The notes beneath the pieces were generated by a model that saw nothing but the letters and a program-made list of their open reading frames with translations, was not told the origin of the DNA and did no database searches. Positions 1-64,000 of a stretch of 64,000 bases of DNA are shown here, piece after piece. The position numbers were made by a program, and so were the translations under genes. The first letter of the stretch is position 1. Every line of letters begins with the position of its first letter. Origin of the DNA: Lacimicrobium alkaliphilum (GTDB lineage Bacteria > Pseudomonadota > Gammaproteobacteria > Enterobacterales > Alteromonadaceae); assembly GCF_001466725.1 (NCBI RefSeq), contig NZ_CP013650.1, forward strand, positions 4,092,001 through 4,156,000. Direction: 5' to 3'.

Positions 1-325
1 GCTCAATACCGTTATTGCCCAGTACCCTGTCATAAGAGCCGTGAATACGCTTGATATAAGCTTCACGACTTTCCATCAGCGTCTGCCAGCTGAACTGATT
101 GAGACTGACATCGAAGCCATAGTCAGGGGCATAGAGCTTGATGGCTTCAGCCACCTGGGCACCAAACCACATGGCTTTTTTGGGTACACAGCCTACGTTT
201 ACACAGGTACCACCGATCTGTTTTGCCTCGACCAGCGCCACTCTGGCCCCATGGCTGGCGGCGCGATTGGCCGAAGCAATACCACCACTGCCGCCGCCGA
301 TACAAATATAATCAAATTCTGTCAT
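1..325 (-). CDS. gor: Glutathione-disulfide reductase, N-terminal part (cut by window start)
   Basis: Flavoprotein that uses NADPH to reduce oxidised glutathione in the cytoplasm. The first 108 residues are visible: the FAD-binding GGGSGG at residues 10-15 and the redox-active disulfide motif GGTCVNVGCVPKK with Cys41 and Cys46. VNVGCVPKK is the glutathione-reductase form of the class I pyridine-nucleotide disulfide oxidoreductase signature, which argues against lipoamide dehydrogenase or mercuric reductase. The ATG lies at 323-325 and the rest of the gene runs off the left edge. gor and prlC are also neighbours in enterobacteria, which supports the call. Confidence 0.93.
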   Translation of the reverse strand, partial: MTEFDYICIGGGSGGIASANRAASHGARVALVEAKQIGGTCVNVGCVPKKAMWFGAQVAEAIKLYAPDYGFDVSLNQFSWQTLMESREAYIKRIHGSYDRVLGNNGIE

Positions 326-571
326 AGCTTGTTTACTCAGTATTAGGGATGACCACAATGCATCCGATTGTGCCAGCAAACGCAACTACTGGCGAATTTG
401 TGTTGCTCTGGTGCAAACGACAGGATATGGGGCGTTTTACTTTCCCCGACAAGCCTCGACTGATTAATTTTCAGACAATTTTGATCCAGCGCAAAAGGCA
501 TGAATTTACGCTTTGCCAATTCCCAAAATCAGAGCTATCTAATAACTCCCTACCAGCAAAAGGAGATGATG

Positions 572-1030
572 ATGAGCTTATTTCCCAGCCTTTTTGGCAA
601 CCATAAACCCGAAGCGGTGAACTCACTACGTAGTCGTATTGATAATGTTTTTGAGGACTTTTTCCGGGACTGGCCACAGAGTCAGACTTCTCAGTGGTTA
701 AAGCCTGCTGTTGATATTGCTGAAACCAAAGAAGCTCTGGAAGTCAAAGTCGATCTACCGGATATGAACCGCGAAGACATCAAACTGGAATTACACGGTG
801 ATCAATTGGTTATTCAGGGCGAAAAGCAGTTCAGGCAGGAGGATAAAGAAGACAAAGGCTACCATCTGATTGAACGTTCCTACGGTTCATTCAGGCGGGT
901 CATCCCCTTGCCCTTTTCCCTTGCGGATAACAGCCAGGTGCGGGCCAGCTATGACAAAGGCGTGCTGACGGTTATGCTGCCCAAACCGGCTGAAAGCGAA
1001 ACGGCCAGTAAGCGGATAGCGATCGGCTAA
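572..1030 (+). CDS. Small heat-shock protein, Hsp20/alpha-crystallin family
   Basis: ATP-independent holdase chaperone of 152 residues. The alpha-crystallin domain spans about residues 40-140 (VDIAETKEALEVKVDLPDM, then the conserved G-V-L-T-V stretch near the end), and the C-terminus carries the I-x-I anchor (RIAIG) used for oligomer assembly. Three in-frame ATGs lie in tandem at 566, 569 and 572. The Shine-Dalgarno AGGAG at 561-565 overlaps or crowds the first two, so 572 is the best-spaced start. It stands alone between divergent gor and prlC. A heat-shock promoter is expected but I could not identify a convincing sigma-32 element. Confidence 0.9.
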   Translation: MSLFPSLFGNHKPEAVNSLRSRIDNVFEDFFRDWPQSQTSQWLKPAVDIAETKEALEVKVDLPDMNREDIKLELHGDQLVIQGEKQFRQEDKEDKGYHLIERSYGSFRRVIPLPFSLADNSQVRASYDKGVLTVMLPKPAESETASKRIAIG

Positions 1031-1221
1031 ACAAACTCATGCAGGTGGCAAGCATGTCACCTGCTTTATACCCGCACTGATCATTACTGTTAACAGGCGC
1101 TCCTGTTGTTTTATCAATGTATATCACTATCTGCAACGAAATCGGTGATCGACTATTGAGTTTCACCGGTACAGCCTTATCTTGTACCCATAAACTCTGA
1201 TAATTCAACAGCGAGAATCAA

Positions 1222-3261
1222 ATGACCCGGAACCAACAGTCAGTTCAGGCGCTACCACGCTTTTCCGAGATCAGACCTGAGCATATCAGGCCTCAGGTAG
1301 AACAGGCCATCGCCCACTGCAAATCAGAGATAGAGCGGCTGGTAAAGCAGCCTCAGTTCAGCTGGGATAATCTGGTGATGCCGCTGGATGAAGCGGACGA
1401 TAAGCTCAGCCGCCTGTGGTCACCGGTTTCCCATATGAATTCAGTGGTCAGTAACGATGATTTGCGCCAGGCCCATGACGCCTGTTTACCGCTGCTGTCT
1501 GAATACAGCACCTGGGTGGGGCAGCATGAAGGGTTATATCAGGCCTATAAAGCCATTAAAGACAGTGCTGAGTTTGCCGAGTTGTCGCAGCCACAGCAAA
1601 AAGTCATCGACAACACACTGCGTGATTTTGAGCTAAGCGGCGTGGCCCTGGCCGATGACAAGAAAAAACGCTTTGCCGAGATTCAGAGCCGCTTATCGGA
1701 TCTTTCCTCCGCCTTCAGTAATAATCTGATGGATGCCACTCTGGGCTGGAGCAAGCATGTTACCGATAAAGAGCAACTGGCTGGCCTGCCTGAATCGGCG
1801 CTGGATGCCGCAGCCCAGGCCGCGCGCCAGAAAGATCTTCAGGGCTGGCTGTTTACCCTGGATATTCCCAGTTATCTGCCGGTGATGATGTACGCCAATA
1901 ACCGCGAACTGCGCGAGGAAATGTACCGTGCCTTTTCTACCCGCGCCTCCGATCAGGGCCCCAATGCGGGTAAATGGGACAACAGCGAAATCATGGAAGA
2001 AACCCTGGCACTGCGTCATGAACTGGCGCAATTACTGGAGTTTGATTCCTACGCCCACAGCTCTCTGGCGACCAAAATGGCGGAGTCGCCACAACAGGTG
2101 ATTGGCTTTTTAGAGGATCTGGCTAGACGCTCTAAGCCCCAGGCAGAAAAAGATCTGGCCGAGGTCAAAGACTTTGCAGCCAAAGAATATGGCGCCATTG
2201 ATCTACAGGCCTGGGATCTGGCCTATTACAGTGAAAAGCTCAAGGAATCCCGCTACGCCATCTCCGATGAGCAATTGCGCCCTTATTTCCCTGAACACAA
2301 GGTGGTCAAAGGTCTGTTTGAGGTGGTGAACCGCCTGTACGGCATGCAGATCAGCGAGCGCAGCGGCATCGACACCTGGCACAAAGATGTACGCTTTTTT
2401 GATATTCATGACCGTGACGGTAACCTGCGCGGCAGCTTCTATCTGGATCTCTATGCCCGCGCCCATAAACGCGGCGGTGCCTGGATGGATGTGTGCCTGG
2501 ATCGCCGCCATCAAACCGACGGCGCCCTGCAACACCCTGTGGCCTACCTGACCTGCAACTTCAATGGGCCGGTGGGAGACAAACCGGCGCTCTTTACCCA
2601 TGATGAAGTGGTTACCCTGTTCCATGAATTCGGCCACGGATTGCACCATATGCTGACCCAAATCAGCGCCAGCGGCGTTGCCGGTATTAATGGCGTGCCC
2701 TGGGATGCGGTGGAACTGCCCAGTCAATTCCTGGAAAACTGGTGCTGGGAAGAACAGGCACTGGAATTTATTTCCGGGCATTATAAAACCGGAGAGTCTC
2801 TGCCCAAGACGCTGCTGGATAAGCTCTTAGCAGCACGCAACTTCCAGTCTGCAATGCAGATGGTTCGCCAGCTGGAATTCAGTTTGTTCGATTTCCATTT
2901 ACATAAAGATTATCAGCCGGGCAAAAAAGACCAGATACAGCCCATACTGGACAAGGTACGCAAGCAGGTAGCCGTAGTCATTCCGCCCGCTTTCAATCGC
3001 TTTCAGCACAGCTTCGGACATATCTTTGCCGGTGGTTATGCTGCCGGATATTACAGCTACAAGTGGGCAGAGGTGCTGTCTTCTGACGCATTTTCACGGT
3101 TTGAAGAAGAAGGTATCTTTAACTCTGAGACCGGCCGCAGCTTTCTGGAAAATGTGCTCGAGCAGGGCGGCAGCCGGGAACCCATGGAGCTGTTTGTGGC
3201 CTTCCGTGGCCGGGAGCCGAATATTGATGCCTTGTTGCGTCATAGCGGTATTGCTGAATAG
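1222..3261 (+). CDS. prlC: Oligopeptidase A (M3 zinc metallopeptidase)
   Basis: Cytoplasmic zinc endopeptidase that degrades short peptides, including cleaved signal peptides. At 679 residues it is essentially the length of E. coli OpdA/PrlC. The M3 zinc motif HEFGH is at residues 468-472, followed by the family's LHHML and a downstream glutamate region (VELPSQFLENW), and FGHIFAGGYAAGYYSY near the C-terminus is a strong M3A signature. The ATG at 1222 has only a weak purine stretch upstream (GCGAG). It reads away from gor, as in the conserved prlC-gor neighbourhood. Confidence 0.95.
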   Translation: MTRNQQSVQALPRFSEIRPEHIRPQVEQAIAHCKSEIERLVKQPQFSWDNLVMPLDEADDKLSRLWSPVSHMNSVVSNDDLRQAHDACLPLLSEYSTWVGQHEGLYQAYKAIKDSAEFAELSQPQQKVIDNTLRDFELSGVALADDKKKRFAEIQSRLSDLSSAFSNNLMDATLGWSKHVTDKEQLAGLPESALDAAAQAARQKDLQGWLFTLDIPSYLPVMMYANNRELREEMYRAFSTRASDQGPNAGKWDNSEIMEETLALRHELAQLLEFDSYAHSSLATKMAESPQQVIGFLEDLARRSKPQAEKDLAEVKDFAAKEYGAIDLQAWDLAYYSEKLKESRYAISDEQLRPYFPEHKVVKGLFEVVNRLYGMQISERSGIDTWHKDVRFFDIHDRDGNLRGSFYLDLYARAHKRGGAWMDVCLDRRHQTDGALQHPVAYLTCNFNGPVGDKPALFTHDEVVTLFHEFGHGLHHMLTQISASGVAGINGVPWDAVELPSQFLENWCWEEQALEFISGHYKTGESLPKTLLDKLLAARNFQSAMQMVRQLEFSLFDFHLHKDYQPGKKDQIQPILDKVRKQVAVVIPPAFNRFQHSFGHIFAGGYAAGYYSYKWAEVLSSDAFSRFEEEGIFNSETGRSFLENVLEQGGSREPMELFVAFRGREPNIDALLRHSGIAE

Positions 3262-3282
3262 GCTGTTTACCGGCACAAAAAG

Positions 3283-3390
3283 AAATTTCACCGCAGAGCC
3301 AGAAAAGTTCTCAGTTGTCAGTTTTAGGGGCTGATAGCTGACGACTTAGATTATTATATCTTTGCGTACTCTGCGACTCCGCGGTGAACA
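3283..3390. repeat. Dispersed palindromic repeat, copy A1
   Basis: Imperfect inverted repeat between prlC and the next gene. The left arm TTCACCGCAGAG (3287-3298) is mirrored by CTCTGCGACTCCGCGGTGAA (about 3369-3388). It is the most diverged of four related elements in this window (see 7349, 19112 and 38501). The segment between the arms contains GCTGATAGCTGA, a motif echoed near copy A2. Confidence 0.7.
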
Positions 3391-3413
3391 GCTAATAGCC
3401 TCAAGGAAAACTA

Positions 3414-4115
3414 ATGGCTGAAATATCACAACCGGAATCCTTCGATGCGCTCTATCAGCGAGCCTGCGAGCGCAAGGGCGGCGAACAGGCATTAAAAGCC
3501 CTGCTCGGCAATCCAAAAAGTAATAAGGCGCTGAGGCAACTGGGTGATGACCGCTATCTGGCCGAGTTCAGTAAAAAGATCTTTCAGTCGGGCTTTGTCT
3601 GGCGGGTGGTGGAGAACAAATGGCCTGCCTTCGAGGAGCTGTTTTTCGGCTTTGATATCGACAAGGTACTGCTGATGCCCGATGAGATGCTGGAGCGCAA
3701 AGCCGCCGACCCCGCCATTATCCGCAACTATAAAAAAGTGCGTACCATCCGCGATAATGCCCTGATGATCGACAGCATCCGCCGAGAACACGGCAGTGTT
3801 GGCAACTTTGTTGCCGACTGGCCCGGTGAGGATATTACCGGTCTGTGGGCTTATCTGAAAAAGCACGGTGAGCGCCTCGGTGGTAATACCGGCCCTTATG
3901 CCTTAAGAGCACTGGGCAAAGATACTTTCTTACTCAGTCGAGACGTAGAGGCCTATTTCCGCCAGCACAAACTGATCGACGGTGGCCTCACCAGCAAGCG
4001 TAACCTGGATAAAATTCAGCAGGTATTTAACCAGTTGCAACAACAAAGCGGCCTGCCCCTGCAACAGCTCAGCCAGATTATTGCCTACAGCACCGGCGAT
4101 AATTATGTGGTCTGA
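3414..4115 (+). CDS. DNA-3-methyladenine glycosylase I (Tag) family protein
   Basis: Probable base-excision repair glycosylase of 233 residues. The core resembles the Tag/adenine-glycosylase family: an N-terminal helical region, FVWRVVENKWPAFEELFFGFD (spanning about residues 61-80) where Tag proteins have their F-x-W-x-x-I-L-x-K region, and GGNTGPYALRALGKDTFLLSRDV about where the helix-turn-helix and catalytic Asp region sits. The zinc ligands known from E. coli Tag (Cys4, His17, His175, Cys179) are not seen, so it belongs to a divergent branch. ATG at 3414 follows AAGGAAAA. It stands alone after prlC and repeat A1. The family call is fairly sure, the exact substrate is not. Confidence 0.7.
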   Translation: MAEISQPESFDALYQRACERKGGEQALKALLGNPKSNKALRQLGDDRYLAEFSKKIFQSGFVWRVVENKWPAFEELFFGFDIDKVLLMPDEMLERKAADPAIIRNYKKVRTIRDNALMIDSIRREHGSVGNFVADWPGEDITGLWAYLKKHGERLGGNTGPYALRALGKDTFLLSRDVEAYFRQHKLIDGGLTSKRNLDKIQQVFNQLQQQSGLPLQQLSQIIAYSTGDNYVV

Positions 4116-4273
4116 GTTATTAATCAAATAAATTGATGAACGGGTAGCGGCTCGCCTTGCAGACCCTAACGACATACAAAGCCTGATCATTAGTCCATCA
4201 ATTGACGTATCAAGGTCACTGTCAAACTCCGCCTAATCAGGTAAACTAGCTGCCAGTAATCAAAGGAGTTTTC

Positions 4274-5047
4274 ATGAGCGAGCCAGGCCAGTCACAACCA
4301 CAGTCAGACGATCAGACCCATTTTGGTTTTAAAACCGTCGAGAAGCAGCAAAAAGCTTCGATGGTGGCCGAGGTATTTCATTCCGTGGCCGGCAAATATG
4401 ATCTGATGAACGATCTAATGTCCATGGGTATTCATCGCTTATGGAAACGCTTCACTATCGACTGCAGCGGCGTACGCCCTGGCCACAAAGTGCTGGATCT
4501 GGCCGGTGGAACCGGTGATCTGGCGGCGAAATTTTCACGCCTGGTGGGTGAGCAGGGTGAAGTGGTACTGGCCGATATTAATAATGCCATGCTCAGAGTG
4601 GGGCGGGACAAGCTCCGTGACAAAGGCATACTGGGTAATGTGGATTATGTTCAGGCCAATGCCGAATGCCTGCCTTTTCCTGACAACCACTTTGATCTGA
4701 TTACCATTGCTTTTGGCCTGCGCAATGTCACCGACAAAGACAAAGCGCTGGCGTCCATGTTACGGGTACTTAAACCCGGTGGCCGGTTGCTGGTACTGGA
4801 ATTCTCGAAGCCGGAGTTTGATGCCCTGAGCAAGGTCTATGACCTGTATTCTTTTCATCTGCTGCCAAAGATGGGCAAACTGGTTGCCAATGACAGCGAG
4901 AGCTATCAATACCTGGCTGAATCCATCCGTATGCACCCGGATCAGGAAACCCTTAAGGCTATGATGGAAGGCGCCGGATTTGAACAGGTGACGTACCACA
5001 ACCTGACCGGCGGAATTGTCGCCCTGCACCGTGGCTTTAAGTTTTAA
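4274..5047 (+). CDS. ubiE: Ubiquinone/menaquinone C-methyltransferase UbiE
   Basis: SAM-dependent class I methyltransferase that C-methylates the demethoxyubiquinol (and demethylmenaquinol) ring. It has 257 residues. SAM motif I ([11 protein letters not shown]) is near residues 73-83, and the UbiE signatures [13 protein letters not shown] and [14 protein letters not shown] follow. The AAAGGAG at about 4261-4267 decides the ATG at 4274. It opens a ubiE-ubiJ-ubiB operon, with ubiJ starting 9 nt after the stop. Confidence 0.97.
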
Positions 5048-5056
5048 GGCCTGTTG

Positions 5057-5677
5057 ATGAGCGCACCGCAATTGCTCACCGCCGGGATTGAACTGGCCCT
5101 GAATAACCTTCTGTCTCTGGATCCGGACAGCCAGCAGCGACTTGTGCCCCTGCACGGCAGACGGCTGCAGGTTAAACTGCATGAGCTGCCCTGGCCACTG
5201 ACCTTTGCCTTTTCAAATCAGGTTGATGTGTTGACGGATGACCAGCAGGTTGACTGCACCATTGAGCTGTCTTTAGCCACCTTGCAGAAAATGCAGGATA
5301 TCAGTCAGCTCAGTCAGCTGATACAGCAAAAAGAACTGAGTCTGAATGGCGATATGCACACGGCGCAAAGCTTCAGCAATCTGCTCAAGGAACTGAATAT
5401 CGACTGGGAAGAGCAACTCTCCCGCTACACCGGCGATGTCATCGCCCACCAGTCTTTTAAGACCGCACGTCAATTTCATCAGGCCGCCCTTTCGCGACTG
5501 CAGCGTTTTGGCGAAATACTCAGAGACACCGCCATGGACGAAAAACAGCTGACTGCGCACCCATTGGCGGTAGAAGACTTCTCAGAACAGGTTAACCAGT
5601 TGCGTTCAGATGTGGCACGATTTGAAGCCCGGCTACTGCAGCTTGAACAACGACCGAAACAACAAAAAGGCAAATAA
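5057..5677 (+). CDS. ubiJ: Ubiquinone biosynthesis accessory factor UbiJ
   Basis: SCP2-domain lipid-binding scaffold of the soluble Ubi complex, 206 residues. It sits between ubiE and ubiB as in E. coli, where UbiJ with UbiK is needed for aerobic ubiquinone synthesis. The N-terminal two thirds form the SCP2-like region and the C-terminus (about residue 165 on) is a charged, probably coiled-coil tail. An upstream in-frame TTG exists at 5054, but the ATG at 5057 is preferred. The stop is 3 nt before the ubiB start. Confidence 0.88.
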   Translation: MSAPQLLTAGIELALNNLLSLDPDSQQRLVPLHGRRLQVKLHELPWPLTFAFSNQVDVLTDDQQVDCTIELSLATLQKMQDISQLSQLIQQKELSLNGDMHTAQSFSNLLKELNIDWEEQLSRYTGDVIAHQSFKTARQFHQAALSRLQRFGEILRDTAMDEKQLTAHPLAVEDFSEQVNQLRSDVARFEARLLQLEQRPKQQKGK

Positions 5678-5680
5678 ATC

Positions 5681-7318
5681 GTGCAGTTGATGCGTTTATA
5701 CACCATCAAGAAAACCCTGTTGCAACATGGTCTGGATGAATTGATCCCGCCCCGCTGGTTACCCTGGTACGCCAGAATTGCCCGTCACAGTGCCTTTTGG
5801 TTGCGCAACCGTTATCCGGATAAATGCCGCGGCGAACGCATTCGTCTCGCATTGCAGTCATTGGGGCCGGTGTTTATCAAATTTGGTCAGATGCTCTCTA
5901 CCCGTCGTGATCTGCTGCCGCCGGATATTGCCGATGAACTGACATTACTACAGGACAAAGTACCGCCTTTTGACAGCACACTGGCCCGACAAACCATAGA
6001 GAAGGCACTGGGGTTATCTTCCATCGATCAACTGTTTGATGAATTTTCCGCCGCCCCCCTGGCCTCAGCCTCCATCGCCCAGGTGCATACGGCCAGACTT
6101 AAACCTGAAGGCCAACAGGTGGTGATCAAAGTCATCCGGCCCCGCATTGGCGATACCATCCATGCGGACATCGAGCTGATGTATACCCTGGCCATGGTGG
6201 TACAAAAATGGCTGCCCGACGGCAAGCGGCTGCGTCCCGTGGAGGTGGTCAGAGAATATGAAAAAACCATCCTTGAAGAACTGAACCTGTTACAGGAAGC
6301 CTCTAACGGTATTCAGCTAAAAAGAAACTTTGAAGACTCCAGCTCCTTGTATATTCCGCATATTTACAGCGATTACTGTCGCAAAAATGTAATGGTGATG
6401 GAACGCATCTATGGTATCCCGGTAGCCGACATCGACGCCCTTCATGCTCAGGGTACTGACATGAAAAAGCTGGCCGAACGGGGCGTGGAGGTGTTCTTTA
6501 CCCAGGTGTTCAGAGACAGCTTCTTTCACGCCGATATGCACCCGGGCAATATCTTCGTGTCCACCGAGAACCCCGCCGATCCTCAGTATATCGGCATTGA
6601 TTTTGGCATTGTCGGCACGCTGAACCGGGAAGATAAGCGCTATCTGGCGGAAAATTTTGTGGCCTTTTTCAACCGCGACTACCGCAAGGTGGCAGAGCTG
6701 CACGTGGACTCTGGCTGGGTGCCGGCCGATACCGATCTGGAAGAGTTTGAAGTGGCGGTCCGTACCGTCTGCGAACCCATATTTCAGAAACCGCTGGCTG
6801 AAATCAGTTTTGGTATAGTGCTGTTACAGCTGTTTAATACCGCCCGGCGCTTTAATATGCAGGTGCAGCCGCAACTGGTGCTGTTACAAAAAACTCTGCT
6901 GTATATTGAAGGGCTGGGACGTCAGCTCTATCCACAACTGGATCTGTGGCAAACCGCCAAACCTTTTCTGGAAAACTGGATGCAGGAGCAGATTGGCGTC
7001 AAGGCCCTGTATAAAAAAGTCAGGGCTAACCTGCCCTACTGGTCAGAGAAAATGCCGGAAGTACCGGATTTGCTGTTTGATACCCTGAAGCAGCTCAAGC
7101 ATCTGCCGCAACAGCAGCAACACTGGATAGCGGCGCTGCAACAACAACAGCATCAGCAACACCGCAGTCGTCGTTATCAGTTACTCGGCAGCACCCTTAT
7201 CCTCGCCGGTGTGATATTGCCGATCTATCCAGTCAGCGGCTGGTATGCCCTGGGGCTGGCGGGGCTGGGTGTTATCAGCTTTGCCCGCGGCTGGCTGATT
7301 AGCAGCAAGCCACAATAG
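5681..7318 (+). CDS. ubiB: UbiB, atypical kinase/ATPase for ubiquinone synthesis
   Basis: Member of the ABC1/ADCK/UbiB protein-kinase-like family, membrane-anchored and required for aerobic ubiquinone biosynthesis. It has 545 residues. The KxGQ motif ([16 protein letters not shown]) is near residue 66, the Ala-rich loop ([12 protein letters not shown]) and catalytic-type DMHPGN and DFG (GIDFGIVG) motifs follow. Two transmembrane helices close the protein (about 505-540). The start is GTG at 5681: a second ATG at 5690 would sit too far from the AAAAAGG at about 5664-5670, and the GTG start gives the N-terminus known for UbiB. Confidence 0.96.
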
Positions 7319-7348
7319 AATTGACGCAGCTATCACAAAAAAAGCCTT

Positions 7349-7431
7349 TTTCACCACAGATACACGGAGGTCACAGAGGGGTTTAACTGGGATCTATGCT
7401 TCTCTTTGTCCTCTGTGACTCTGTGGTTATT
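7349..7431. repeat. Dispersed palindromic repeat, copy A2
   Basis: Imperfect inverted repeat in the convergent gap after ubiB. The left arm TTCACCACAGATACACGGAG (from 7350) pairs with CCTCTGTGACTCTGTGG (about 7410-7426). It belongs to the same family as the elements at 3283, 19112 and 38501. Some 100 bp further, GCTGATGGCTGA at 7531 resembles the GCTGATAGCTGA found inside copy A1. The rest of the 7319-7573 gap shows nothing else I can name. Confidence 0.8.
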
Positions 7432-7573
7432 ATCGTCTTTGTTACAGGACCGCTGCGCTACATTACGGACTACGCTTACTTAACAGGCACTGGATTACCG
7501 CCAACGACATGCGGTAATGACACCCTGAAAGCTGATGGCTGAAAACTGACTTTTTTTGAAAGCTGAAAGCTTT

Positions 7574-8518
7574 TCAGTTCAGCTCGCCAAAATAGGCTTC
7601 TACCCGCATGGCCAGGCCGTAGGACGGTTTAAAATCCTCATCCCTGCGCCAGAGCACAAAAGGTTCCAGTTCGAAAAACAGCCATTCCCGCACAGCATTG
7701 CGTCGCCAGCGTGCACTGAGCAGAAATTCCTCGCTTCGATAGTAGGGCTGGCTGTTGCCTTCAACAAAGATTCCGTAAATCAATCCGGTACGAGGGTCCA
7801 GCTGTTGATAGCGGTGCAGGCCGTGTTGCCAGATCCAGTCATTCTCTTTGTCGCGAAAGTAAAAGTTATTGTCAAAGCGAAGCAGGTTTTCATTATCCAT
7901 CTGATAGCTGTATTGAGCTCTGAGCCTGCTGCCAAAACGGTCCTGCGTGTAGTAGTACACCGAACCTTCCAGGTGCAGATTACTGACATCTGACAGACCA
8001 AAGGTTTTGCGTATTTCCGATTTCACATAAGGCTGCAGCTTTCTGCCCACACCAATACGGTGGGAGATATTCAGATCCTCGGTTTTTTTCGCGGTAAAAC
8101 GCAGTGCCATACTGAACCGGTTGCGATTGTCCAGAGCCTCGTTGCGGGCCGCCTTAATCCCTGCTCCCTGCTCATCCTCATCATAATCAGAAAAGATTAA
8201 GTCAGTCTGGTGTTTCATATTCGGCAATCTGACCCTGACCCGAAAGCGGCTCTCAAACTCCATCAGATCGCGACTGCGGGGTTCCCAGCCGAGACGAAGT
8301 CTGGCTTCCGCTTTGGCGGCCTCATTCAGAGGCTGGGTCTCGTCAATAAAAAAACTGTCGAACCATCTGACTGTGGCGTCAATAGAATCAGAGACATTGT
8401 CCTGCATATTGTCCAGCCAGACAGCCTGCTGTTCTTCAGGTGGCTCTTCTGAGGCCGCAACCTCCGAATTTATAAAAACCAGTAACAACAGACTGGCGCA
8501 TCTATTCAGTCCGGACAA
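7574..8518 (-). CDS. Putative outer-membrane beta-barrel protein, unknown function
   Basis: Not a family I can name. The 314-residue protein starts with a short signal peptide (about residues 1-22, ending VAAS-EE). A long run of alternating polar/aromatic segments follows (RFRVRVRLP, GSVYYYTQDRFGSRLRAQYSY, EWLFFELEPFVLW, GLAMRVEAYFG), and the last residues finish in an amphipathic strand, as in outer-membrane barrels. The start is TTG at 8518, supported by AAAGGAAAGG just upstream on this strand; no in-frame ATG is near. It lies against the ubi-tat gene direction and interrupts an otherwise conserved ubiB-tatA junction. Confidence 0.65.
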   Translation of the reverse strand: MSGLNRCASLLLLVFINSEVAASEEPPEEQQAVWLDNMQDNVSDSIDATVRWFDSFFIDETQPLNEAAKAEARLRLGWEPRSRDLMEFESRFRVRVRLPNMKHQTDLIFSDYDEDEQGAGIKAARNEALDNRNRFSMALRFTAKKTEDLNISHRIGVGRKLQPYVKSEIRKTFGLSDVSNLHLEGSVYYYTQDRFGSRLRAQYSYQMDNENLLRFDNNFYFRDKENDWIWQHGLHRYQQLDPRTGLIYGIFVEGNSQPYYRSEEFLLSARWRRNAVREWLFFELEPFVLWRRDEDFKPSYGLAMRVEAYFGELN

Positions 8519-8592
8519 AGGCCTTTCCTTTAAGTAAAAAACGTACCGGCTAAGTACATAGCATGGTTAACCAAATGAGCATAATCAAATCC

Positions 8593-8621
8593 AGTGACCT
8601 TTTATATAAGCTACGTATAAT
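8593..8621 (+). promoter_or_regulatory. Probable sigma-70 promoter of tatABC
   Basis: A perfect TATAAT at 8616-8621 lies about 30 bp upstream of the tatA ATG. The matching -35 region (around 8593-8600, AGTGACCT) is weak. Confidence 0.5.
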
Positions 8622-8650
8622 AGAGGAAAATTACTATTCAGGAGCAGGTT

Positions 8651-8890
8651 ATGGGTGGAATCAGTCTGTGGCAATTATTAATCATTTTTGCCATTGTTCT
8701 ATTATTGTTTGGAACCAAGCGTCTGCGTACGCTGGGCAGCGATCTTGGCTCTGCTATAAAAGGTTTTAAGAAAGAAATAGACACTGATAAGGATGCTTCT
8801 TCCGACGCTGACTTCGACCAACAGAAAGTGGAGAACAAGCGCGATTCTGCTGCCACCTCCAGGTCGGATAAACAGAAACAAGACAGTTAA
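8651..8890 (+). CDS. tatA: Sec-independent protein translocase TatA
   Basis: Pore-forming subunit of the twin-arginine translocase, which exports folded proteins across the inner membrane. It has 79 residues: one N-terminal transmembrane helix (about 3-20, [16 protein letters not shown]), then the FGTKRL hinge and an amphipathic helix ([16 protein letters not shown]), then an acidic soluble tail. The ATG at 8651 follows CAGGAG. It is first in the tatA-tatB-tatC run, 3 nt before tatB. Confidence 0.96.
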
Positions 8891-8893
8891 TCC

Positions 8894-9196
8894 ATGTTTG
8901 ATATCGGCTTTTGGGAACTACTGGTTATTGGTATCGTTGCCCTACTGGTGTTAGGGCCTGAACGGCTGCCTGGTGCTATTCGCTCAACCAGCCGCGCCCT
9001 GTCAGGCGTGCGTTCCATGGCCAGTAATTTTAAGCAGGAGCTTGAGCAGCAACTGAAAATTCAGGAACTGCATGAAAACCTCAAAAAGGCCGAGAAACAG
9101 GATTTGAAGAACCTGTCACCTGAGTTACAAAAGTCGGTTGATGAATTGCGTGATGCCGCAGAATCCGTCAAAAAGCCGTATCAGAAAAAAGAATAA
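8894..9196 (+). CDS. tatB: Sec-independent protein translocase TatB
   Basis: Receptor-complex partner of TatC for twin-arginine signal peptides. It has 100 residues, with an N-terminal transmembrane helix (about 3-20) ending in [14 protein letters not shown], the TatB-type hinge with glutamate, followed by a long charged helix. The C-terminal tail is much shorter than the E. coli protein (171 residues) but within the range seen in other gammaproteobacteria. Its TAA directly abuts the tatC ATG. Confidence 0.95.
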
Positions 9197-9943
9197 ATGT
9201 CAGATTCCCAGTCTCTTTTTACCCATCTGGTCGAGTTGCGGGGGCGTTTGCTCAAGGCCTTGCTGGCGGTGTTGGTGGTGTTTTTATGCCTGGCCTATTT
9301 TGCCCAGGATCTGTATCACCTATTAGCCACCCCGCTGCTAAAGGTAATGCCTGCAGGCACACAGATGATCGCTACCGATGTAGCCTCGCCCTTTTTCGCC
9401 CCTTTTAAGCTGACCATGGTGTTGTCATTTTTTATTGCCATCCCCGTGGTGTTTTATCAGGTATGGGGCTTTGTGGCGCCGGGGCTGTATCGCAATGAGA
9501 AGCGCCTGATCGCGCCCTTACTGGTTTCCAGCACGCTGTTGTTTTATCTTGGTATCGCCTTTGCGTATTTCGTGGTGTTTCCGCTGGCGTTTGGGTTCTT
9601 TACCCGGGTGGCTCCGGAAGGCGTTACCATCAGTACTGATATCAGCAGTTATCTGGATTTTGTACTTAAACTGTTTTTCGCCTTTGGCCTGTCATTTCAG
9701 ATCCCGGTGGCGATCATACTCACCTGCTGGACCGGCATGACCACGCCACAACAATTAAGGGAAAAACGCCCTTATGTGATCGTCGGGGTGTTTGTCATCG
9801 GCATGTTGCTGACACCACCGGATATTATTTCACAGACCTTGCTGGCAGTACCCATGTGGCTGCTGTATGAGTTTGGGCTGTTGGCTGGTAGTCTGTATCA
9901 GCGCCGAACCGAAAAAAACGAAACGGAGTCTCAGGACACATAA
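9197..9943 (+). CDS. tatC: Sec-independent protein translocase TatC
   Basis: Polytopic core of the Tat receptor, 248 residues with six predicted membrane helices. Family signatures are [13 protein letters not shown] at the N-terminus, the F-x-x-F-K-L region ([11 protein letters not shown]), the periplasmic Glu-containing loop ([16 protein letters not shown]) and the C-terminal LLTPPD. The start immediately follows the tatB stop. The stop overlaps the next ATG by one base (TAATG), implying translational coupling with the downstream gene. Confidence 0.97.
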
Positions 9944-10449
9944 TGAAAATATCAGCAATGTTAGTTATCCCCGCCCTGTTAATAGGTGGCATGGCTCAGG
10001 CAGAGACTCTGGCCGACGCCATGCAGCAGTGCAGCAAAGAAGAAAACAGCCTCAAGCGTCTGGTCTGCTATGATCGGCTGAATAAAAACCTGCGTCAGTT
10101 TGAAAATTCGCCTTTGCCACAGTCATCTCAGCAGCGTCAGACGGCAGCCTCAGATTCCGTAGGGGAGCAACCAGCAACACCGTCAACACAGATGCAGGAA
10201 TTCGGGCTGCCAGAGAAAAGCGAGGTGATCTCAGAAGATAAAATTCTGGTCAGCGTGGCAAATAAACGCCGCAATGCCCGTGGGAAATGGGTATTGGAGT
10301 TCACTAATGGCCAGATGTGGGAGCAAACCGATTCACAGGATTACTATTTCCCTGAGGGCCAGATTTACATTGAAAAAGGCTTTCTTGGCGCATTCTTTCT
10401 TGGCTCCGAAGAATCCAAGCGCAGGATGCGGGTGAAGCGTATCCAATGA
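9943..10449 (+). CDS. Secreted protein of unknown function coupled to tatC
   Basis: A 168-residue protein with a clean signal peptide (about 1-20, ending MAQA-ET). The mature N-terminus has C-x10-LVCYDRLNK, a CYD motif seen in several periplasmic hypothetical proteins and in T6SS VasI-like proteins. A Gln/Ser/Thr-rich linker follows, then a compact C-terminal half with KWVLEFTNGQMWEQT and a glycine-rich GFLGAFFLGS segment. It overlaps tatC by 1 nt and ends 1 nt before tatD, so it is inside the tat transcript. I cannot assign a function; the CYD motif alone does not make it a secretion-system component. Confidence 0.8.
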   Translation: MKISAMLVIPALLIGGMAQAETLADAMQQCSKEENSLKRLVCYDRLNKNLRQFENSPLPQSSQQRQTAASDSVGEQPATPSTQMQEFGLPEKSEVISEDKILVSVANKRRNARGKWVLEFTNGQMWEQTDSQDYYFPEGQIYIEKGFLGAFFLGSEESKRRMRVKRIQ

Positions 10450-10450
10450 T

Positions 10451-11251
10451 ATGAAATGGTTCGATATCGGCGTTAATCTGACCAGCAGCAGGTTTGGCAA
10501 AGACCTGGAATCGGTACTTGAACGTGCCCGGGCCAGTCAGGTTACGCAGATGCTGATAACCGGAACCAGCGAAAGTCAGAGCCTGGCGGCTGTTACCCTG
10601 GCGGAGCAATACCAGCTATACAGCACCGCCGGTGTACACCCTCATGATGCCTCTTCTGTCAGTGAAGATTATCTGCATCAATTGCGCGACCTTGCCAGTC
10701 ATCCCAGGGTTCGCGCTATTGGTGAGTGTGGTCTTGATTTTAACCGTAACTACTCTGCCAAACCCGATCAGCTGAGAGTGTTTGAACAACAGCTGGAACT
10801 GGCCGCAGACCTTGAATTGCCAGTGTTTCTGCATGAACGGGATGCGTTTGAAGAACAGTTAAGCTTACTCAAAAAACATCGTCACAAACTGGTCGGCGGT
10901 GTCGCTCATTGTTTTACCGGAGACCGTGAGCAAATGGAGGCCTACCTGCAACTTGATTTGTATATTGGCATCACAGGTTGGCTGTGCGATAGCAAACGTG
11001 GGCAGGCTTTGCGTGATGCTGTATCCGTTCTGCCTCTTGAGCGCCTGTTGCTGGAGACTGATGCCCCCTTTCTGACGCCAAAAACCCTGCGCCCGAAAGC
11101 ATCCAGAAACGAACCGGCGTTTTTACCTCATATCGCTGAGGCCCTCAGCGAGCTGATTCAGGTGCCAGTGGAACACGTTGCCGAGGCCGCCACAGACAAT
11201 GCGCGGCAATTGTTCAACATTGATGGTGACAAAGATTTTGGCCAGTCTTAG
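10451..11251 (+). CDS. tatD: TatD-family metal-dependent 3'-5' DNase/RNase
   Basis: Cytoplasmic TIM-barrel nuclease, 266 residues, implicated in DNA repair and RNA quality control. It is not needed for Tat export despite the name. Metal-site motifs are DIGVNLTSS at the N-terminus (in place of the more common D-x-H-x-H), VHPHD, GECGLDFNRNYS, PVFLHERDA, GVAHCFTG and LLETDAPFL. DIGVNLTS is typical of true TatD rather than YcfH/YjjV. It follows the unknown gene in the tat operon by 1 nt. Confidence 0.93.
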   Translation: MKWFDIGVNLTSSRFGKDLESVLERARASQVTQMLITGTSESQSLAAVTLAEQYQLYSTAGVHPHDASSVSEDYLHQLRDLASHPRVRAIGECGLDFNRNYSAKPDQLRVFEQQLELAADLELPVFLHERDAFEEQLSLLKKHRHKLVGGVAHCFTGDREQMEAYLQLDLYIGITGWLCDSKRGQALRDAVSVLPLERLLLETDAPFLTPKTLRPKASRNEPAFLPHIAEALSELIQVPVEHVAEAATDNARQLFNIDGDKDFGQS

Positions 11252-13121
11252 CGGTAATCGTCTGCTGGGCTCACGCTGGCTATGGTTCATCGTGCTCTCT
11301 GCCGTGCTGATTGGCAGTTATGCATCCGTGAGTATGTTACAGGCCATTAATGGCACCCAGCCGCAGCGGGAAATTGATCGCGGAATAGAATACCTCAGCG
11401 GTGCTGAGGCGAATCTGTCACTGGACAGCCTGTTACAGAACGATCAGCTCAACTGGCAGACCGAGCAACGTCGACTGCTGTCCTACGGCATGCAGAAAGA
11501 ACCCATGTGGTTTCGCTTTACCCTGAGCCAACTGGATTATCGTCAAAAATGGCTGTTGGAAATCGACTATGCCTTGCTGGACAGTCTGAGGATCTGGTTT
11601 ATGCAGGACAACAGGCTACTCAGTGACTATAGCACCGGTGACAGTCTGCCTTTTCGCAGTCGTAATATTGCCAGTGAAAAGTTCCTGTTTCCGATTCCGC
11701 AAAGCGACCAGCCCGTTACTGTGTATATCCGCATTCAGAGCAGTGGTTCATTAAAGCTACCTCTCAAACTGTGGGACATGGAGCAATATCTGGTTTACAG
11801 CGGTGAGCATGGACTGATGCTGGGGCTTTTCTTTGGCTTTCTGGTTGCCATGGGTCTGAGTAATTTCTTCTTTTTCCTGACTACCCGCTCGATTAACTTT
11901 CTGTTTTATTGTGGATATGTGCTGTTTCTCGGTCTCACCCTGATGACCCTGCACGGTATCGGCTACAAATATCTGTGGCCGGAAAATATCTGGCTACAGG
12001 GGCGCAGTGTGGTGCTGTTTGCCAATGCCACTATGTTCTTCGCCGTGATTTTCAGTCGTGAACTGCTGTCTGTGCACCGCCATAGCTTGCTGGTGGACAG
12101 GCTGCTGAAGATCTCAGCGCTGGTGTTCCTGGGCCTGTTCCTGCTCAGCCTGTTGCTTCCCTACTGGTTAATGATCAAGACCTTTTTACTGATTCTGATT
12201 GTAGAGGTGTTTTTTATCTGCGGGGTGGGCATCTGGCTCTGGCGGCGGGGTGTCGCTATTGCCCGTATCTATACTATTGCCTGGACTACTCTGCTGCTTA
12301 CTGCCATGTTCGCAAGCCTGGAAACCCTGGATCTGATCAGTCTGGATATCAATTCCCACTATCTGCTGATTGCCGGAGCATCAGTGGAAACTATTCTGTT
12401 AGCCCTGGTACTGGCCATCAGTTTCAATCAGCAGCGCCAGCAGGTATTTGATGCCCAGCAACTGGCGCTGAATAAGGAACGGGATCTCAGAGAAGCCGAG
12501 CATCAGGCTCAGGAAGAGCTTGAATACAAAGTTCAGGAACGCACACTCGAGCTGGAAATTGCACTCCGGGAATTGTCAGAGAAGAACCAGGAACTGGAAG
12601 AGCGCAATACGCTGGATTCGCTGACAGGCATTCGCAACCGACGTTATTTTGATCGGCGCTATCAGGCCGAAATTCGCCGCAGCCGGCGTGAACAGACCAC
12701 CCTCACCATCGCCATGATCGATATCGATCATTTTAAGCAGACCAATGATAATCTTGGTCATTTAGTCGGTGATGACTGTATCAAAGCGGTGGCCAATCTT
12801 ATAAAGTCCTTGCTCAAACGGCCCGCTGACGACGTGTGTCGCTACGGTGGCGAGGAGTTTGCCCTGCTGCTTCCGAACACCGACGAACGTGGCGCCAAAG
12901 TGCTGCTGGAACACATTCGTGAGCAAATCGAGCGATCACCGGTCGGTACAGATGCCGGTGACGTAAGCCTGACCGTCAGCATTGGCTTTGTCAGTGCCAT
13001 GGTCAGCAGCAGCATTGACGATAACACCTTGTTATCTCAGGCCGATCAGGCTCTTTATCAGGCCAAGCAAAGCGGCCGGAACAAGGTTTGTCAGTATCAT
13101 TCAACAGCATCGCAGGAGTAA
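11223..13121 (+). CDS. Membrane diguanylate cyclase (7TMR-DISM sensor plus GGDEF)
   Basis: 632-residue protein predicted to make cyclic di-GMP in response to an extracytoplasmic signal. Order: an N-terminal membrane anchor (about 12-32), a periplasmic 7TMR-DISM extracellular type 2 domain (about 45-175), seven membrane helices (about 195-395), a coiled coil (about 410-465), and a GGDEF domain with RYGGEEF near residues 540-546. An inhibitory I-site RxxD (RPAD) sits exactly five residues before GGEEF, so product inhibition is likely. The ATG at 11223 gives a 29-nt overlap with tatD; a TTG at 11178 is an alternative. hemB follows 3 nt after the stop. Confidence 0.9.
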   Translation: MVTKILASLSGNRLLGSRWLWFIVLSAVLIGSYASVSMLQAINGTQPQREIDRGIEYLSGAEANLSLDSLLQNDQLNWQTEQRRLLSYGMQKEPMWFRFTLSQLDYRQKWLLEIDYALLDSLRIWFMQDNRLLSDYSTGDSLPFRSRNIASEKFLFPIPQSDQPVTVYIRIQSSGSLKLPLKLWDMEQYLVYSGEHGLMLGLFFGFLVAMGLSNFFFFLTTRSINFLFYCGYVLFLGLTLMTLHGIGYKYLWPENIWLQGRSVVLFANATMFFAVIFSRELLSVHRHSLLVDRLLKISALVFLGLFLLSLLLPYWLMIKTFLLILIVEVFFICGVGIWLWRRGVAIARIYTIAWTTLLLTAMFASLETLDLISLDINSHYLLIAGASVETILLALVLAISFNQQRQQVFDAQQLALNKERDLREAEHQAQEELEYKVQERTLELEIALRELSEKNQELEERNTLDSLTGIRNRRYFDRRYQAEIRRSRREQTTLTIAMIDIDHFKQTNDNLGHLVGDDCIKAVANLIKSLLKRPADDVCRYGGEEFALLLPNTDERGAKVLLEHIREQIERSPVGTDAGDVSLTVSIGFVSAMVSSSIDDNTLLSQADQALYQAKQSGRNKVCQYHSTASQE

Positions 13122-14117
<996 letters not shown>

Positions 14118-14126
14118 TAAAAGTGT

Positions 14127-14248
14127 AAAAGTGGGGTCAGAGTAAACTTTTCCACATAGATGTCGCTCCGTTGATTTTGAAAAGAGAAAAAAGTTTACTC
14201 TGACCCCACTTTTAAAAAGAGAAAAAAGTTTACTCTGACCCCACTTTT
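14127..14248. repeat. 25-bp inverted/direct repeat cluster, locus B1
   Basis: Three perfect copies of a 25-bp unit with core GTGGGGTCAGAGTAAAC flanked by AAAA and TTTT. One is on the plus strand (14127-14151) and two are inverted (14189-14213, 14224-14248). The two inverted copies lie in an exact 34-bp tandem duplication (14180-14213 and 14215-14248). The 37-nt spacer of the inverted pair (14152-14188) is not related to the spacer of the second locus at 40131. The element lies in the convergent gap between hemB and gppA, so its hairpin may also end transcripts. I associate this core with REP-associated tyrosine transposases, from memory only. Confidence 0.9.
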
Positions 14249-14267
14249 ACTCCTCTGTCCTAACCCC

Positions 14268-15779
14268 TCACTTTATCTCAAGGGCCCAGCCTACTCTGTG
14301 CTGCAGCCAGCGTTCGTTAGCCAGTTCGGCATCCAGTAGCGGGTGAGATTTTAGCCAGCCGTCGGGGAATCTGAGCGTAATCCCATCGCCGTCCATCTCT
14401 AGCTCGATAGCGGGAAGTAAATTATTCTTGCGGCGAATGGATAATACATAGGCGATCCGCAGCAAGCGACAGAGCATTTTCAGCACACTAGCCACCTCTT
14501 CCTGATAGAGACTGAAAGGCTGCAAGTCTATGTCCTGACGGTGGCTGAGGATCAGATCCCGCACAGAATCCCGCTGTAATTTATTATAACCAGGCATGGT
14601 CACATGGCTGAGTATATAGCTGCCATGGCGATGGCTGAGCTTGTAATCTATATGCAGGCCAATCTCATGTAATTTGGCGGCAGCAAGCAGAATACCCTCT
14701 GCATCCATCTGGCAAAACAGTTCCGATTGAGGCAACTGTCGATAGAGGGCAAGCGCTGTCTCTGCGACTCTGTGGGCCTGTTCTTCCTCGATATGAAAGC
14801 GCAGAATCAGCGATTCCAGGGTCTGCAGGCGAATATCATGGTGATGAATATTTTCCAGCATGCCGTAGATCAGCCCCTCGCGCAGGGCGCCGCCGGAAAT
14901 CTGCATCTGTTCAATACCAAGTTCTTCAAACAATACCAGCAGGATAGCCAGGCCGCTGGGAAAAACAGAACGTCTGGCCTCGGTCAGGCCCTCTATGTTG
15001 AGCTCATCCAGACTGCCATGCTCAACACATTGCTGCATCAGGTCCTGTAAATAGGACAAACGAATATTGTCGTTGATGCCCTGTGCCACCATGATTTCGG
15101 TAACCGCCTGAGGCGTACCCGAGGCGCCCAGACACTGACGCCATCTGAAAGTTTTATAATCCGCTACAATCTGTTTTACCTGAGCACGGGCGGCCGCGAT
15201 AGCGGTATCAAAGTTTTGCCGGGACAATTTGCCCTGTTTGAAATAGCGCTCCATAAAGGTGACACAGCCCATATCCAGGCTGGCCAGTTTAAGCGGACTG
15301 AAGTCCTTACCGACGATCACTTCTGTGCTGGCGCCACCGATATCGATAACCAGGGAATTGCCCTGATTAGCAGAGGTGTAGGCGACACCGAGATAGATTT
15401 GCCGTGCTTCTTCTTCGCCACTGATAACATCAATGGCATGGCCGAGGATACCCTCTGCTTTAGCAAGAAAAGTACTGGCGTTGCGGGCCAGTCGCAAGGT
15501 GGCGGTGGCCACAATCCGGATATTGGCAGGCGGAATATCCTGCAAGCGCTCGGCAAAGGTTTCCAGACACTTCCAGCCCCGTTCCATGCTCAGCTCATCC
15601 AGCCGCAGATCCTGATCCAGACCTGCAGCCAGGCGTACTTTCTGCTTCACTTTGCCGACAATGTGCACACAGCCATGGGTGACCCTGACGATCACCAGAT
15701 GGAAACTGTTAGAACCCAGATCCACTGCGGCATAGTACTGCTCAGGCAACGGACTGCTGGTGAGTGTTTCGTTGCTCAT
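14268..15779 (-). CDS. gppA: Guanosine-5'-triphosphate,3'-diphosphate pyrophosphatase / exopolyphosphatase
   Basis: Ppx/GppA phosphatase of 503 residues that converts pppGpp to ppGpp and may cleave polyphosphate. The ASKHA fold begins with [15 protein letters not shown] (about 16-30), followed by [30 protein letters not shown] and [14 protein letters not shown]; a helical HD-like C-terminal half follows ([19 protein letters not shown]). The sequence and its position beside rhlB both match GppA rather than Ppx. The ATG overlaps the rhlB stop by 4 nt (ATGA), so the two are coupled. Confidence 0.93.
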
Positions 15780-17038
15780 CTGTTACGAGGGCTTCTGCCT
15801 CTGGGTTTACCTTTGCTGAGGTTTTTACCGCTTTGCATACGCTTTTTGTACTGACGCTTGGGCGGCGTCACATCGTCCAGCAAGGCATCGTGGAAATAGT
15901 CGGTGACCGGAATGGAATGACGGATATATTCCTCGATAGCCGGCAAATTCAGCGCATATTTTTCACAGGCAAAACTGATGGCATGGCCACTCTTACCGGC
16001 ACGGCCTGTGCGCCCGATACGATGCACATAGTCTTCGGCATCGTCAGGTAAATCGTAGTTGAACACATGGGTCACTTTTTCGATGTGCAACCCGCGGGCT
16101 GCGACATCCGTGGCCACCAGCACATCCAGTTTGCCTTCACTGAACTGATTCATGATCTGCAGACGCTTTTTCTGCGGTACATCACCGCTCAATAAGCCTA
16201 CCCGATGGCCATCGGCCTGCAACCAGTCAAACAGGTTTTCACAACAATGCTTGGTATTAGCAAAAACAATGGCTTTCTCAGGCCATTCCTCTTCCAGCAA
16301 TGTCAGTAGCAGCAACATTTTATCTTCGTTGGAAGGATAAAAAAGCTCTTCCTGGACCCGACTGGCCGTCATCTGCTGTGGCTCGATCTCCACATGCACC
16401 GGGTTATTCATATGCTCATAAGCCAGTTCCTGCACCCGCATCGACAAGGTGGCAGAAAATAACATGCTGAGTCTTTCGTCAGCAGATGGCATGCGTCTGA
16501 GCAGATAACGGATATCCTTGATAAAGCCCAGATCAAACATACGATCGGCTTCATCCAGCACACAGACCTGAATGTGTTCCAGGCTGAAGATATGTTGTTT
16601 GTAGTAATCAATAATACGCCCGGTGGTACCAATAATGATATCCACACCTTTTTCCAGCACTTCACGCTGGCTCTGATAGCCTTCACCGCCATAGATCAGT
16701 CCCAGCGTGATACCGGTATGCTTGCTCAGCAATTCCGCATCATTGTAGATCTGAACAGCCAGTTCGCGCGTAGGAGCCATAATAATGGCCCGAGGCTGTT
16801 TGGTCTGTTGCTGACGATTGTTCAGCAAATGATGGAAGGTGGCCGCCAAAAATGCGATAGTCTTGCCGGTGCCGGTTTGGGCCTGGCCGGCAACGTCTTT
16901 GCCCTCTAACATGGGCGGCAGACTAAGCGCCTGGATCGGAGTACAATGTTGAAAGTTCGCGGCAGATAATGCCTTGATCACATCCTCATGCAGAGGAAGC
17001 TCGGAAAAACGGGTTTCAGTTAAATGAGTTGTTTGCAT
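15776..17038 (-). CDS. rhlB: ATP-dependent RNA helicase RhlB
   Basis: DEAD-box helicase of the RNA degradosome, 420 residues. Motifs: Q motif [10 protein letters not shown] (about 33-42), Walker [26 protein letters not shown] (FSATLSM), and the C-terminal [10 protein letters not shown]. The basic tail after residue 395 ([22 protein letters not shown], here split by length limits) suits RNA binding. It is divergent from trxA, exactly as in E. coli, and leads into gppA. Confidence 0.96.
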
Positions 17039-17058
17039 AGCTTATAGCTTATCAGTGC

Positions 17059-17086
17059 TTGCATTAAAAAACAGTTTCTATATAAA
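17059..17086 (+). promoter_or_regulatory. Possible trxA promoter
   Basis: TTGCAT at 17059-17064 and TATAAA at 17081-17086 with 16-bp spacing, in the 108-bp gap between divergent rhlB and trxA. The -35 match is weak. Confidence 0.35.
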
Positions 17087-17146
17087 TAGCCACTACCGAC
17101 TGCCCGGCCCTTAATTCGTCGAGGCAGGCAAAGTTTGGAGAAAAAA

Positions 17147-17473
17147 ATGAGCGACAAAATTATCCAGTTATCTGACGACAGTTTTGAGGCCGATGTTATC
17201 AATGCCAAAGATCCTGTGCTGGTTGACTTCTGGGCAGAATGGTGTGGCCCTTGTAAAATGATCGCGCCTATTCTGGAAGAAGTAGCCAACGAATTCGATG
17301 GCAAATTAACAGTTGGCAAGCTGAATGTCGACCAAAATACTGAAACCCCGCCTAAATACGGCATCCGCGGCATCCCCACGCTGCTGTTATTCAAGGACGG
17401 GAATGTGGCTGCTACCAAAGTAGGCGCCCTGTCAAAAACTCAGTTAGCTGAGTTTCTGAACGACAATATCTGA
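17147..17473 (+). CDS. trxA: Thioredoxin 1
   Basis: Cytoplasmic dithiol oxidoreductase of 108 residues. The active site WCGPCK lies near residues 31-36 in the [11 protein letters not shown] context, the cis-proline segment is [11 protein letters not shown], and [12 protein letters not shown] is the usual C-terminal helix. The ATG at 17147 is preceded by GGAG; an in-frame TTG at 17135 is ignored. It is followed by its own terminator and then rho. Confidence 0.97.
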
Positions 17474-17478
17474 TGAAT

Positions 17479-17503
17479 AAGGCCCGCACTGCGGGCCTTA
17501 TTT
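17479..17503 (+). terminator. Rho-independent terminator after trxA
   Basis: Hairpin AAGGCCCGC-act-GCGGGCCTT followed by ATTTCC, starting 6 nt after the trxA stop. The T-run is short. Confidence 0.75.
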
Positions 17504-17726
17504 CCTTGCATTTTTTAAAATCCACTCAAGAAATCAGACAATTAACGGATAATCAGTAGACGTTATTGATTTTTGGTGCTAATTTAATCTTCGCTATCAT
17601 CGTTGATCGCACCCGAACCGAATACAGTCCTCGCGTCAATCAGGCGCAATCAGACGTTTAAAACCCGTTACCCTAATAACAAAACCGTGCATAACGAGCA
17701 TACTTCAATCATTAAGACCCACCGAT
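17504..17726 (+). promoter_or_regulatory. Long rho leader region
   Basis: About 220 bp with no reading frame of note between the trxA terminator and rho. In E. coli the rho leader mediates autogenous control by Rho-dependent attenuation. A C-containing, unstructured stretch (for example around 17640-17720) would suit that, but I see no decisive element. Confidence 0.35.
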
Positions 17727-18992
17727 ATGAATCTGACGGAACTAAAAAGTAAACCCGTAAGCGAGCTTGTTGAGCTGGCCGACCAAATGGGCCTGGACAA
17801 CATGGCCCGGGCACGCAAACAAGACATTATTTTTGCTATTCTCAAAGCCCATGCCAAAAGTGGCGAAGACATCTTTGGTGATGGCGCATTGGAAATACTG
17901 CAGGACGGATTCGGTTTTCTGCGCTCCGCAGACTCCTCGTATCTGGCCGGCCCCGATGACATTTATGTGTCTCCCAGCCAGATAAGGCGTTTCAATCTGC
18001 GCACGGGCGATACCATCTCAGGCAAAATACGCCCGCCCAAAGACAGTGAGCGCTATTTTGCCCTGCTAAAGATTAACGAAGTTAACTTCGACCGTCCTGA
18101 AAACTCCCGTAATAAAATCCTCTTCGAAAACCTTACGCCTTTACATGCCACCGAAAGGCTGCGCATGGAACGGGGTAATGGCAGTACCGAGGATATTACT
18201 GCGCGGGTACTGGATCTGGCATCGCCCATCGGCCGCGGTCAGCGTGGTCTGATTGTGGCGCCGCCGAAAGCCGGTAAAACCCTGTTGCTACAAAATATCG
18301 CTCAGAGTATCGCCGCCAATCACCCCGAGTGTGTGTTGATGGTACTGCTGATCGACGAGCGCCCGGAAGAAGTGACAGAAATGCAACGTCTGGTGCAGGG
18401 TGAAGTGGTCGCCTCGACCTTTGATGAGCCGGCCAGCCGCCACGTTCAGGTAGCTGAAATGGTGATCGAGAAAGCCAAGCGTCTGGTTGAACACAAGAAA
18501 GACGTGGTCATCCTGCTCGACTCCATCACCCGACTGGCCCGGGCCTACAATACCATCATCCCGTCGTCCGGCAAGGTACTCACCGGTGGCGTGGACGCCA
18601 ATGCGTTACACAAGCCAAAACGCTTTTTTGGTGCCGCCCGTAACGTTGAGGAAGGCGGCAGTCTGACCATTATTGCCACGGCTCTTATTGATACCGGCTC
18701 CAAAATGGATGAAGTCATCTATGAAGAGTTTAAAGGCACCGGCAACATGGAACTGCACCTGAACCGTAAGATTGCCGAAAAGCGGGTCTTCCCGGCTATC
18801 GATTTCAATCGTTCAGGTACCCGTCGCGAAGAATTGCTGACCACACAGGATGAATTACAAAAGATGTGGATCCTGCGCAAGATTGTGCATGAGATGTCAG
18901 AAATTGATGCCATGGAGTTTTTAATCGATAAACTTTCCATGACCAAGACCAACAATGAATTCTTCGATGCCATGCGGCGGCAGAAGAGCTAA
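17727..18992 (+). CDS. rho: Transcription termination factor Rho
   Basis: Hexameric RNA/DNA helicase that terminates transcription, 421 residues. Features in order: N-terminal helix bundle ([17 protein letters not shown]), cold-shock-like RNA-binding domain with GFGFLR (about 62-67), Walker A PPKAGKT (about 178-184), Walker [17 protein letters not shown], and the Q-loop/R-loop region. Length matches E. coli Rho (419). Its terminator follows the stop codon. Confidence 0.98.
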
Positions 18993-19005
18993 TCGTATCC
19001 AAAAT

Positions 19006-19032
19006 AAAAAGGCGCCTGATGGCGCCTTTTTT
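19006..19032 (+). terminator. Rho-independent terminator after rho
   Basis: AAAAAGGCGCC-TGAT-GGCGCCTTTTTT: a perfect stem with poly-A on one side and poly-T on the other, 14 nt after the rho stop. Confidence 0.92.
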
Positions 19033-19111
19033 GTCTTTGTTATCAATGGCTCAGCTCGGTTAAAAAGCGAAGCAGAATCCTGCCAACAATAGGCCTTTCA
19101 GGAAAAGCGGA

Positions 19112-19189
19112 AATTAACCACGGAGGCACAGAGGTAACGGAGATGAAAGATTCAATTCTCTGCGCCCTCTGCGACTCAGTGGTGAAATT
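19112..19189. repeat. Dispersed palindromic repeat, copy A3
   Basis: Imperfect inverted repeat in the convergent rho/rsd gap. The left arm is TTAACCACGGAGGCACAGAG (from 19114) and the right arm is CTCTGCGACTCAGTGGTGAA (about 19168-19187). It is the same family as the elements at 3283, 7349 and 38501. Confidence 0.8.
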
Positions 19190-19211
19190 CGCTTTTCGTG
19201 TGGTTCGGGTA

Positions 19212-19676
19212 TCAGAGATGCTCTTTATATAATGTCTGAATCAGGCGATCTTCCAGTTCAAAGCGCTCTTCCATCGCCTGCCCCAGGTTGGAAAGATGTT
19301 GATCGAAGTGCTGCATATCCTGATCTTTGTCGATTTGTGCATAATGATCATTAAAACTCAGGGCCTGATCTGTGGTATCTGATATGCGCGGGTACACTTC
19401 TTCAGACAGTGCTTTACCCATACCGTTGCCCTCAGCACTCTCGACAATACGATCATAAAATTCGAAATGACCGGCTGAGACATAATCCACCAGCAATTCA
19501 CAGAATGTTTCAATGGCTTCGCTTGCAGGCAAGGCCGTGTGGTCCCGCTCAAACGGGGGCAACCCCGCCAGCTCACAGTATTGCACCAGTAATTTTCTGC
19601 GCCCTTCAAGCCACTTGTCTATGGCGTGATGAGCCCCACCCCACTGCTGCTCTGCGTGCTCAACCTTTGTCAACAT
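19212..19676 (-). CDS. rsd: Regulator of sigma D (Rsd/AlgQ family)
   Basis: Anti-sigma-70 factor that sequesters RpoD in stationary phase, 154 residues. The conserved Rsd/AlgQ pattern is IDKWLEGRRKLLVQYCELAG, LPASEAIETFCELLVDYVSAGHFEFYDRI (each broken here by known conserved positions W, L-V-x-Y and D-Y-x-S-A-G-H-F), and the final RFELEDRLI. The frame is open upstream to a codon at 19760, but the ATG at 19676 follows GGAAAGGAG and matches family length. It is divergent from nudC, the same neighbour as in E. coli. Confidence 0.9.
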   Translation of the reverse strand: MLTKVEHAEQQWGGAHHAIDKWLEGRRKLLVQYCELAGLPPFERDHTALPASEAIETFCELLVDYVSAGHFEFYDRIVESAEGNGMGKALSEEVYPRISDTTDQALSFNDHYAQIDKDQDMQHFDQHLSNLGQAMEERFELEDRLIQTLYKEHL

Positions 19677-19732
19677 CTCTGTGTACTCCTTTCCTGAGTC
19701 GTCAAACGACATCAAGATTAATGAATGAATCC

Positions 19733-19776
19733 AGTATACCAAATTGGAACCTAATACCAACGGTCACTGGTATACT
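19733..19776. promoter_or_regulatory. Mirrored extended -10 promoters between rsd and nudC
   Basis: The nonamer TGGTATACT occurs at 19768-19776 on the plus strand (towards nudC) and at 19741-19733 on the minus strand (towards rsd). Each reads as an extended -10 (TGnTATAAT-like). On the rsd side a TTGGTA sits 16 bp upstream (plus coordinates 19755-19760). The nudC leader would be only about 14 nt long. Confidence 0.55.
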
Positions 19777-19796
19777 CTGCTCATCTAAAACACAAG

Positions 19797-20597
19797 ATGT
19801 TCGCCATGCCAACAGATAAACCCATTAACAAACCCGCCTATTGGCTGATTCTGTCGCAAAACAAACTGGTCAGGCTTGAGAATCAGAGCACCTTTATACT
19901 TGCCCGGCATTCAGAACTGGAGTTTGTTTCCCAGTACCTGAATAACGCGGTCAGAGTCGGTCAATACCAACAAACTGACTGCTATATGCTGGATATGGAG
20001 CAGCAGGCACCCGATCACAGTAATGCCGAATTAATCGGATTGCGTGATGCTCTGATGAGCGAAAATGACGATGCATTCAATATTATCGCCAGGGCATGGC
20101 AGGTAGCAGTATTTCTGCGTACACACCGATACTGCGGCCAGTGTGGCAGCCAGATGCAAAGGGTTGACAGGGAACTGGCAACTCATTGTCACCGTTGTCA
20201 GCATCGTTGTTATCCGCGTATTTCACCCTGTATTATCGTTGCGATTAAAAAACAGCAGCAGATTCTGCTGGCCAGGGGCCGCCATCATAAACAAGGTATG
20301 TATTCAACCCTGGCGGGTTTTGTTGAAAGCGGTGAATCCCTGGAGCAGGCGGTGCACAGGGAAGTCATGGAAGAGGTAGGGATAAAAATAAAAAACCTGC
20401 GCTACTTCGACAGCCAGCCCTGGCCTTTTCCCCATTCGCTGATGATGGGCTTTCTGGCAGAGCATGACAGTGGCGAAATTAACGTCGATGGTGAGGAAAT
20501 ACTTGAAGCGGATTGGTATGCAGCGGACAGCCTGCCTGTCACACCACCGGAGTTTTCCATTGCCGGGCGACTGATTAAAGCTGCCCTGAGGAAATAA
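19797..20597 (+). CDS. nudC: NAD(P) pyrophosphatase / NAD-cap RNA hydrolase NudC
   Basis: Nudix hydrolase that cleaves NADH and removes NAD caps from RNA, 266 residues. The zinc ribbon (YCGQCGSQM then HCHRCQ) lies about residues 111-138, the Nudix box GFVESGESLEQAVHREVMEE near 178-197, and the NudC-specific SQPWPFPHSLMMGF follows. ATGs at 19797 and 19806 both lack a clear Shine-Dalgarno. The upstream one is kept. A strong terminator hairpin begins just after the stop. Confidence 0.95.
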   Translation: MFAMPTDKPINKPAYWLILSQNKLVRLENQSTFILARHSELEFVSQYLNNAVRVGQYQQTDCYMLDMEQQAPDHSNAELIGLRDALMSENDDAFNIIARAWQVAVFLRTHRYCGQCGSQMQRVDRELATHCHRCQHRCYPRISPCIIVAIKKQQQILLARGRHHKQGMYSTLAGFVESGESLEQAVHREVMEEVGIKIKNLRYFDSQPWPFPHSLMMGFLAEHDSGEINVDGEEILEADWYAADSLPVTPPEFSIAGRLIKAALRK

Positions 20598-20632
20598 AAA
20601 AGCCTTATCCGAAGATAAGGCTTAAATATTTT
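20596..20632 (+). terminator. Terminator after nudC
   Basis: AGCCTTATC-CGAA-GATAAGGCT (20601-20622) with a poly-A run before and TTAAATATTTT after. The remaining 240 bp to hemE hold a small CGGCAC/GTGCCG hairpin (20784-20811) but nothing else I recognise. Confidence 0.8.
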
Positions 20633-20872
20633 AGCGTGGAGGTCTCGTTTACCGAGCTTCTTTTAGTTGATTCCACTAGCGCAAGGGTTTTATAGCAGAC
20701 TTTTTTACACTTGTGCAACTTTTCCGGCGCAAAATACGATGAATGACATACTGTTTATTCTTGTATCTTTCTAATTCTTTTGCCGGCACTGGTTACTCTG
20801 TAGCTGTGCCGACAGCACACTGGTGATAGAATGCCGACAATTTCGCAGTCTGAATTAATAAAGAGTAGCCCC

Positions 20873-21940
20873 ATGCCTGGATTAGAGAATGATCGTTATC
20901 TTAAAGCCCTGATGAAGCAACCGGTGGACAAAACACCGGTATGGATGATGCGCCAGGCGGGACGATATTTACCTGAATACAAGGCAACACGGGCGCAGGC
21001 CGGTGATTTTATGTCACTGTGCAAAAACCCGGAACTGGCCTGTGAAGTGACCCTGCAACCCCTGCGACGCTTCGATCTTGATGCCGCGATTCTGTTTTCC
21101 GATATTCTCACCATTCCTGATGCCATGGGTCTTGGACTGTATTTCGAAACCGGTGAAGGCCCGAAGTTTGAGAGGCCTGTGCGCAGTCTCAGCGAAGTAC
21201 AAAAGCTGGGGGTGCCTGATCCCGAACAAGAGCTGAGTTATGTGATGAATGCCGTGCGTACCATACGCGAGGCACTGGCTGGCCAGGTGCCGTTAATTGG
21301 CTTTTCAGGCAGTCCCTGGACGCTGGCGACCTATATGGTTGAGGGTGGCACAACTAAAAGCTTCAGCCAGATCAAAAAGCTCGCCTTCGCCGAGCCTCAG
21401 ACATTGCACCTATTGCTGGATAAACTGGCCGATGCAGTGATTCTCTATCTGAACGCACAAATTGCTGCCGGCGCCCAATCGGTGATGATCTTCGATACCT
21501 GGGGCGGGGTGTTATCACCCAGAGACTATAAAGATTTTTCATTGCAGTATATGCACAAAATCGTCGATGGTCTGGTGCGGGAGAATGAGGGACGTAAAGT
21601 GCCGGTGACCCTGTTTACCAAGAATGGTAGCATGTGGCTGGAAGCTATTGCTGCTACCGGCTGTGACGGTGTAGGTCTGGACTGGACCATAGATATCGGC
21701 GAAGCCAGAAGCCGAATCGGTGACAAGGTGGCCCTGCAAGGCAATATGGACCCCTCCATGCTCTATGCCAGCCCTGAGCGTATTGAAGAAGAGGTGCAAC
21801 TGATACTGCAGGGGTATGGCAAAGGGTCAGGGCATGTATTTAACCTTGGCCACGGCATTCACCCTGATGTGCCACCGGAGCATGCTAAAGCCTTTATCGA
21901 TGCGGTGCATAAGTACAGCCCGCAATATCATCAGGAATAA
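20873..21940 (+). CDS. hemE: Uroporphyrinogen decarboxylase
   Basis: Decarboxylates the four acetate side chains of uroporphyrinogen III to give coproporphyrinogen III. It has 355 residues, against 354 in E. coli. Signatures: [19 protein letters not shown] (about 22-40) and the [17 protein letters not shown] segment (about 146-162). The reading frame is open back to 20831, but the ATG at 20873 has AAGAG seven bases upstream and gives the family N-terminus (ENDRYLKAL). The order rsd/nudC-hemE is ancestral. Confidence 0.97.
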
Positions 21941-21984
21941 AGTCTGCCGAAAGCGCCTGTTGCTGGCTGGTTTCGATCTACAAG

Positions 21985-24882
21985 TCAGCCGGCAGAGGCA
22001 CGGATATCGTCTGACTGAACCACACGGTTGCGACCATCATTTTTGGCCTGATACAGGGCCTTGTCGGCCAGATCAATCAGGCCCTGTACGTTTATAAGCT
22101 GATTGCCCGGCGCCGAAGCCAGGCCAATTGAGACCGTCACACCTGTGCCGCTCTGCTGTACATGCTCTCGCATGCTCTGGGCAACACTCAGCGCAGTCTC
22201 AGTATCGGCCCCCGGCAGGATGGCGGTAAATTCCTCACCGCCATAGCGGGCAAGCAGATCTTCACTGCGCCGCAGACACTCGCCCAACAGCATAGCAACA
22301 TCCCGCAGTACCGCATCGCCTTTGACATGCCCATGACTGTCATTAAAGCGTTTAAAATGATCCACATCGATAAGTAACACGGAAAGAGGACGCCCTCTTT
22401 CCTGGCTGGTCAGGGCACAATGCTGAAGATAGCTATCCAGACGGCGGCGATTAGCGATACCGGTCAATCCATCAACATTAGCCATAGACTCGAGCTTACG
22501 GTTGGCATCGGCAAGCTCGCGGGTATGCTCTGCCACCATACGCTTGAGACGAGATTTCTCCTGCGCCAGGGCGCGGGTACGGTATTGCACTAAATAACGT
22601 ATCACCAGCCACAGTAAACTGATAATCAGCAACGTCCATATCAGTTTCGCCTGCCATGTTTGGTACCAGGGGTAGGGAACTGTTATATCAAAAGGTTCAA
22701 TGGCGCTGATATTACCGGCCTTGTCCCGCGCCTGGACATCGAAACGGTACTCTCCCGGTGCCAATTGGGAATAACTTATCCGGGTTGCCCTGCCCCACGC
22801 GCCAAATTCATCTTCAAAGCCTGACAACCGGGCACGATAAAGGGTTGTTTCCGGTGGATGCAGGCTGGGTAAAGCAAACTCAAACACAACCCGTCCATTG
22901 GCAGGAACAAGCTGGGGTGTGTCAATGTACAACGGCATGGATTGCTCGCTCTCACCTTTGCCCCTCAAAACACGGTTTAACTGCACCTCAAACCCACCAC
23001 GATTAACCTTTGGTGCATTCGGCTGATAGAACAGCAGGGTGCTATTGGCACCAAAAACCCGCAGGTCTTTGTGCAACCAATGGGAACTCAGAGCACCGCG
23101 GCCAACGCCTGTCATAGAGATCTGCTGCCATTGTTGTTCGAACCTGCGATAAAGCCTGTTATGACTATAAGCCCAGACCTCATCATTTGTGGTTTGTATC
23201 ATCGTCAGGATCTGTCCTGATAAGATGGCCTCCCCTCCACTTTGCCAGGGTTCGAAAACGTTACCGTTAAAGATAAACAATCCTGCAGAGGTGCTGGCGA
23301 TCAGGTTCTCATCAATCCACGCAAGTTTCGCTTCACCATCGATTCCGTACTCTATGCCCCCGGAAGTGTCAAAATAATCAATATCAACGACACGCCCATA
23401 GTCTTCATCGAGCCGTAACCGAACCACTCCACGATGTGCGGTTCCAAGCCAGATCTCACCAACCGCAGTCTCAACCAGACTTTGCACCAGGGTGCCGAGG
23501 CCATCCCAGTCGAGACTAAAATATCCGTCGGCTTTATCAGCCTCATCCACCCATACGGCCACACCCAGCTCTGTGCCAATAAGTACGCGTTTGTCAGAGA
23601 AACGCGACGGCTTTAATATGCGCGGGTAAAGGGCGCCGTGGCTGATTGTCCGTGCCTGTTGATGTTCCACCATATGTAATCTGTAAGAGTCGGCAAACAG
23701 CGCCTTTGATGGTCCCAGAGGCAACAAATCCCAGGCTTCATGATTGCTCCAGTTGAGACGGGAAAAAACCGGCTCGCCAGCCCCCTGAGAAAGACTAAAC
23801 GCCCCTGCTGAACCCAGCGCAAACCACTGTCCGGCCCAGTTTTCGATGTCATAAACCGTGCCACGAAGCCCGCGTCTGGCATCAATTGACTGCCATGGAG
23901 AGGGCCAGGCAATATGCAGCACTCCCAGATCGTTCAGCGCCAGAATGCCGCCGTTGCGGGCGCCCGTAACCCCAAGCAAGACATCATTACTGATCTCAAA
24001 ACGCCTTACCACGCGCGTATGCCATTCCAGTATATAGATGGCGCCATCCTTATTGGCCATGGCAATCACACCAGGGGCAACCAGACTCAGATCGAAAAAC
24101 TCATTCCCCGGTGGCAGACCAGGAATATCGATGACACTCACTTTACCCTGACGCATTTCCAGCCAGGCGCCATCGCGCCGGTTACCCAGCCAATGGCCAT
24201 CGGCCAGCCTGATCAGATCATAGGTCTGTTCATGCCACTGAGGTAGCATCTGAAAGGGTTCAAACTCACCCTGTTGATAACGTTTAATCCCCTGACCGCG
24301 AAACTGCACATAGACCTCATCCTTGTCGGCGAGCAGGGCACCAAAGCGCCCTTCATATTGCCACAACTCGATCTCACCGGTGTCAGGATCATAACGAAAC
24401 AGGTCACTGACAGCTTTAAAATAAACCGCATTATCGGTGACCAGCAAGTCCCAGATATCGGCGAATCCCGGTTCACGGAGTTGCTGAAAGTCATCCGCCA
24501 GCGAATGGTAAACCATACGGCCGGTTACATCGGGTTCAACATAACCAAAACCGTCATAGCCCCCCACATAAACGCGCTGATCAGGGCCAATAGCCAGACT
24601 TCTGACCAGTTTGCCATTTGGCATGGGTATGCGTTGCCAGTTTTCTCCGTCATAGATCAGCACCCCTTCCGAGTTACCAACATAGAGATAGCCGTTTTGC
24701 CCCTGGACGATAGCGTGATTGCGGGGGTAGACATCCACATCCGGACTTAACACAGTCAAGGGCGGAACAGCCAGGCGTTGCAGGATTCCGGTATCTGCAC
24801 AGAGCAGGCCTGTATGACCGATAACAAGGCACAGCATCATAACCTTGCAGACCCTGGCGGTCAGAAAAAATACCGTCGTCAT
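21985..24882 (-). CDS. Periplasmic beta-propeller sensor diguanylate cyclase
   Basis: 965-residue predicted cyclic di-GMP synthase. A signal peptide (about 1-30) leads into a large periplasmic region of repeated short blades (such as GYLYVGNSEGVLIYDG, GEIWLGTAHRGVVRLRL) typical of two-component-regulator propellers. A Y_Y_Y domain (about 640-725) and one membrane helix (about 738-758) follow, then a coiled coil and a GGDEF domain. RYGGEEF is near residue 880 and an I-site RSED lies five residues before GGEEF. The family normally ends in a histidine kinase; here GGDEF replaces it. The start is uncertain: the frame opens at 24936, and 24882 puts the signal peptide first. Confidence 0.85.
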   Translation of the reverse strand: MTTVFFLTARVCKVMMLCLVIGHTGLLCADTGILQRLAVPPLTVLSPDVDVYPRNHAIVQGQNGYLYVGNSEGVLIYDGENWQRIPMPNGKLVRSLAIGPDQRVYVGGYDGFGYVEPDVTGRMVYHSLADDFQQLREPGFADIWDLLVTDNAVYFKAVSDLFRYDPDTGEIELWQYEGRFGALLADKDEVYVQFRGQGIKRYQQGEFEPFQMLPQWHEQTYDLIRLADGHWLGNRRDGAWLEMRQGKVSVIDIPGLPPGNEFFDLSLVAPGVIAMANKDGAIYILEWHTRVVRRFEISNDVLLGVTGARNGGILALNDLGVLHIAWPSPWQSIDARRGLRGTVYDIENWAGQWFALGSAGAFSLSQGAGEPVFSRLNWSNHEAWDLLPLGPSKALFADSYRLHMVEHQQARTISHGALYPRILKPSRFSDKRVLIGTELGVAVWVDEADKADGYFSLDWDGLGTLVQSLVETAVGEIWLGTAHRGVVRLRLDEDYGRVVDIDYFDTSGGIEYGIDGEAKLAWIDENLIASTSAGLFIFNGNVFEPWQSGGEAILSGQILTMIQTTNDEVWAYSHNRLYRRFEQQWQQISMTGVGRGALSSHWLHKDLRVFGANSTLLFYQPNAPKVNRGGFEVQLNRVLRGKGESEQSMPLYIDTPQLVPANGRVVFEFALPSLHPPETTLYRARLSGFEDEFGAWGRATRISYSQLAPGEYRFDVQARDKAGNISAIEPFDITVPYPWYQTWQAKLIWTLLIISLLWLVIRYLVQYRTRALAQEKSRLKRMVAEHTRELADANRKLESMANVDGLTGIANRRRLDSYLQHCALTSQERGRPLSVLLIDVDHFKRFNDSHGHVKGDAVLRDVAMLLGECLRRSEDLLARYGGEEFTAILPGADTETALSVAQSMREHVQQSGTGVTVSIGLASAPGNQLINVQGLIDLADKALYQAKNDGRNRVVQSDDIRASAG

Positions 24883-25023
24883 TGTTTTATTGGCCCTTGC
24901 GCACGTTTCGCCTGACATCTGTCCAGGTGACCTCAAATTGACAGCTACCGAGCCTCAGGCTGCAGTTACCAGTACAAGACTAACCTTACCCTATCCCCGA
25001 CAGCGCTGCCAGCACCTGATTGC

Positions 25024-25986
25024 CTATTGATAACGTCTCAGAACAGCGGCATCAATCCAATAGATATCCTTATTACTGGTATAGAAAAGATATTTCCCGT
25101 CTTGTGTCACAAAAGGACAGAGTTCATGCCCGCTGGTATTAACCAGCTCGCCCATATTTCCGGCTTCTTTCCAGTTGCCATTTTCATCCTTGAAACTGAT
25201 ATACAGATCGCCCTGCCCATATCCGCCTTTTCTTACTGAGCTGAAAATCAGATACGACTCGTCAGGTGCGACAAACACATCGGCTTCGTATTGACTGGAA
25301 TTGATACCGTCACCCAGTCTTACCGGTGACTGAAACACCCCCTCCTCCAGACGGGACTTATAAATATCATAGTCATAATGCTTATCTTCACTGGCTGCGA
25401 CATTGGACGCAAAATAGAGACTGCCATCCGCTGTAAAGGAGATGTAATACTCGTTAGCTGCGGTGTTGATAGCATCACCCGCATGGTGTGGTTCAGACCA
25501 GCCTGTGTCTGTTCGGACTGAATACCAGATATCGTAATTTTTTGCCGTCGTCGTACCATCGAAGGGCATATCGGAAATGTAGTACAGCCTGTTTTCGTCC
25601 GGTGACAGAAAGGGATCGTTGTAACTGAATTGCGGATGGGAGATAAGCACAGCCGGAGGGGTCCAGCCTCCGTTTATAAGCTGAGTAAAGCGTACTTCAG
25701 CTCTGCCGCCGATATCCACTGCATAATAAAATTCACTGGCATCCGCAGAGAAAACAGATCCAAATTCATGTTCGTCATCTCTGGATATGAGATTCGGAGC
25801 AAATATCTCAGGAGTCAGCCCCGGTGACGTCTGCCCCAGATAATCAAGCCGCTCATCTTTAACAGATAAGGTGGAGGAACTTTGTTTAACGTTTTGCTCA
25901 TCAGGCATAGTTGCACCTGAACGTTTATTGCAAGCGACCAAAATCAGAAAAATAAGTACCCAGCAGTTGGAGATTTGCCTGTTCAT
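25024..25986 (-). CDS. PD40 (TolB-like) beta-propeller lipoprotein
   Basis: 320 residues. The N-terminus is a lipoprotein signal (hydrophobic core ILVA then Cys19, lipobox LVAC). The rest consists of PD40/WD40-like blades: FSADASEFYYAVDIGG, LSPDENRLYYISDMP, FTADGSLYFASNV, VAPDESYLIFSS, VTQDGKYLFYTSN. Such proteins bind peptides or glycans at the cell envelope; the ligand here is unknown. It lies 141 bp upstream of the propeller diguanylate cyclase on the same strand, so both may be co-transcribed and functionally linked. CAGGAT precedes the ATG at 25986. Confidence 0.8.
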   Translation of the reverse strand: MNRQISNCWVLIFLILVACNKRSGATMPDEQNVKQSSSTLSVKDERLDYLGQTSPGLTPEIFAPNLISRDDEHEFGSVFSADASEFYYAVDIGGRAEVRFTQLINGGWTPPAVLISHPQFSYNDPFLSPDENRLYYISDMPFDGTTTAKNYDIWYSVRTDTGWSEPHHAGDAINTAANEYYISFTADGSLYFASNVAASEDKHYDYDIYKSRLEEGVFQSPVRLGDGINSSQYEADVFVAPDESYLIFSSVRKGGYGQGDLYISFKDENGNWKEAGNMGELVNTSGHELCPFVTQDGKYLFYTSNKDIYWIDAAVLRRYQ

Positions 25987-26054
25987 AATAATCCTGGAAT
26001 AGGTGTACCAGTAATATCGCAGCCTGGGACATCCTTGTCACCACTCAGTTGTCC

Positions 26055-26207
26055 TCAAATATCCCGCTGTGCATTCAGCCAGCGCCTGGCCTGGTTGATG
26101 TCAAAGCCTGTTACCAGTCGCATTCCTTCGTCCTCATGCACCAGTCACTGTTGGACAAGTTTCTCGGCCTGCTCCGACCCGACATCATTCTCCAGCCGAT
26201 CTAAAAC
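26055..26207 (-). pseudogene. Coding-like fragment in frame after queG
   Basis: Directly after the queG stop, in the same frame, 20 sense codons (VLDRLENDVGSEQAEKLVQQ) run to a TGA at 26145-26147. A further 29 (LVHEDEGMRLVTGFDINQAR, then RWLNAQRDI) end at TGA 26055-26057. The composition looks protein-like. QueG itself ends normally at GLPRDA, so this is not a lost QueG tail. It could be a degraded small gene or chance. Confidence 0.3.
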
Positions 26208-27344
26208 TCAGGCGTCTCTGGGCAGGCCTTTTTCCACCACCCGAATCAACCGCTGGGTTTGCCGTTCATTTCCGGCCCGTTGCTTTTTCCGTTGTTGCTC
26301 AAGGGCCCAGTGAATATGTTCACGCACCAGTTCGCTGCTTTTGTCATAAGCCGCTTCTAAGGCATGTATAATCTCTGGCACACAGGGGGCGTTACCCAGC
26401 GCCACCGCGATATTGCGCTGCCAGCGCTCAAAACCAATACGGCGGATTGCGGAGCCTTCGGTATTGCGTAAGAAGCTCTCTTCATCCCAACTGAACAAAT
26501 CCAGCAATTCCTTGCCATGTAACTGCGCGCGTGGATGAAAATCCGCCTCATCGGTCAGATGAGCATAACGATTCCAGGGGCAAACCAACTGACAGTCATC
26601 ACAACCATAGATGCGATTCCCGATTAAGGGGCGAAAGGATTCGGGGATAGCACCTTTGAGTTCAATGGTCAGATAAGAAATACAGCGGCGGGCGTCCACC
26701 ACATAGGGCTCGACAATAGCCTGGGTCGGGCAAATGGTCATGCAGGCATTACAACTGCCACAGCCCTCCTCTACGGGTTCATCCACCGGCAACGGCAAAT
26801 TGATAAACAGCTCACCGAGAAAAAACCAGGAGCCGGCTTCGCGGTTCAGGGTCAGCGAATGTTTGCCTGTCCAGCCCAGTCCGGCCTTTTCTGCCACGGG
26901 GTGCTCCAATACCGGCGCCGAGTCCACAAAAGGTCTGAAGGCCAGATCACTGACATGCTGATCGATTTTCTGGCCGAGTTTTTTCAGACGTTGGCGCATC
27001 AGTTTATGGTAGTCACGACCCAGGGCGTAACGGCTGATATAACCTAATTGCCTGTCTTTGAGGTTTCGGGCAAAACCGGCATCGGGTGGCAGGTAATCCA
27101 TGCGCACACTGATGATACGAACGGTGCCAGGCTGCAGCTCGGCAGGCCTGGCCCGTTTCATGCCATGTTCTGCCATATACTGCATCTCTCCATGCATCCC
27201 TTTGTCCAGCCAGCTTTGCAATGCTTGTTCATGGCGGCTGAGATCCACATCACAAACACCCACTTGCTGAAAACCTAGCGCTTTTCCCCAGCTCTTGATA
27301 TTTTCTGTTAACTGTTGCAGATACTGCGGGGATAGCTCAGCCAT
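26208..27344 (-). CDS. queG: Epoxyqueuosine reductase
   Basis: Cobalamin-dependent iron-sulfur enzyme for the last step of queuosine tRNA modification, 378 residues. Family signatures are RYALGRDYHKL, FVDSAPVLE and AEKAGLGWTGKHSL. Two 4Fe-4S motifs follow: CGSCNACMTICP (about 190-205) and CDDCQLVCPWNR (about 246-257). The frame opens upstream at 27386, but the ATG at 27344, with AGGTG five bases before it, gives the known N-terminus. Its start codon overlaps that of nnr on the other strand. Confidence 0.95.
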   Translation of the reverse strand: MAELSPQYLQQLTENIKSWGKALGFQQVGVCDVDLSRHEQALQSWLDKGMHGEMQYMAEHGMKRARPAELQPGTVRIISVRMDYLPPDAGFARNLKDRQLGYISRYALGRDYHKLMRQRLKKLGQKIDQHVSDLAFRPFVDSAPVLEHPVAEKAGLGWTGKHSLTLNREAGSWFFLGELFINLPLPVDEPVEEGCGSCNACMTICPTQAIVEPYVVDARRCISYLTIELKGAIPESFRPLIGNRIYGCDDCQLVCPWNRYAHLTDEADFHPRAQLHGKELLDLFSWDEESFLRNTEGSAIRRIGFERWQRNIAVALGNAPCVPEIIHALEAAYDKSSELVREHIHWALEQQRKKQRAGNERQTQRLIRVVEKGLPRDA

Positions 27345-28855
27345 TGAACACCTATAACGCCTTTGTTGAACCTGCGAGTTTATCACACAAAATCTACTGC
27401 GCAGATGAGGTACGCCGACACGAACCGGAGGCTGCCCGTCTGTCTGGTCTGAATATGTATGAGCTGATGGAACGGGCAGGCCACGCCGCTTTCAGACAGT
27501 TGCTGGCTGAATTCCCGCAATGCCACAAGCTGCTGGTACTGTGCGGCCACGGCAACAATGGTGGCGACGGCTTTGTTCTCGCCCGCCTGGCCAGAGAAGC
27601 CGGTATGCAAGTGCAACTGGTTGCTATAGGTAACAGTGATAAATACTCAGAAGATACCCGCCAGGCGCAAAAAAGATGGCTGTCCAGCGGCGGCGAATCC
27701 CTGACCTGGCCGGTGCCACTGGCAAATCACGATGTGATCGTGGACGCCTTGCTGGGTACCGGTGTTAAGGGTGAGGTCAAATCGCCTTACCGGCATATTA
27801 TTGATGAGCTGAATAAGCAAAGGCTGCCAGTACTGAGTATAGACTTACCCTCGGGTTTGCATGCCGATACCGGCAATCCCTGTGGTATTGCGGTGAATGC
27901 CGCTGCAACCGTTACCTTTGTAGGAATTAAGGCCGGGCTGGTCACCGGAGCCGGTAAGCAGCACTGCGGTAAACTGGGTTTCAGTGCGCTGGGTATCGCC
28001 GAGAACTTTAATCGTTTAGCGACACCCCTTGCCATACTGGCCTCTGCCAATCAATTAGCACCTTTACCGCAGCGTAAGATCAATACTCATAAAGGTGATT
28101 ATGGCCGGTTACTCTGTATCGGCGGCAACAAAGGCATGCATGGCGCTATCCGGTTGACTGCCGAAGCCGCCCTTCGCAGTGGCGCAGGTCTGGTGAAAGT
28201 GCTCTGCCACCCTGATAGCCGTATGCTTGTGGCCGAAGGACGGCCGGAACTGATGCTCGCGGATGCCGATGGCAAAACTGAAGCACTGCTGAACTGGGCC
28301 AGCTGTATTGTTATCGGCCCGGGTCTGGGTCAGGATGCCTGGGCGCAATCACAGTTTGATACCCTGATGGCCTATCAGAAAAAGTCCAGCAAGCCCATGC
28401 TGATCGATGCCGATGGCTTAAATCTGCTGGCCGCACGGGAGTCATCAGACTTGCCAGAAAACACCGTACTGACTCCTCATCCCGGTGAAGCAGCAGCCTT
28501 GTTGGATCAGTCCGGCGCTGAGGTTCAGGCGGATCGTTACGATGCGGTCAACAAACTCACTCAAAACTACAAAAGTACCGTTATTCTTAAAGGGGCGGGC
28601 AGTCTGGTGTCCTGTAATAATCGTAAATTCGTGCTTGAACAGGGTAATCCCGGCATGGCCAGCGGCGGCATGGGCGATCTGCTCAGCGGCCTTATCGGCG
28701 GATTGATGGCGCAGGGTATGAGTGCCGCTAACAGCGCATTGACCGGAGCCTGTATCCACGCGCTGGCCGGTGATTTATGCGCAGAACAACAGGGCCAACG
28801 TGGTATGATCGCCAGTGATCTTATTCCTTTTATCAGAGAGCTGGTGAATCGCTGA
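27344..28855 (+). CDS. nnr: Bifunctional NAD(P)HX epimerase / ADP-dependent dehydratase
   Basis: Repairs hydrated NADH and NADPH. It has 503 residues: an N-terminal YjeF epimerase domain (about 15-215, LCGHGNNGGDGFVLARLA, VDALLGTGVKGEV, VLSIDLPSGL) and a C-terminal ribokinase-like dehydratase domain (about 230-500, HKGDYGRLLCIGG, VIGPGLGQ, TPHPGEAA, GNPGMASGGMGDLLSG). The only start near the family N-terminus is TTG at 27344, with GGGGAT about ten bases upstream. The stop (TGA) directly abuts the tsaE ATG. Confidence 0.93.
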   Translation: MNTYNAFVEPASLSHKIYCADEVRRHEPEAARLSGLNMYELMERAGHAAFRQLLAEFPQCHKLLVLCGHGNNGGDGFVLARLAREAGMQVQLVAIGNSDKYSEDTRQAQKRWLSSGGESLTWPVPLANHDVIVDALLGTGVKGEVKSPYRHIIDELNKQRLPVLSIDLPSGLHADTGNPCGIAVNAAATVTFVGIKAGLVTGAGKQHCGKLGFSALGIAENFNRLATPLAILASANQLAPLPQRKINTHKGDYGRLLCIGGNKGMHGAIRLTAEAALRSGAGLVKVLCHPDSRMLVAEGRPELMLADADGKTEALLNWASCIVIGPGLGQDAWAQSQFDTLMAYQKKSSKPMLIDADGLNLLAARESSDLPENTVLTPHPGEAAALLDQSGAEVQADRYDAVNKLTQNYKSTVILKGAGSLVSCNNRKFVLEQGNPGMASGGMGDLLSGLIGGLMAQGMSAANSALTGACIHALAGDLCAEQQGQRGMIASDLIPFIRELVNR

Positions 28856-29308
28856 ATGAAAAAAGTCGTCCATATTACCGATGAACAGGGCACCCATGCT
28901 TTAGCAGAAAAGCTCGCCCGCCGTTGTTCTGAGGCCACTGTTATATACCTGAACGGCGAATTAGGTGCCGGTAAAACCAGTTTTTGTCGCGCCTTTATTC
29001 ACGCTCTGGGTTACCAGGGCCGGGTAAAAAGCCCAACCTACACATTAGTTGAGCCTTATGAAACAGAGCGCTGGCGAATTTTCCACTTTGATCTCTACCG
29101 TCTCAGTGACCCCGAAGAACTCGAATTTATTGGCATAAGGGATTATTTTCAGTCTGATTGCCTGTGTCTGATAGAATGGCCGGAAAAGGGCGATGGCCTC
29201 TTGGCACCGGCTGATTTGCAGATTAGTATAGATTTCAGTGACAATGGTCGAACTATTCGTCTGCATGGCCTGTCTGAACAGGGAATAGCCTTGCTGCAAC
29301 AACTATAA
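28856..29308 (+). CDS. tsaE: tRNA threonylcarbamoyladenosine biosynthesis ATPase TsaE
   Basis: P-loop ATPase of the TsaBDE complex that makes t6A in ANN-decoding tRNAs, 150 residues. Walker A LGAGKTS lies near residues 37-43 in the NGELGAGKTSFCRAF context, followed by VKSPTYTLVEPY and FHFDLYRLSDPEELEFIGIRDY, all TsaE signatures. The ATG begins immediately after nnr, and amiB starts 7 nt later. Confidence 0.95.
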   Translation: MKKVVHITDEQGTHALAEKLARRCSEATVIYLNGELGAGKTSFCRAFIHALGYQGRVKSPTYTLVEPYETERWRIFHFDLYRLSDPEELEFIGIRDYFQSDCLCLIEWPEKGDGLLAPADLQISIDFSDNGRTIRLHGLSEQGIALLQQL

Positions 29309-29315
29309 AGAGAAC

Positions 29316-30635
29316 ATGGCACTATACAGACCAACAATATGGCTAAGCCTGCTCCTTTTATTGCTGACTGCTCCGGTGTCGGCGCAGAATGAAATGGAGG
29401 GCGTCAGGATATGGCCTTCCCCCACCAATACCCGGGTGGTATTCGATTTAACCCAGGCTCCCCAATACAGCTATTTCACCCTGAAAAATCCTACCCGCCT
29501 GGTGGTTGATCTGGCTGATACCGACAAGAGTTTCGATTTTGGCAAGCTCAAAAATGACAGCGATCTGGTTAAAAAGATTCGCTATAGCACCCCCAAAGAC
29601 CAACAGTCTGTGCGGGTGGTCCTGGAACTGAACGAATCAGCCGATACCCAGATTTTTTCCCTGCCGCCGACCCCTCCTTATGGTGACAGGCTGGTCATCG
29701 ACCTGGGCAGTCGCAGCAAAACACCACCGCAGATTGTCAAACAACGGGCTCAGGGGGCCAATCGGGACATCATCATTGCCGTGGATGCCGGCCATGGCGG
29801 CGAAGACCCGGGCTCCATAGGCCGAGCCGGCAGCTATGAAAAAAATGTGGTGCTCAGCATCGCCAAAAGACTGGCCGAACGCATTGATAAAACGCCCGGT
29901 ATGAAATCGGTGTTGATTCGTACCGGCGATTATTATGTGGATCTGAACAGACGTACCGAGCTGGCCAGGCGCAGCAAGGCGGACCTGCTGATATCCATTC
30001 ATGCCGATGCCTATACCACCCCTCAACCCAGTGGCGCATCGGTGTGGGTATTGTCAATGAGGCGGGCCAATTCAGAGCTGGGACGCTGGCTGGAAAGCAC
30101 CGAGAAACATTCACAGTTACTCGGCGGGGCCGCCGAGGTCATTCAGGATACCTCCAGTGAGCGCTATCTGACCCAGGCACTGCTGGATATGTCCATGGAC
30201 CATTCCCTGTCTACCAGCTACGAACTCAGCCGTGACATTCTCGGAGAAATGGGTCAGATCACCAAGTTACACAAAAAGGTTCCCCAGGCCGCCAGTCTGG
30301 CAGTACTGACCTCCCCGGATATTCCTTCAATCCTGGTAGAAACCGGCTTTATCTCTAATCCCAGAGAAGAAAAGAATCTGAACTGGGCCACGTTCCGCCA
30401 GAATATGGCCGATGCCATCTTCGGCGGTATCGAGAAGCACTTTAAACGCCGGCCTCCGGATGGCACTTTATGGGCCAAACTCAAACGGGAAAACCGCACC
30501 CACAAAGTCAGCCGCGGAGAATCTCTGTCCCTGCTGGCGCAGCGTTATAATGTGCCTGTGAGTCGAATCAAGGCCGCAAATAACCTGAATACCGATATGG
30601 TACGCATCGGCCAGGTACTGACCATCCCCAACTAA
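29316..30635 (+). CDS. amiB: N-acetylmuramoyl-L-alanine amidase AmiB
   Basis: Periplasmic zinc amidase that splits septal peptidoglycan during cell separation, activated by EnvC-type LytM factors. It has 439 residues: signal peptide (about 1-24), AMIN domain (about 28-140), Amidase_3 domain (about 155-375, [30 protein letters not shown]) and a C-terminal LysM (about 394-438, [18 protein letters not shown]). The LysM tail is common in gammaproteobacterial AmiB. AGAGA precedes the ATG, and the gene continues the nnr-tsaE run. Confidence 0.95.
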
Positions 30636-30649
30636 AAGTAACTGTTATT

Positions 30650-32353
30650 TTGCCAATCCAAATACTTCCCACCAGACTGGCTAACCAGATCGCCGCCGGC
30701 GAAGTGGTAGAGCGGCCAGCCTCAGTGATCAAAGAATTGATCGAAAACAGCCTGGATGCCGGTGCCACCCGTATCGACATCGAGGTGGACAAAGGCGGTC
30801 ATAAACGCATTCTGGTCAGGGATAACGGTGCAGGTATCCCTGAACAGGAATTGCAACTGGCCCTGAGTCGCCATGCCACCAGCAAGATCACCAGCCTCGA
30901 CGATCTTGAGCAGATCATCAGCCTGGGCTTTCGTGGTGAGGCCTTAGCCAGTATCAGCGCCGTGGCCAGACTGACCTTAAGTTCGAAACCGGCAGCGCAG
31001 CAACAAGGCTGGCAAGCCAGAGCAGAAGGCCGCGATATGGCCGTATCCCTGGCTCCTGTTGCCCATCCTGATGGCACCAGTGTCGACGTGGTAGATTTGT
31101 TTTTCAATACCCCGGCCCGGCGCAAATTCCTGCGTACGGAAAAGACCGAGTTTGCCCATATCGATGAAATTGTACGGCGAGTGGCACTGAGTCGTTTCGA
31201 TGTGGCCTTCAGCCTTAAACATAATGGCAAGATATTGCGCCAGTATCCGCAGGCAAACAATGATCAGGCCAGAGATAAACGCGTTGCCTTAGTCTGTGGC
31301 GGCAAGGTCATGGAAAGCGCTTTAAAAGTGCAGAGTGAGTTCCAGCAGTTGCACCTCAGTGGCTGGTTATGCACGGAGCCTCAATCTCAGAATGACATTC
31401 AATATTTTTACGTTAATGGCCGCATGATGCGCGACAAACTCATTAACCACGCCATCCGCCAGGCTTTTGAAGGCTGGCTGCCGCCAGACACTCATCCGGC
31501 CTTTGTGCTGTATCTGCGACTGGACGCCAGGGAGGTGGATGTGAACGTTCATCCCGCCAAGCATGAAGTGCGTTTCCATCAATCCAGAATGGTACATGAT
31601 TTTATCTATCGGGCGCTGCGGGATATGCTGGAACAAGGTGTCACAGAACAGAGCCACACCAACAGCCTGACGCAAACATTGGCTCCTGCAGAGCCGGCCC
31701 ATAACTATATTCGCCCTTTGCAAAGCAGAGTGACAGAAACCGCTTCCGCTTATTCCAATCGCGCACCAATCCCGTCTCGCTCACCTTCAGCCAGTGCTTC
31801 CAGCGCTTATCAACAACTGATGAGTAGCAGCGAGAAAGCGAACTCAACGGATATTGACTGGTTACTGGTGCGCCAGCGCTATCTGCTGCTGGAGTGGCAA
31901 CAACAATGCTGGGTTTTACCGTTGTTTAAATTACAGCGACACAGGCTAATATCCCAAATTAATGACGCGGGTATCAGTCAGCCCCTGCTGATGCCGGTGG
32001 CAATCAGCGCCGATCAGGCCATGCAACAGAGTTTTCACCGCCTCGCAGGGCCCCTTGAAGAAATGGGTCTGGAGCTGCAGCTTGCCAGAGACAAATTACT
32101 GTTAAAGCAGGTACCCGCTGGCCTGCGCAACCTGAACTGGTCAGATATTCTTCCTGCACTACTGCACGGTGAAGAAAGCGATCTTGCCTCGACACTGGCA
32201 GCGGCGGCGGCACCTGAGCAACAAAATTACGACAGGGCTCAGACTCAGGCTCTGTGGCACTGGTTTGCCGGCAACAACTCTGACTGGCAACAGAAACTGA
32301 GCAAGCTTGCCCATCCACTTCCTGATAACTGGCCGCAAGATTATGCAAACTGA
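30650..32353 (+). CDS. mutL: DNA mismatch repair protein MutL
   Basis: GHKL ATPase that links MutS to MutH and UvrD in mismatch repair, 567 residues. N-terminal motifs: [39 protein letters not shown] (each shortened). A variable Ser/Pro/Thr-rich linker (about 335-400) separates the C-terminal dimerisation domain. The start is TTG at 30650, which reproduces the MPIQ-LP start of E. coli MutL. Its 3' end overlaps miaA by 11 nt. Confidence 0.97.
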
Positions 32354-33269
32354 TCAGCCTGCGGCCATTTTTCTGATGGGCCCCACTGCCAGTGGTAAAA
32401 CGGATTTGGCTATCCGCCTGACACAGGAGCTACCCTGTGAGATTATCAGTGTGGATTCGGCAATGATCTATAAAGGTATGGATATTGGCACCGCCAAACC
32501 CAGCGCTGAGGAACTGGCCGCAGCGCCGCACCGGCTTATCGACATACTGGATCCGGCACAAAGTTACTCTGCTGCCGACTTTCGCCAGGATGCGCTGCGG
32601 GAAATGCAGGACATCACCCGCAGGGGCAATATTCCACTGCTGGTCGGTGGCACCATGATGTATTTTAAAGTCTTGCTGGAGGGCATTTCACCACTGCCTG
32701 CGGCAGATAAAACAGTACGGGCCGAAATCGAAGCTGAAGCAGCAACAAGTGGCTGGTCAGAGCTGCATCAACAGCTCGCCGCCGTCGATGAGGTTTCTGC
32801 CCGGCGCATTCACCCCAATGACCCTCAGCGCCTGACCCGGGCTCTGGAAGTATACCGGCTGACCGGCAAAAGCCTGACACAACTGAGCCAACAAAGCAGC
32901 CCGCCACTTCCATATCAGGTGACCCAGTTTGCGATCGCACCGGCCGACAGGCAGGTGTTACATGAACGTATTGCCAGGCGTTTTGAGCTCATGTTACAAC
33001 AAGGATTTGAGCAGGAAGTCAGAAAATTGTTTCAAAGAACTGATCTACATGAAGATTTACCTGCTATAAGATGTGTAGGCTATCGTCAGATGTGGGAGTA
33101 TCTGCAACAAAGGTACGACCACCAGGAGATGGTGTTTCGGGCTATAGTGGCAACAAGGCAACTGGCCAAAAGACAACTTACCTGGTTACGAAGCTGGCAA
33201 GATCTGAATTGGTTAGATACATTTGCCGATAACAATCTTGAACAGGTTATATTCCGGTTATCTGACTAG
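32343..33269 (+). CDS. miaA: tRNA dimethylallyltransferase
   Basis: Transfers a dimethylallyl group to A37 of UNN-decoding tRNAs, 308 residues. Walker A GPTASGKT lies near residues 14-21, followed by [49 protein letters not shown] and [13 protein letters not shown]. The ATG at 32343 lies within the mutL end; an in-frame TTG at 32307 is possible but less likely. hfq follows after a 122-bp gap containing a likely promoter. Confidence 0.96.
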
Positions 33270-33313
33270 GCTGCATTGACCCAGCCGGCGCTATACAGTG
33301 AGGGTAAAAACTG

Positions 33314-33643
<330 letters not shown>

Positions 33644-33665
33644 TAGTTCAACCAGGAGATAATGC

Positions 33666-34958
33666 TTGTTTGACCGTTACGAGGCAGGTGAACAGGCTGT
33701 ACTTGTACATATAGATTTCCCCGATGAAAACAGCAAAGAAGACCTGCATGAATTGCAACTGCTGGTCTCTTCTGCCGGTGTCAACGCCATAGATCTGGTT
33801 ACAGGATCCCGCGCCACCCCCAGCGCAAGATATTTTGTCGGCAGTGGTAAAGCCGAAGAAATCGCCCAGGCAGTAAAAGCCAATGATGCAGATGTGGTTA
33901 TCTTTAATCATGCCCTGTCACCATCACAGGAACGTAATCTTGAGTCTGTGTGCAAATGCCGGGTGCTTGATCGTACCGGACTAATTCTTGATATCTTTGC
34001 CCAGCGAGCCCGTACCCATGAGGGTAAGTTACAGGTAGAACTCGCACAATTACGGCATATCTCAACCCGCCTAATCCGGGGCTGGACCCACCTTGAGCGG
34101 CAAAAGGGCGGCATTGGCCTGCGCGGGCCAGGTGAAACCCAGCTGGAAACAGACCGCCGCTTATTGCGGGCGCGTATTACCCATATTCTGCAGCGTCTGA
34201 AAAAAGTCCAGAAACAGCGCGAACAAAGCCGCCGTGCCAGAAACCGGGCAGAGATGCCGACCCTGTCGCTGGTGGGCTATACCAACGCCGGTAAATCAAC
34301 GCTGTTTAATACCATCACCTCAGCGGGGGTGTATGCTGCAGATCAGCTCTTTGCTACCCTGGATCCTACCTTACGTAAGATTCAGTTACAGGATGTTGGG
34401 CCAGCCATCCTCGCCGATACGGTTGGTTTTATCCGCCATCTTCCCCATGATCTGGTGGCAGCATTCAAAGCCACCTTACAGGAGACGCAGCAGGCCGAGC
34501 TACTGTTGCATGTAGTGGATTATGCCGATGAACAGCGCCTGGATAATATTGATCAGGTCAATATCGTGCTGGATGAGATCGACGCCGGAGAAGTGCCTCA
34601 GTTAATGATTTGCAACAAAATCGATCAACTGGACAATATTCAACCCCATATCGACAGGGATGAGGAAGGTCGCCCGGTCAGAGTCTGGGTCTCGGCGCAA
34701 AAAGGCCTGGGTATTGAGCTGCTGTTTCAGGCCATCAGCGAATCAATCGGCAGGAATATGGTACAGTACAGCTTGCGTATTCCTCCCAAAGAAGGAAAAC
34801 TGCGCGGTGCACTTTATCGAATGCAATGTATCTCTGACGAGTCTTATGCCGAAGACGGCGACTGGCTGGTAGATGTGCGCATGCCGGCAAAAGACTGGTA
34901 TCAGCTGGAAAAACATCTGGCCAGTGATCTGGCAACCTATGTGATCAATAAACATTAG
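33666..34958 (+). CDS. hflX: GTPase HflX (ribosome-associated)
   Basis: Ribosome-splitting/rescue GTPase, 430 residues. The N-terminal HflX domain carries RTHEGKLQVELAQL and GIGLRGPGETQLETDRR, the G1 loop is GYTNAGKST (about 199-207), G3 is DTVGFI and G4 NKID. The start is TTG at 33666 with AGGAG at 33653-33657, giving the MFDRYEAGEQA N-terminus of the family. An ATG four bases earlier (33662) is out of frame and stops after three codons. Confidence 0.97.
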   Translation: MFDRYEAGEQAVLVHIDFPDENSKEDLHELQLLVSSAGVNAIDLVTGSRATPSARYFVGSGKAEEIAQAVKANDADVVIFNHALSPSQERNLESVCKCRVLDRTGLILDIFAQRARTHEGKLQVELAQLRHISTRLIRGWTHLERQKGGIGLRGPGETQLETDRRLLRARITHILQRLKKVQKQREQSRRARNRAEMPTLSLVGYTNAGKSTLFNTITSAGVYAADQLFATLDPTLRKIQLQDVGPAILADTVGFIRHLPHDLVAAFKATLQETQQAELLLHVVDYADEQRLDNIDQVNIVLDEIDAGEVPQLMICNKIDQLDNIQPHIDRDEEGRPVRVWVSAQKGLGIELLFQAISESIGRNMVQYSLRIPPKEGKLRGALYRMQCISDESYAEDGDWLVDVRMPAKDWYQLEKHLASDLATYVINKH

Positions 34959-35010
34959 TCGCGCGCAACGAGCGCAGAACCCATTTATAACTTTCAATAC
35001 GGAGAAAAAC

Positions 35011-36162
35011 ATGGCTTGGAATGAGCCTGGCGGCAACAATAACGACCCCTGGAAAAATCGCGGTGGCCGCGATCAGGGTCCACCGGATCTGGACGAAGTA
35101 TTTAAAAAATTCTTCGACAAGCTCGGTTTTGGCGGCAGTAATAAGCCGTCCGGGAAAGGTTTTGGTGGCATAGGTGTCGGGCTGATTGTCGGCATATTGG
35201 TCGTCATCTGGTTTATCAGCGGCTTCTATACCGTAAAAGAAGCTGAGCGGGGCGTAGTACTGAGGTTTGGTGAGTTCAGTCACTTTGTAGAGCCCGGCCT
35301 GCGCTGGAAACCCACTTTTGTAGACTCGGTGGAAACCGTTAATGTGAAATCGGTACGTACTATGCCCTCTTCGGGTTTTATGCTGACCGAAGATGAAAAC
35401 GTGGTACGGGTGGAAATGGAGATCCAGTATCGGGTGATCGAGCCCTTTAAGTACTCCTATGCGGTGGATGATCCCGATGCCAGCCTGCGCCATGCCCTGG
35501 ACAGTGCAATTCGCTATGTTGTGGGTCATTCACGCATGGACGATGTACTGACCCGTGGCCGTGAACAGACCCGCCAAAGAGTATGGGAAGAGCTCAACGG
35601 TATTGTCACACCTTACGACATGGGTGTGGATGTACTGGAAGTGAACTTTAAAGACGCACGCCCACCAGAAGAAGTCAAAGCCGCCTTCGATGATGCCATT
35701 GCCGCCCAGGAGGATGAACAGCGCTTTATCCGTGAAGCCGAAGCCTATGCCCGTGAAATCGAACCCACAGCCCGAGGCCGGGTAAACCGTATGGGTCAGG
35801 AAGCAGAGGCCTATAAACAGCAGGTGATCCTTCAGGCTCGTGGTGAAGTGGCGCGTTTCGAAGAATTGCTGCCTCAGTACGCTGCAGCGCCAGAAGTCAC
35901 CCGTCAGCGCCTGTATCTTGAAGCGCTGGAAGAGATTTACAGCAAAACCAGCAAGGTTATGGTCGACACCGAAGGCACTGGCAACATGATGTATCTGCCA
36001 CTGGATAAGATTCTGGAGCGCCAGGGTGTGACCGGAGGTCTTCCCATGGTACCCAGTAATGCGCTGGAGGGTGTGCGGGGCACAACCCAAAGCAATCAAA
36101 GCGGCAACAGCTCACAAAATTCTGGCCGCACCAGCAGCAGATTCAGCGACGGGAGAAATTAA
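35011..36162 (+). CDS. hflK: HflK, FtsH-associated SPFH membrane protein
   Basis: Forms with HflC the large periplasmic SPFH cage around FtsH. It has 383 residues: a Gly/Asn-rich cytoplasmic N-terminus (about 1-50), one membrane helix (about 52-72), then an SPFH/band-7 domain starting at YTVKEAERGVVLRFG and a coiled-coil region with DARPPEEVKAAFDDAIAAQ. A Ser/Asn/Gln-rich tail closes it. GGAGAAAAAC precedes the ATG. The stop is 3 nt before hflC. Confidence 0.96.
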   Translation: MAWNEPGGNNNDPWKNRGGRDQGPPDLDEVFKKFFDKLGFGGSNKPSGKGFGGIGVGLIVGILVVIWFISGFYTVKEAERGVVLRFGEFSHFVEPGLRWKPTFVDSVETVNVKSVRTMPSSGFMLTEDENVVRVEMEIQYRVIEPFKYSYAVDDPDASLRHALDSAIRYVVGHSRMDDVLTRGREQTRQRVWEELNGIVTPYDMGVDVLEVNFKDARPPEEVKAAFDDAIAAQEDEQRFIREAEAYAREIEPTARGRVNRMGQEAEAYKQQVILQARGEVARFEELLPQYAAAPEVTRQRLYLEALEEIYSKTSKVMVDTEGTGNMMYLPLDKILERQGVTGGLPMVPSNALEGVRGTTQSNQSGNSSQNSGRTSSRFSDGRN

Positions 36163-36165
36163 GAT

Positions 36166-37056
36166 ATGAAAAACTTTAGTATTGCTCTGATTGTCGTGCT
36201 GGTGATCCTTGGCTTCAGCTCTCTGTTTGTAGTAGAAGAAGGCTATCGCGGTATCGTCATTCAGTTCGGTAAGGTACGCCGTGACGAACAGACCGGCGAC
36301 ACCGCAGTGTATGAGCCGGGTCTGCATTTCAAACTGCCCTTTGTCGACTCAGTGAAAATGCTTAATGCCAGGCTGCTGACCCTGGACGATGGCGCCAATC
36401 GCTTTGTTACGGCTGAGAAAAAAGATTTGATCGTCGATTCCTATGTGAAATGGCGAATCAAAGACTTCGCGCGTTTTTATCTCGCCACAGGTGGCTTCCG
36501 GGATCAGGCTGAAGCGTTGCTGAGACAGAAAGTGAACAACGGTCTGCGCAGTGAGTTTGGTAATCGTACCATCGCAGAAATTGTCTCAGGTGAACGTTCT
36601 GAGCTGATGAACAAGGCCATGATCCAGTCGGCAGAAAGTGCCGTGGAACTGGGTATTGAGATTGTGGACGTGCGGGTCAAACAGATTAATCTGCCTACAG
36701 AAATCAGTAATTCAATATTCCAGCGTATGCGTGCGGAACGCGCCGCAGTGGCCAAAGAGCATCGCTCTGAAGGTCAGGAGCAGGCAGAAATCATTCGCGC
36801 CGATATCGATGCCCGCGTGACGGTAATGCTCGCCGATGCTGAGCGAAATGCCCGGCAGGTTCGCGGTGAAGGTGATGCAGAAGCTGCTGGTATTTATGCC
36901 GATGCGTTTGGCAAAGATGCCGAATTCTACAGCTTCCTGCGCAGTATGGACGCTTATAAGGCCAGCTTTAACAGCAAGCAGGATCTGTTAATCCTGGAGC
37001 CTGACAGTGACTTCTTCAAGTATATGAAGAACACTCAAGGGAAAAGACAGGATTAA
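36166..37056 (+). CDS. hflC: HflC, FtsH-associated SPFH membrane protein
   Basis: Partner of HflK, 296 residues. One N-terminal membrane helix (about 4-22), then the band-7 domain (EEGYRGIVIQFGKVRR) and a long helical part with FQRMRAERAAVAKEHRSEG and the alanine-rich DAEAAGIYADAFGKD segment characteristic of HflC. It is coupled to hflK and ends before a terminator hairpin. Confidence 0.97.
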   Translation: MKNFSIALIVVLVILGFSSLFVVEEGYRGIVIQFGKVRRDEQTGDTAVYEPGLHFKLPFVDSVKMLNARLLTLDDGANRFVTAEKKDLIVDSYVKWRIKDFARFYLATGGFRDQAEALLRQKVNNGLRSEFGNRTIAEIVSGERSELMNKAMIQSAESAVELGIEIVDVRVKQINLPTEISNSIFQRMRAERAAVAKEHRSEGQEQAEIIRADIDARVTVMLADAERNARQVRGEGDAEAAGIYADAFGKDAEFYSFLRSMDAYKASFNSKQDLLILEPDSDFFKYMKNTQGKRQD

Positions 37057-37072
37057 TAATCTCTGTACTTAG

Positions 37073-37097
37073 AAAAGGGCCCTGCGGGGCCTTTTTT
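37073..37097 (+). terminator. Terminator after hflC
   Basis: AAAAGG-GCCC-TGCG-GGGC-CTTTTTT, a G/C stem followed by six T, 17 nt after the hflC stop. It separates the hfl operon from the inserted PLP-enzyme gene. Confidence 0.8.
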
Positions 37098-37112
37098 GTA
37101 TAAGGAAAAAAT

Positions 37113-38276
37113 ATGTATCAACATCTGTACCGTCGCTTTCTTGAGGCCAACAAAGGCAAGCAGCATTTTGCCTGCCACAGCCATCATTACTGGCCAGATA
37201 TAACCCGGGATGCCATGCTTAAGTACTGGGATGATTCCGCCCGTATGGTGGATGACAAGTGGGAGCATATCTTCTCCAGACGCATTCCTGCGGTACAGAA
37301 AAAAATCGCCAGCACACTCAATACCGGTGCGTCACAGCAACTGGTCTTTGCCCCCAATACCCATGAACTTCTTTACCGCATACTCAGTTGTCTGGACTGG
37401 TGCAAGCCCCTTCGGGTGCTGACTACCGACAGCGAATTTCACAGCTTTAATCGTCAGATTCACCGGCTCAACGAGCGACAAACGCTGCAATTAACCCAGA
37501 TACCCACCCTGCCCTTTGCAGATTTTGAGCCGCGCTTCGCAAATGCCATACAAAACGGACAGCCCAATCTGATCTTTATCAGTCAGGTCTTTTTTAACTC
37601 CGGGCTGGCGGTCTGTGATTTGGAGCGCCTGGTTAACCTGGCCCCGTCTCACAGCATCTTTGTGATCGACGGTTACCACGGCTTTATGGCCCTGCCCACG
37701 GATCTGTCTGCTATCGCCGATCGGGTGTTCTATCTGGCGGGCAGTTACAAATATGCTCAGGGTGGCGAGGGCTGCTGCTTTATGCATGTTCCCACCGGTT
37801 GTGAGTTACGGCCGGAATATACTGGCTGGTTTGCAGAATTCGGCGAGCTGGATCAACCCAAAGACGGGCAGGTTAACTACAGTAAAGACGGCATGCGCTT
37901 TGCCGGTTCCACCATGGATTTCAGCGCGCTATACCGGCTGGAGTCGGTATTGAACCTGTATGCTGAAATGCAGTTGACCGTTGATCATATTCACTACTAT
38001 ATACAAAGGCTGCAGAAAGCCTTTTTACAACAGCTTGAAGACATTGCTCATCCTGAGCTTAACAGCAACAACCTGTTGATGACCAATCCGGCCCATCACG
38101 GCCACTTCCTCACATTCAGGTTGTCCTGTGCAGACAAGGTGCAAACCCTGCACCGGATGCTTAAACAACGCGGCATTATTACCGATGCCAGAGGCGACCG
38201 CCTGCGCTTTGGCTTCGCCCTGTACCAGAATGCCGATGAATTTGATTTATCCGCTTTGGAGCAGGTCAATGAGTGA
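37113..38276 (+). CDS. PLP-dependent class V aminotransferase, kynureninase-like
   Basis: 387-residue fold-type I PLP enzyme related to kynureninases and cysteine desulfurase-like proteins. The PLP-lysine motif is AGSYKYAQGGEGCCFMHVP (Lys near 214), the aspartate that holds the PLP pyridine is in FVIDGYHGFMA (about 187-197), and a C-terminal segment DRLRFGFALYQNADEFDL matches the family. Substrate not assignable: no kynurenine-pathway gene is near. AAGGAAAAAAT precedes the ATG. It sits between hflC and the DUF2065 gene, where most relatives have nothing, and its end overlaps that gene by 8 nt. Confidence 0.78.
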   Translation: MYQHLYRRFLEANKGKQHFACHSHHYWPDITRDAMLKYWDDSARMVDDKWEHIFSRRIPAVQKKIASTLNTGASQQLVFAPNTHELLYRILSCLDWCKPLRVLTTDSEFHSFNRQIHRLNERQTLQLTQIPTLPFADFEPRFANAIQNGQPNLIFISQVFFNSGLAVCDLERLVNLAPSHSIFVIDGYHGFMALPTDLSAIADRVFYLAGSYKYAQGGEGCCFMHVPTGCELRPEYTGWFAEFGELDQPKDGQVNYSKDGMRFAGSTMDFSALYRLESVLNLYAEMQLTVDHIHYYIQRLQKAFLQQLEDIAHPELNSNNLLMTNPAHHGHFLTFRLSCADKVQTLHRMLKQRGIITDARGDRLRFGFALYQNADEFDLSALEQVNE

Positions 38277-38454
38277 TGCAATCTGGCTGGCCCTTGCCAT
38301 GGTACTGATTATTGAAGGCCTCGGCCCGATGCTGTTCCCGAATAAATGGCAACACTATATTCAGCAGCTCGCGGCACAGCCGCCGTCGCAACTTCGCACC
38401 ATGGGCGGCATTATGGTGATCATAGGCACAGTGACGCTTTTCTATCTTTTTTAA
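38269..38454 (+). CDS. yjeT: Small inner-membrane protein, DUF2065 (YjeT)
   Basis: 61 residues with two hydrophobic helices (IWLALAMVLIIEGLGPML and MGGIMVIIGTVTLFYLF) and a short basic loop. The sequence and its place before purA match E. coli YjeT, whose function is unknown. GGAGCAGG lies upstream of the ATG, inside the preceding gene. Confidence 0.88.
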   Translation: MSDAIWLALAMVLIIEGLGPMLFPNKWQHYIQQLAAQPPSQLRTMGGIMVIIGTVTLFYLF

Positions 38455-38500
38455 TACTTGGTGCTCTTCGAATCCTTCATGGTTAAAACAAAAAGACAGA

Positions 38501-38598
38501 AATAACCACAGAGTCACAGAGAACACAGAGAACACAGAGATATTAACGGTTTAATCCCTTTACTTCTCTGCGTCCTCTGTGACTCTGTGGTGAAGATT
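38501..38598. repeat. Dispersed palindromic repeat, copy A4
   Basis: Inverted repeat between yjeT and purA. The left arm is AATAACCACAGAGTCACAGAG (split at the T for pairing) with AGAACACAG repeated in tandem, and the right arm is CCTCTGTGACTCTGTGGTGA (about 38574-38593). It is the best-conserved member with copies at 3283, 7349 and 19112. The 146 bp from here to purA hold TAGAAT at 38707 but no convincing promoter. Confidence 0.85.
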
Positions 38599-38741
38599 GC
38601 TTTTTTCGTGCCTTACTGATCAAAACTAATTAGTTCAATCCTGGCACGGATATGAATTAGAAAGTTTTGCTCTGGTAAAACAGATGATTCCTGCGGAGTA
38701 AATTGGTAGAATCCCCGCCTAATTTTCTGACCACTTTTTAA

Positions 38742-40043
<1,302 letters not shown>

Positions 40044-40051
40044 CAAACATC

Positions 40052-40100
40052 GCCGAAAAAATGTTCCCGACATTTCCGGCATACCGTCCATCCCTGGACA
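40052..40100. repeat. Paired hairpins with TCCC loops (family C, copy C1)
   Basis: Two adjacent hairpins: AAATGT-TCCCG-ACATTT (40059-40075) enclosed by GCCG/CCGGC, and GTCCA-TCCC-TGGAC (40086-40099). On the minus strand the loops read CGGGA and GGGA. Stems differ from those at 51450 and 54539 but the loop is the same. Confidence 0.55.
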
Positions 40101-40102
40101 TA

Positions 40103-40129
40103 AAAAAGCCGCTTTTAAAGCGGCTTTTT
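40103..40129. terminator. Terminator after purA
   Basis: AAAAAGCCGCTTT-TA-AAGCGGCTTTTT. Symmetric A and T runs let it work in both directions. Confidence 0.85.
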
Positions 40130-40130
40130 A

Positions 40131-40218
40131 AAAAGTGGGGTCAGAGTAAACTTTTAGATGCCCGTTTTATTGAATGCCTCAGTGTGGCCGAAGAAAAGTT
40201 TACTCTGACCCCACTTTT
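40131..40218. repeat. 25-bp inverted repeat, locus B2
   Basis: Perfect 25-bp arms at 40131-40155 and 40194-40218, identical to the unit at 14127 (core GTGGGGTCAGAGTAAAC), around a 38-nt spacer. The spacer is unrelated to that of B1. It sits in the convergent gap between purA and the gene at 40230, like B1. Confidence 0.9.
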
Positions 40219-40229
40219 CCAGGCTGCAA

Positions 40230-40949
40230 TTACTGATTTGCGTAAAGCGCCTTTTGTTTGGCAACAAGATGAGCCTTTTCCAGCGAATAGGTAGCAATCA
40301 GCGTTTCATCCAGCTCACCACGCTCAAGCATTTTTCTGACCTGTTGCACAGAAAGCATGTCGCCCTGTAAAGCATCGCCCTCCAGTTGCGGGCTTTGCTG
40401 CCAGAAGCTGATGAGATCCCGCATGGGCTTATACAGCGTAACCTGGCGATATTTCTCTCCGCTACGGCTGGTGTTCAGACGACGACTGAAATACCTGCTA
40501 TCACCCACATGCCTGTCGCTCAACTGCTGCTCTGACAGCATATGGCTGGTCAGATACTTAAGAAAGTGCTGACTGTCTGCACTCAGCTCTCCCTTTGTAT
40601 GGAGGGCAAGGATATGATTCTTGTTAACAACAATATGATCAGCCAGTTGCTGCATATTATTGAGCGACTCTGCCAGCATCGCATCGCTGACAACCTGGTC
40701 TTTTTGCAGGCGGCCAATATTGACCAGAACAGCCTGCCAGCGCTGCATGGCCTGCTCCGCGTCTGCCGGGCCCTGCTGCAGGCCCATGCTTGTGAGTACA
40801 TCCATCGCCGTGGCATCAACACCCGCAGTTTGCTGAGCCGGAACTGAATTGATACTTCTATTATCTGCCTGAACCGGTGCACCCAGAGAAAAAGTGATAA
40901 CAAACAGGCTGCTAATAAAACCTGATTTTCTGTCCAGTAAGCCTTTCAT
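40230..40949 (-). CDS. Secreted protein of unknown function
   Basis: 239 residues with a signal peptide (about 1-28, ending VQA-DN). The mature part is mostly helical and polar (NMQQLADHIVVNKNHILAL, LKYLTSHMLSEQQLSDRHVG, a basic SRRLNTSRSGEKYRQ). It has no cysteine and no further membrane segment. I recognise no family. TAAGGAAAGACC precedes the ATG. It lies 138 bp downstream of the kinase on the same strand and may share its transcript, which would make it a candidate output or sensor of the kinase/sigma module. Confidence 0.7.
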   Translation of the reverse strand: MKGLLDRKSGFISSLFVITFSLGAPVQADNRSINSVPAQQTAGVDATAMDVLTSMGLQQGPADAEQAMQRWQAVLVNIGRLQKDQVVSDAMLAESLNNMQQLADHIVVNKNHILALHTKGELSADSQHFLKYLTSHMLSEQQLSDRHVGDSRYFSRRLNTSRSGEKYRQVTLYKPMRDLISFWQQSPQLEGDALQGDMLSVQQVRKMLERGELDETLIATYSLEKAHLVAKQKALYANQ

Positions 40950-41086
40950 GGTCTTTCCTTAATTGTTACCGATCTGCTCCGACAATTGTCCGGGCGATTC
41001 GGTTGATGGTTTGTACAGCAAGTGGTCTTCACTTATTAATACAAGCGCCATCCATATGGAAAAACCGACAAAAAATTTTCACTTTT

Positions 41087-43741
41087 TTAATCTTCGGCCA
41101 ACAAACCCTTCAATGTCTGCCTGTAGGGTTGAACCATCTCTGCGGATCCCTGCTTCTGGTAATAATGAATAAACTCCCGCAAAGTGGCAGCCAAAGGTGC
41201 GGTGTTGAGATTTTGATGGATCTCAGTCAGTGCCACCGCACGCTTAAGATACCTGTCGGCTTGTTGTGGATCTGAGCCATGTAAATTGACTCTGGCCAGC
41301 CCGGACAAGGTGGTGAGTAAATCCGGGTGACTACCACTCAATTTATCCTCTGTAGCGGATAAAATGCTTAAATAGAGTTGTTCTGCATCGTCGCTTTGCG
41401 CCATTACCTCAAGTAATTCCGCACGCTCCTGAGCAACACGCAAAGTGGTAGGATGCCCGAATCCCAGTTGCCGTTGTTTAATCTGCATAGCATCGCTGAC
41501 CAGTGGCAGGGCTTCCTGATAACGGCCTAGCTGGCGCAGTAACCTTGCCAGCTTCATCTTCGTTTCCAGCGTTTCTATATGTTCATCGCCCAGTTTCTGA
41601 ATACGCAGTGCCAGCGTCTGACGAAACAGCGTTTCAGACTCATCATACCTTGCCAGCCCCCGGTAGGTATCGGCAAGATTATGCATTGAACGCAATGTCC
41701 CCGGATGATAAGGGCCCAGTATCCGCCTGGCCAGGTCGATATGTCGTCTGATGACAGGCTCTGCCTTCTGATATTGCCCGCTGCTCTCAAGCACTGACCC
41801 TAAGGTACTTATGCAGTTAATGGTATCGGGATGATGCTCACCCCGCACCTGGCTCATTTTGTCGACGCACAACCTGTAGTACTTCTCAGCCTTTGCATAC
41901 TCTCCCAACCAATGGTAGATAACTCCCAGCTGGTGCAAAGATGCAAGGGTGTCAGGATGCATTTCTCCGAGGAATTCGCGCCTGTCTGCCAGTATGGATT
42001 CAAACATATTGGCCGCCTGCTCAAGCTCCCCCCTCATGTGCAAACCTGAAGCAAGGTTGCTCCTCATACCCAGGGTAACGGCCGACTTTTCACCATACAG
42101 CTTACGACTTAACTCAAGGGCACGGAGATTTATGTCATGCCTGCTGTCATGTCGGAACTGCATTGCCAGCAAACGACTGACTTCCTGCAATATCGCCAGA
42201 TATTCCTCGTTGTCAGTTAACTGATGCTTCTCCATCAGTTCTAATCCGCTGTTAAGATGTGTTTCTGCAGAGGGGATATCCCCCAGAGACAAATAAATAC
42301 GCCCTACTGTCCTATGGATTGTGCTCTCCACCAGAGGATTAGACTTAATATCCGGATCTTCTCTGTCTGTAATACTCTCGGAAGCCTGATCCAGAATCTG
42401 CTTCACGGTAATCTCTCGCCCCTGAGCCCGCTCAGGAGATATCTCCTCGAACATTTCACGGATAAATCCGAGTACGGCTTCGGCCCGATCGCGCTGTGCC
42501 GTCACTTGTTGATTCTTGCTCAGAATGGTTTGCATAAAACCAGCCAGCGACAGCAACAAAATAGCAAAGAGCGCGGCACTGATACTGTTGCGGCGCAGAT
42601 ACTTTGAGAATAAATACAAAGGACTCGCTGAGTAGGCAGAAACGGGTCTGATCCCAACAAAATCATCAATATCCTGCATCAACGCGGCCACGCTGGGGTA
42701 GCGCTGCTCCGGGCTTTTTTGCAGCGCTTTGAGCACAATACTGTCCAGCTCACCCCGAATAAAGCGCCTGTGCCCCGACTTGCCGTTGAGACGGTTCCCA
42801 TTAACCACTGACGCACTTGGAATCGATGGTGCAAGAGTGAGAATCGCCTGGCGATAAGCCGATGCATCGTTTTCATCAGCCGCGTAAGGCTGCGACCCTG
42901 TCATCAGCTCAAACAGAATCACCCCCAGCGCATACACATCTGTCGCAGTCGTTATCGGCCCGCCCTCGATCTGCTCCGGGCTGGAATAGCGCAACGTATA
43001 CATTTGTTGGTCTTGGGGGTTTGCCCCTGCAGCCCGCGGCTCTTCCACCTCGCTAAGCAACCTGGAAATACCAAAATCCAGCAGCTTTGGCTCTCCGTCA
43101 CTGTCCACCAGAATATTCGACATTTTCAGATCGCAGTGAACAATCAGTTGCTGATGGGCGTAATTGACTGCCGCGCAGATTTTCCGGAACAGACGAAGCC
43201 GCTGGGCCGGTGCCAGGCGGTTATACTCACAATACAGGTGCAATGGCTTGCCATCGATATACTCCATCACCAGATAAGGCAGTCCCTCTTCGGTGGAGCC
43301 GCCATCGATCAGCCTGGCGATATTGGCATGCTCAAGATTAGCCAGATTCTGACGCTCTTGTTTAAACCGCTGCGAAGAAAACCTGGTAGAAAATGCCTTG
43401 CGCATCAGTTTGATGGCAACCCGCTTCTGATATTGATCATCGGCTCGTTCTGCCTCGTAAACGACCCCCATCCCGCCGCGGTCAATAAAGCGGGTCAACC
43501 GGTAAGGACCTAATTGTTTACCTTGCAGACGCTGGTCATTACGCAGCAGATCTTCAGCCACCACACTGAGAATATGATTGAGATCTGTATCGCTGTCAGC
43601 GTGTTCAAGTAACCCCATGACTTCTTTGTATAAGTCCGGGTCACCGACACAGTGTTTTTGTACAAATTCGCTACGTTCTGTTGAGGGTAAGGAGAGTGCA
43701 TCATGGAATAACGCATCCATTTTGGCCCAATTGGTTTCCAT
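41087..43741 (-). CDS. Membrane Ser/Thr protein kinase with TPR repeats
   Basis: 884 residues. A short N-terminal helical region (about 1-75) precedes a Hanks-type kinase domain (about 79-345), then one membrane helix (about 388-408) and at least eight tetratricopeptide repeats (about 470-860, units such as LGEYAKAEKYYRLCVDKM). The catalytic Lys (VAIKLM) and DFG (LLDFGIS) are present. The HRD motif reads HCDLKMSN (Arg to Cys, Pro to Met), and the glycine loop reads DRGGMGVVY with its first glycine replaced by Asp. It may be weakly active or regulated without activation-loop phosphorylation. It is divergent from the sigma factor gene. Confidence 0.88.
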   Translation of the reverse strand: METNWAKMDALFHDALSLPSTERSEFVQKHCVGDPDLYKEVMGLLEHADSDTDLNHILSVVAEDLLRNDQRLQGKQLGPYRLTRFIDRGGMGVVYEAERADDQYQKRVAIKLMRKAFSTRFSSQRFKQERQNLANLEHANIARLIDGGSTEEGLPYLVMEYIDGKPLHLYCEYNRLAPAQRLRLFRKICAAVNYAHQQLIVHCDLKMSNILVDSDGEPKLLDFGISRLLSEVEEPRAAGANPQDQQMYTLRYSSPEQIEGGPITTATDVYALGVILFELMTGSQPYAADENDASAYRQAILTLAPSIPSASVVNGNRLNGKSGHRRFIRGELDSIVLKALQKSPEQRYPSVAALMQDIDDFVGIRPVSAYSASPLYLFSKYLRRNSISAALFAILLLSLAGFMQTILSKNQQVTAQRDRAEAVLGFIREMFEEISPERAQGREITVKQILDQASESITDREDPDIKSNPLVESTIHRTVGRIYLSLGDIPSAETHLNSGLELMEKHQLTDNEEYLAILQEVSRLLAMQFRHDSRHDINLRALELSRKLYGEKSAVTLGMRSNLASGLHMRGELEQAANMFESILADRREFLGEMHPDTLASLHQLGVIYHWLGEYAKAEKYYRLCVDKMSQVRGEHHPDTINCISTLGSVLESSGQYQKAEPVIRRHIDLARRILGPYHPGTLRSMHNLADTYRGLARYDESETLFRQTLALRIQKLGDEHIETLETKMKLARLLRQLGRYQEALPLVSDAMQIKQRQLGFGHPTTLRVAQERAELLEVMAQSDDAEQLYLSILSATEDKLSGSHPDLLTTLSGLARVNLHGSDPQQADRYLKRAVALTEIHQNLNTAPLAATLREFIHYYQKQGSAEMVQPYRQTLKGLLAED

Positions 43742-43772
43742 TAGATTTCCTTACGGCACAGGTTACAGATAC

Positions 43773-43858
43773 GTTTAAAACGATAGTAAACTGTTTTGCT
43801 AATCTCTGATAACTGTATATATTGTTATATCAGTATTACTGCCAACCTGTTTAAAACG
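43773..43858. promoter_or_regulatory. Candidate operators between the kinase and sigma genes
   Basis: The decamer GTTTAAAACG occurs twice in the same orientation (43773-43782 and 43849-43858) in the 141-bp divergent gap. Between them lies an imperfect inverted repeat GATAAC/GTTATATC (about 43808-43831). Such sites could be promoters read by the ECF-like sigma factor. Confidence 0.4.
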
Positions 43859-43882
43859 GCAATAACCTAAGTATCTCAGACA

Positions 43883-44455
43883 ATGAAAAGCAAAGCAGAA
43901 ATCACCCGTCTACTGAAATCCTGGCAACAGGGCGACGAAATGGCGCGCAATGAATTGACTGAAAGAGTTTATGCAGAGCTGCACCGCATGGCCATGAGAA
44001 AAATGGCACAGGAACAGCAGAACCATACCCTGCAGGCCACCGCACTGGTTAACGAAGCCTTTTTGCGTTTATTTAATGCCGATGTGGATTACAAAGATCG
44101 CGCGCACTTTTTCTGCCTGGCCGGGCGCATGCTGCGGCGTATATTGGTGGACCATGCCCGCAGTGCCGGCAGAAGCAAACGCGGCATGGGCGCCGAGCAC
44201 ATTACCCTGCATGAATCTCAGGTGCTGGGCCAGAATACCAATCCGGAACTGCTGGATCTGGACCAGGCCCTAATCAGCCTGTCACAAAAAGACAGCCGCA
44301 AAGCAGAAGTGGTCGAATTGCAGTTCTTTGCCGGATTAAACGCAGAGGAAATTGCAGATGTACTCTCTGTTTCCACTAAAACCGTGGAGCGGGATGGAAA
44401 ATTTGCCAAAGCCTGGCTGCATAAAACCCTGGCGGAAAACAGGATGGCAGTCTGA
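43883..44455 (+). CDS. ECF-type RNA polymerase sigma factor (Sigma70_ECF family)
   Basis: 190 residues with region 2 (AELHRMAMRKMAQE, ATALVNEAFLRLF, FFCLAGRMLRRILVDHARSA) and region 4 (AEVVELQFFAGLNAEEIADV and LSVSTKTVERDGKFAKAWL, a helix-turn-helix). The DHARSAGRSKRG and WLHKTL patterns are those of the TIGR02999-like ECF subfamily that is typically encoded beside Ser/Thr kinases with TPRs. No anti-sigma gene is visible, so the divergent kinase is the likely regulator. ATG at 43883; the upstream AAGTATCTCAGACA has no clear Shine-Dalgarno. Confidence 0.88.
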   Translation: MKSKAEITRLLKSWQQGDEMARNELTERVYAELHRMAMRKMAQEQQNHTLQATALVNEAFLRLFNADVDYKDRAHFFCLAGRMLRRILVDHARSAGRSKRGMGAEHITLHESQVLGQNTNPELLDLDQALISLSQKDSRKAEVVELQFFAGLNAEEIADVLSVSTKTVERDGKFAKAWLHKTLAENRMAV

Positions 44456-44492
44456 TCGTACCCATCCGCATAGATAATCGTTCCCTGAATAC

Positions 44493-44521
44493 AAAAAAAC
44501 CGCTCTTTTGAGCGGTTTTTT
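44493..44521. terminator. Bidirectional terminator between sigma gene and fadA
   Basis: AAAAAAACCGCTC-TTTT-GAGCGGTTTTTT, serving both convergent genes. Confidence 0.92.
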
Positions 44522-44538
44522 ACTTATCTCAGTCAGAT

Positions 44539-47858
<3,320 letters not shown>

Positions 47859-47960
47859 TGTTTTCTCCTATGGCCATCACATGGATGTGCCATGCCTTTT
47901 TCGGCAAGGCGGTTGCAGGGTGTGCACAATTCTTGTTGATGCAGGACTAAATTTCAACAA

Positions 47961-47982
47961 AAATTCAAACAATTGTTTAAAT
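47961..47982. promoter_or_regulatory. Candidate PsrA-type operator between fadB and slt
   Basis: Near-perfect palindrome centred on AAACAATTGTTT (47967-47978), reading CAAAC-AATT-GTTTA. PsrA, the fatty-acid-responsive regulator of fad genes in many gammaproteobacteria, recognises (G/C)AAAC-N4-GTTT(G/C). No FadR-like site was seen. Confidence 0.45.
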
Positions 47983-48093
47983 ATTTTCTGTATGCCCTGA
48001 TAAGTATGGCCCTTACCGGCCATTGTCGAAAAAACATACTTGATAATCTCAGCCATTGGTTTACATTGATCGACCCTGTTGGAGGTTTTTTCT

Positions 48094-50016
48094 ATGTTTA
48101 ACTCCAGAATATTGATTGTTCTGTTTTCCCTTTCTCTGGTTCCTTTTGTGCAAGCGACGCAGGATAATAATGTTCAGCAAAGAGAGCTGTTTCTTAAAGC
48201 TGAAAAATGGAGCCACTACCCCAACAGTCAGACCTACAAAGAACTGGCTGGTCAGCTGCAAGACTACCCTTTGTATCCCTATCTGCATCAGCATGCCTTG
48301 CTGGCCGATCTGCGCCTGAGTAAAGAAACAGAAATCAGCAAATTCCTGCAGCAACATGCCGGTACACCACTGGATGGTGAGCTGCGGGAAAAATGGCTCT
48401 ATTACCTCAACAAACGGGGCGACGGCGACAGATTTATAAAATACTATCAGGACCTCGGCAACACTGAATTACAGTGCCTGAATGCCAAATATCACCTGGC
48501 CCGCAACAAGCCGCAGGGGCTTGCGCTGGTGTCAGAGCTCTGGCTGGCGGGCAAATCTCAGCCCAGGGCCTGCGATGCTGTATTCAGAGCCTGGACAGCA
48601 GCCGGCCATCGCACTGATATGATGGTATGGCAACGTCTGGTTCTGGCGGCCGACGGTGGTGACCACACCCTGATCCCTTACCTGAAATCTCTGCTTGATA
48701 AAGAACAGCAATATCTGGCCGATCTCTGGTACAAGGCGCGCCGTAATCCGGCCATGGTCAGCAGACTATCCGGCTTCCCGGGCCGCTTTCCTGAAAAAGA
48801 ACAGCAAATTATCAGTTATGGATTAAAGCGGCTGGTGTGGCGCGATCATGCCATGGCACTGAAAACCTGGCATGATGCCCAGAAGCGTTTTGCCTTTAAT
48901 GCCGGTGAGCAACATGAAATTGCCGAGCGTTTTGCCATTGCGCTGGCCGTTGACAATCATCCTCAGGCCGGATTCTGGCTGGAAAAGGCCAATAATGGTC
49001 AGAATAATGAAGATATCTTCCGCTGGCATCTGACCCATGCACTGCGTCAGAACAACTGGCAGCAGGTCATCGATGTTATCGAATTGTCGCCGCAGATACT
49101 GGAATCTGATTACTCCAGCCGTTACTGGCTTGGCCGCAGCTATGAAAGCCTTAATGCCCCGGATCGCGCTCAGCATGAGTACGATAAACTCTCCTCTGTT
49201 CGCCATTACTACGGCTTTCTGGCCAGTGGCAAACTGGCCCGTCCGGCTCAGTTAGCCGATGTACCGCTGGAACTTGATACCGCCTTACTGGCGCAGGTGG
49301 CTGATCTGCCCTCTGCCAAACGCGCTAAGGAGTTTCTGGCACTGGAGCGTTATGTACCGGCCCGGCGCGAGTGGATAAAACTGCAATCTAAACTGAGCCA
49401 TACTCAGGGGCTGGCAGCGGCCGTACTGGCCGATCGCTGGGGCTGGCATGATCAGGCCATATTTGCCCTGTCCCGTCTCGGTTACCTGGATGATGTAAAG
49501 CGTCGCTTCCCGCTGGCCTACGATACACAGCTGCAGCAAAGTGCCACTAAAAATGCCGTCGATCCGGCATGGGCCTTTGCTATCGCCCGCCGGGAAAGCT
49601 CCTTTATGATCGACGCCAACTCAGGTGCCGGTGCCAAGGGTCTGATGCAACTGATGCCTGGTACGGCGCAATATCTGGCGAAGAAGAAAGTGTCAGCCAG
49701 CGCCCTGTTTGATGCACAACAGAACGTCGAATTTGGCACCCGCTATATGCGCTACCTGCTGGACAAAATGCATGACAATCCGGTGCTGGCAACCGCAGCC
49801 TATAACGCCGGTTGGCATCGGGTTAACCAGTGGCTGCCCGATGAAGAAGTACCGGCAGATGTGTGGGTGGAAACCATCCCCTACAAAGAAACCCGTAATT
49901 ACGTGAAAGCGGTGATGGCCTATCAGCAGATTTACAAACAACGCCTTGGTCAGCAGCAAAATCTGTTTGAGCAGCTGGCGGATATGCGTATCTCATCACG
50001 GATGACCGCAAAATAA
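48094..50016 (+). CDS. slt: Soluble lytic murein transglycosylase
   Basis: Periplasmic exo-lytic transglycosylase that releases 1,6-anhydromuropeptides, 640 residues (E. coli Slt70 precursor 645). A signal peptide (about 1-21) is followed by a long superhelical U/L domain and the catalytic C domain: ARRESSFMIDANSGAGAKG with the catalytic Glu near 510, LMQLMPGTAQYL, YNAGWHRV and a final YVKAVMAYQQIY. The ATG at 48094 is set by TTGGAGG eight bases upstream; a TTG in that sequence is not the start. It is divergent from fadB. Confidence 0.94.
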   Translation: MFNSRILIVLFSLSLVPFVQATQDNNVQQRELFLKAEKWSHYPNSQTYKELAGQLQDYPLYPYLHQHALLADLRLSKETEISKFLQQHAGTPLDGELREKWLYYLNKRGDGDRFIKYYQDLGNTELQCLNAKYHLARNKPQGLALVSELWLAGKSQPRACDAVFRAWTAAGHRTDMMVWQRLVLAADGGDHTLIPYLKSLLDKEQQYLADLWYKARRNPAMVSRLSGFPGRFPEKEQQIISYGLKRLVWRDHAMALKTWHDAQKRFAFNAGEQHEIAERFAIALAVDNHPQAGFWLEKANNGQNNEDIFRWHLTHALRQNNWQQVIDVIELSPQILESDYSSRYWLGRSYESLNAPDRAQHEYDKLSSVRHYYGFLASGKLARPAQLADVPLELDTALLAQVADLPSAKRAKEFLALERYVPARREWIKLQSKLSHTQGLAAAVLADRWGWHDQAIFALSRLGYLDDVKRRFPLAYDTQLQQSATKNAVDPAWAFAIARRESSFMIDANSGAGAKGLMQLMPGTAQYLAKKKVSASALFDAQQNVEFGTRYMRYLLDKMHDNPVLATAAYNAGWHRVNQWLPDEEVPADVWVETIPYKETRNYVKAVMAYQQIYKQRLGQQQNLFEQLADMRISSRMTAK

Positions 50017-50021
50017 CAATC

Positions 50022-50053
50022 ACCCGGCTCGCAGGCCTTTCAGCGAGTCGGGT
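50022..50053 (+). terminator. Hairpin after slt
   Basis: ACCCGGCTCGC / GCGAGTCGGGT with a 10-nt loop, 5 nt after the slt stop. It lacks a T-run, so it may stabilise the 3' end rather than terminate. Confidence 0.5.
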
Positions 50054-50099
50054 AATAGTAGAATCAGTCGGCTTATGCTAGTGTATCGGCAATTTTTAA

Positions 50100-51437
<1,338 letters not shown>

Positions 51438-51449
51438 CTATAGGTCCAG

Positions 51450-51545
51450 TGGTGTTGTTATGACCGAAAACACGCGGTAAATCCGTCCCTGGACGCTCCG
51501 CCACAGCATCCCTGCTGTGAAGGGTTTTCAATCATAACAACACCA
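51450..51545. repeat. Structured palindrome with TCCC-loop hairpins (family C, copy C2)
   Basis: A perfect 14-bp inverted repeat TGGTGTTGTTATGA (51450-51463) / TCATAACAACACCA (51532-51545) encloses a second stem GAAAAC/GTTTTC (51466-51471, 51524-51529) and two internal hairpins: CGTC-CCTG-GACG (51484-51495), flanked by GCGG/CCGC, and CACAGCA-TCCC-TGCTGTG (51502-51519). The nested layout and the TCCC (GGGA on minus) loops resemble the element at 54539. Confidence 0.75.
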
Positions 51546-51635
51546 TGTGTATAAGATTGCCGCATAATTCGGAACAATTATTCAGGCATTCTCTATGTGT
51601 TCAGGTACTACTACAACAAACAGGAATTTAAAACT

Positions 51636-52817
51636 GTGAAAGCAAAACTTGCATTGATTGCCGCTGCACTGCTTACCAGCAGTGCAGCTATGGCCGTAAC
51701 CCCCTCTGAACAGGCCATTAAACTGGCCAAAGAAACCATCATTGTCGACGGCCACATTGATGTGCCCTATCGCATCAATGACACGTGGGAAGATGTCAGC
51801 CGCGCCACCGACGGCGGCGACTTCGACTACCCCAGAGCCGTGCAGGGGGGACTGAATGCACCTTTTATGTCGATTTACATTCCGGCCAGTTACGAAACAT
51901 CAGGCGACAGTGTGCAACTGGCCAACAGGCTGATTGACAGCATGGAAGCACTGGTTGGCCGGGCGCCGGATAAATTCGCTCTGGCCCATAGTGTTGCCGA
52001 TGTGGAAAAGGCCTTTGCCGAGGGCAAAATTGCCCTGCCACTGGGCATGGAGAACGGTACCCCGATTCAGGGCAGCCTGGATAACCTGCGGCATTTCTAT
52101 GAGCGGGGCATTCGCTACATCACCCTGGCCCATTCACAGGCCAATCATATTTCCGACTCATCCTATGATCTGCGTCGTAAATGGAATGGTCTGAGCGATT
52201 TTGGCAAGGAACTGGTGGTGGAAATGAACAAACTCGGCGTGATGGTAGATATTTCCCACGTGTCTGATGATGCCTTCTATCAGGCCGCAGAAATTTCCAA
52301 AGCCCCGATGATTGCCTCACATTCATCCATTCGCCAGTTTACCCCCGGGTTCGAGCGCAATATGGATGACAAGATGATCAAAAAGCTGGCCGAAAATGGC
52401 GGTGTGATCATGATCAACTTCGGCTCAAGCTTTGTTTCCAAGCAGGCCCGGCAGTGGAATGATCAATTCAGCAGTAAGATGGAAGAGAAAGACCTGAGCT
52501 GGTCTGATCCGCAGGCGGAAACCTTCAGCAAGCAATACCGCCAGAACAACCCTTACCCCTTTGCCTCTCTGGAACTGGTGCTGGATCATATCGACCATGT
52601 GCGCGATCTGGTGGGCATCGACCATATCGGCATTGGCTCAGACTATGATGGTGTGGGCGACTCACTGCCGGAAAATCTTAAAGATGTGTCCACTTACCCG
52701 AACCTGGTACAAGGGCTGCTGGATCGCGGCTATTCCGATGCAGATATCCGCAAGATCCTGTCCGGTAATCTGCTGCGGGTATGGCGTGAAGTCGAAGCCT
52801 ACGCCGCTGCTCACTAA
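51636..52817 (+). CDS. Secreted membrane-dipeptidase-like protein (M19 family)
   Basis: Zinc dipeptidase of the renal-dipeptidase family, 393 residues. It has a signal peptide (about 1-20, ALLTSSAAMA-VT). The M19 metal motif VDGHIDVPYRI follows at once, then GMENGTPIQ (bridging Glu), TLAHSQANHISDS, VDISHVSDDAF, IASHSSIRQF and GIGSDYDG. The frame is open back to 51597, but GTG at 51636 with AGGA upstream places the signal peptide exactly at the N-terminus. Probable role is periplasmic dipeptide use. It stands alone after element C2. Confidence 0.88.
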   Translation: MKAKLALIAAALLTSSAAMAVTPSEQAIKLAKETIIVDGHIDVPYRINDTWEDVSRATDGGDFDYPRAVQGGLNAPFMSIYIPASYETSGDSVQLANRLIDSMEALVGRAPDKFALAHSVADVEKAFAEGKIALPLGMENGTPIQGSLDNLRHFYERGIRYITLAHSQANHISDSSYDLRRKWNGLSDFGKELVVEMNKLGVMVDISHVSDDAFYQAAEISKAPMIASHSSIRQFTPGFERNMDDKMIKKLAENGGVIMINFGSSFVSKQARQWNDQFSSKMEEKDLSWSDPQAETFSKQYRQNNPYPFASLELVLDHIDHVRDLVGIDHIGIGSDYDGVGDSLPENLKDVSTYPNLVQGLLDRGYSDADIRKILSGNLLRVWREVEAYAAAH

Positions 52818-52892
52818 TCAGAGAACAGGAAAATCAGGATTTCAGCAGGTTATTAAACCTGTTGAAATCCTTAGCTTCATTGCACTAAGCAC

Positions 52893-53537
52893 TCACTTTG
52901 CAGCAAAATCCTGAGTCTCGTAATACAGCGGCTTCATCGACCCACAGGCGCTCAGCCGGTTAATCAGAAACGCCTCTTTGGGAACTGCCTGCCCCACATC
53001 AAACTGCCTGATACAGCCGATATTCTCAAACACCAGTATCAGATGATCATAACTGGGTACGCCCCTAATCTGATGCACCAGCATGCGGCCACCACGATCC
53101 AGTTCCACTTCGTCATACACCTGCAGTGTAGAAGGCTCAGACTGAGGCTCAATCATGCGAAAATACTTTTGCTCTAAGAAGGTCACTTCCATTTGTTCAT
53201 ATTGCAGACTGCCGCCACGCTCGAAATGGCCCATATAAACATCTGCCTTGACCGTCAGCTTTTCACCCTGCATTAAATGCTGCAGGTTAAACGTCTCGGG
53301 TTTGATGGTAACCAGGTCGGCATCTTTGGCCAGAAAATACAAAAACGGATCACCGGGAGAGATTTTATAAATAATCTGGGCATCATGTGGCTTAGTGTGC
53401 ATGGGCATATGGGAAGCATATAACCCGGACTCATGGGTAAACACCACCATGCCATGGGTGCCGTCATAATCGCTGTCGGCACGGGTCAGGGCACTGAAAC
53501 ACAAGAGTAAACTCACCAACCATATTTTTGCTTGCAT
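52893..53537 (-). CDS. Periplasmic protein of unknown function
   Basis: 214 residues with a signal peptide (about 1-20, FSALTRA-DS). The mature part is probably beta-rich (LTVKADVYMGHFERGG, LQVYDEVELDRGGRMLVHQI). Two cysteines near the C-terminus (FENIGCIRQF and LSACGSMKPL) could form a disulfide. I know no family. It is convergent with the M19 dipeptidase and divergent from fklB. Confidence 0.7.
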   Translation of the reverse strand: MQAKIWLVSLLLCFSALTRADSDYDGTHGMVVFTHESGLYASHMPMHTKPHDAQIIYKISPGDPFLYFLAKDADLVTIKPETFNLQHLMQGEKLTVKADVYMGHFERGGSLQYEQMEVTFLEQKYFRMIEPQSEPSTLQVYDEVELDRGGRMLVHQIRGVPSYDHLILVFENIGCIRQFDVGQAVPKEAFLINRLSACGSMKPLYYETQDFAAK

Positions 53538-53713
53538 ACTTCACCCAAAATCGGGAACTGGAAGTCTGATTATACACTGAATCCCCGTCTCCATAGAGTA
53601 TTGCTCACCCGGATTGGTATTACTGCCCGCGACAATGTTAGGATCCCCCGTCATTTTAATGCCACCTTTGCTGTATTCAGAGAAAGTTGGCAGTTATCAC
53701 TTGAGGATCCTTA

Positions 53714-54334
53714 ATGTCTAAAACCTACACCAGCGTTGAAGCACAGGCCAGTTACGGAATTGGTCTGCAAATGGGCGAACAGCTTGCCGGCAACCCTTTT
53801 GACGGACTGGATATCTCCGCCGTGCAGGATGGCCTGGCCACTGCATTTAATAAACAGCCCAGTGCCGTCAGCAATGATGAGCTGCGTGACGCCTTCAACG
53901 AGATCCACCAGCGTATGCAGGCCGCCAAAGCCGAACAGGCTAAAGAAGCCTCTGCCGCCGGCGAAGCCTTTCTGGCTGAAAATGCCAAACGTGACGGCGT
54001 GATTGTTACCGAGTCGGGCCTGCAGTACGAAGTGATCAATGAAGGTGAAGGCGAGTCTCCTACGGCCGAGGCTACCGTGCGTACACATTATCACGGCACC
54101 CTGATTGACGGCTCCATGTTTGACAGCTCTTACGAGCGTGGCCAGCCTGCTGAATTCCCTGTAGGCGGTGTGATCAAAGGCTGGACCGAAGCCCTGCAAA
54201 TGATGAAGCCCGGTGCCAAGTGGAAGCTGTATGTACCCCATCAGTTGGCCTATGGTGAGCAAGGCGCAGGCGGTGCCATTGCCCCTTACAGCACACTGGT
54301 ATTTGATATTGAGCTGCTGGAAGTGGTTGGCTAA
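53714..54334 (+). CDS. fklB: FKBP-type peptidyl-prolyl isomerase FklB
   Basis: 206 residues, the same length as E. coli FklB (FKBP22). The N-terminal helical dimerisation domain begins SVEAQASYGIGLQMGEQLAG. A long linker helix follows and the FKBP domain runs from about 100 to 206: VRTHYHGTLIDGSMFDSSY, PVGGVIKGWTEALQMMKPG (split at known motif ends), VPHQLAYGEQGAG and TLVFDIELLEV. No signal peptide, so cytoplasmic. GAGGATCCTTA precedes the ATG. Confidence 0.94.
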   Translation: MSKTYTSVEAQASYGIGLQMGEQLAGNPFDGLDISAVQDGLATAFNKQPSAVSNDELRDAFNEIHQRMQAAKAEQAKEASAAGEAFLAENAKRDGVIVTESGLQYEVINEGEGESPTAEATVRTHYHGTLIDGSMFDSSYERGQPAEFPVGGVIKGWTEALQMMKPGAKWKLYVPHQLAYGEQGAGGAIAPYSTLVFDIELLEVVG

Positions 54335-54373
54335 AAGCCGATACCCCACATAACACTAAAATTCCGGGAGAAT

Positions 54374-54466
54374 TTTAGGACAGCTTTAGCTGGCCCGCGG
54401 AGCGGGTGAGCTACATGGACGTAGCTCACAAAAAGCCCGCTAAGGAAAACCTTAGCGGGCTTTTTT
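54374..54466 (+). terminator. Hairpin series ending in the fklB terminator
   Basis: CAGCTTTAGCTG, CCCGC-GGA-GCGGG (54394-54406) and TGAGCTAC-ATGGAC-GTAGCTCA (54407-54428) precede a strong terminator, AAGCCCGCTAAGG-AAAA-CCTTAGCGGGC-TTTTTT (54433-54466). Confidence 0.85.
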
Positions 54467-54507
54467 GTTTGCATGCTTCTGCAACGGGAAGCTGTATTCG
54501 CGGTTAA

Positions 54508-54770
54508 GGCGGCAAAGCCGCCTCTTATCCCCCCTTAAAACGCCACGTCCGGACAGGGCGATGTGTAAAAGGCGGATAATTTTCAGGGATGAAAATTAAG
54601 CGGAGACTGAACAGGGACGTGAGTCTCCGCGACCGGCTTTTACCAAGCCATGACCGGACGCTGTGTGGCGTTAGGGGCGTGCTTTCTTTGGGTTACCTTG
54701 CTTTACACGAGTAAAGAAAGGTCACTGGCACACCAGGGACGGTGTGTCATACCTGCAGGGACAGCTAATT
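54508..54770. repeat. Structured repeat block with GGGA loops (family C, copies C3 and C4)
   Basis: The core 54539-54672 folds on paper into a junction. Outer stem: AACGCCACGTCCGG (54539-54552) against CCGGAC and GTGGCGTT (54654-54672). Second stem: GTAAAAGGCGG/CCGGCTTTTAC (one mismatch). Two inner hairpins: TAATTTTCA-GGGA-TGAAAATTA (54577-54598) and GCGGAGACT/AGTCTCCGC (54600-54630) with GGGA in its loop. Further hairpins are GGCGGC-AAA-GCCGCC (54508-54522), CTTTCTTT/AAAGAAAG and CACACC-AGGGAC-GGTGTG (54729-54746). No gene is present in 54335-54864. Confidence 0.8.
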
Positions 54771-54811
54771 TCTTAGCCTTGATTAGGTGTTTCAGTAAAT
54801 AGCTCCAAAAC

Positions 54812-54842
54812 ATGCCAGCCAGCCTAGCTGGCTGGCTGGCAT
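54812..54842 (-). terminator. Probable pckA terminator
   Basis: Read on the minus strand: ATGCCAGCCAGC/GCTGGCTGGCAT hairpin followed by GTTTT, 23 nt after the pckA stop. Confidence 0.7.
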
Positions 54843-54864
54843 TGAAACTACCTTTCTAAATACC

Positions 54865-56406
54865 TCAGGCCTTTGGCCCCGCCTGACGAATCTCGTCAGA
54901 GACATCATACTTGGCAAAGTTATTAGTAAACTCCGTGGCCAGGTTTGCCGCGTACTCATCATATTTCACCGGGTTGTCCCAGGTATTACGGGGGTTCAGC
55001 AGCTTGCTGTCTACTCCGGGGACGGCCACAGGCACATCCAGATTCAGTTGTGGCAGGTGCTCGGTTTCTACATCGGCCAGTTTGTTATTCACAATCGCGT
55101 CAATCACCGCACGGGTGGTAGGAATATCAAAGCGCTTACCGGTGCCATAAGGGCCGCCGGTCCAGCCGGTATTAACCAGATAGACTTTGGCGCCAAATTC
55201 ACGGACCCGTTTAATCAGCAGCTCGGCATAAACGCCCGCCGGGCGCGGGAAGAAAGGCGCACCAAAACAGGTAGAGAAGGTAGACTCAATGGCCGCCGTT
55301 GAACCGATCTCTGTTGAACCCACTTTGGCCGTATAGCCCGACAGGAAGTGATAGGCCGCCGCCTGCTCAGACAGGATGGATACCGGCGGCAATACGCCGC
55401 TGACATCACAGGTCAGGAATACCACGGCACCGGGTTCACCGGCACGGTTTTTCACTTCACGCTTTTCAATATGCTCCAGCGGGTAAGCCGCCCGGCTGTT
55501 CTGGGTCAGGCTGGCATCCTTATAATCCGGTACTTTATTGTTATCCAGCACCACATTTTCCAGCACCGTACCAAAACGAATGGCGTTCCAGATCACCGGC
55601 TCATTCTTCTGCGACAGGTCGATACACTTGGCATAACAGCCACCTTCGATATTAAACACCGAGCCTTTGGCCCAGCCATGCTCGTCATCACCAATAAGGT
55701 AACGGCTGGGATCCGCAGACAGGGTGGTTTTACCTGTACCTGACAGGCCGAAGAACAGGGTTACGTCGCCCTGCTCGCCCACATTGGCACTACAGTGCAT
55801 GGGCAGCACATCTTCGGCTGGTAACAGGAAATTCTGTACTGAGAACATGGATTTTTTCATCTCACCGGCGTAGCGCATACCAGCCAGCAACACCTTACGC
55901 TCAGCAAAGTTGATGATCACTGTGCCTTCTGAGTTGGTGCCATCACGCTGTGGTTCACACACGAAACCCGGCGCATTCAGGATTTGCCAGGCGGGTTTGT
56001 CAGCGGCATTCCAGTTTTCTGGTTGAATAAATAAGTTACGCGCAAACAACTGATGCCACGCCGTTTCGGTGCGTACCAGCAAAGGCAGATAATGCTGTGG
56101 ATCCGCACCCACTTCCAGATGCGACATAAAGTGCTCTTTTGGTGCCAGATAAGCTTCGACTCTGTCCCACAGGGCATCAAACTTGGCCGCATCGAAAGGC
56201 CGGTTTACCTCTCCCCACTGAATATCCGCTTCAGTGCTGGCTTCTTTAACGATAAACCTGTCTTTGGGTGAACGGCCGGTGCGCTCACCGGTTTCTACAA
56301 CCAGTGCGCCGTTAGCGGCCAGATGGCCTTCGTCACGGCGAATGGCCTGTTCAATCAAATCGGCAGAGGTTAAATCAACCATCAGGTTGGGGGGCAGAGA
56401 GGTCAT
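54865..56406 (-). CDS. pckA: Phosphoenolpyruvate carboxykinase (ATP)
   Basis: Converts oxaloacetate to phosphoenolpyruvate in gluconeogenesis, 513 residues (the shorter Pseudomonas-like length). ATP-type signatures: [33 protein letters not shown] (split) with the P-loop [20 protein letters not shown], and [15 protein letters not shown]. The frame is open to 56475; the ATG at 56406 is taken because AGGAG lies nine bases upstream and the product then matches family length. In relatives pckA is followed upstream by hslO; here about 3.4 kb of accessory DNA intervenes. Confidence 0.96.
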
Positions 56407-56870
56407 CAAGGCGTACTCCTGGCAAAATGTTTTCAAGTAGGGTTTCAAAATTGAGGCGTGGCGCGGATCATACATTATTTAAGGGCTGCAGAGGTAGGGT
56501 TGCGGTCAAAAAAAACGCAAAACTGAAAGACTTTCAGGTTTTTGATCAAATACTTTCAGTATTTTTGCATAACTATCCGTTGTCATCAGCCGAGAACCCG
56601 CTATCTGAAAGAAGATAACGGCATCCGCCAACCAATAACTATGCAACAGATAAAATGGCTTTAAGTCATAACCAACATCTATAGATATCTGGCTGATATC
56701 AGCCCAATTGGACCAGCTAAAAACAAGGGTTATCTGCCATCTGAGGACAAGATTGGTGATTGGATGACTTCTCTATTGATTACTGCAGGTCCTGGCACTG
56801 GCATTGTGTGGCAGTTGCGGAATTTTGATTTGGATCTGACCCTTTTTATTTTCAGCAACTGGAGGGAAAA
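56407..56870. other. Non-coding stretch upstream of pckA
   Basis: About 460 bp with no gene I can support. It must contain the pckA promoter on the minus strand. The sequence becomes AT-richer beyond about 56500 and leads into the IS3 remnant; no left end of that insertion sequence was recognised. Confidence 0.5.
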
Positions 56871-56963
56871 GTGAAACAATACATTGGTACGTTCTACAAC
56901 CGGAAGAGACTGCACAGTAGCCTGAACTATCTTTATCCGGTACAGTTTGAAAATGCCGCCTAA
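56871..56963 (+). pseudogene. IS3-family transposase (OrfB) C-terminal remnant
   Basis: The last 30 codons of an IS3-type integrase-core transposase survive: YIGTFYNRKRLHSSLNYLYP then VQFENAA and TAA. YNRKRLHSSL-x-Y-x-x-P-x-x-F is the classic end of these proteins. Upstream the frame reads only about 14 more codons before a TGA at 56826-56828, so the rest has been lost. Confidence 0.85.
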
Positions 56964-56972
56964 CAACAACGC

Positions 56973-56998
56973 GTGTCCGATTTATCGAGGGAACATCA
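56973..56998. mobile_element. Right end of the IS3-like element
   Basis: After the remnant stop, GTGTCCGATTTATCGAGGGA then ACATCA resembles IS3-family right terminal repeats (ending in ATCA, with reverse complement TGATGTTCCC). The next base begins an attC-like half site. Confidence 0.6.
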
Positions 56999-57059
56999 CA
57001 TTTACTCGCTGGCCTGCGGCCAACGCGCTCGCAAATGCCGTAAAGGCGAAACGTTATAT
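56999..57059 (+). mobile_element. Half attC-like site (attC1), left part missing
   Basis: CATTT/AAATG arms with an inner TGGCC-tgc-GGCCA hairpin, followed by GGCGAAAC and the R' core GTTATAT (57053-57059). It shares TTTACTCGCTG with attC2. The R'' half is absent where the IS end abuts. Confidence 0.65.
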
Positions 57060-57071
57060 GGAGTTCAAGTA

Positions 57072-57458
57072 GTGAGAAGGGCCTTAATCATTATTTTATT
57101 CTCTTTAGTCTTTTCAGGTTGTGCAACAACAGAACAAGAGAATGCTGAATACATGTGTTCCGATATCCAATCATGCGCTCAAAACATTATGCTGCGAGTA
57201 AGGGAAAAGTCACATTGGATATGTGACCAAAAATCCAATGATAAAACTGTTGTTGTAAAATCTACATTTTCAAAGTCTGGTGACTTAATATATATGAAGC
57301 TCAGTTCATCTAGTGGTGATAAGGAATTTGATACTGCAGCTCTCAATGCAGTAAAGGCCGCAGCACCTTTTAAGGAGCTAACTATGCTTAGCCCAAAAGA
57401 CTTTGAAGAGGTATCAGTCATAGACTTTAAATTTGTAGGCAACAAAGAAAGCAAATAA
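57072..57458 (+). CDS. Lipoprotein with TonB C-terminal-like domain (cassette gene 1)
   Basis: 128 residues. A lipoprotein signal ends in LVFSGC (Cys about 17). The C-terminal half (about 55-125) resembles TonB C-terminal domains: VVVKSTFSKSGDLIYMKLSS, SSGDKEFDTAALNAVKAAAPF, read as a dG-x-i then SSG-x3-lD-x-aA and PF pattern. It may bind an envelope partner; its role is unknown. GTG at 57072 with GGAG at 57060-57063 is the start. It fills the first gene cassette between attC1 and attC2, just 13 nt inside the cassette start, and is AT-richer than the core genes. Confidence 0.72.
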   Translation: MRRALIIILFSLVFSGCATTEQENAEYMCSDIQSCAQNIMLRVREKSHWICDQKSNDKTVVVKSTFSKSGDLIYMKLSSSSGDKEFDTAALNAVKAAAPFKELTMLSPKDFEEVSVIDFKFVGNKESK

Positions 57459-57467
57459 TGGATTACT

Positions 57468-57543
57468 CTCCATATAACAAGGCACTGCTACGGAAAATTT
57501 ACTCGCTGATGCTCCTAAATTTCCGCAGAGCGCGGCGTTAACT
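57468..57543 (+). mobile_element. attC recombination site of cassette 1 (attC2)
   Basis: R'' ATATAAC (57472-57478), stem CGGAAAATTT/AAATTTCCG with one extrahelical A (57491-57500, 57517-57525), CTGC/GCAG inner boxes, and R' GTTAACT (57537-57543). CTCCATATAAC here is the exact complement of GTTATATGGAG opening the cassette at 57053, as expected for an excisable cassette. Confidence 0.8.
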
Positions 57544-57546
57544 GTC

Positions 57547-57888
57547 ATGAATGCCAACATCCAACGATTTCTGGAGCTCGCGAGAGTTCACCCTACAACA
57601 GATTATGGTAACTCAACGAGCGTAAATGCTGGAAACCAAGCAGCCGACTCTATGAGAGAGTTGGCTTTGAAGTTTGTCGAGTCTGGTCGTGCCGATGATT
57701 TATTGAGTCTGCTATCAGATCGTTATGCTGCACCTTGGGTTGCATATAATCTTGCGGAGATTACTCAGATTCCCGAAGAACAAAAAAGGCACTGTATCTC
57801 GTTCATACAACACATTGCTGATGGGAGCAACATCGAATCAGTTGGGGCAGAAATCTGGCTGAGGGAGCGAGGGTATGGTGACAGTTAA
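57547..57888 (+). CDS. Unknown 113-residue protein (cassette gene 2)
   Basis: No family recognised. It is a small soluble, mainly helical, acidic protein (FLELARVHPTTDYGN, MRELALKFVESGRADDLLSL, YAAPWVAYNLAEI, EIWLRERGYGDS). The W-V-A-Y-x-L pattern and compact size are reminiscent of small immunity-type or cassette-borne hypothetical proteins, but this is not evidence of function. The ATG is ten bases into the cassette, and the TAA stop lies inside the R'' box of the trailing attC-like site, a layout typical of integron cassettes. Confidence 0.65.
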   Translation: MNANIQRFLELARVHPTTDYGNSTSVNAGNQAADSMRELALKFVESGRADDLLSLLSDRYAAPWVAYNLAEITQIPEEQKRHCISFIQHIADGSNIESVGAEIWLRERGYGDS

Positions 57889-57917
57889 CAAGTGACTGTA
57901 GTCGTACAAGGTTAACT
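57879..57917 (+). mobile_element. Short attC-like site closing cassette 2 (attC3)
   Basis: GACAGTTAAC (57880-57889) is the exact complement of GTTAACTGTC (57537-57546) that opens cassette 2, and an R'-like GTTAACT follows at 57911-57917. The 35-bp interval, with a small GACT-gt-AGTC hairpin, is shorter than normal attC sites, so it may be deleted or degenerate. 57918-58157 holds no supported gene. Confidence 0.55.
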
Positions 57918-58024
57918 AATACACAACATTTTATCTCAGCTAAAATCCGTTGACGATGCTGTAATCCAATCAACAGGGGAGAGACGTTGATCCAAGATTA
58001 TTCGACCCACTTTTTGACTTTTAT

Positions 58025-58046
58025 CAAACTTCCCAGCCAATGTTCG
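58025..58046 (+). repeat. 22-bp direct repeat, left copy
   Basis: CAAACTTCCCAGCCAATGT then TCG. It matches 58880-58901 at 21 of 22 positions, and the pair flanks the gene at 58158-58796. Confidence 0.7.
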
Positions 58047-58157
58047 GTCTTAGCTCAATACTGCCTGCCGAAACTGGCCCTTATCCCGTTGGCTGCCGAC
58101 TGCAGTCTTTATGCAGAATTCAAATCCTGCCCCCGGTCCTGCTTCTAAACTAATTAA

Positions 58158-58796
58158 CTACAGCTCTTTCTCGGCTATTAGTATTTCTAACTCTTGGATA
58201 ACCCTATCTATGTTTGGCTCATTATTAGCTTTCAACTGCTTAGAAAAGCTTAAGGCCAGCTCTAACTCTTCAATACTATGGTCTTTCCAAGGGTTTAAGC
58301 GTCTTTTAATATACATAACTTGTGAGTCTCTGCTGCCACTCTCTGCTGCTTTTTTATACCATAACTCAATTTTCTCTCGAACTGGCTTGATATACTCGTC
58401 ATAATCATCGTAGAGCCCGCTCTCAACGTCTCGACTATTAATCATACCATCAGGTTTGCCCGCCCATTTTGTTTTGGAATGACCAAATGCCATTTCTGTA
58501 GATTGTGCAAAGCGATACATAAAATCAGGCCCACCTGACTTAGCCATGTTCTCAAAAACTTGATACATGGCCGACGGATTATCAAAGGTTCCGAAATCAT
58601 GGTTCAGCTTCTCATAAAGTATAGCTTCTCTCATGCTCAAATCTTTATGCGCCGGCATAAAGCAGCTACCGATAATCATATCTGAGACTTTATTTTCGAT
58701 AGCATTCAAACAGGTTTGTTTTGCTACTGAAAAGAAGGGAGTAAGAATAAAAAATAAGGCCAATGTAATATTTGTAAATATATCGCTTCTTTTCAT
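58158..58796 (-). CDS. Secreted protein with Sel1-like motif, unknown function
   Basis: 212 residues with a signal peptide (about 1-25, FFSVAK-QT). The mature part is helical. WYKKAAESGSRDSQVMY (about 145-161) matches the core of a Sel1/TPR-like repeat, and two cysteines occur near the N-terminus (about 29 and 45). No family name is possible. It is clearly AT-richer than the surrounding housekeeping genes and is flanked by a 22-bp direct repeat, so recent acquisition is likely. ATG at 58796; the upstream AAGAAAGAT is a plausible ribosome site. Confidence 0.68.
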   Translation of the reverse strand: MKRSDIFTNITLALFFILTPFFSVAKQTCLNAIENKVSDMIIGSCFMPAHKDLSMREAILYEKLNHDFGTFDNPSAMYQVFENMAKSGGPDFMYRFAQSTEMAFGHSKTKWAGKPDGMINSRDVESGLYDDYDEYIKPVREKIELWYKKAAESGSRDSQVMYIKRRLNPWKDHSIEELELALSFSKQLKANNEPNIDRVIQELEILIAEKEL

Positions 58797-58879
58797 ATCT
58801 TTCTTCTAAACGCTTAATGATAAAAAGTGGCTGTTCTAATTCAGACAATGTAGCTCGCACCACATACAGCTAAAGCTAC

Positions 58880-58901
58880 CAAACTTCCCAGCCAATGTCC
58901 G
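58880..58901 (+). repeat. 22-bp direct repeat, right copy
   Basis: CAAACTTCCCAGCCAATGT then CCG, the partner of the copy at 58025. Confidence 0.7.
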
Positions 58902-58949
58902 CAATTTGCTTACTTCAGCTCTTGGCTTGGTTGGGCGAAATCATTATCG

Positions 58950-59717
58950 CTACCAAGATTGATGGTGATCGAGTTTGCTATCAAAAAAGTAGCCCTTTGA
59001 CTTATAAAATGCATTCTCAATAGTAGCTTCAGAATCGAAATATGCAGCAGCAAATGGCAAGAAGGCTAGTACGCCAAAGTATGGTGCCGCATCACCTTCT
59101 GGGATATATCCAACGTCATGTATCAACCAAGCGTTTATATCAATAAACATAAGTAAGATTGAAACAGAGTAACCGAAAAGTAATGATAGATAATGCTTGT
59201 ACCATTGGATCCTATCGAATACCCATAGGGTTACTGATAGCCGGGAAAAGATAAGCACGTATAAGAGATAGGCGAAAAGGGCCAGAGTGGCACCAATATC
59301 CACGTCTTCTGACAAGAAGATAAAGGCGATTCCTACAACACCGTTTAGAAGCAAACCGAGTTGACCTTGGCTGGCAAAAAACTGACCTTCGGCTGACACC
59401 TCCTCTGGCAATTCATTGACCACAACTAGACGTGGTTTCCCTTGAAATACATTATTCCTTTTTAAGTGTTTATCTGCGCTGTATTCAATAAAAGGGAACA
59501 ACAAATAAATTGCGAAGATAAAATCCAAGGCGGTTAGCCAGCGTAGGAACAATAATTTGTTATATTCACCACAAATAGAAAGAACGATAAGATCTACGCA
59601 ATCGTACGCAGGTATTGTCCAGATCTCATAGGTTATCCAAAGGAGAAGCCATCCAATGGCCCCCCTCCTCAACATTCTTCCTATAACAATCCTGGACGGA
59701 AGAGTCAGATTTTCCAA
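58950..59717 (-). CDS. Integral membrane protein of unknown function
   Basis: 255 residues with about six hydrophobic segments: near 20-35 (IGWLLLWITYEIW), 58-75, 120-135 (LLLNGVVGIAFIFL), 142-160, 178-192 and 215-235. No catalytic motif is visible and I recognise no family. The start is uncertain: TTG at 59717, or ATG at 59675, where AGGA is unusually close. The gene is AT-rich and sits in the pckA-hslO island on the same strand as both. Confidence 0.6.
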   Translation of the reverse strand: MENLTLPSRIVIGRMLRRGAIGWLLLWITYEIWTIPAYDCVDLIVLSICGEYNKLLFLRWLTALDFIFAIYLLFPFIEYSADKHLKRNNVFQGKPRLVVVNELPEEVSAEGQFFASQGQLGLLLNGVVGIAFIFLSEDVDIGATLALFAYLLYVLIFSRLSVTLWVFDRIQWYKHYLSLLFGYSVSILLMFIDINAWLIHDVGYIPEGDAAPYFGVLAFLPFAAAYFDSEATIENAFYKSKGYFFDSKLDHHQSW

Positions 59718-59807
59718 AATTCAAACATCCTTGATCGTGTCATTTCTTCTTCACATCAGCGTCTTCTTTGTACTGAAATAAAAAAGGCTGTATCCAAATT
59801 AGTCCTT

Positions 59808-60677
59808 TCAGCTCAGTTGCTGACTCTCGCCATAATGGCCGCTGTGAATGGCCTCGATATCAATGGCATCGAAGCGGTATTCGGCATGGCAGTACTGGCA
59901 GTTGAGGCTGACAAAGCCGTCTTCGGCAACTATATCCAGCAGGTTTTGTTTGTCCACCGAGGCCAGGGCGGTGGCGCTGCGCTGTTTGGAGCAGCTACAT
60001 TTAAAGATCACCGGCTGGGGCGGGTAAACTTCCACTTTTTGCTCATGATAGAGCCGGTGCAGAATCTGCTCGGCGGGGAGGGTAAAGAGTTCATCGGCGG
60101 TGATGGTATCGGTCAGGTGCACCAGATGGTTAAAGCTTTCCTGTTTGGGATCATTGCCCGGTAATACCTGCAGCAACATACCGGCCGCCTGCGGCTTTTG
60201 TGTATCGGCTTTGAGTATCACCCGGGTCAGTAACTGTTCTGACTGTTCAAAATAACGCTCCAGACATTCCGCCAGGCTGGGCTTGTCCAGCTCCACCAGC
60301 CCCTGATAACGTTCCCCTTCACTGGGCGTGATAGTGATGGCCAGTACACCTTTATTAAACATGGCGCTGAACTCATCGGGCACGTCGCCATCCCAGCGCG
60401 CTACACCTCTGAGCTCCTGTTTATGGGTGCCGTTGATCACCGCATATTTCACCGGGCCATCACTTTGTACCTGTACCGCAATATCCCCCTCAAATTTAAG
60501 GGTGGCGGTCAGCAAGGAGGTGGCGGCCATCAGCTCACCCAGCAAACGCTGCACCGGCTGCGGATACTGCTGATTGTCCAGCACTTTGGCATAGCTTTGC
60601 TGTAACTGCACCAGTTCACCACGCACATTGTCGTTGCTGAACAGGTAACGGAATAGCTGATCACTGGCCTGATTCAT
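59808..60677 (-). CDS. hslO: Redox-regulated chaperone Hsp33
   Basis: Holdase activated by oxidation and unfolding, 289 residues. The C-terminal redox switch has the four zinc cysteines as C-S-C (FKCSCSK, about 234-236) and CQYC (about 267-270). The N-terminal core carries LFRYLFSNDNVRGELVQL and LGELMAATSLLTATLKF. ATG at 60677. It lies 19 nt downstream of hslR in the usual hslRO order, and pckA would normally follow. Confidence 0.96.
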   Translation of the reverse strand: MNQASDQLFRYLFSNDNVRGELVQLQQSYAKVLDNQQYPQPVQRLLGELMAATSLLTATLKFEGDIAVQVQSDGPVKYAVINGTHKQELRGVARWDGDVPDEFSAMFNKGVLAITITPSEGERYQGLVELDKPSLAECLERYFEQSEQLLTRVILKADTQKPQAAGMLLQVLPGNDPKQESFNHLVHLTDTITADELFTLPAEQILHRLYHEQKVEVYPPQPVIFKCSCSKQRSATALASVDKQNLLDIVAEDGFVSLNCQYCHAEYRFDAIDIEAIHSGHYGESQQLS

Positions 60678-60696
60678 GTATTTGCTCTCTGTCTTA

Positions 60697-61101
60697 TTAT
60701 TGATGTTTTAATCTTATAATATCCCGGCGCTGTTTTTTATCCGGTTTATGGTCCGGTTTGGGGTTTAACAACGCGCCGGCTTTTCGGGCTTCGGCATTGG
60801 CCTGGCGTCTGGCAATGCTTTGTGCCGTTTCAGTGTAAAGTTGTTGTGCCAGAGCGGCGCTGCGGCGTTTGTCAGATAAATCTTCTACCACCACCTCTCG
60901 AACATCATAGCCCTGCGGCACACGGATAACAGCGCCCAATTCAACCACTTTGCTGGGTTTGCAGCGCTGGCCGTTGTAATGTACTTTGCCGCTTTGCACC
61001 AGTTCTCTGGCCAGGGCCCGGGTCTTACAAAAACGGGCCGCCCACAGCCATTTATCCAGCCTGACCGCGGTCATTTGTGATTTTGTGTTCGCTTCAGCCA
61101 T
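60697..61101 (-). CDS. hslR: Heat-shock protein 15, S4-domain RNA-binding protein
   Basis: Recycles free 50S subunits that carry nascent chains, 134 residues. The S4 domain opens with VRLDKWLWAARFCKTRALA (about 13-31), followed by LVQSGKVHYNGQRCKPSKVV. The basic C-terminal tail (KPDHKPDKKQRRDIIRLKH) is typical of Hsp15. AAGGAGAG precedes the ATG at 61101. It is divergent from gspC. Confidence 0.95.
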   Translation of the reverse strand: MAEANTKSQMTAVRLDKWLWAARFCKTRALARELVQSGKVHYNGQRCKPSKVVELGAVIRVPQGYDVREVVVEDLSDKRRSAALAQQLYTETAQSIARRQANAEARKAGALLNPKPDHKPDKKQRRDIIRLKHQ

Positions 61102-61150
61102 GATCCGCTCTCCTTAAATGTAATTTTTTAGTAACCTGGAGGGATTAGAG

Positions 61151-61179
61151 TTGTGACCCTTTCGGCGACTGGCTATGAT
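61151..61179 (+). promoter_or_regulatory. Probable sigma-70 promoter of the gsp operon
   Basis: TTGTGA (61151-61156) and TATGAT (61174-61179) with exactly 17 bp between, about 45 bp upstream of gspC. Confidence 0.55.
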
Positions 61180-61222
61180 GGGCGGGATAGTTTAGCACAG
61201 TGATCAGCTATCGCTGTCAAGT

Positions 61223-62179
61223 ATGCCCCGCACACATGGACGCGCAACTGATCGTAACCCTGGTAGTAATGTGATCGCCATTAACCATAACAACATTCAA
61301 CAAATCGGTCCCTGGCTGGTACGGCACCAGGATACCGCCATTAAAATTGTGGTGGTATTGCTAAGCCTTTACCTGCTGGCCTTCGCCGCTGAGCTGACCT
61401 GGAAACTGTTGCCCCAACCGGAATCAGGCAGTCAGCCTGTTGAGGTCATCAGCAATACCCGCAGCGTCAGCACCGATAACAATTTGGATATCGGTAAAAT
61501 TCAGCAGTTGCATCTGTTTGGCAAGCCCCAGGCAAACAAACCGGTGCAAAGAGTGGTGGAAGATGCGCCACAGACAAACCTGAACCTGACGCTTACCGGT
61601 CTGGTGGCCAGCGATATTCCAGAGCAGGGTGCGGCGATTATCGAAAATCGCAATCAGCAGAATACCTATGGTGTTGGCGAGAAAATTGAAGGCACCAATG
61701 TGATTGTCAAAGAAGTCTATATCGACCGGGTCATCATCCAGAACGGCAGCCGCATGGAAACCCTGATGCTCGACGGTGTGGATTTTAAAAAGGGCAAACC
61801 GGCACCCCGTAACCCTCAGCCCAGTCCACAAACCGTCTCCCCCAGGCAGTTATCTGAGCAGGCGGTCAGTGCGACTCAGGAATTGATGGCACAACCGGCG
61901 AATTTTACCGATTATATTGCCATCTCCCAGCATATGGTGGAGGGAGAACTGAAGGGCTACCGGGTCAGCCCCGGTAAGAAGCCACAACTGTTTCAGGCGG
62001 TTGGCCTGCAGGCAAATGATATTGTCACCGAAATAAACGGGCTGGATCTCACCGATATCCAGCAATCCATGGAAGCCATGTCCATGCTGCGTGAAACAGA
62101 CTCGCTGCAGCTGACCGTTGACAGGGATGGCGAGCTGCTGACTCTGTACCTGGACCTTCCCGCGGATGATCTTCAATGA
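61223..62179 (+). CDS. gspC: Type II secretion system protein GspC
   Basis: Inner-membrane component that links the inner-membrane platform to the GspD secretin, 318 residues. One membrane helix (about 40-60, IKIVVVLLSLYLLAF). The homology region (HR, about 90-180) has LTGLVASDIPEQGAAIIEN and the PDZ domain (about 230-315) has YRVSPGKKPQLFQAVGLQ and NDIVTEINGLDL. The ATG at 61223 has no clear Shine-Dalgarno; a GTG at 61271 is an alternative. It is the first gene of the operon. Confidence 0.92.
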   Translation: MPRTHGRATDRNPGSNVIAINHNNIQQIGPWLVRHQDTAIKIVVVLLSLYLLAFAAELTWKLLPQPESGSQPVEVISNTRSVSTDNNLDIGKIQQLHLFGKPQANKPVQRVVEDAPQTNLNLTLTGLVASDIPEQGAAIIENRNQQNTYGVGEKIEGTNVIVKEVYIDRVIIQNGSRMETLMLDGVDFKKGKPAPRNPQPSPQTVSPRQLSEQAVSATQELMAQPANFTDYIAISQHMVEGELKGYRVSPGKKPQLFQAVGLQANDIVTEINGLDLTDIQQSMEAMSMLRETDSLQLTVDRDGELLTLYLDLPADDLQ

Positions 62180-62193
62180 TAAGGATTAGAACT

Positions 62194-64000
62194 ATGCGCT
62201 GTGGTGTATTAAAGCGTCTCTCAATTGCCCTGACGGCCGGCTTTATTGCTATGGCCACCAGCATTTCTGCGGCTGAATACTCCCCCAATTTCAAAGGCAC
62301 AGATATTGATGAATTTATCAATATTGTCGGTAAAAACCTTCAGCGAACCATTATTGTCGATCCCAATGTGCGCGGCAAAATCACCGTGCGCAGTTATGAT
62401 TTGCTCAGCGAAGAGCAGTATTACCAGTTTTTCCTGAACGTACTGCAGGTCTACGGTTTCGCGGTGGTGGAAATGCCCAGTGGCATTCTCAAGGTGGTGC
62501 GCGATAAAGACGCCAAAACCTCCAATATTCCGGTGATCGAAGGCACCCCCTTCGACGGCGATGAAATGATCACCCGCGTGGTACCAGTTTACAATGTGTC
62601 GGTACGGGAGCTGGCACCCTTGCTGCGCCAGCTTAACGATCAGGCCGGTGGCGGCAATGTGGTCAGTTACGACCCCTCCAATGTGATGATGCTCACGGGC
62701 CGGGCGGCAGTGGTCAACCGGCTGGTTGAGATCATCGAACGGGTCGACAAGGCCGGCGATCAGGAAGTGGATATTATCAAGCTCAAATATGCCTCTTCAT
62801 CTGAGATGGTGCGCATTGTTGAGAGTATTAATAAGTCACAGGGCGGCAAACCCACACCGGATTTGCTGCAGCCCAGAGTGGTGGCAGACGATCGTACCAA
62901 CAGTGTGATTGTTTCCGGTGATATTAAAGCCCGCCAGCGCCTGATCAACCTGATCGAGCGGCTGGACAGGGAGCTGGAAACCAGCGGCAATACCAGAGTG
63001 CATTATCTGAAATACGCCAAAGCAGAAGATCTGGTTAAGGTATTACAGGGCGTCAGCGCCGGTATTCAGGCCGAGGAGAGTTCAGCCACACCAAACCAGC
63101 GCCGCGGTAACAATACCCGTGATGTCAGCATCGATGCCCATCAGGACTCCAATGCGCTGGTGATTACCGCAGAGCCGGATATGATGCGCTCTTTAGGCGA
63201 AGTCATTCGCCAGCTGGATATCCGCCGCGCCCAGGTGCAGGTAGAAGCCATAATTGTCGAGGTATTTGAAGGCGACGGCACCCAGCTTGGCGTGCAATGG
63301 GCCAGCGAAAGTGGCGGCGGCCAGCAGTTTAATAATGGCACTGTGCCCATAGGTGCGCTGGGTGTGGCGCTGCGCCAGGCCGAAGACCGGGAAGTGAATC
63401 GTACAATTATCAGTCCAAATGGGCAGCCTGTGCAAACCACGGAAACCATCGAAGGGGATCTGAATGCCCTGGCCAACCTGCTCGGCGGTCTTAACGGCGC
63501 CATGTACGGCGTGGTTAAAGACGGCTGGGGCGCGGTCGTGCAGGCGGTCAGCACCGACACCAATTCTAACGTGCTTGCCACTCCCCATCTGACCACCATG
63601 GATAACGAAGAAGCCTTCTTTATTGTTGGTCAGGAAGTGCCGATTATTACCGGCTCTTCAACGGGCTCCAACAATGAAAATCCGTTCCAGACCGTGGATC
63701 GCCAGGAAGTGGGCATCAAGCTCAAGGTTACCCCACAGATAAACGAGGGGAACGCCGTACAACTGCTGATAGAGCAGGAAGTCTCCAGCGTCAGTGGTAC
63801 AACAGGCGTGGATATCTCCATTAACAAACGGGAAATCAAAACCACAGTGATCGTCGATGACGGCGGTACAGTGGTACTCGGTGGTCTGATTGATGAGGAT
63901 ATTCAGGAGAGTGTGTCTAAGGTGCCGCTGTTGGGCGACATTCCGATATTGGGCCATTTGTTCAGCTCCACCTCGTCGAGCAAGCGTAAGCGTAATCTGA
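62194..64000 (+). CDS. gspD: Type II secretion system secretin GspD (cut by window end)
   Basis: Outer-membrane secretin of the T2SS, at least 602 residues visible. A signal peptide (about 1-26, ISA-AE) is followed by N0 (FKGTDIDEFINIVGKNLQRT), then N1-N3 repeats (IIKLKYASSSEMVRIVESI, VHYLKYAKAEDLVKVLQGV), and the secretin core (VEAIIVEVFEGDGTQLGVQW, SNVLATPHLTTMDNEEAFF, VPLLGDIPILGHLFSS). AAGGATTAGAACT precedes the ATG, 15 nt after gspC. The reading frame is open to the last base. Confidence 0.96.
   Translation, partial: MRCGVLKRLSIALTAGFIAMATSISAAEYSPNFKGTDIDEFINIVGKNLQRTIIVDPNVRGKITVRSYDLLSEEQYYQFFLNVLQVYGFAVVEMPSGILKVVRDKDAKTSNIPVIEGTPFDGDEMITRVVPVYNVSVRELAPLLRQLNDQAGGGNVVSYDPSNVMMLTGRAAVVNRLVEIIERVDKAGDQEVDIIKLKYASSSEMVRIVESINKSQGGKPTPDLLQPRVVADDRTNSVIVSGDIKARQRLINLIERLDRELETSGNTRVHYLKYAKAEDLVKVLQGVSAGIQAEESSATPNQRRGNNTRDVSIDAHQDSNALVITAEPDMMRSLGEVIRQLDIRRAQVQVEAIIVEVFEGDGTQLGVQWASESGGGQQFNNGTVPIGALGVALRQAEDREVNRTIISPNGQPVQTTETIEGDLNALANLLGGLNGAMYGVVKDGWGAVVQAVSTDTNSNVLATPHLTTMDNEEAFFIVGQEVPIITGSSTGSNNENPFQTVDRQEVGIKLKVTPQINEGNAVQLLIEQEVSSVSGTTGVDISINKREIKTTVIVDDGGTVVLGGLIDEDIQESVSKVPLLGDIPILGHLFSSTSSSKRKRNL

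Follow-up and report, generated by a model that had tools for sequence, protein, structure and literature searches.

Two gene cassettes and a truncated attC site between pckA and hslO of Lacimicrobium alkaliphilum: a probable integrase-placed cluster away from its integron

Introduction

Loot et al. 2024 reportedly described cassette insertion at attG sites. The insertion of cassettes at secondary sites is in print (PMC2426708), and clusters of attC sites lacking an integron-integrase are designated CALINs (IntegronFinder 2.0, PMC9024848). In the titles and opening abstract lines returned by one literature search on Lacimicrobium genomes, integrons were not named. Here, we analyzed a window of 64,000 nucleotides from the chromosome of L. 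alkaliphilum (positions 4092001-4156000 of a 4,378,835-base contig), in which an original prediction had proposed a pair of integron-type cassettes in the gap between pckA and hslO, near contig position 4149 kb. From the sequence comparisons reported below, we conclude that the two cassettes, together with a truncated third attC site, very probably constitute a CALIN that was placed by an integrase, cut by an IS3-type element, and probably left nearly locked. A CALIN is an already known kind of structure, and this one is partly broken; its significance is that cassettes residing away from an integron can be seen here in a natural, well-resolved example.

Results

The openings of both cassettes were complementary to the start of their own attC sites exactly where the original prediction had located them. 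The opening GTTATATGGAG of cassette 1 (window positions 57053-57063) had its perfect complement at 57468-57478, and the opening GTTAACTGTC of cassette 2 (57537-57546) had its perfect complement at 57880-57889; the pairing between opening and own R'' extended over 11 nt in the two cassettes alike. These two pairs were the sole GTT-starting inverted 10-mers with arm starts 300-600 bases apart in the 64-kb window, and 100 dinucleotide shuffles of the window contained on average 0.25 such 10-mers and 0.09 such 11-mers. A pairing of 11 nt was reached by none of 300 shuffled flanks for gene 1 and by none of 300 for gene 2. As a positive control, ten cassettes of the genome's own array showed pairings of 8, 9, 8, 8, 8, 8, 9, 14, 10, and 11 nt; as a negative control, pckA, hslO, and the ORF at 58158-58796 showed 0 nt, and the ORF at 58950-59717 showed 3 nt. 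On these limits, cassette 1 occupies 57054-57537 on the forward strand, from G|TT to G|TT, and is homologous to a cassette in the genome G205, and cassette 2 occupies 57538-57911 on the same strand, with a presumed right limit taken from the R' of attC2. The predicted distance of 10-15 nt between boundary and gene held for gene 2 (10 nt) but not for gene 1 (19 nt), and the stop codon of gene 2 was located inside R'', as had been claimed. In a separate consideration of the two ORFs as further cassettes, both were rejected on their pairing and on nearby model scores of at most 6.8 bits.

Gene 1 (57072-57458, forward strand) starts with GTG and encodes a protein of 128 aa, whose predicted TonB-C-like character was borne out by matches above the cut-offs to Pfam TonB_2 (33.1 bits, cut-off 22), Pfam TonB_C (25.6, cut-off 24.6), and NCBIfam tonB_Cterm (32.1 bits, cut-off 27.1); the product has a lipoprotein-type start with what we take to be a lipobox. 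Gene 2 (57547-57888, forward strand) encodes a protein of 113 aa with no match in Pfam, NCBIfam, or PADLOC, and a sequence comparison with solved structures returned designed proteins only. Gene 1 matched 6 of the 395 genomes of the family, including its own, with six places in the others, and gene 2 matched 3 of the 395, including its own, homologues with cassette ends being present in G117 and G456, as well as 2 of 394 genomes of the order, again including its own (a set that overlaps the 395). Each gene had one match in its own genome, i.e., no second copy, and neither was present in the two congeners, SS2-24 and X13M-12. Searches of plasmid records with both cassette proteins (tblastn) gave no match, and a pattern scan of genome contigs with protein 1 returned 43 stretches, none of them a relative.

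The homologues were also examined for end pairing, with flanks of 300 bases for L126, L127, and L170 and of 60 bases for the other loci. The pairing was 12 nt at L123, L124, and L125, 11 nt at L128, and 4 nt at L127 for homologues of gene 1, and 13 nt at L121, 9 nt at L170, and 3 nt at L120 for homologues of gene 2; L126, a further homologue of gene 1, paired over 5 nt and had attC matches of 22.4 and 12.2 bits nearby. Thus counted, the nine matches listed in other genomes comprised six with pairing of 9-13 nt, two with none, and L126 with its 5 nt.

To score attC sites, a covariance model (R1) was built from the aligned arms of ten attC sites of the own array, delimited by eye, with the variable middle omitted and no window sequence included. 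On these ten training sites, seven scored at least 30 bits, A10 scored 16.6 and A7 13.4 (partial), and A5 was not listed; 33 control loci totalling 384,054 bases yielded a single match at E up to 10, with 13.5 bits. The site attC1 (57472-57543, forward strand), which looks intact, scored 35.2 bits, with an E value of 7.4e-6 over 117 kb and of 2.8e-4 genome-wide, and folded on the bottom strand into a bulged hairpin of -11.4 kcal/mol. It resembled sites in 12 plasmid records at 79-94% identity, among them a site on pKAZ2 between a hypothetical gene and a gene named PhnO; hence, attC1-type sites stand behind other genes elsewhere. Phage records searched by blastn with 56999-57560 gave no match.

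The other two sites at the locus are incomplete or weak. The predicted architecture of attC2 (57883-57917, forward strand) was upheld in part: its R'' is well supported and it folds into a 7-pair R stem with a bulged 5-pair inner stem, but the whole site is short (35 nt), the fold is weak (-3.3 kcal/mol), and the model score is at the level of noise. In a search of 56.5-60.0 kb (3.5 kb, filters off), attC2 scored 9.4 bits (E 0.62) and the next match 6.8; this score means little, because the best match in the corresponding gap of SS2-24, also with filters off, reaches a noise level of 9.3 bits. Upstream of cassette 1, attC0 (56999-57059, forward strand) comprises the 3' part of an attC, with R' at 57053-57059 and the R''/L'' half missing. 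Although attC0 was not listed by R1 in the window searches, the 63 bases at 56998-57060 that span it were 90% identical to the own-array site A9, and it matched L. alkaliphilum X13M-12 at 96%, 94%, and 92% over 52-53 bases in three places, the best of which (96%) is on a contig also bearing the integrase gene of that strain. The original prediction would have been contradicted by the lack of an attC model match at all three sites; what was found was one strong model match, one weak site with a noise-like score, and one truncated site at 90-96% identity to known attC sites. In X13M-12, a contig of 3,741 bases (G002:C28) was observed to carry several attC matches and a stretch 94% identical to attC0. 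A search of 54.0-60.0 kb against Rfam (E up to 5) returned 12 matches, all below the gathering score. Scans of 56.6-58.2 kb found 3 promoter-like sites (3.5 expected) and 2 terminator-like sites (1.2 expected), each of them on the opposite strand.

The left flank of the cluster carries the end of an IS3-family element (56873-56998, forward strand), comprising the last transposase residues and the right terminus. A 30-residue piece of this remnant matched Pfam rve_2 at 24.5 bits (cut-off 22), and a 96% copy of this stretch elsewhere in the genome (3923645-3923770) ends at the same base, 56998. Together with the attC matches, these findings indicated that attC0 was cut by the insertion sequence and that its left half is gone; the truncated attC before cassette 1 further implied that the cluster once extended further to the left. 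About 49 bases to the left of the remnant (56807-56855) matched two places about 1.3 kb apart at 3584-3585 kb, in opposite directions, an arrangement resembling the termini of a further mobile element.

An integron integrase gene was sought elsewhere in the genome, as the original prediction had advised, and was found on the same chromosome with its own array alongside. The gene (contig 84256-85221) is full-length, encodes 321 aa with no internal stop, and matches the whole TIGR02249 profile at 455.3 bits (cut-off 265). Since the integrase search gave five matches in the genome and none inside the window, the claim that no integrase is present is true of the window but false for the genome. 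Neither intI nor attI stands beside the cassettes, so that the locus is not a complete integron. The main array is located to the left of the integrase gene in the opposite reading direction, with two more R1 matches further out. When 150 of 1645 first-look candidates were scored genome-wide, R1 gave at least 10 matches, four in the main array and six outside it, including this locus. Around the other five outside matches, at least four more orphan attC clusters were observed, near 617-619, 2306-2307, 1912-1915, and 2402-2404 kb, with 2, 3, 3, and 2 attC matches, respectively, each of at least 22.6 bits; the cluster near 2306 kb contains 636 bp at 96.2% identity to the array at 79358-79993, covering a cassette and its attC. 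With its full-length integrase gene, main array, and several orphan clusters, this genome could therefore be used for testing whether an integrase serves such clusters in trans. All six relatives searched gave R1 matches (E up to 1), and each also had a near full-length integrase match of 41-96% identity.

The gap between pckA and hslO was compared among relatives, the nearest named ones by hslO being Lacimicrobium sp. SS2-24 (87%) and L. alkaliphilum X13M-12 (94%). Among 21 hslO loci from named genomes, 17 had pckA downstream, and the spacing between the two matches was 199-485 bases in 15 of these; longer gaps were observed in Aestuariibacter sp. A3R04 (2.0 kb) and SS2-24 (5.4 kb). No empty gap with exact G|TT ends was found among these relatives, SS2-24 carrying another insert and the hslO contig of X13M-12 ending in the gap, with no pckA DNA found in that assembly. 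In place of the presence-or-absence comparison between G|TT boundaries that the original prediction had proposed, exact limits were obtained from the homologue of cassette 1 in another genus, described below.

The SS2-24 gap holds a different insert of 5.2 kb (locus L039, 2396-7568), in which blastn found no homology to 56686-59777 of the window. The gene next to pckA (L039 6971-7324) encodes 117 aa and belongs to a family present in 49 of 395 genomes, including SS2-24. Exact 12-nt end pairing was found in 3 of the 14 loci of this family that were read (L154, L159, and L161) and was lacking in 11; L159 and L161 look alike, and each has its gene flanked by attC matches on either side. SS2-24 itself no longer has exact pairing (3 nt), and R1 gives noise only there. 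The stretch behind the gene nonetheless aligned with the array attC sites A10 and A7 (none of 200 shuffles as good in either case) and reads like its counterpart in L151; of 20 comparisons of SS2-24 stretches, three exceeded a z of 2.5, none of them involving the stretch before the gene. Judging by these alignments, the 117-aa gene is likely a decayed cassette. An esterase gene (L039 6018-6896) was a candidate second cassette, with exact pairing of 4 nt. In both species, the cassettes are on the pckA side and in the same reading direction.

On the right of attC2, the sequence was similar to a segment beside hslO in X13M-12 (score 126.5, compared with a maximum of 92.5 in 200 shuffles); because the left end of this X13M-12-like segment is not sharp, no insertion edge is claimed there. 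The common segment, ACGTTGATCC ... CAAACTTCCC, lies at about 57966-58060 in the window and at about 2790-2870 and 4050-4110 of L038 in X13M-12. Part of it recurs on the far side of the ORF at 58158-58796 (58877-58901), these two being the only good matches in the own genome.

The closest comparison for cassette 1 was provided by the G205 homologue, from another genus of Alteromonadaceae, with 65% protein identity and a dN of 0.26 for the gene. In an unforced alignment, free to extend at least 300 bases on either side, the similarity began exactly at the G|TT boundary (57053) and ended at 57481, after R'' and AACAAG, with 299 identities in 433 columns, and a second alignment with the left end preset had the same right end. 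The 60 bases upstream scored 12, compared with a shuffled mean of 12.8, and the attC bodies were unrelated (13, compared with 15.7 for shuffled sequence). Unrelated flanks in relatives had been named in the original prediction as evidence against it; what we found is a homologue sharing the exact G|TT and R'' limits. The body of attC1 was identical at 57 of 60 positions to the pKAZ2 body behind another gene and also matched one in G016, and the G205 body matched an attC of a genus mate (z 19.4). Host groups tend to have their own characteristic attC types.

The 117-aa family offered a second set for this comparison. A usable TAAC anchor was found in 10 of 15 loci (L161 was omitted as a near copy, and L150, L152, L157, and L158 had none), with the caveat that L163 was anchored at a wrong TAAC and that L160 and L164 are not cassette-like. 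Over the 45 pairs, the gene had a mean identity of 0.67, the surroundings of R'' 0.72, and the attC body 0.47, compared with 0.44 for shuffled bodies; over the 21 pairs of the seven loci with a canonical R'', the values were 0.69, 0.88, 0.51, and 0.43, respectively. Body identity was at least 0.55 in 7 of the 21 pairs and at least 0.60 in 4, which counts against exchange. We put forward only tentatively, as a rather doubtful reading, that a cassette gene may be refitted with another attC hairpin, such that opening, gene, and R'' last while the body is swapped to the local type; because it is chiefly structure that is conserved in attC bodies, fast drift could mimic such exchange. The comparison of cassette 1 with G205 bears on how genes acquire attC sites. 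As a separate observation, attC bodies differed between homologous cassettes at G000:C1:2303000-2311000, L123, and L154, where R'' and the gene were kept.

Discussion

Taken together, the end pairing, the attC model built independently of the window, the near-identical attC sites elsewhere, and the cassette homologues in other genera confirmed that this is a real cassette pair, which may be either a remnant of a chromosomal array or a capture at a secondary site, as the original prediction had it. The idea that the resemblance arose by chance, the ORFs being ordinary intergenic ones and their inverted repeats a coincidence, could appeal to attC2, which is unconvincing by itself; it is contradicted by the attC1 model match, the controls, the end pairing, and the homologous cassettes with the same limits, and we consider it extremely improbable. 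In the history that we favor, the integron integrase of the lineage would have used attC recombination to place the cassettes at a distance from its attI, and an IS3-type element cut the leftmost attC, after which, if this order is correct, parts further to the left were lost. The cassettes would encode a TonB-C-like lipoprotein and a protein without family. Since attC1 looks intact, whereas attC0 is without its R''/L'' half and attC2 is diminished, the cassettes are probably close to being immobilized.

Three other histories were weighed, each of which accounts for part of the evidence. Each cassette might have been inserted separately by an integrase at a non-classical genomic site (attG), the gap being a tolerant hotspot that was used independently in two species. 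Such insertions have been published (PMC12901181, PMC12444791), the SS2-24 gap has a different cassette with no detected homology to this one, and non-cassette genes are also found in the gap. Nevertheless, a first insertion is described as leaving one attC, behind the cassette (PMC2426708), whereas cassette 1 has a partial attC in front of it as well, which indicates that the cluster was longer; we regard separate insertion as possible but somewhat improbable.

The gap might instead have held a foothold that predates the split of the two species, with cassettes exchanged by the distant integrase in trans. The location of the cassettes toward pckA in the two species, the mostly empty gaps of the outgroups, and the conserved CALIN positions in Xanthomonas (PMC12444791) are consistent with this history, which is nonetheless unlikely, given that no cassette or attC at the gap is common to the two species compared and that the attC sites of SS2-24 score as noise. 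Transfer of part of the main array to the gap through rearrangement or insertion sequences, with the integrase playing no role at the locus, would explain the IS remnants on the left and the resemblance of attC0 to main-array attC sites of the own genome and of X13M-12; genes 1 and 2, however, are single-copy in the genome and missing from two congeners, and this history appears quite unlikely.

Like the cassettes described at attG and secondary sites (PMC12901181, PMC2426708), those of L. alkaliphilum are located in ordinary genome sequence; they differ in the truncated attC in front, where a first insertion has its one attC behind. With the CALINs of IntegronFinder 2.0 (PMC9024848), the locus shares attC-bounded cassettes in a chromosome with no integrase gene nearby. 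The difference is that it has a single clear attC model match, compared with the at least two required by default in IntegronFinder 2, so that the tool might miss the cluster. The orphan clusters described in Xanthomonas away from ilvD (PMC12444791) likewise occur together with a resident integron and in recurrent places; those belong to another bacterial family, and at the pckA-hslO gap it is the place, not the cassettes, that the two species share.
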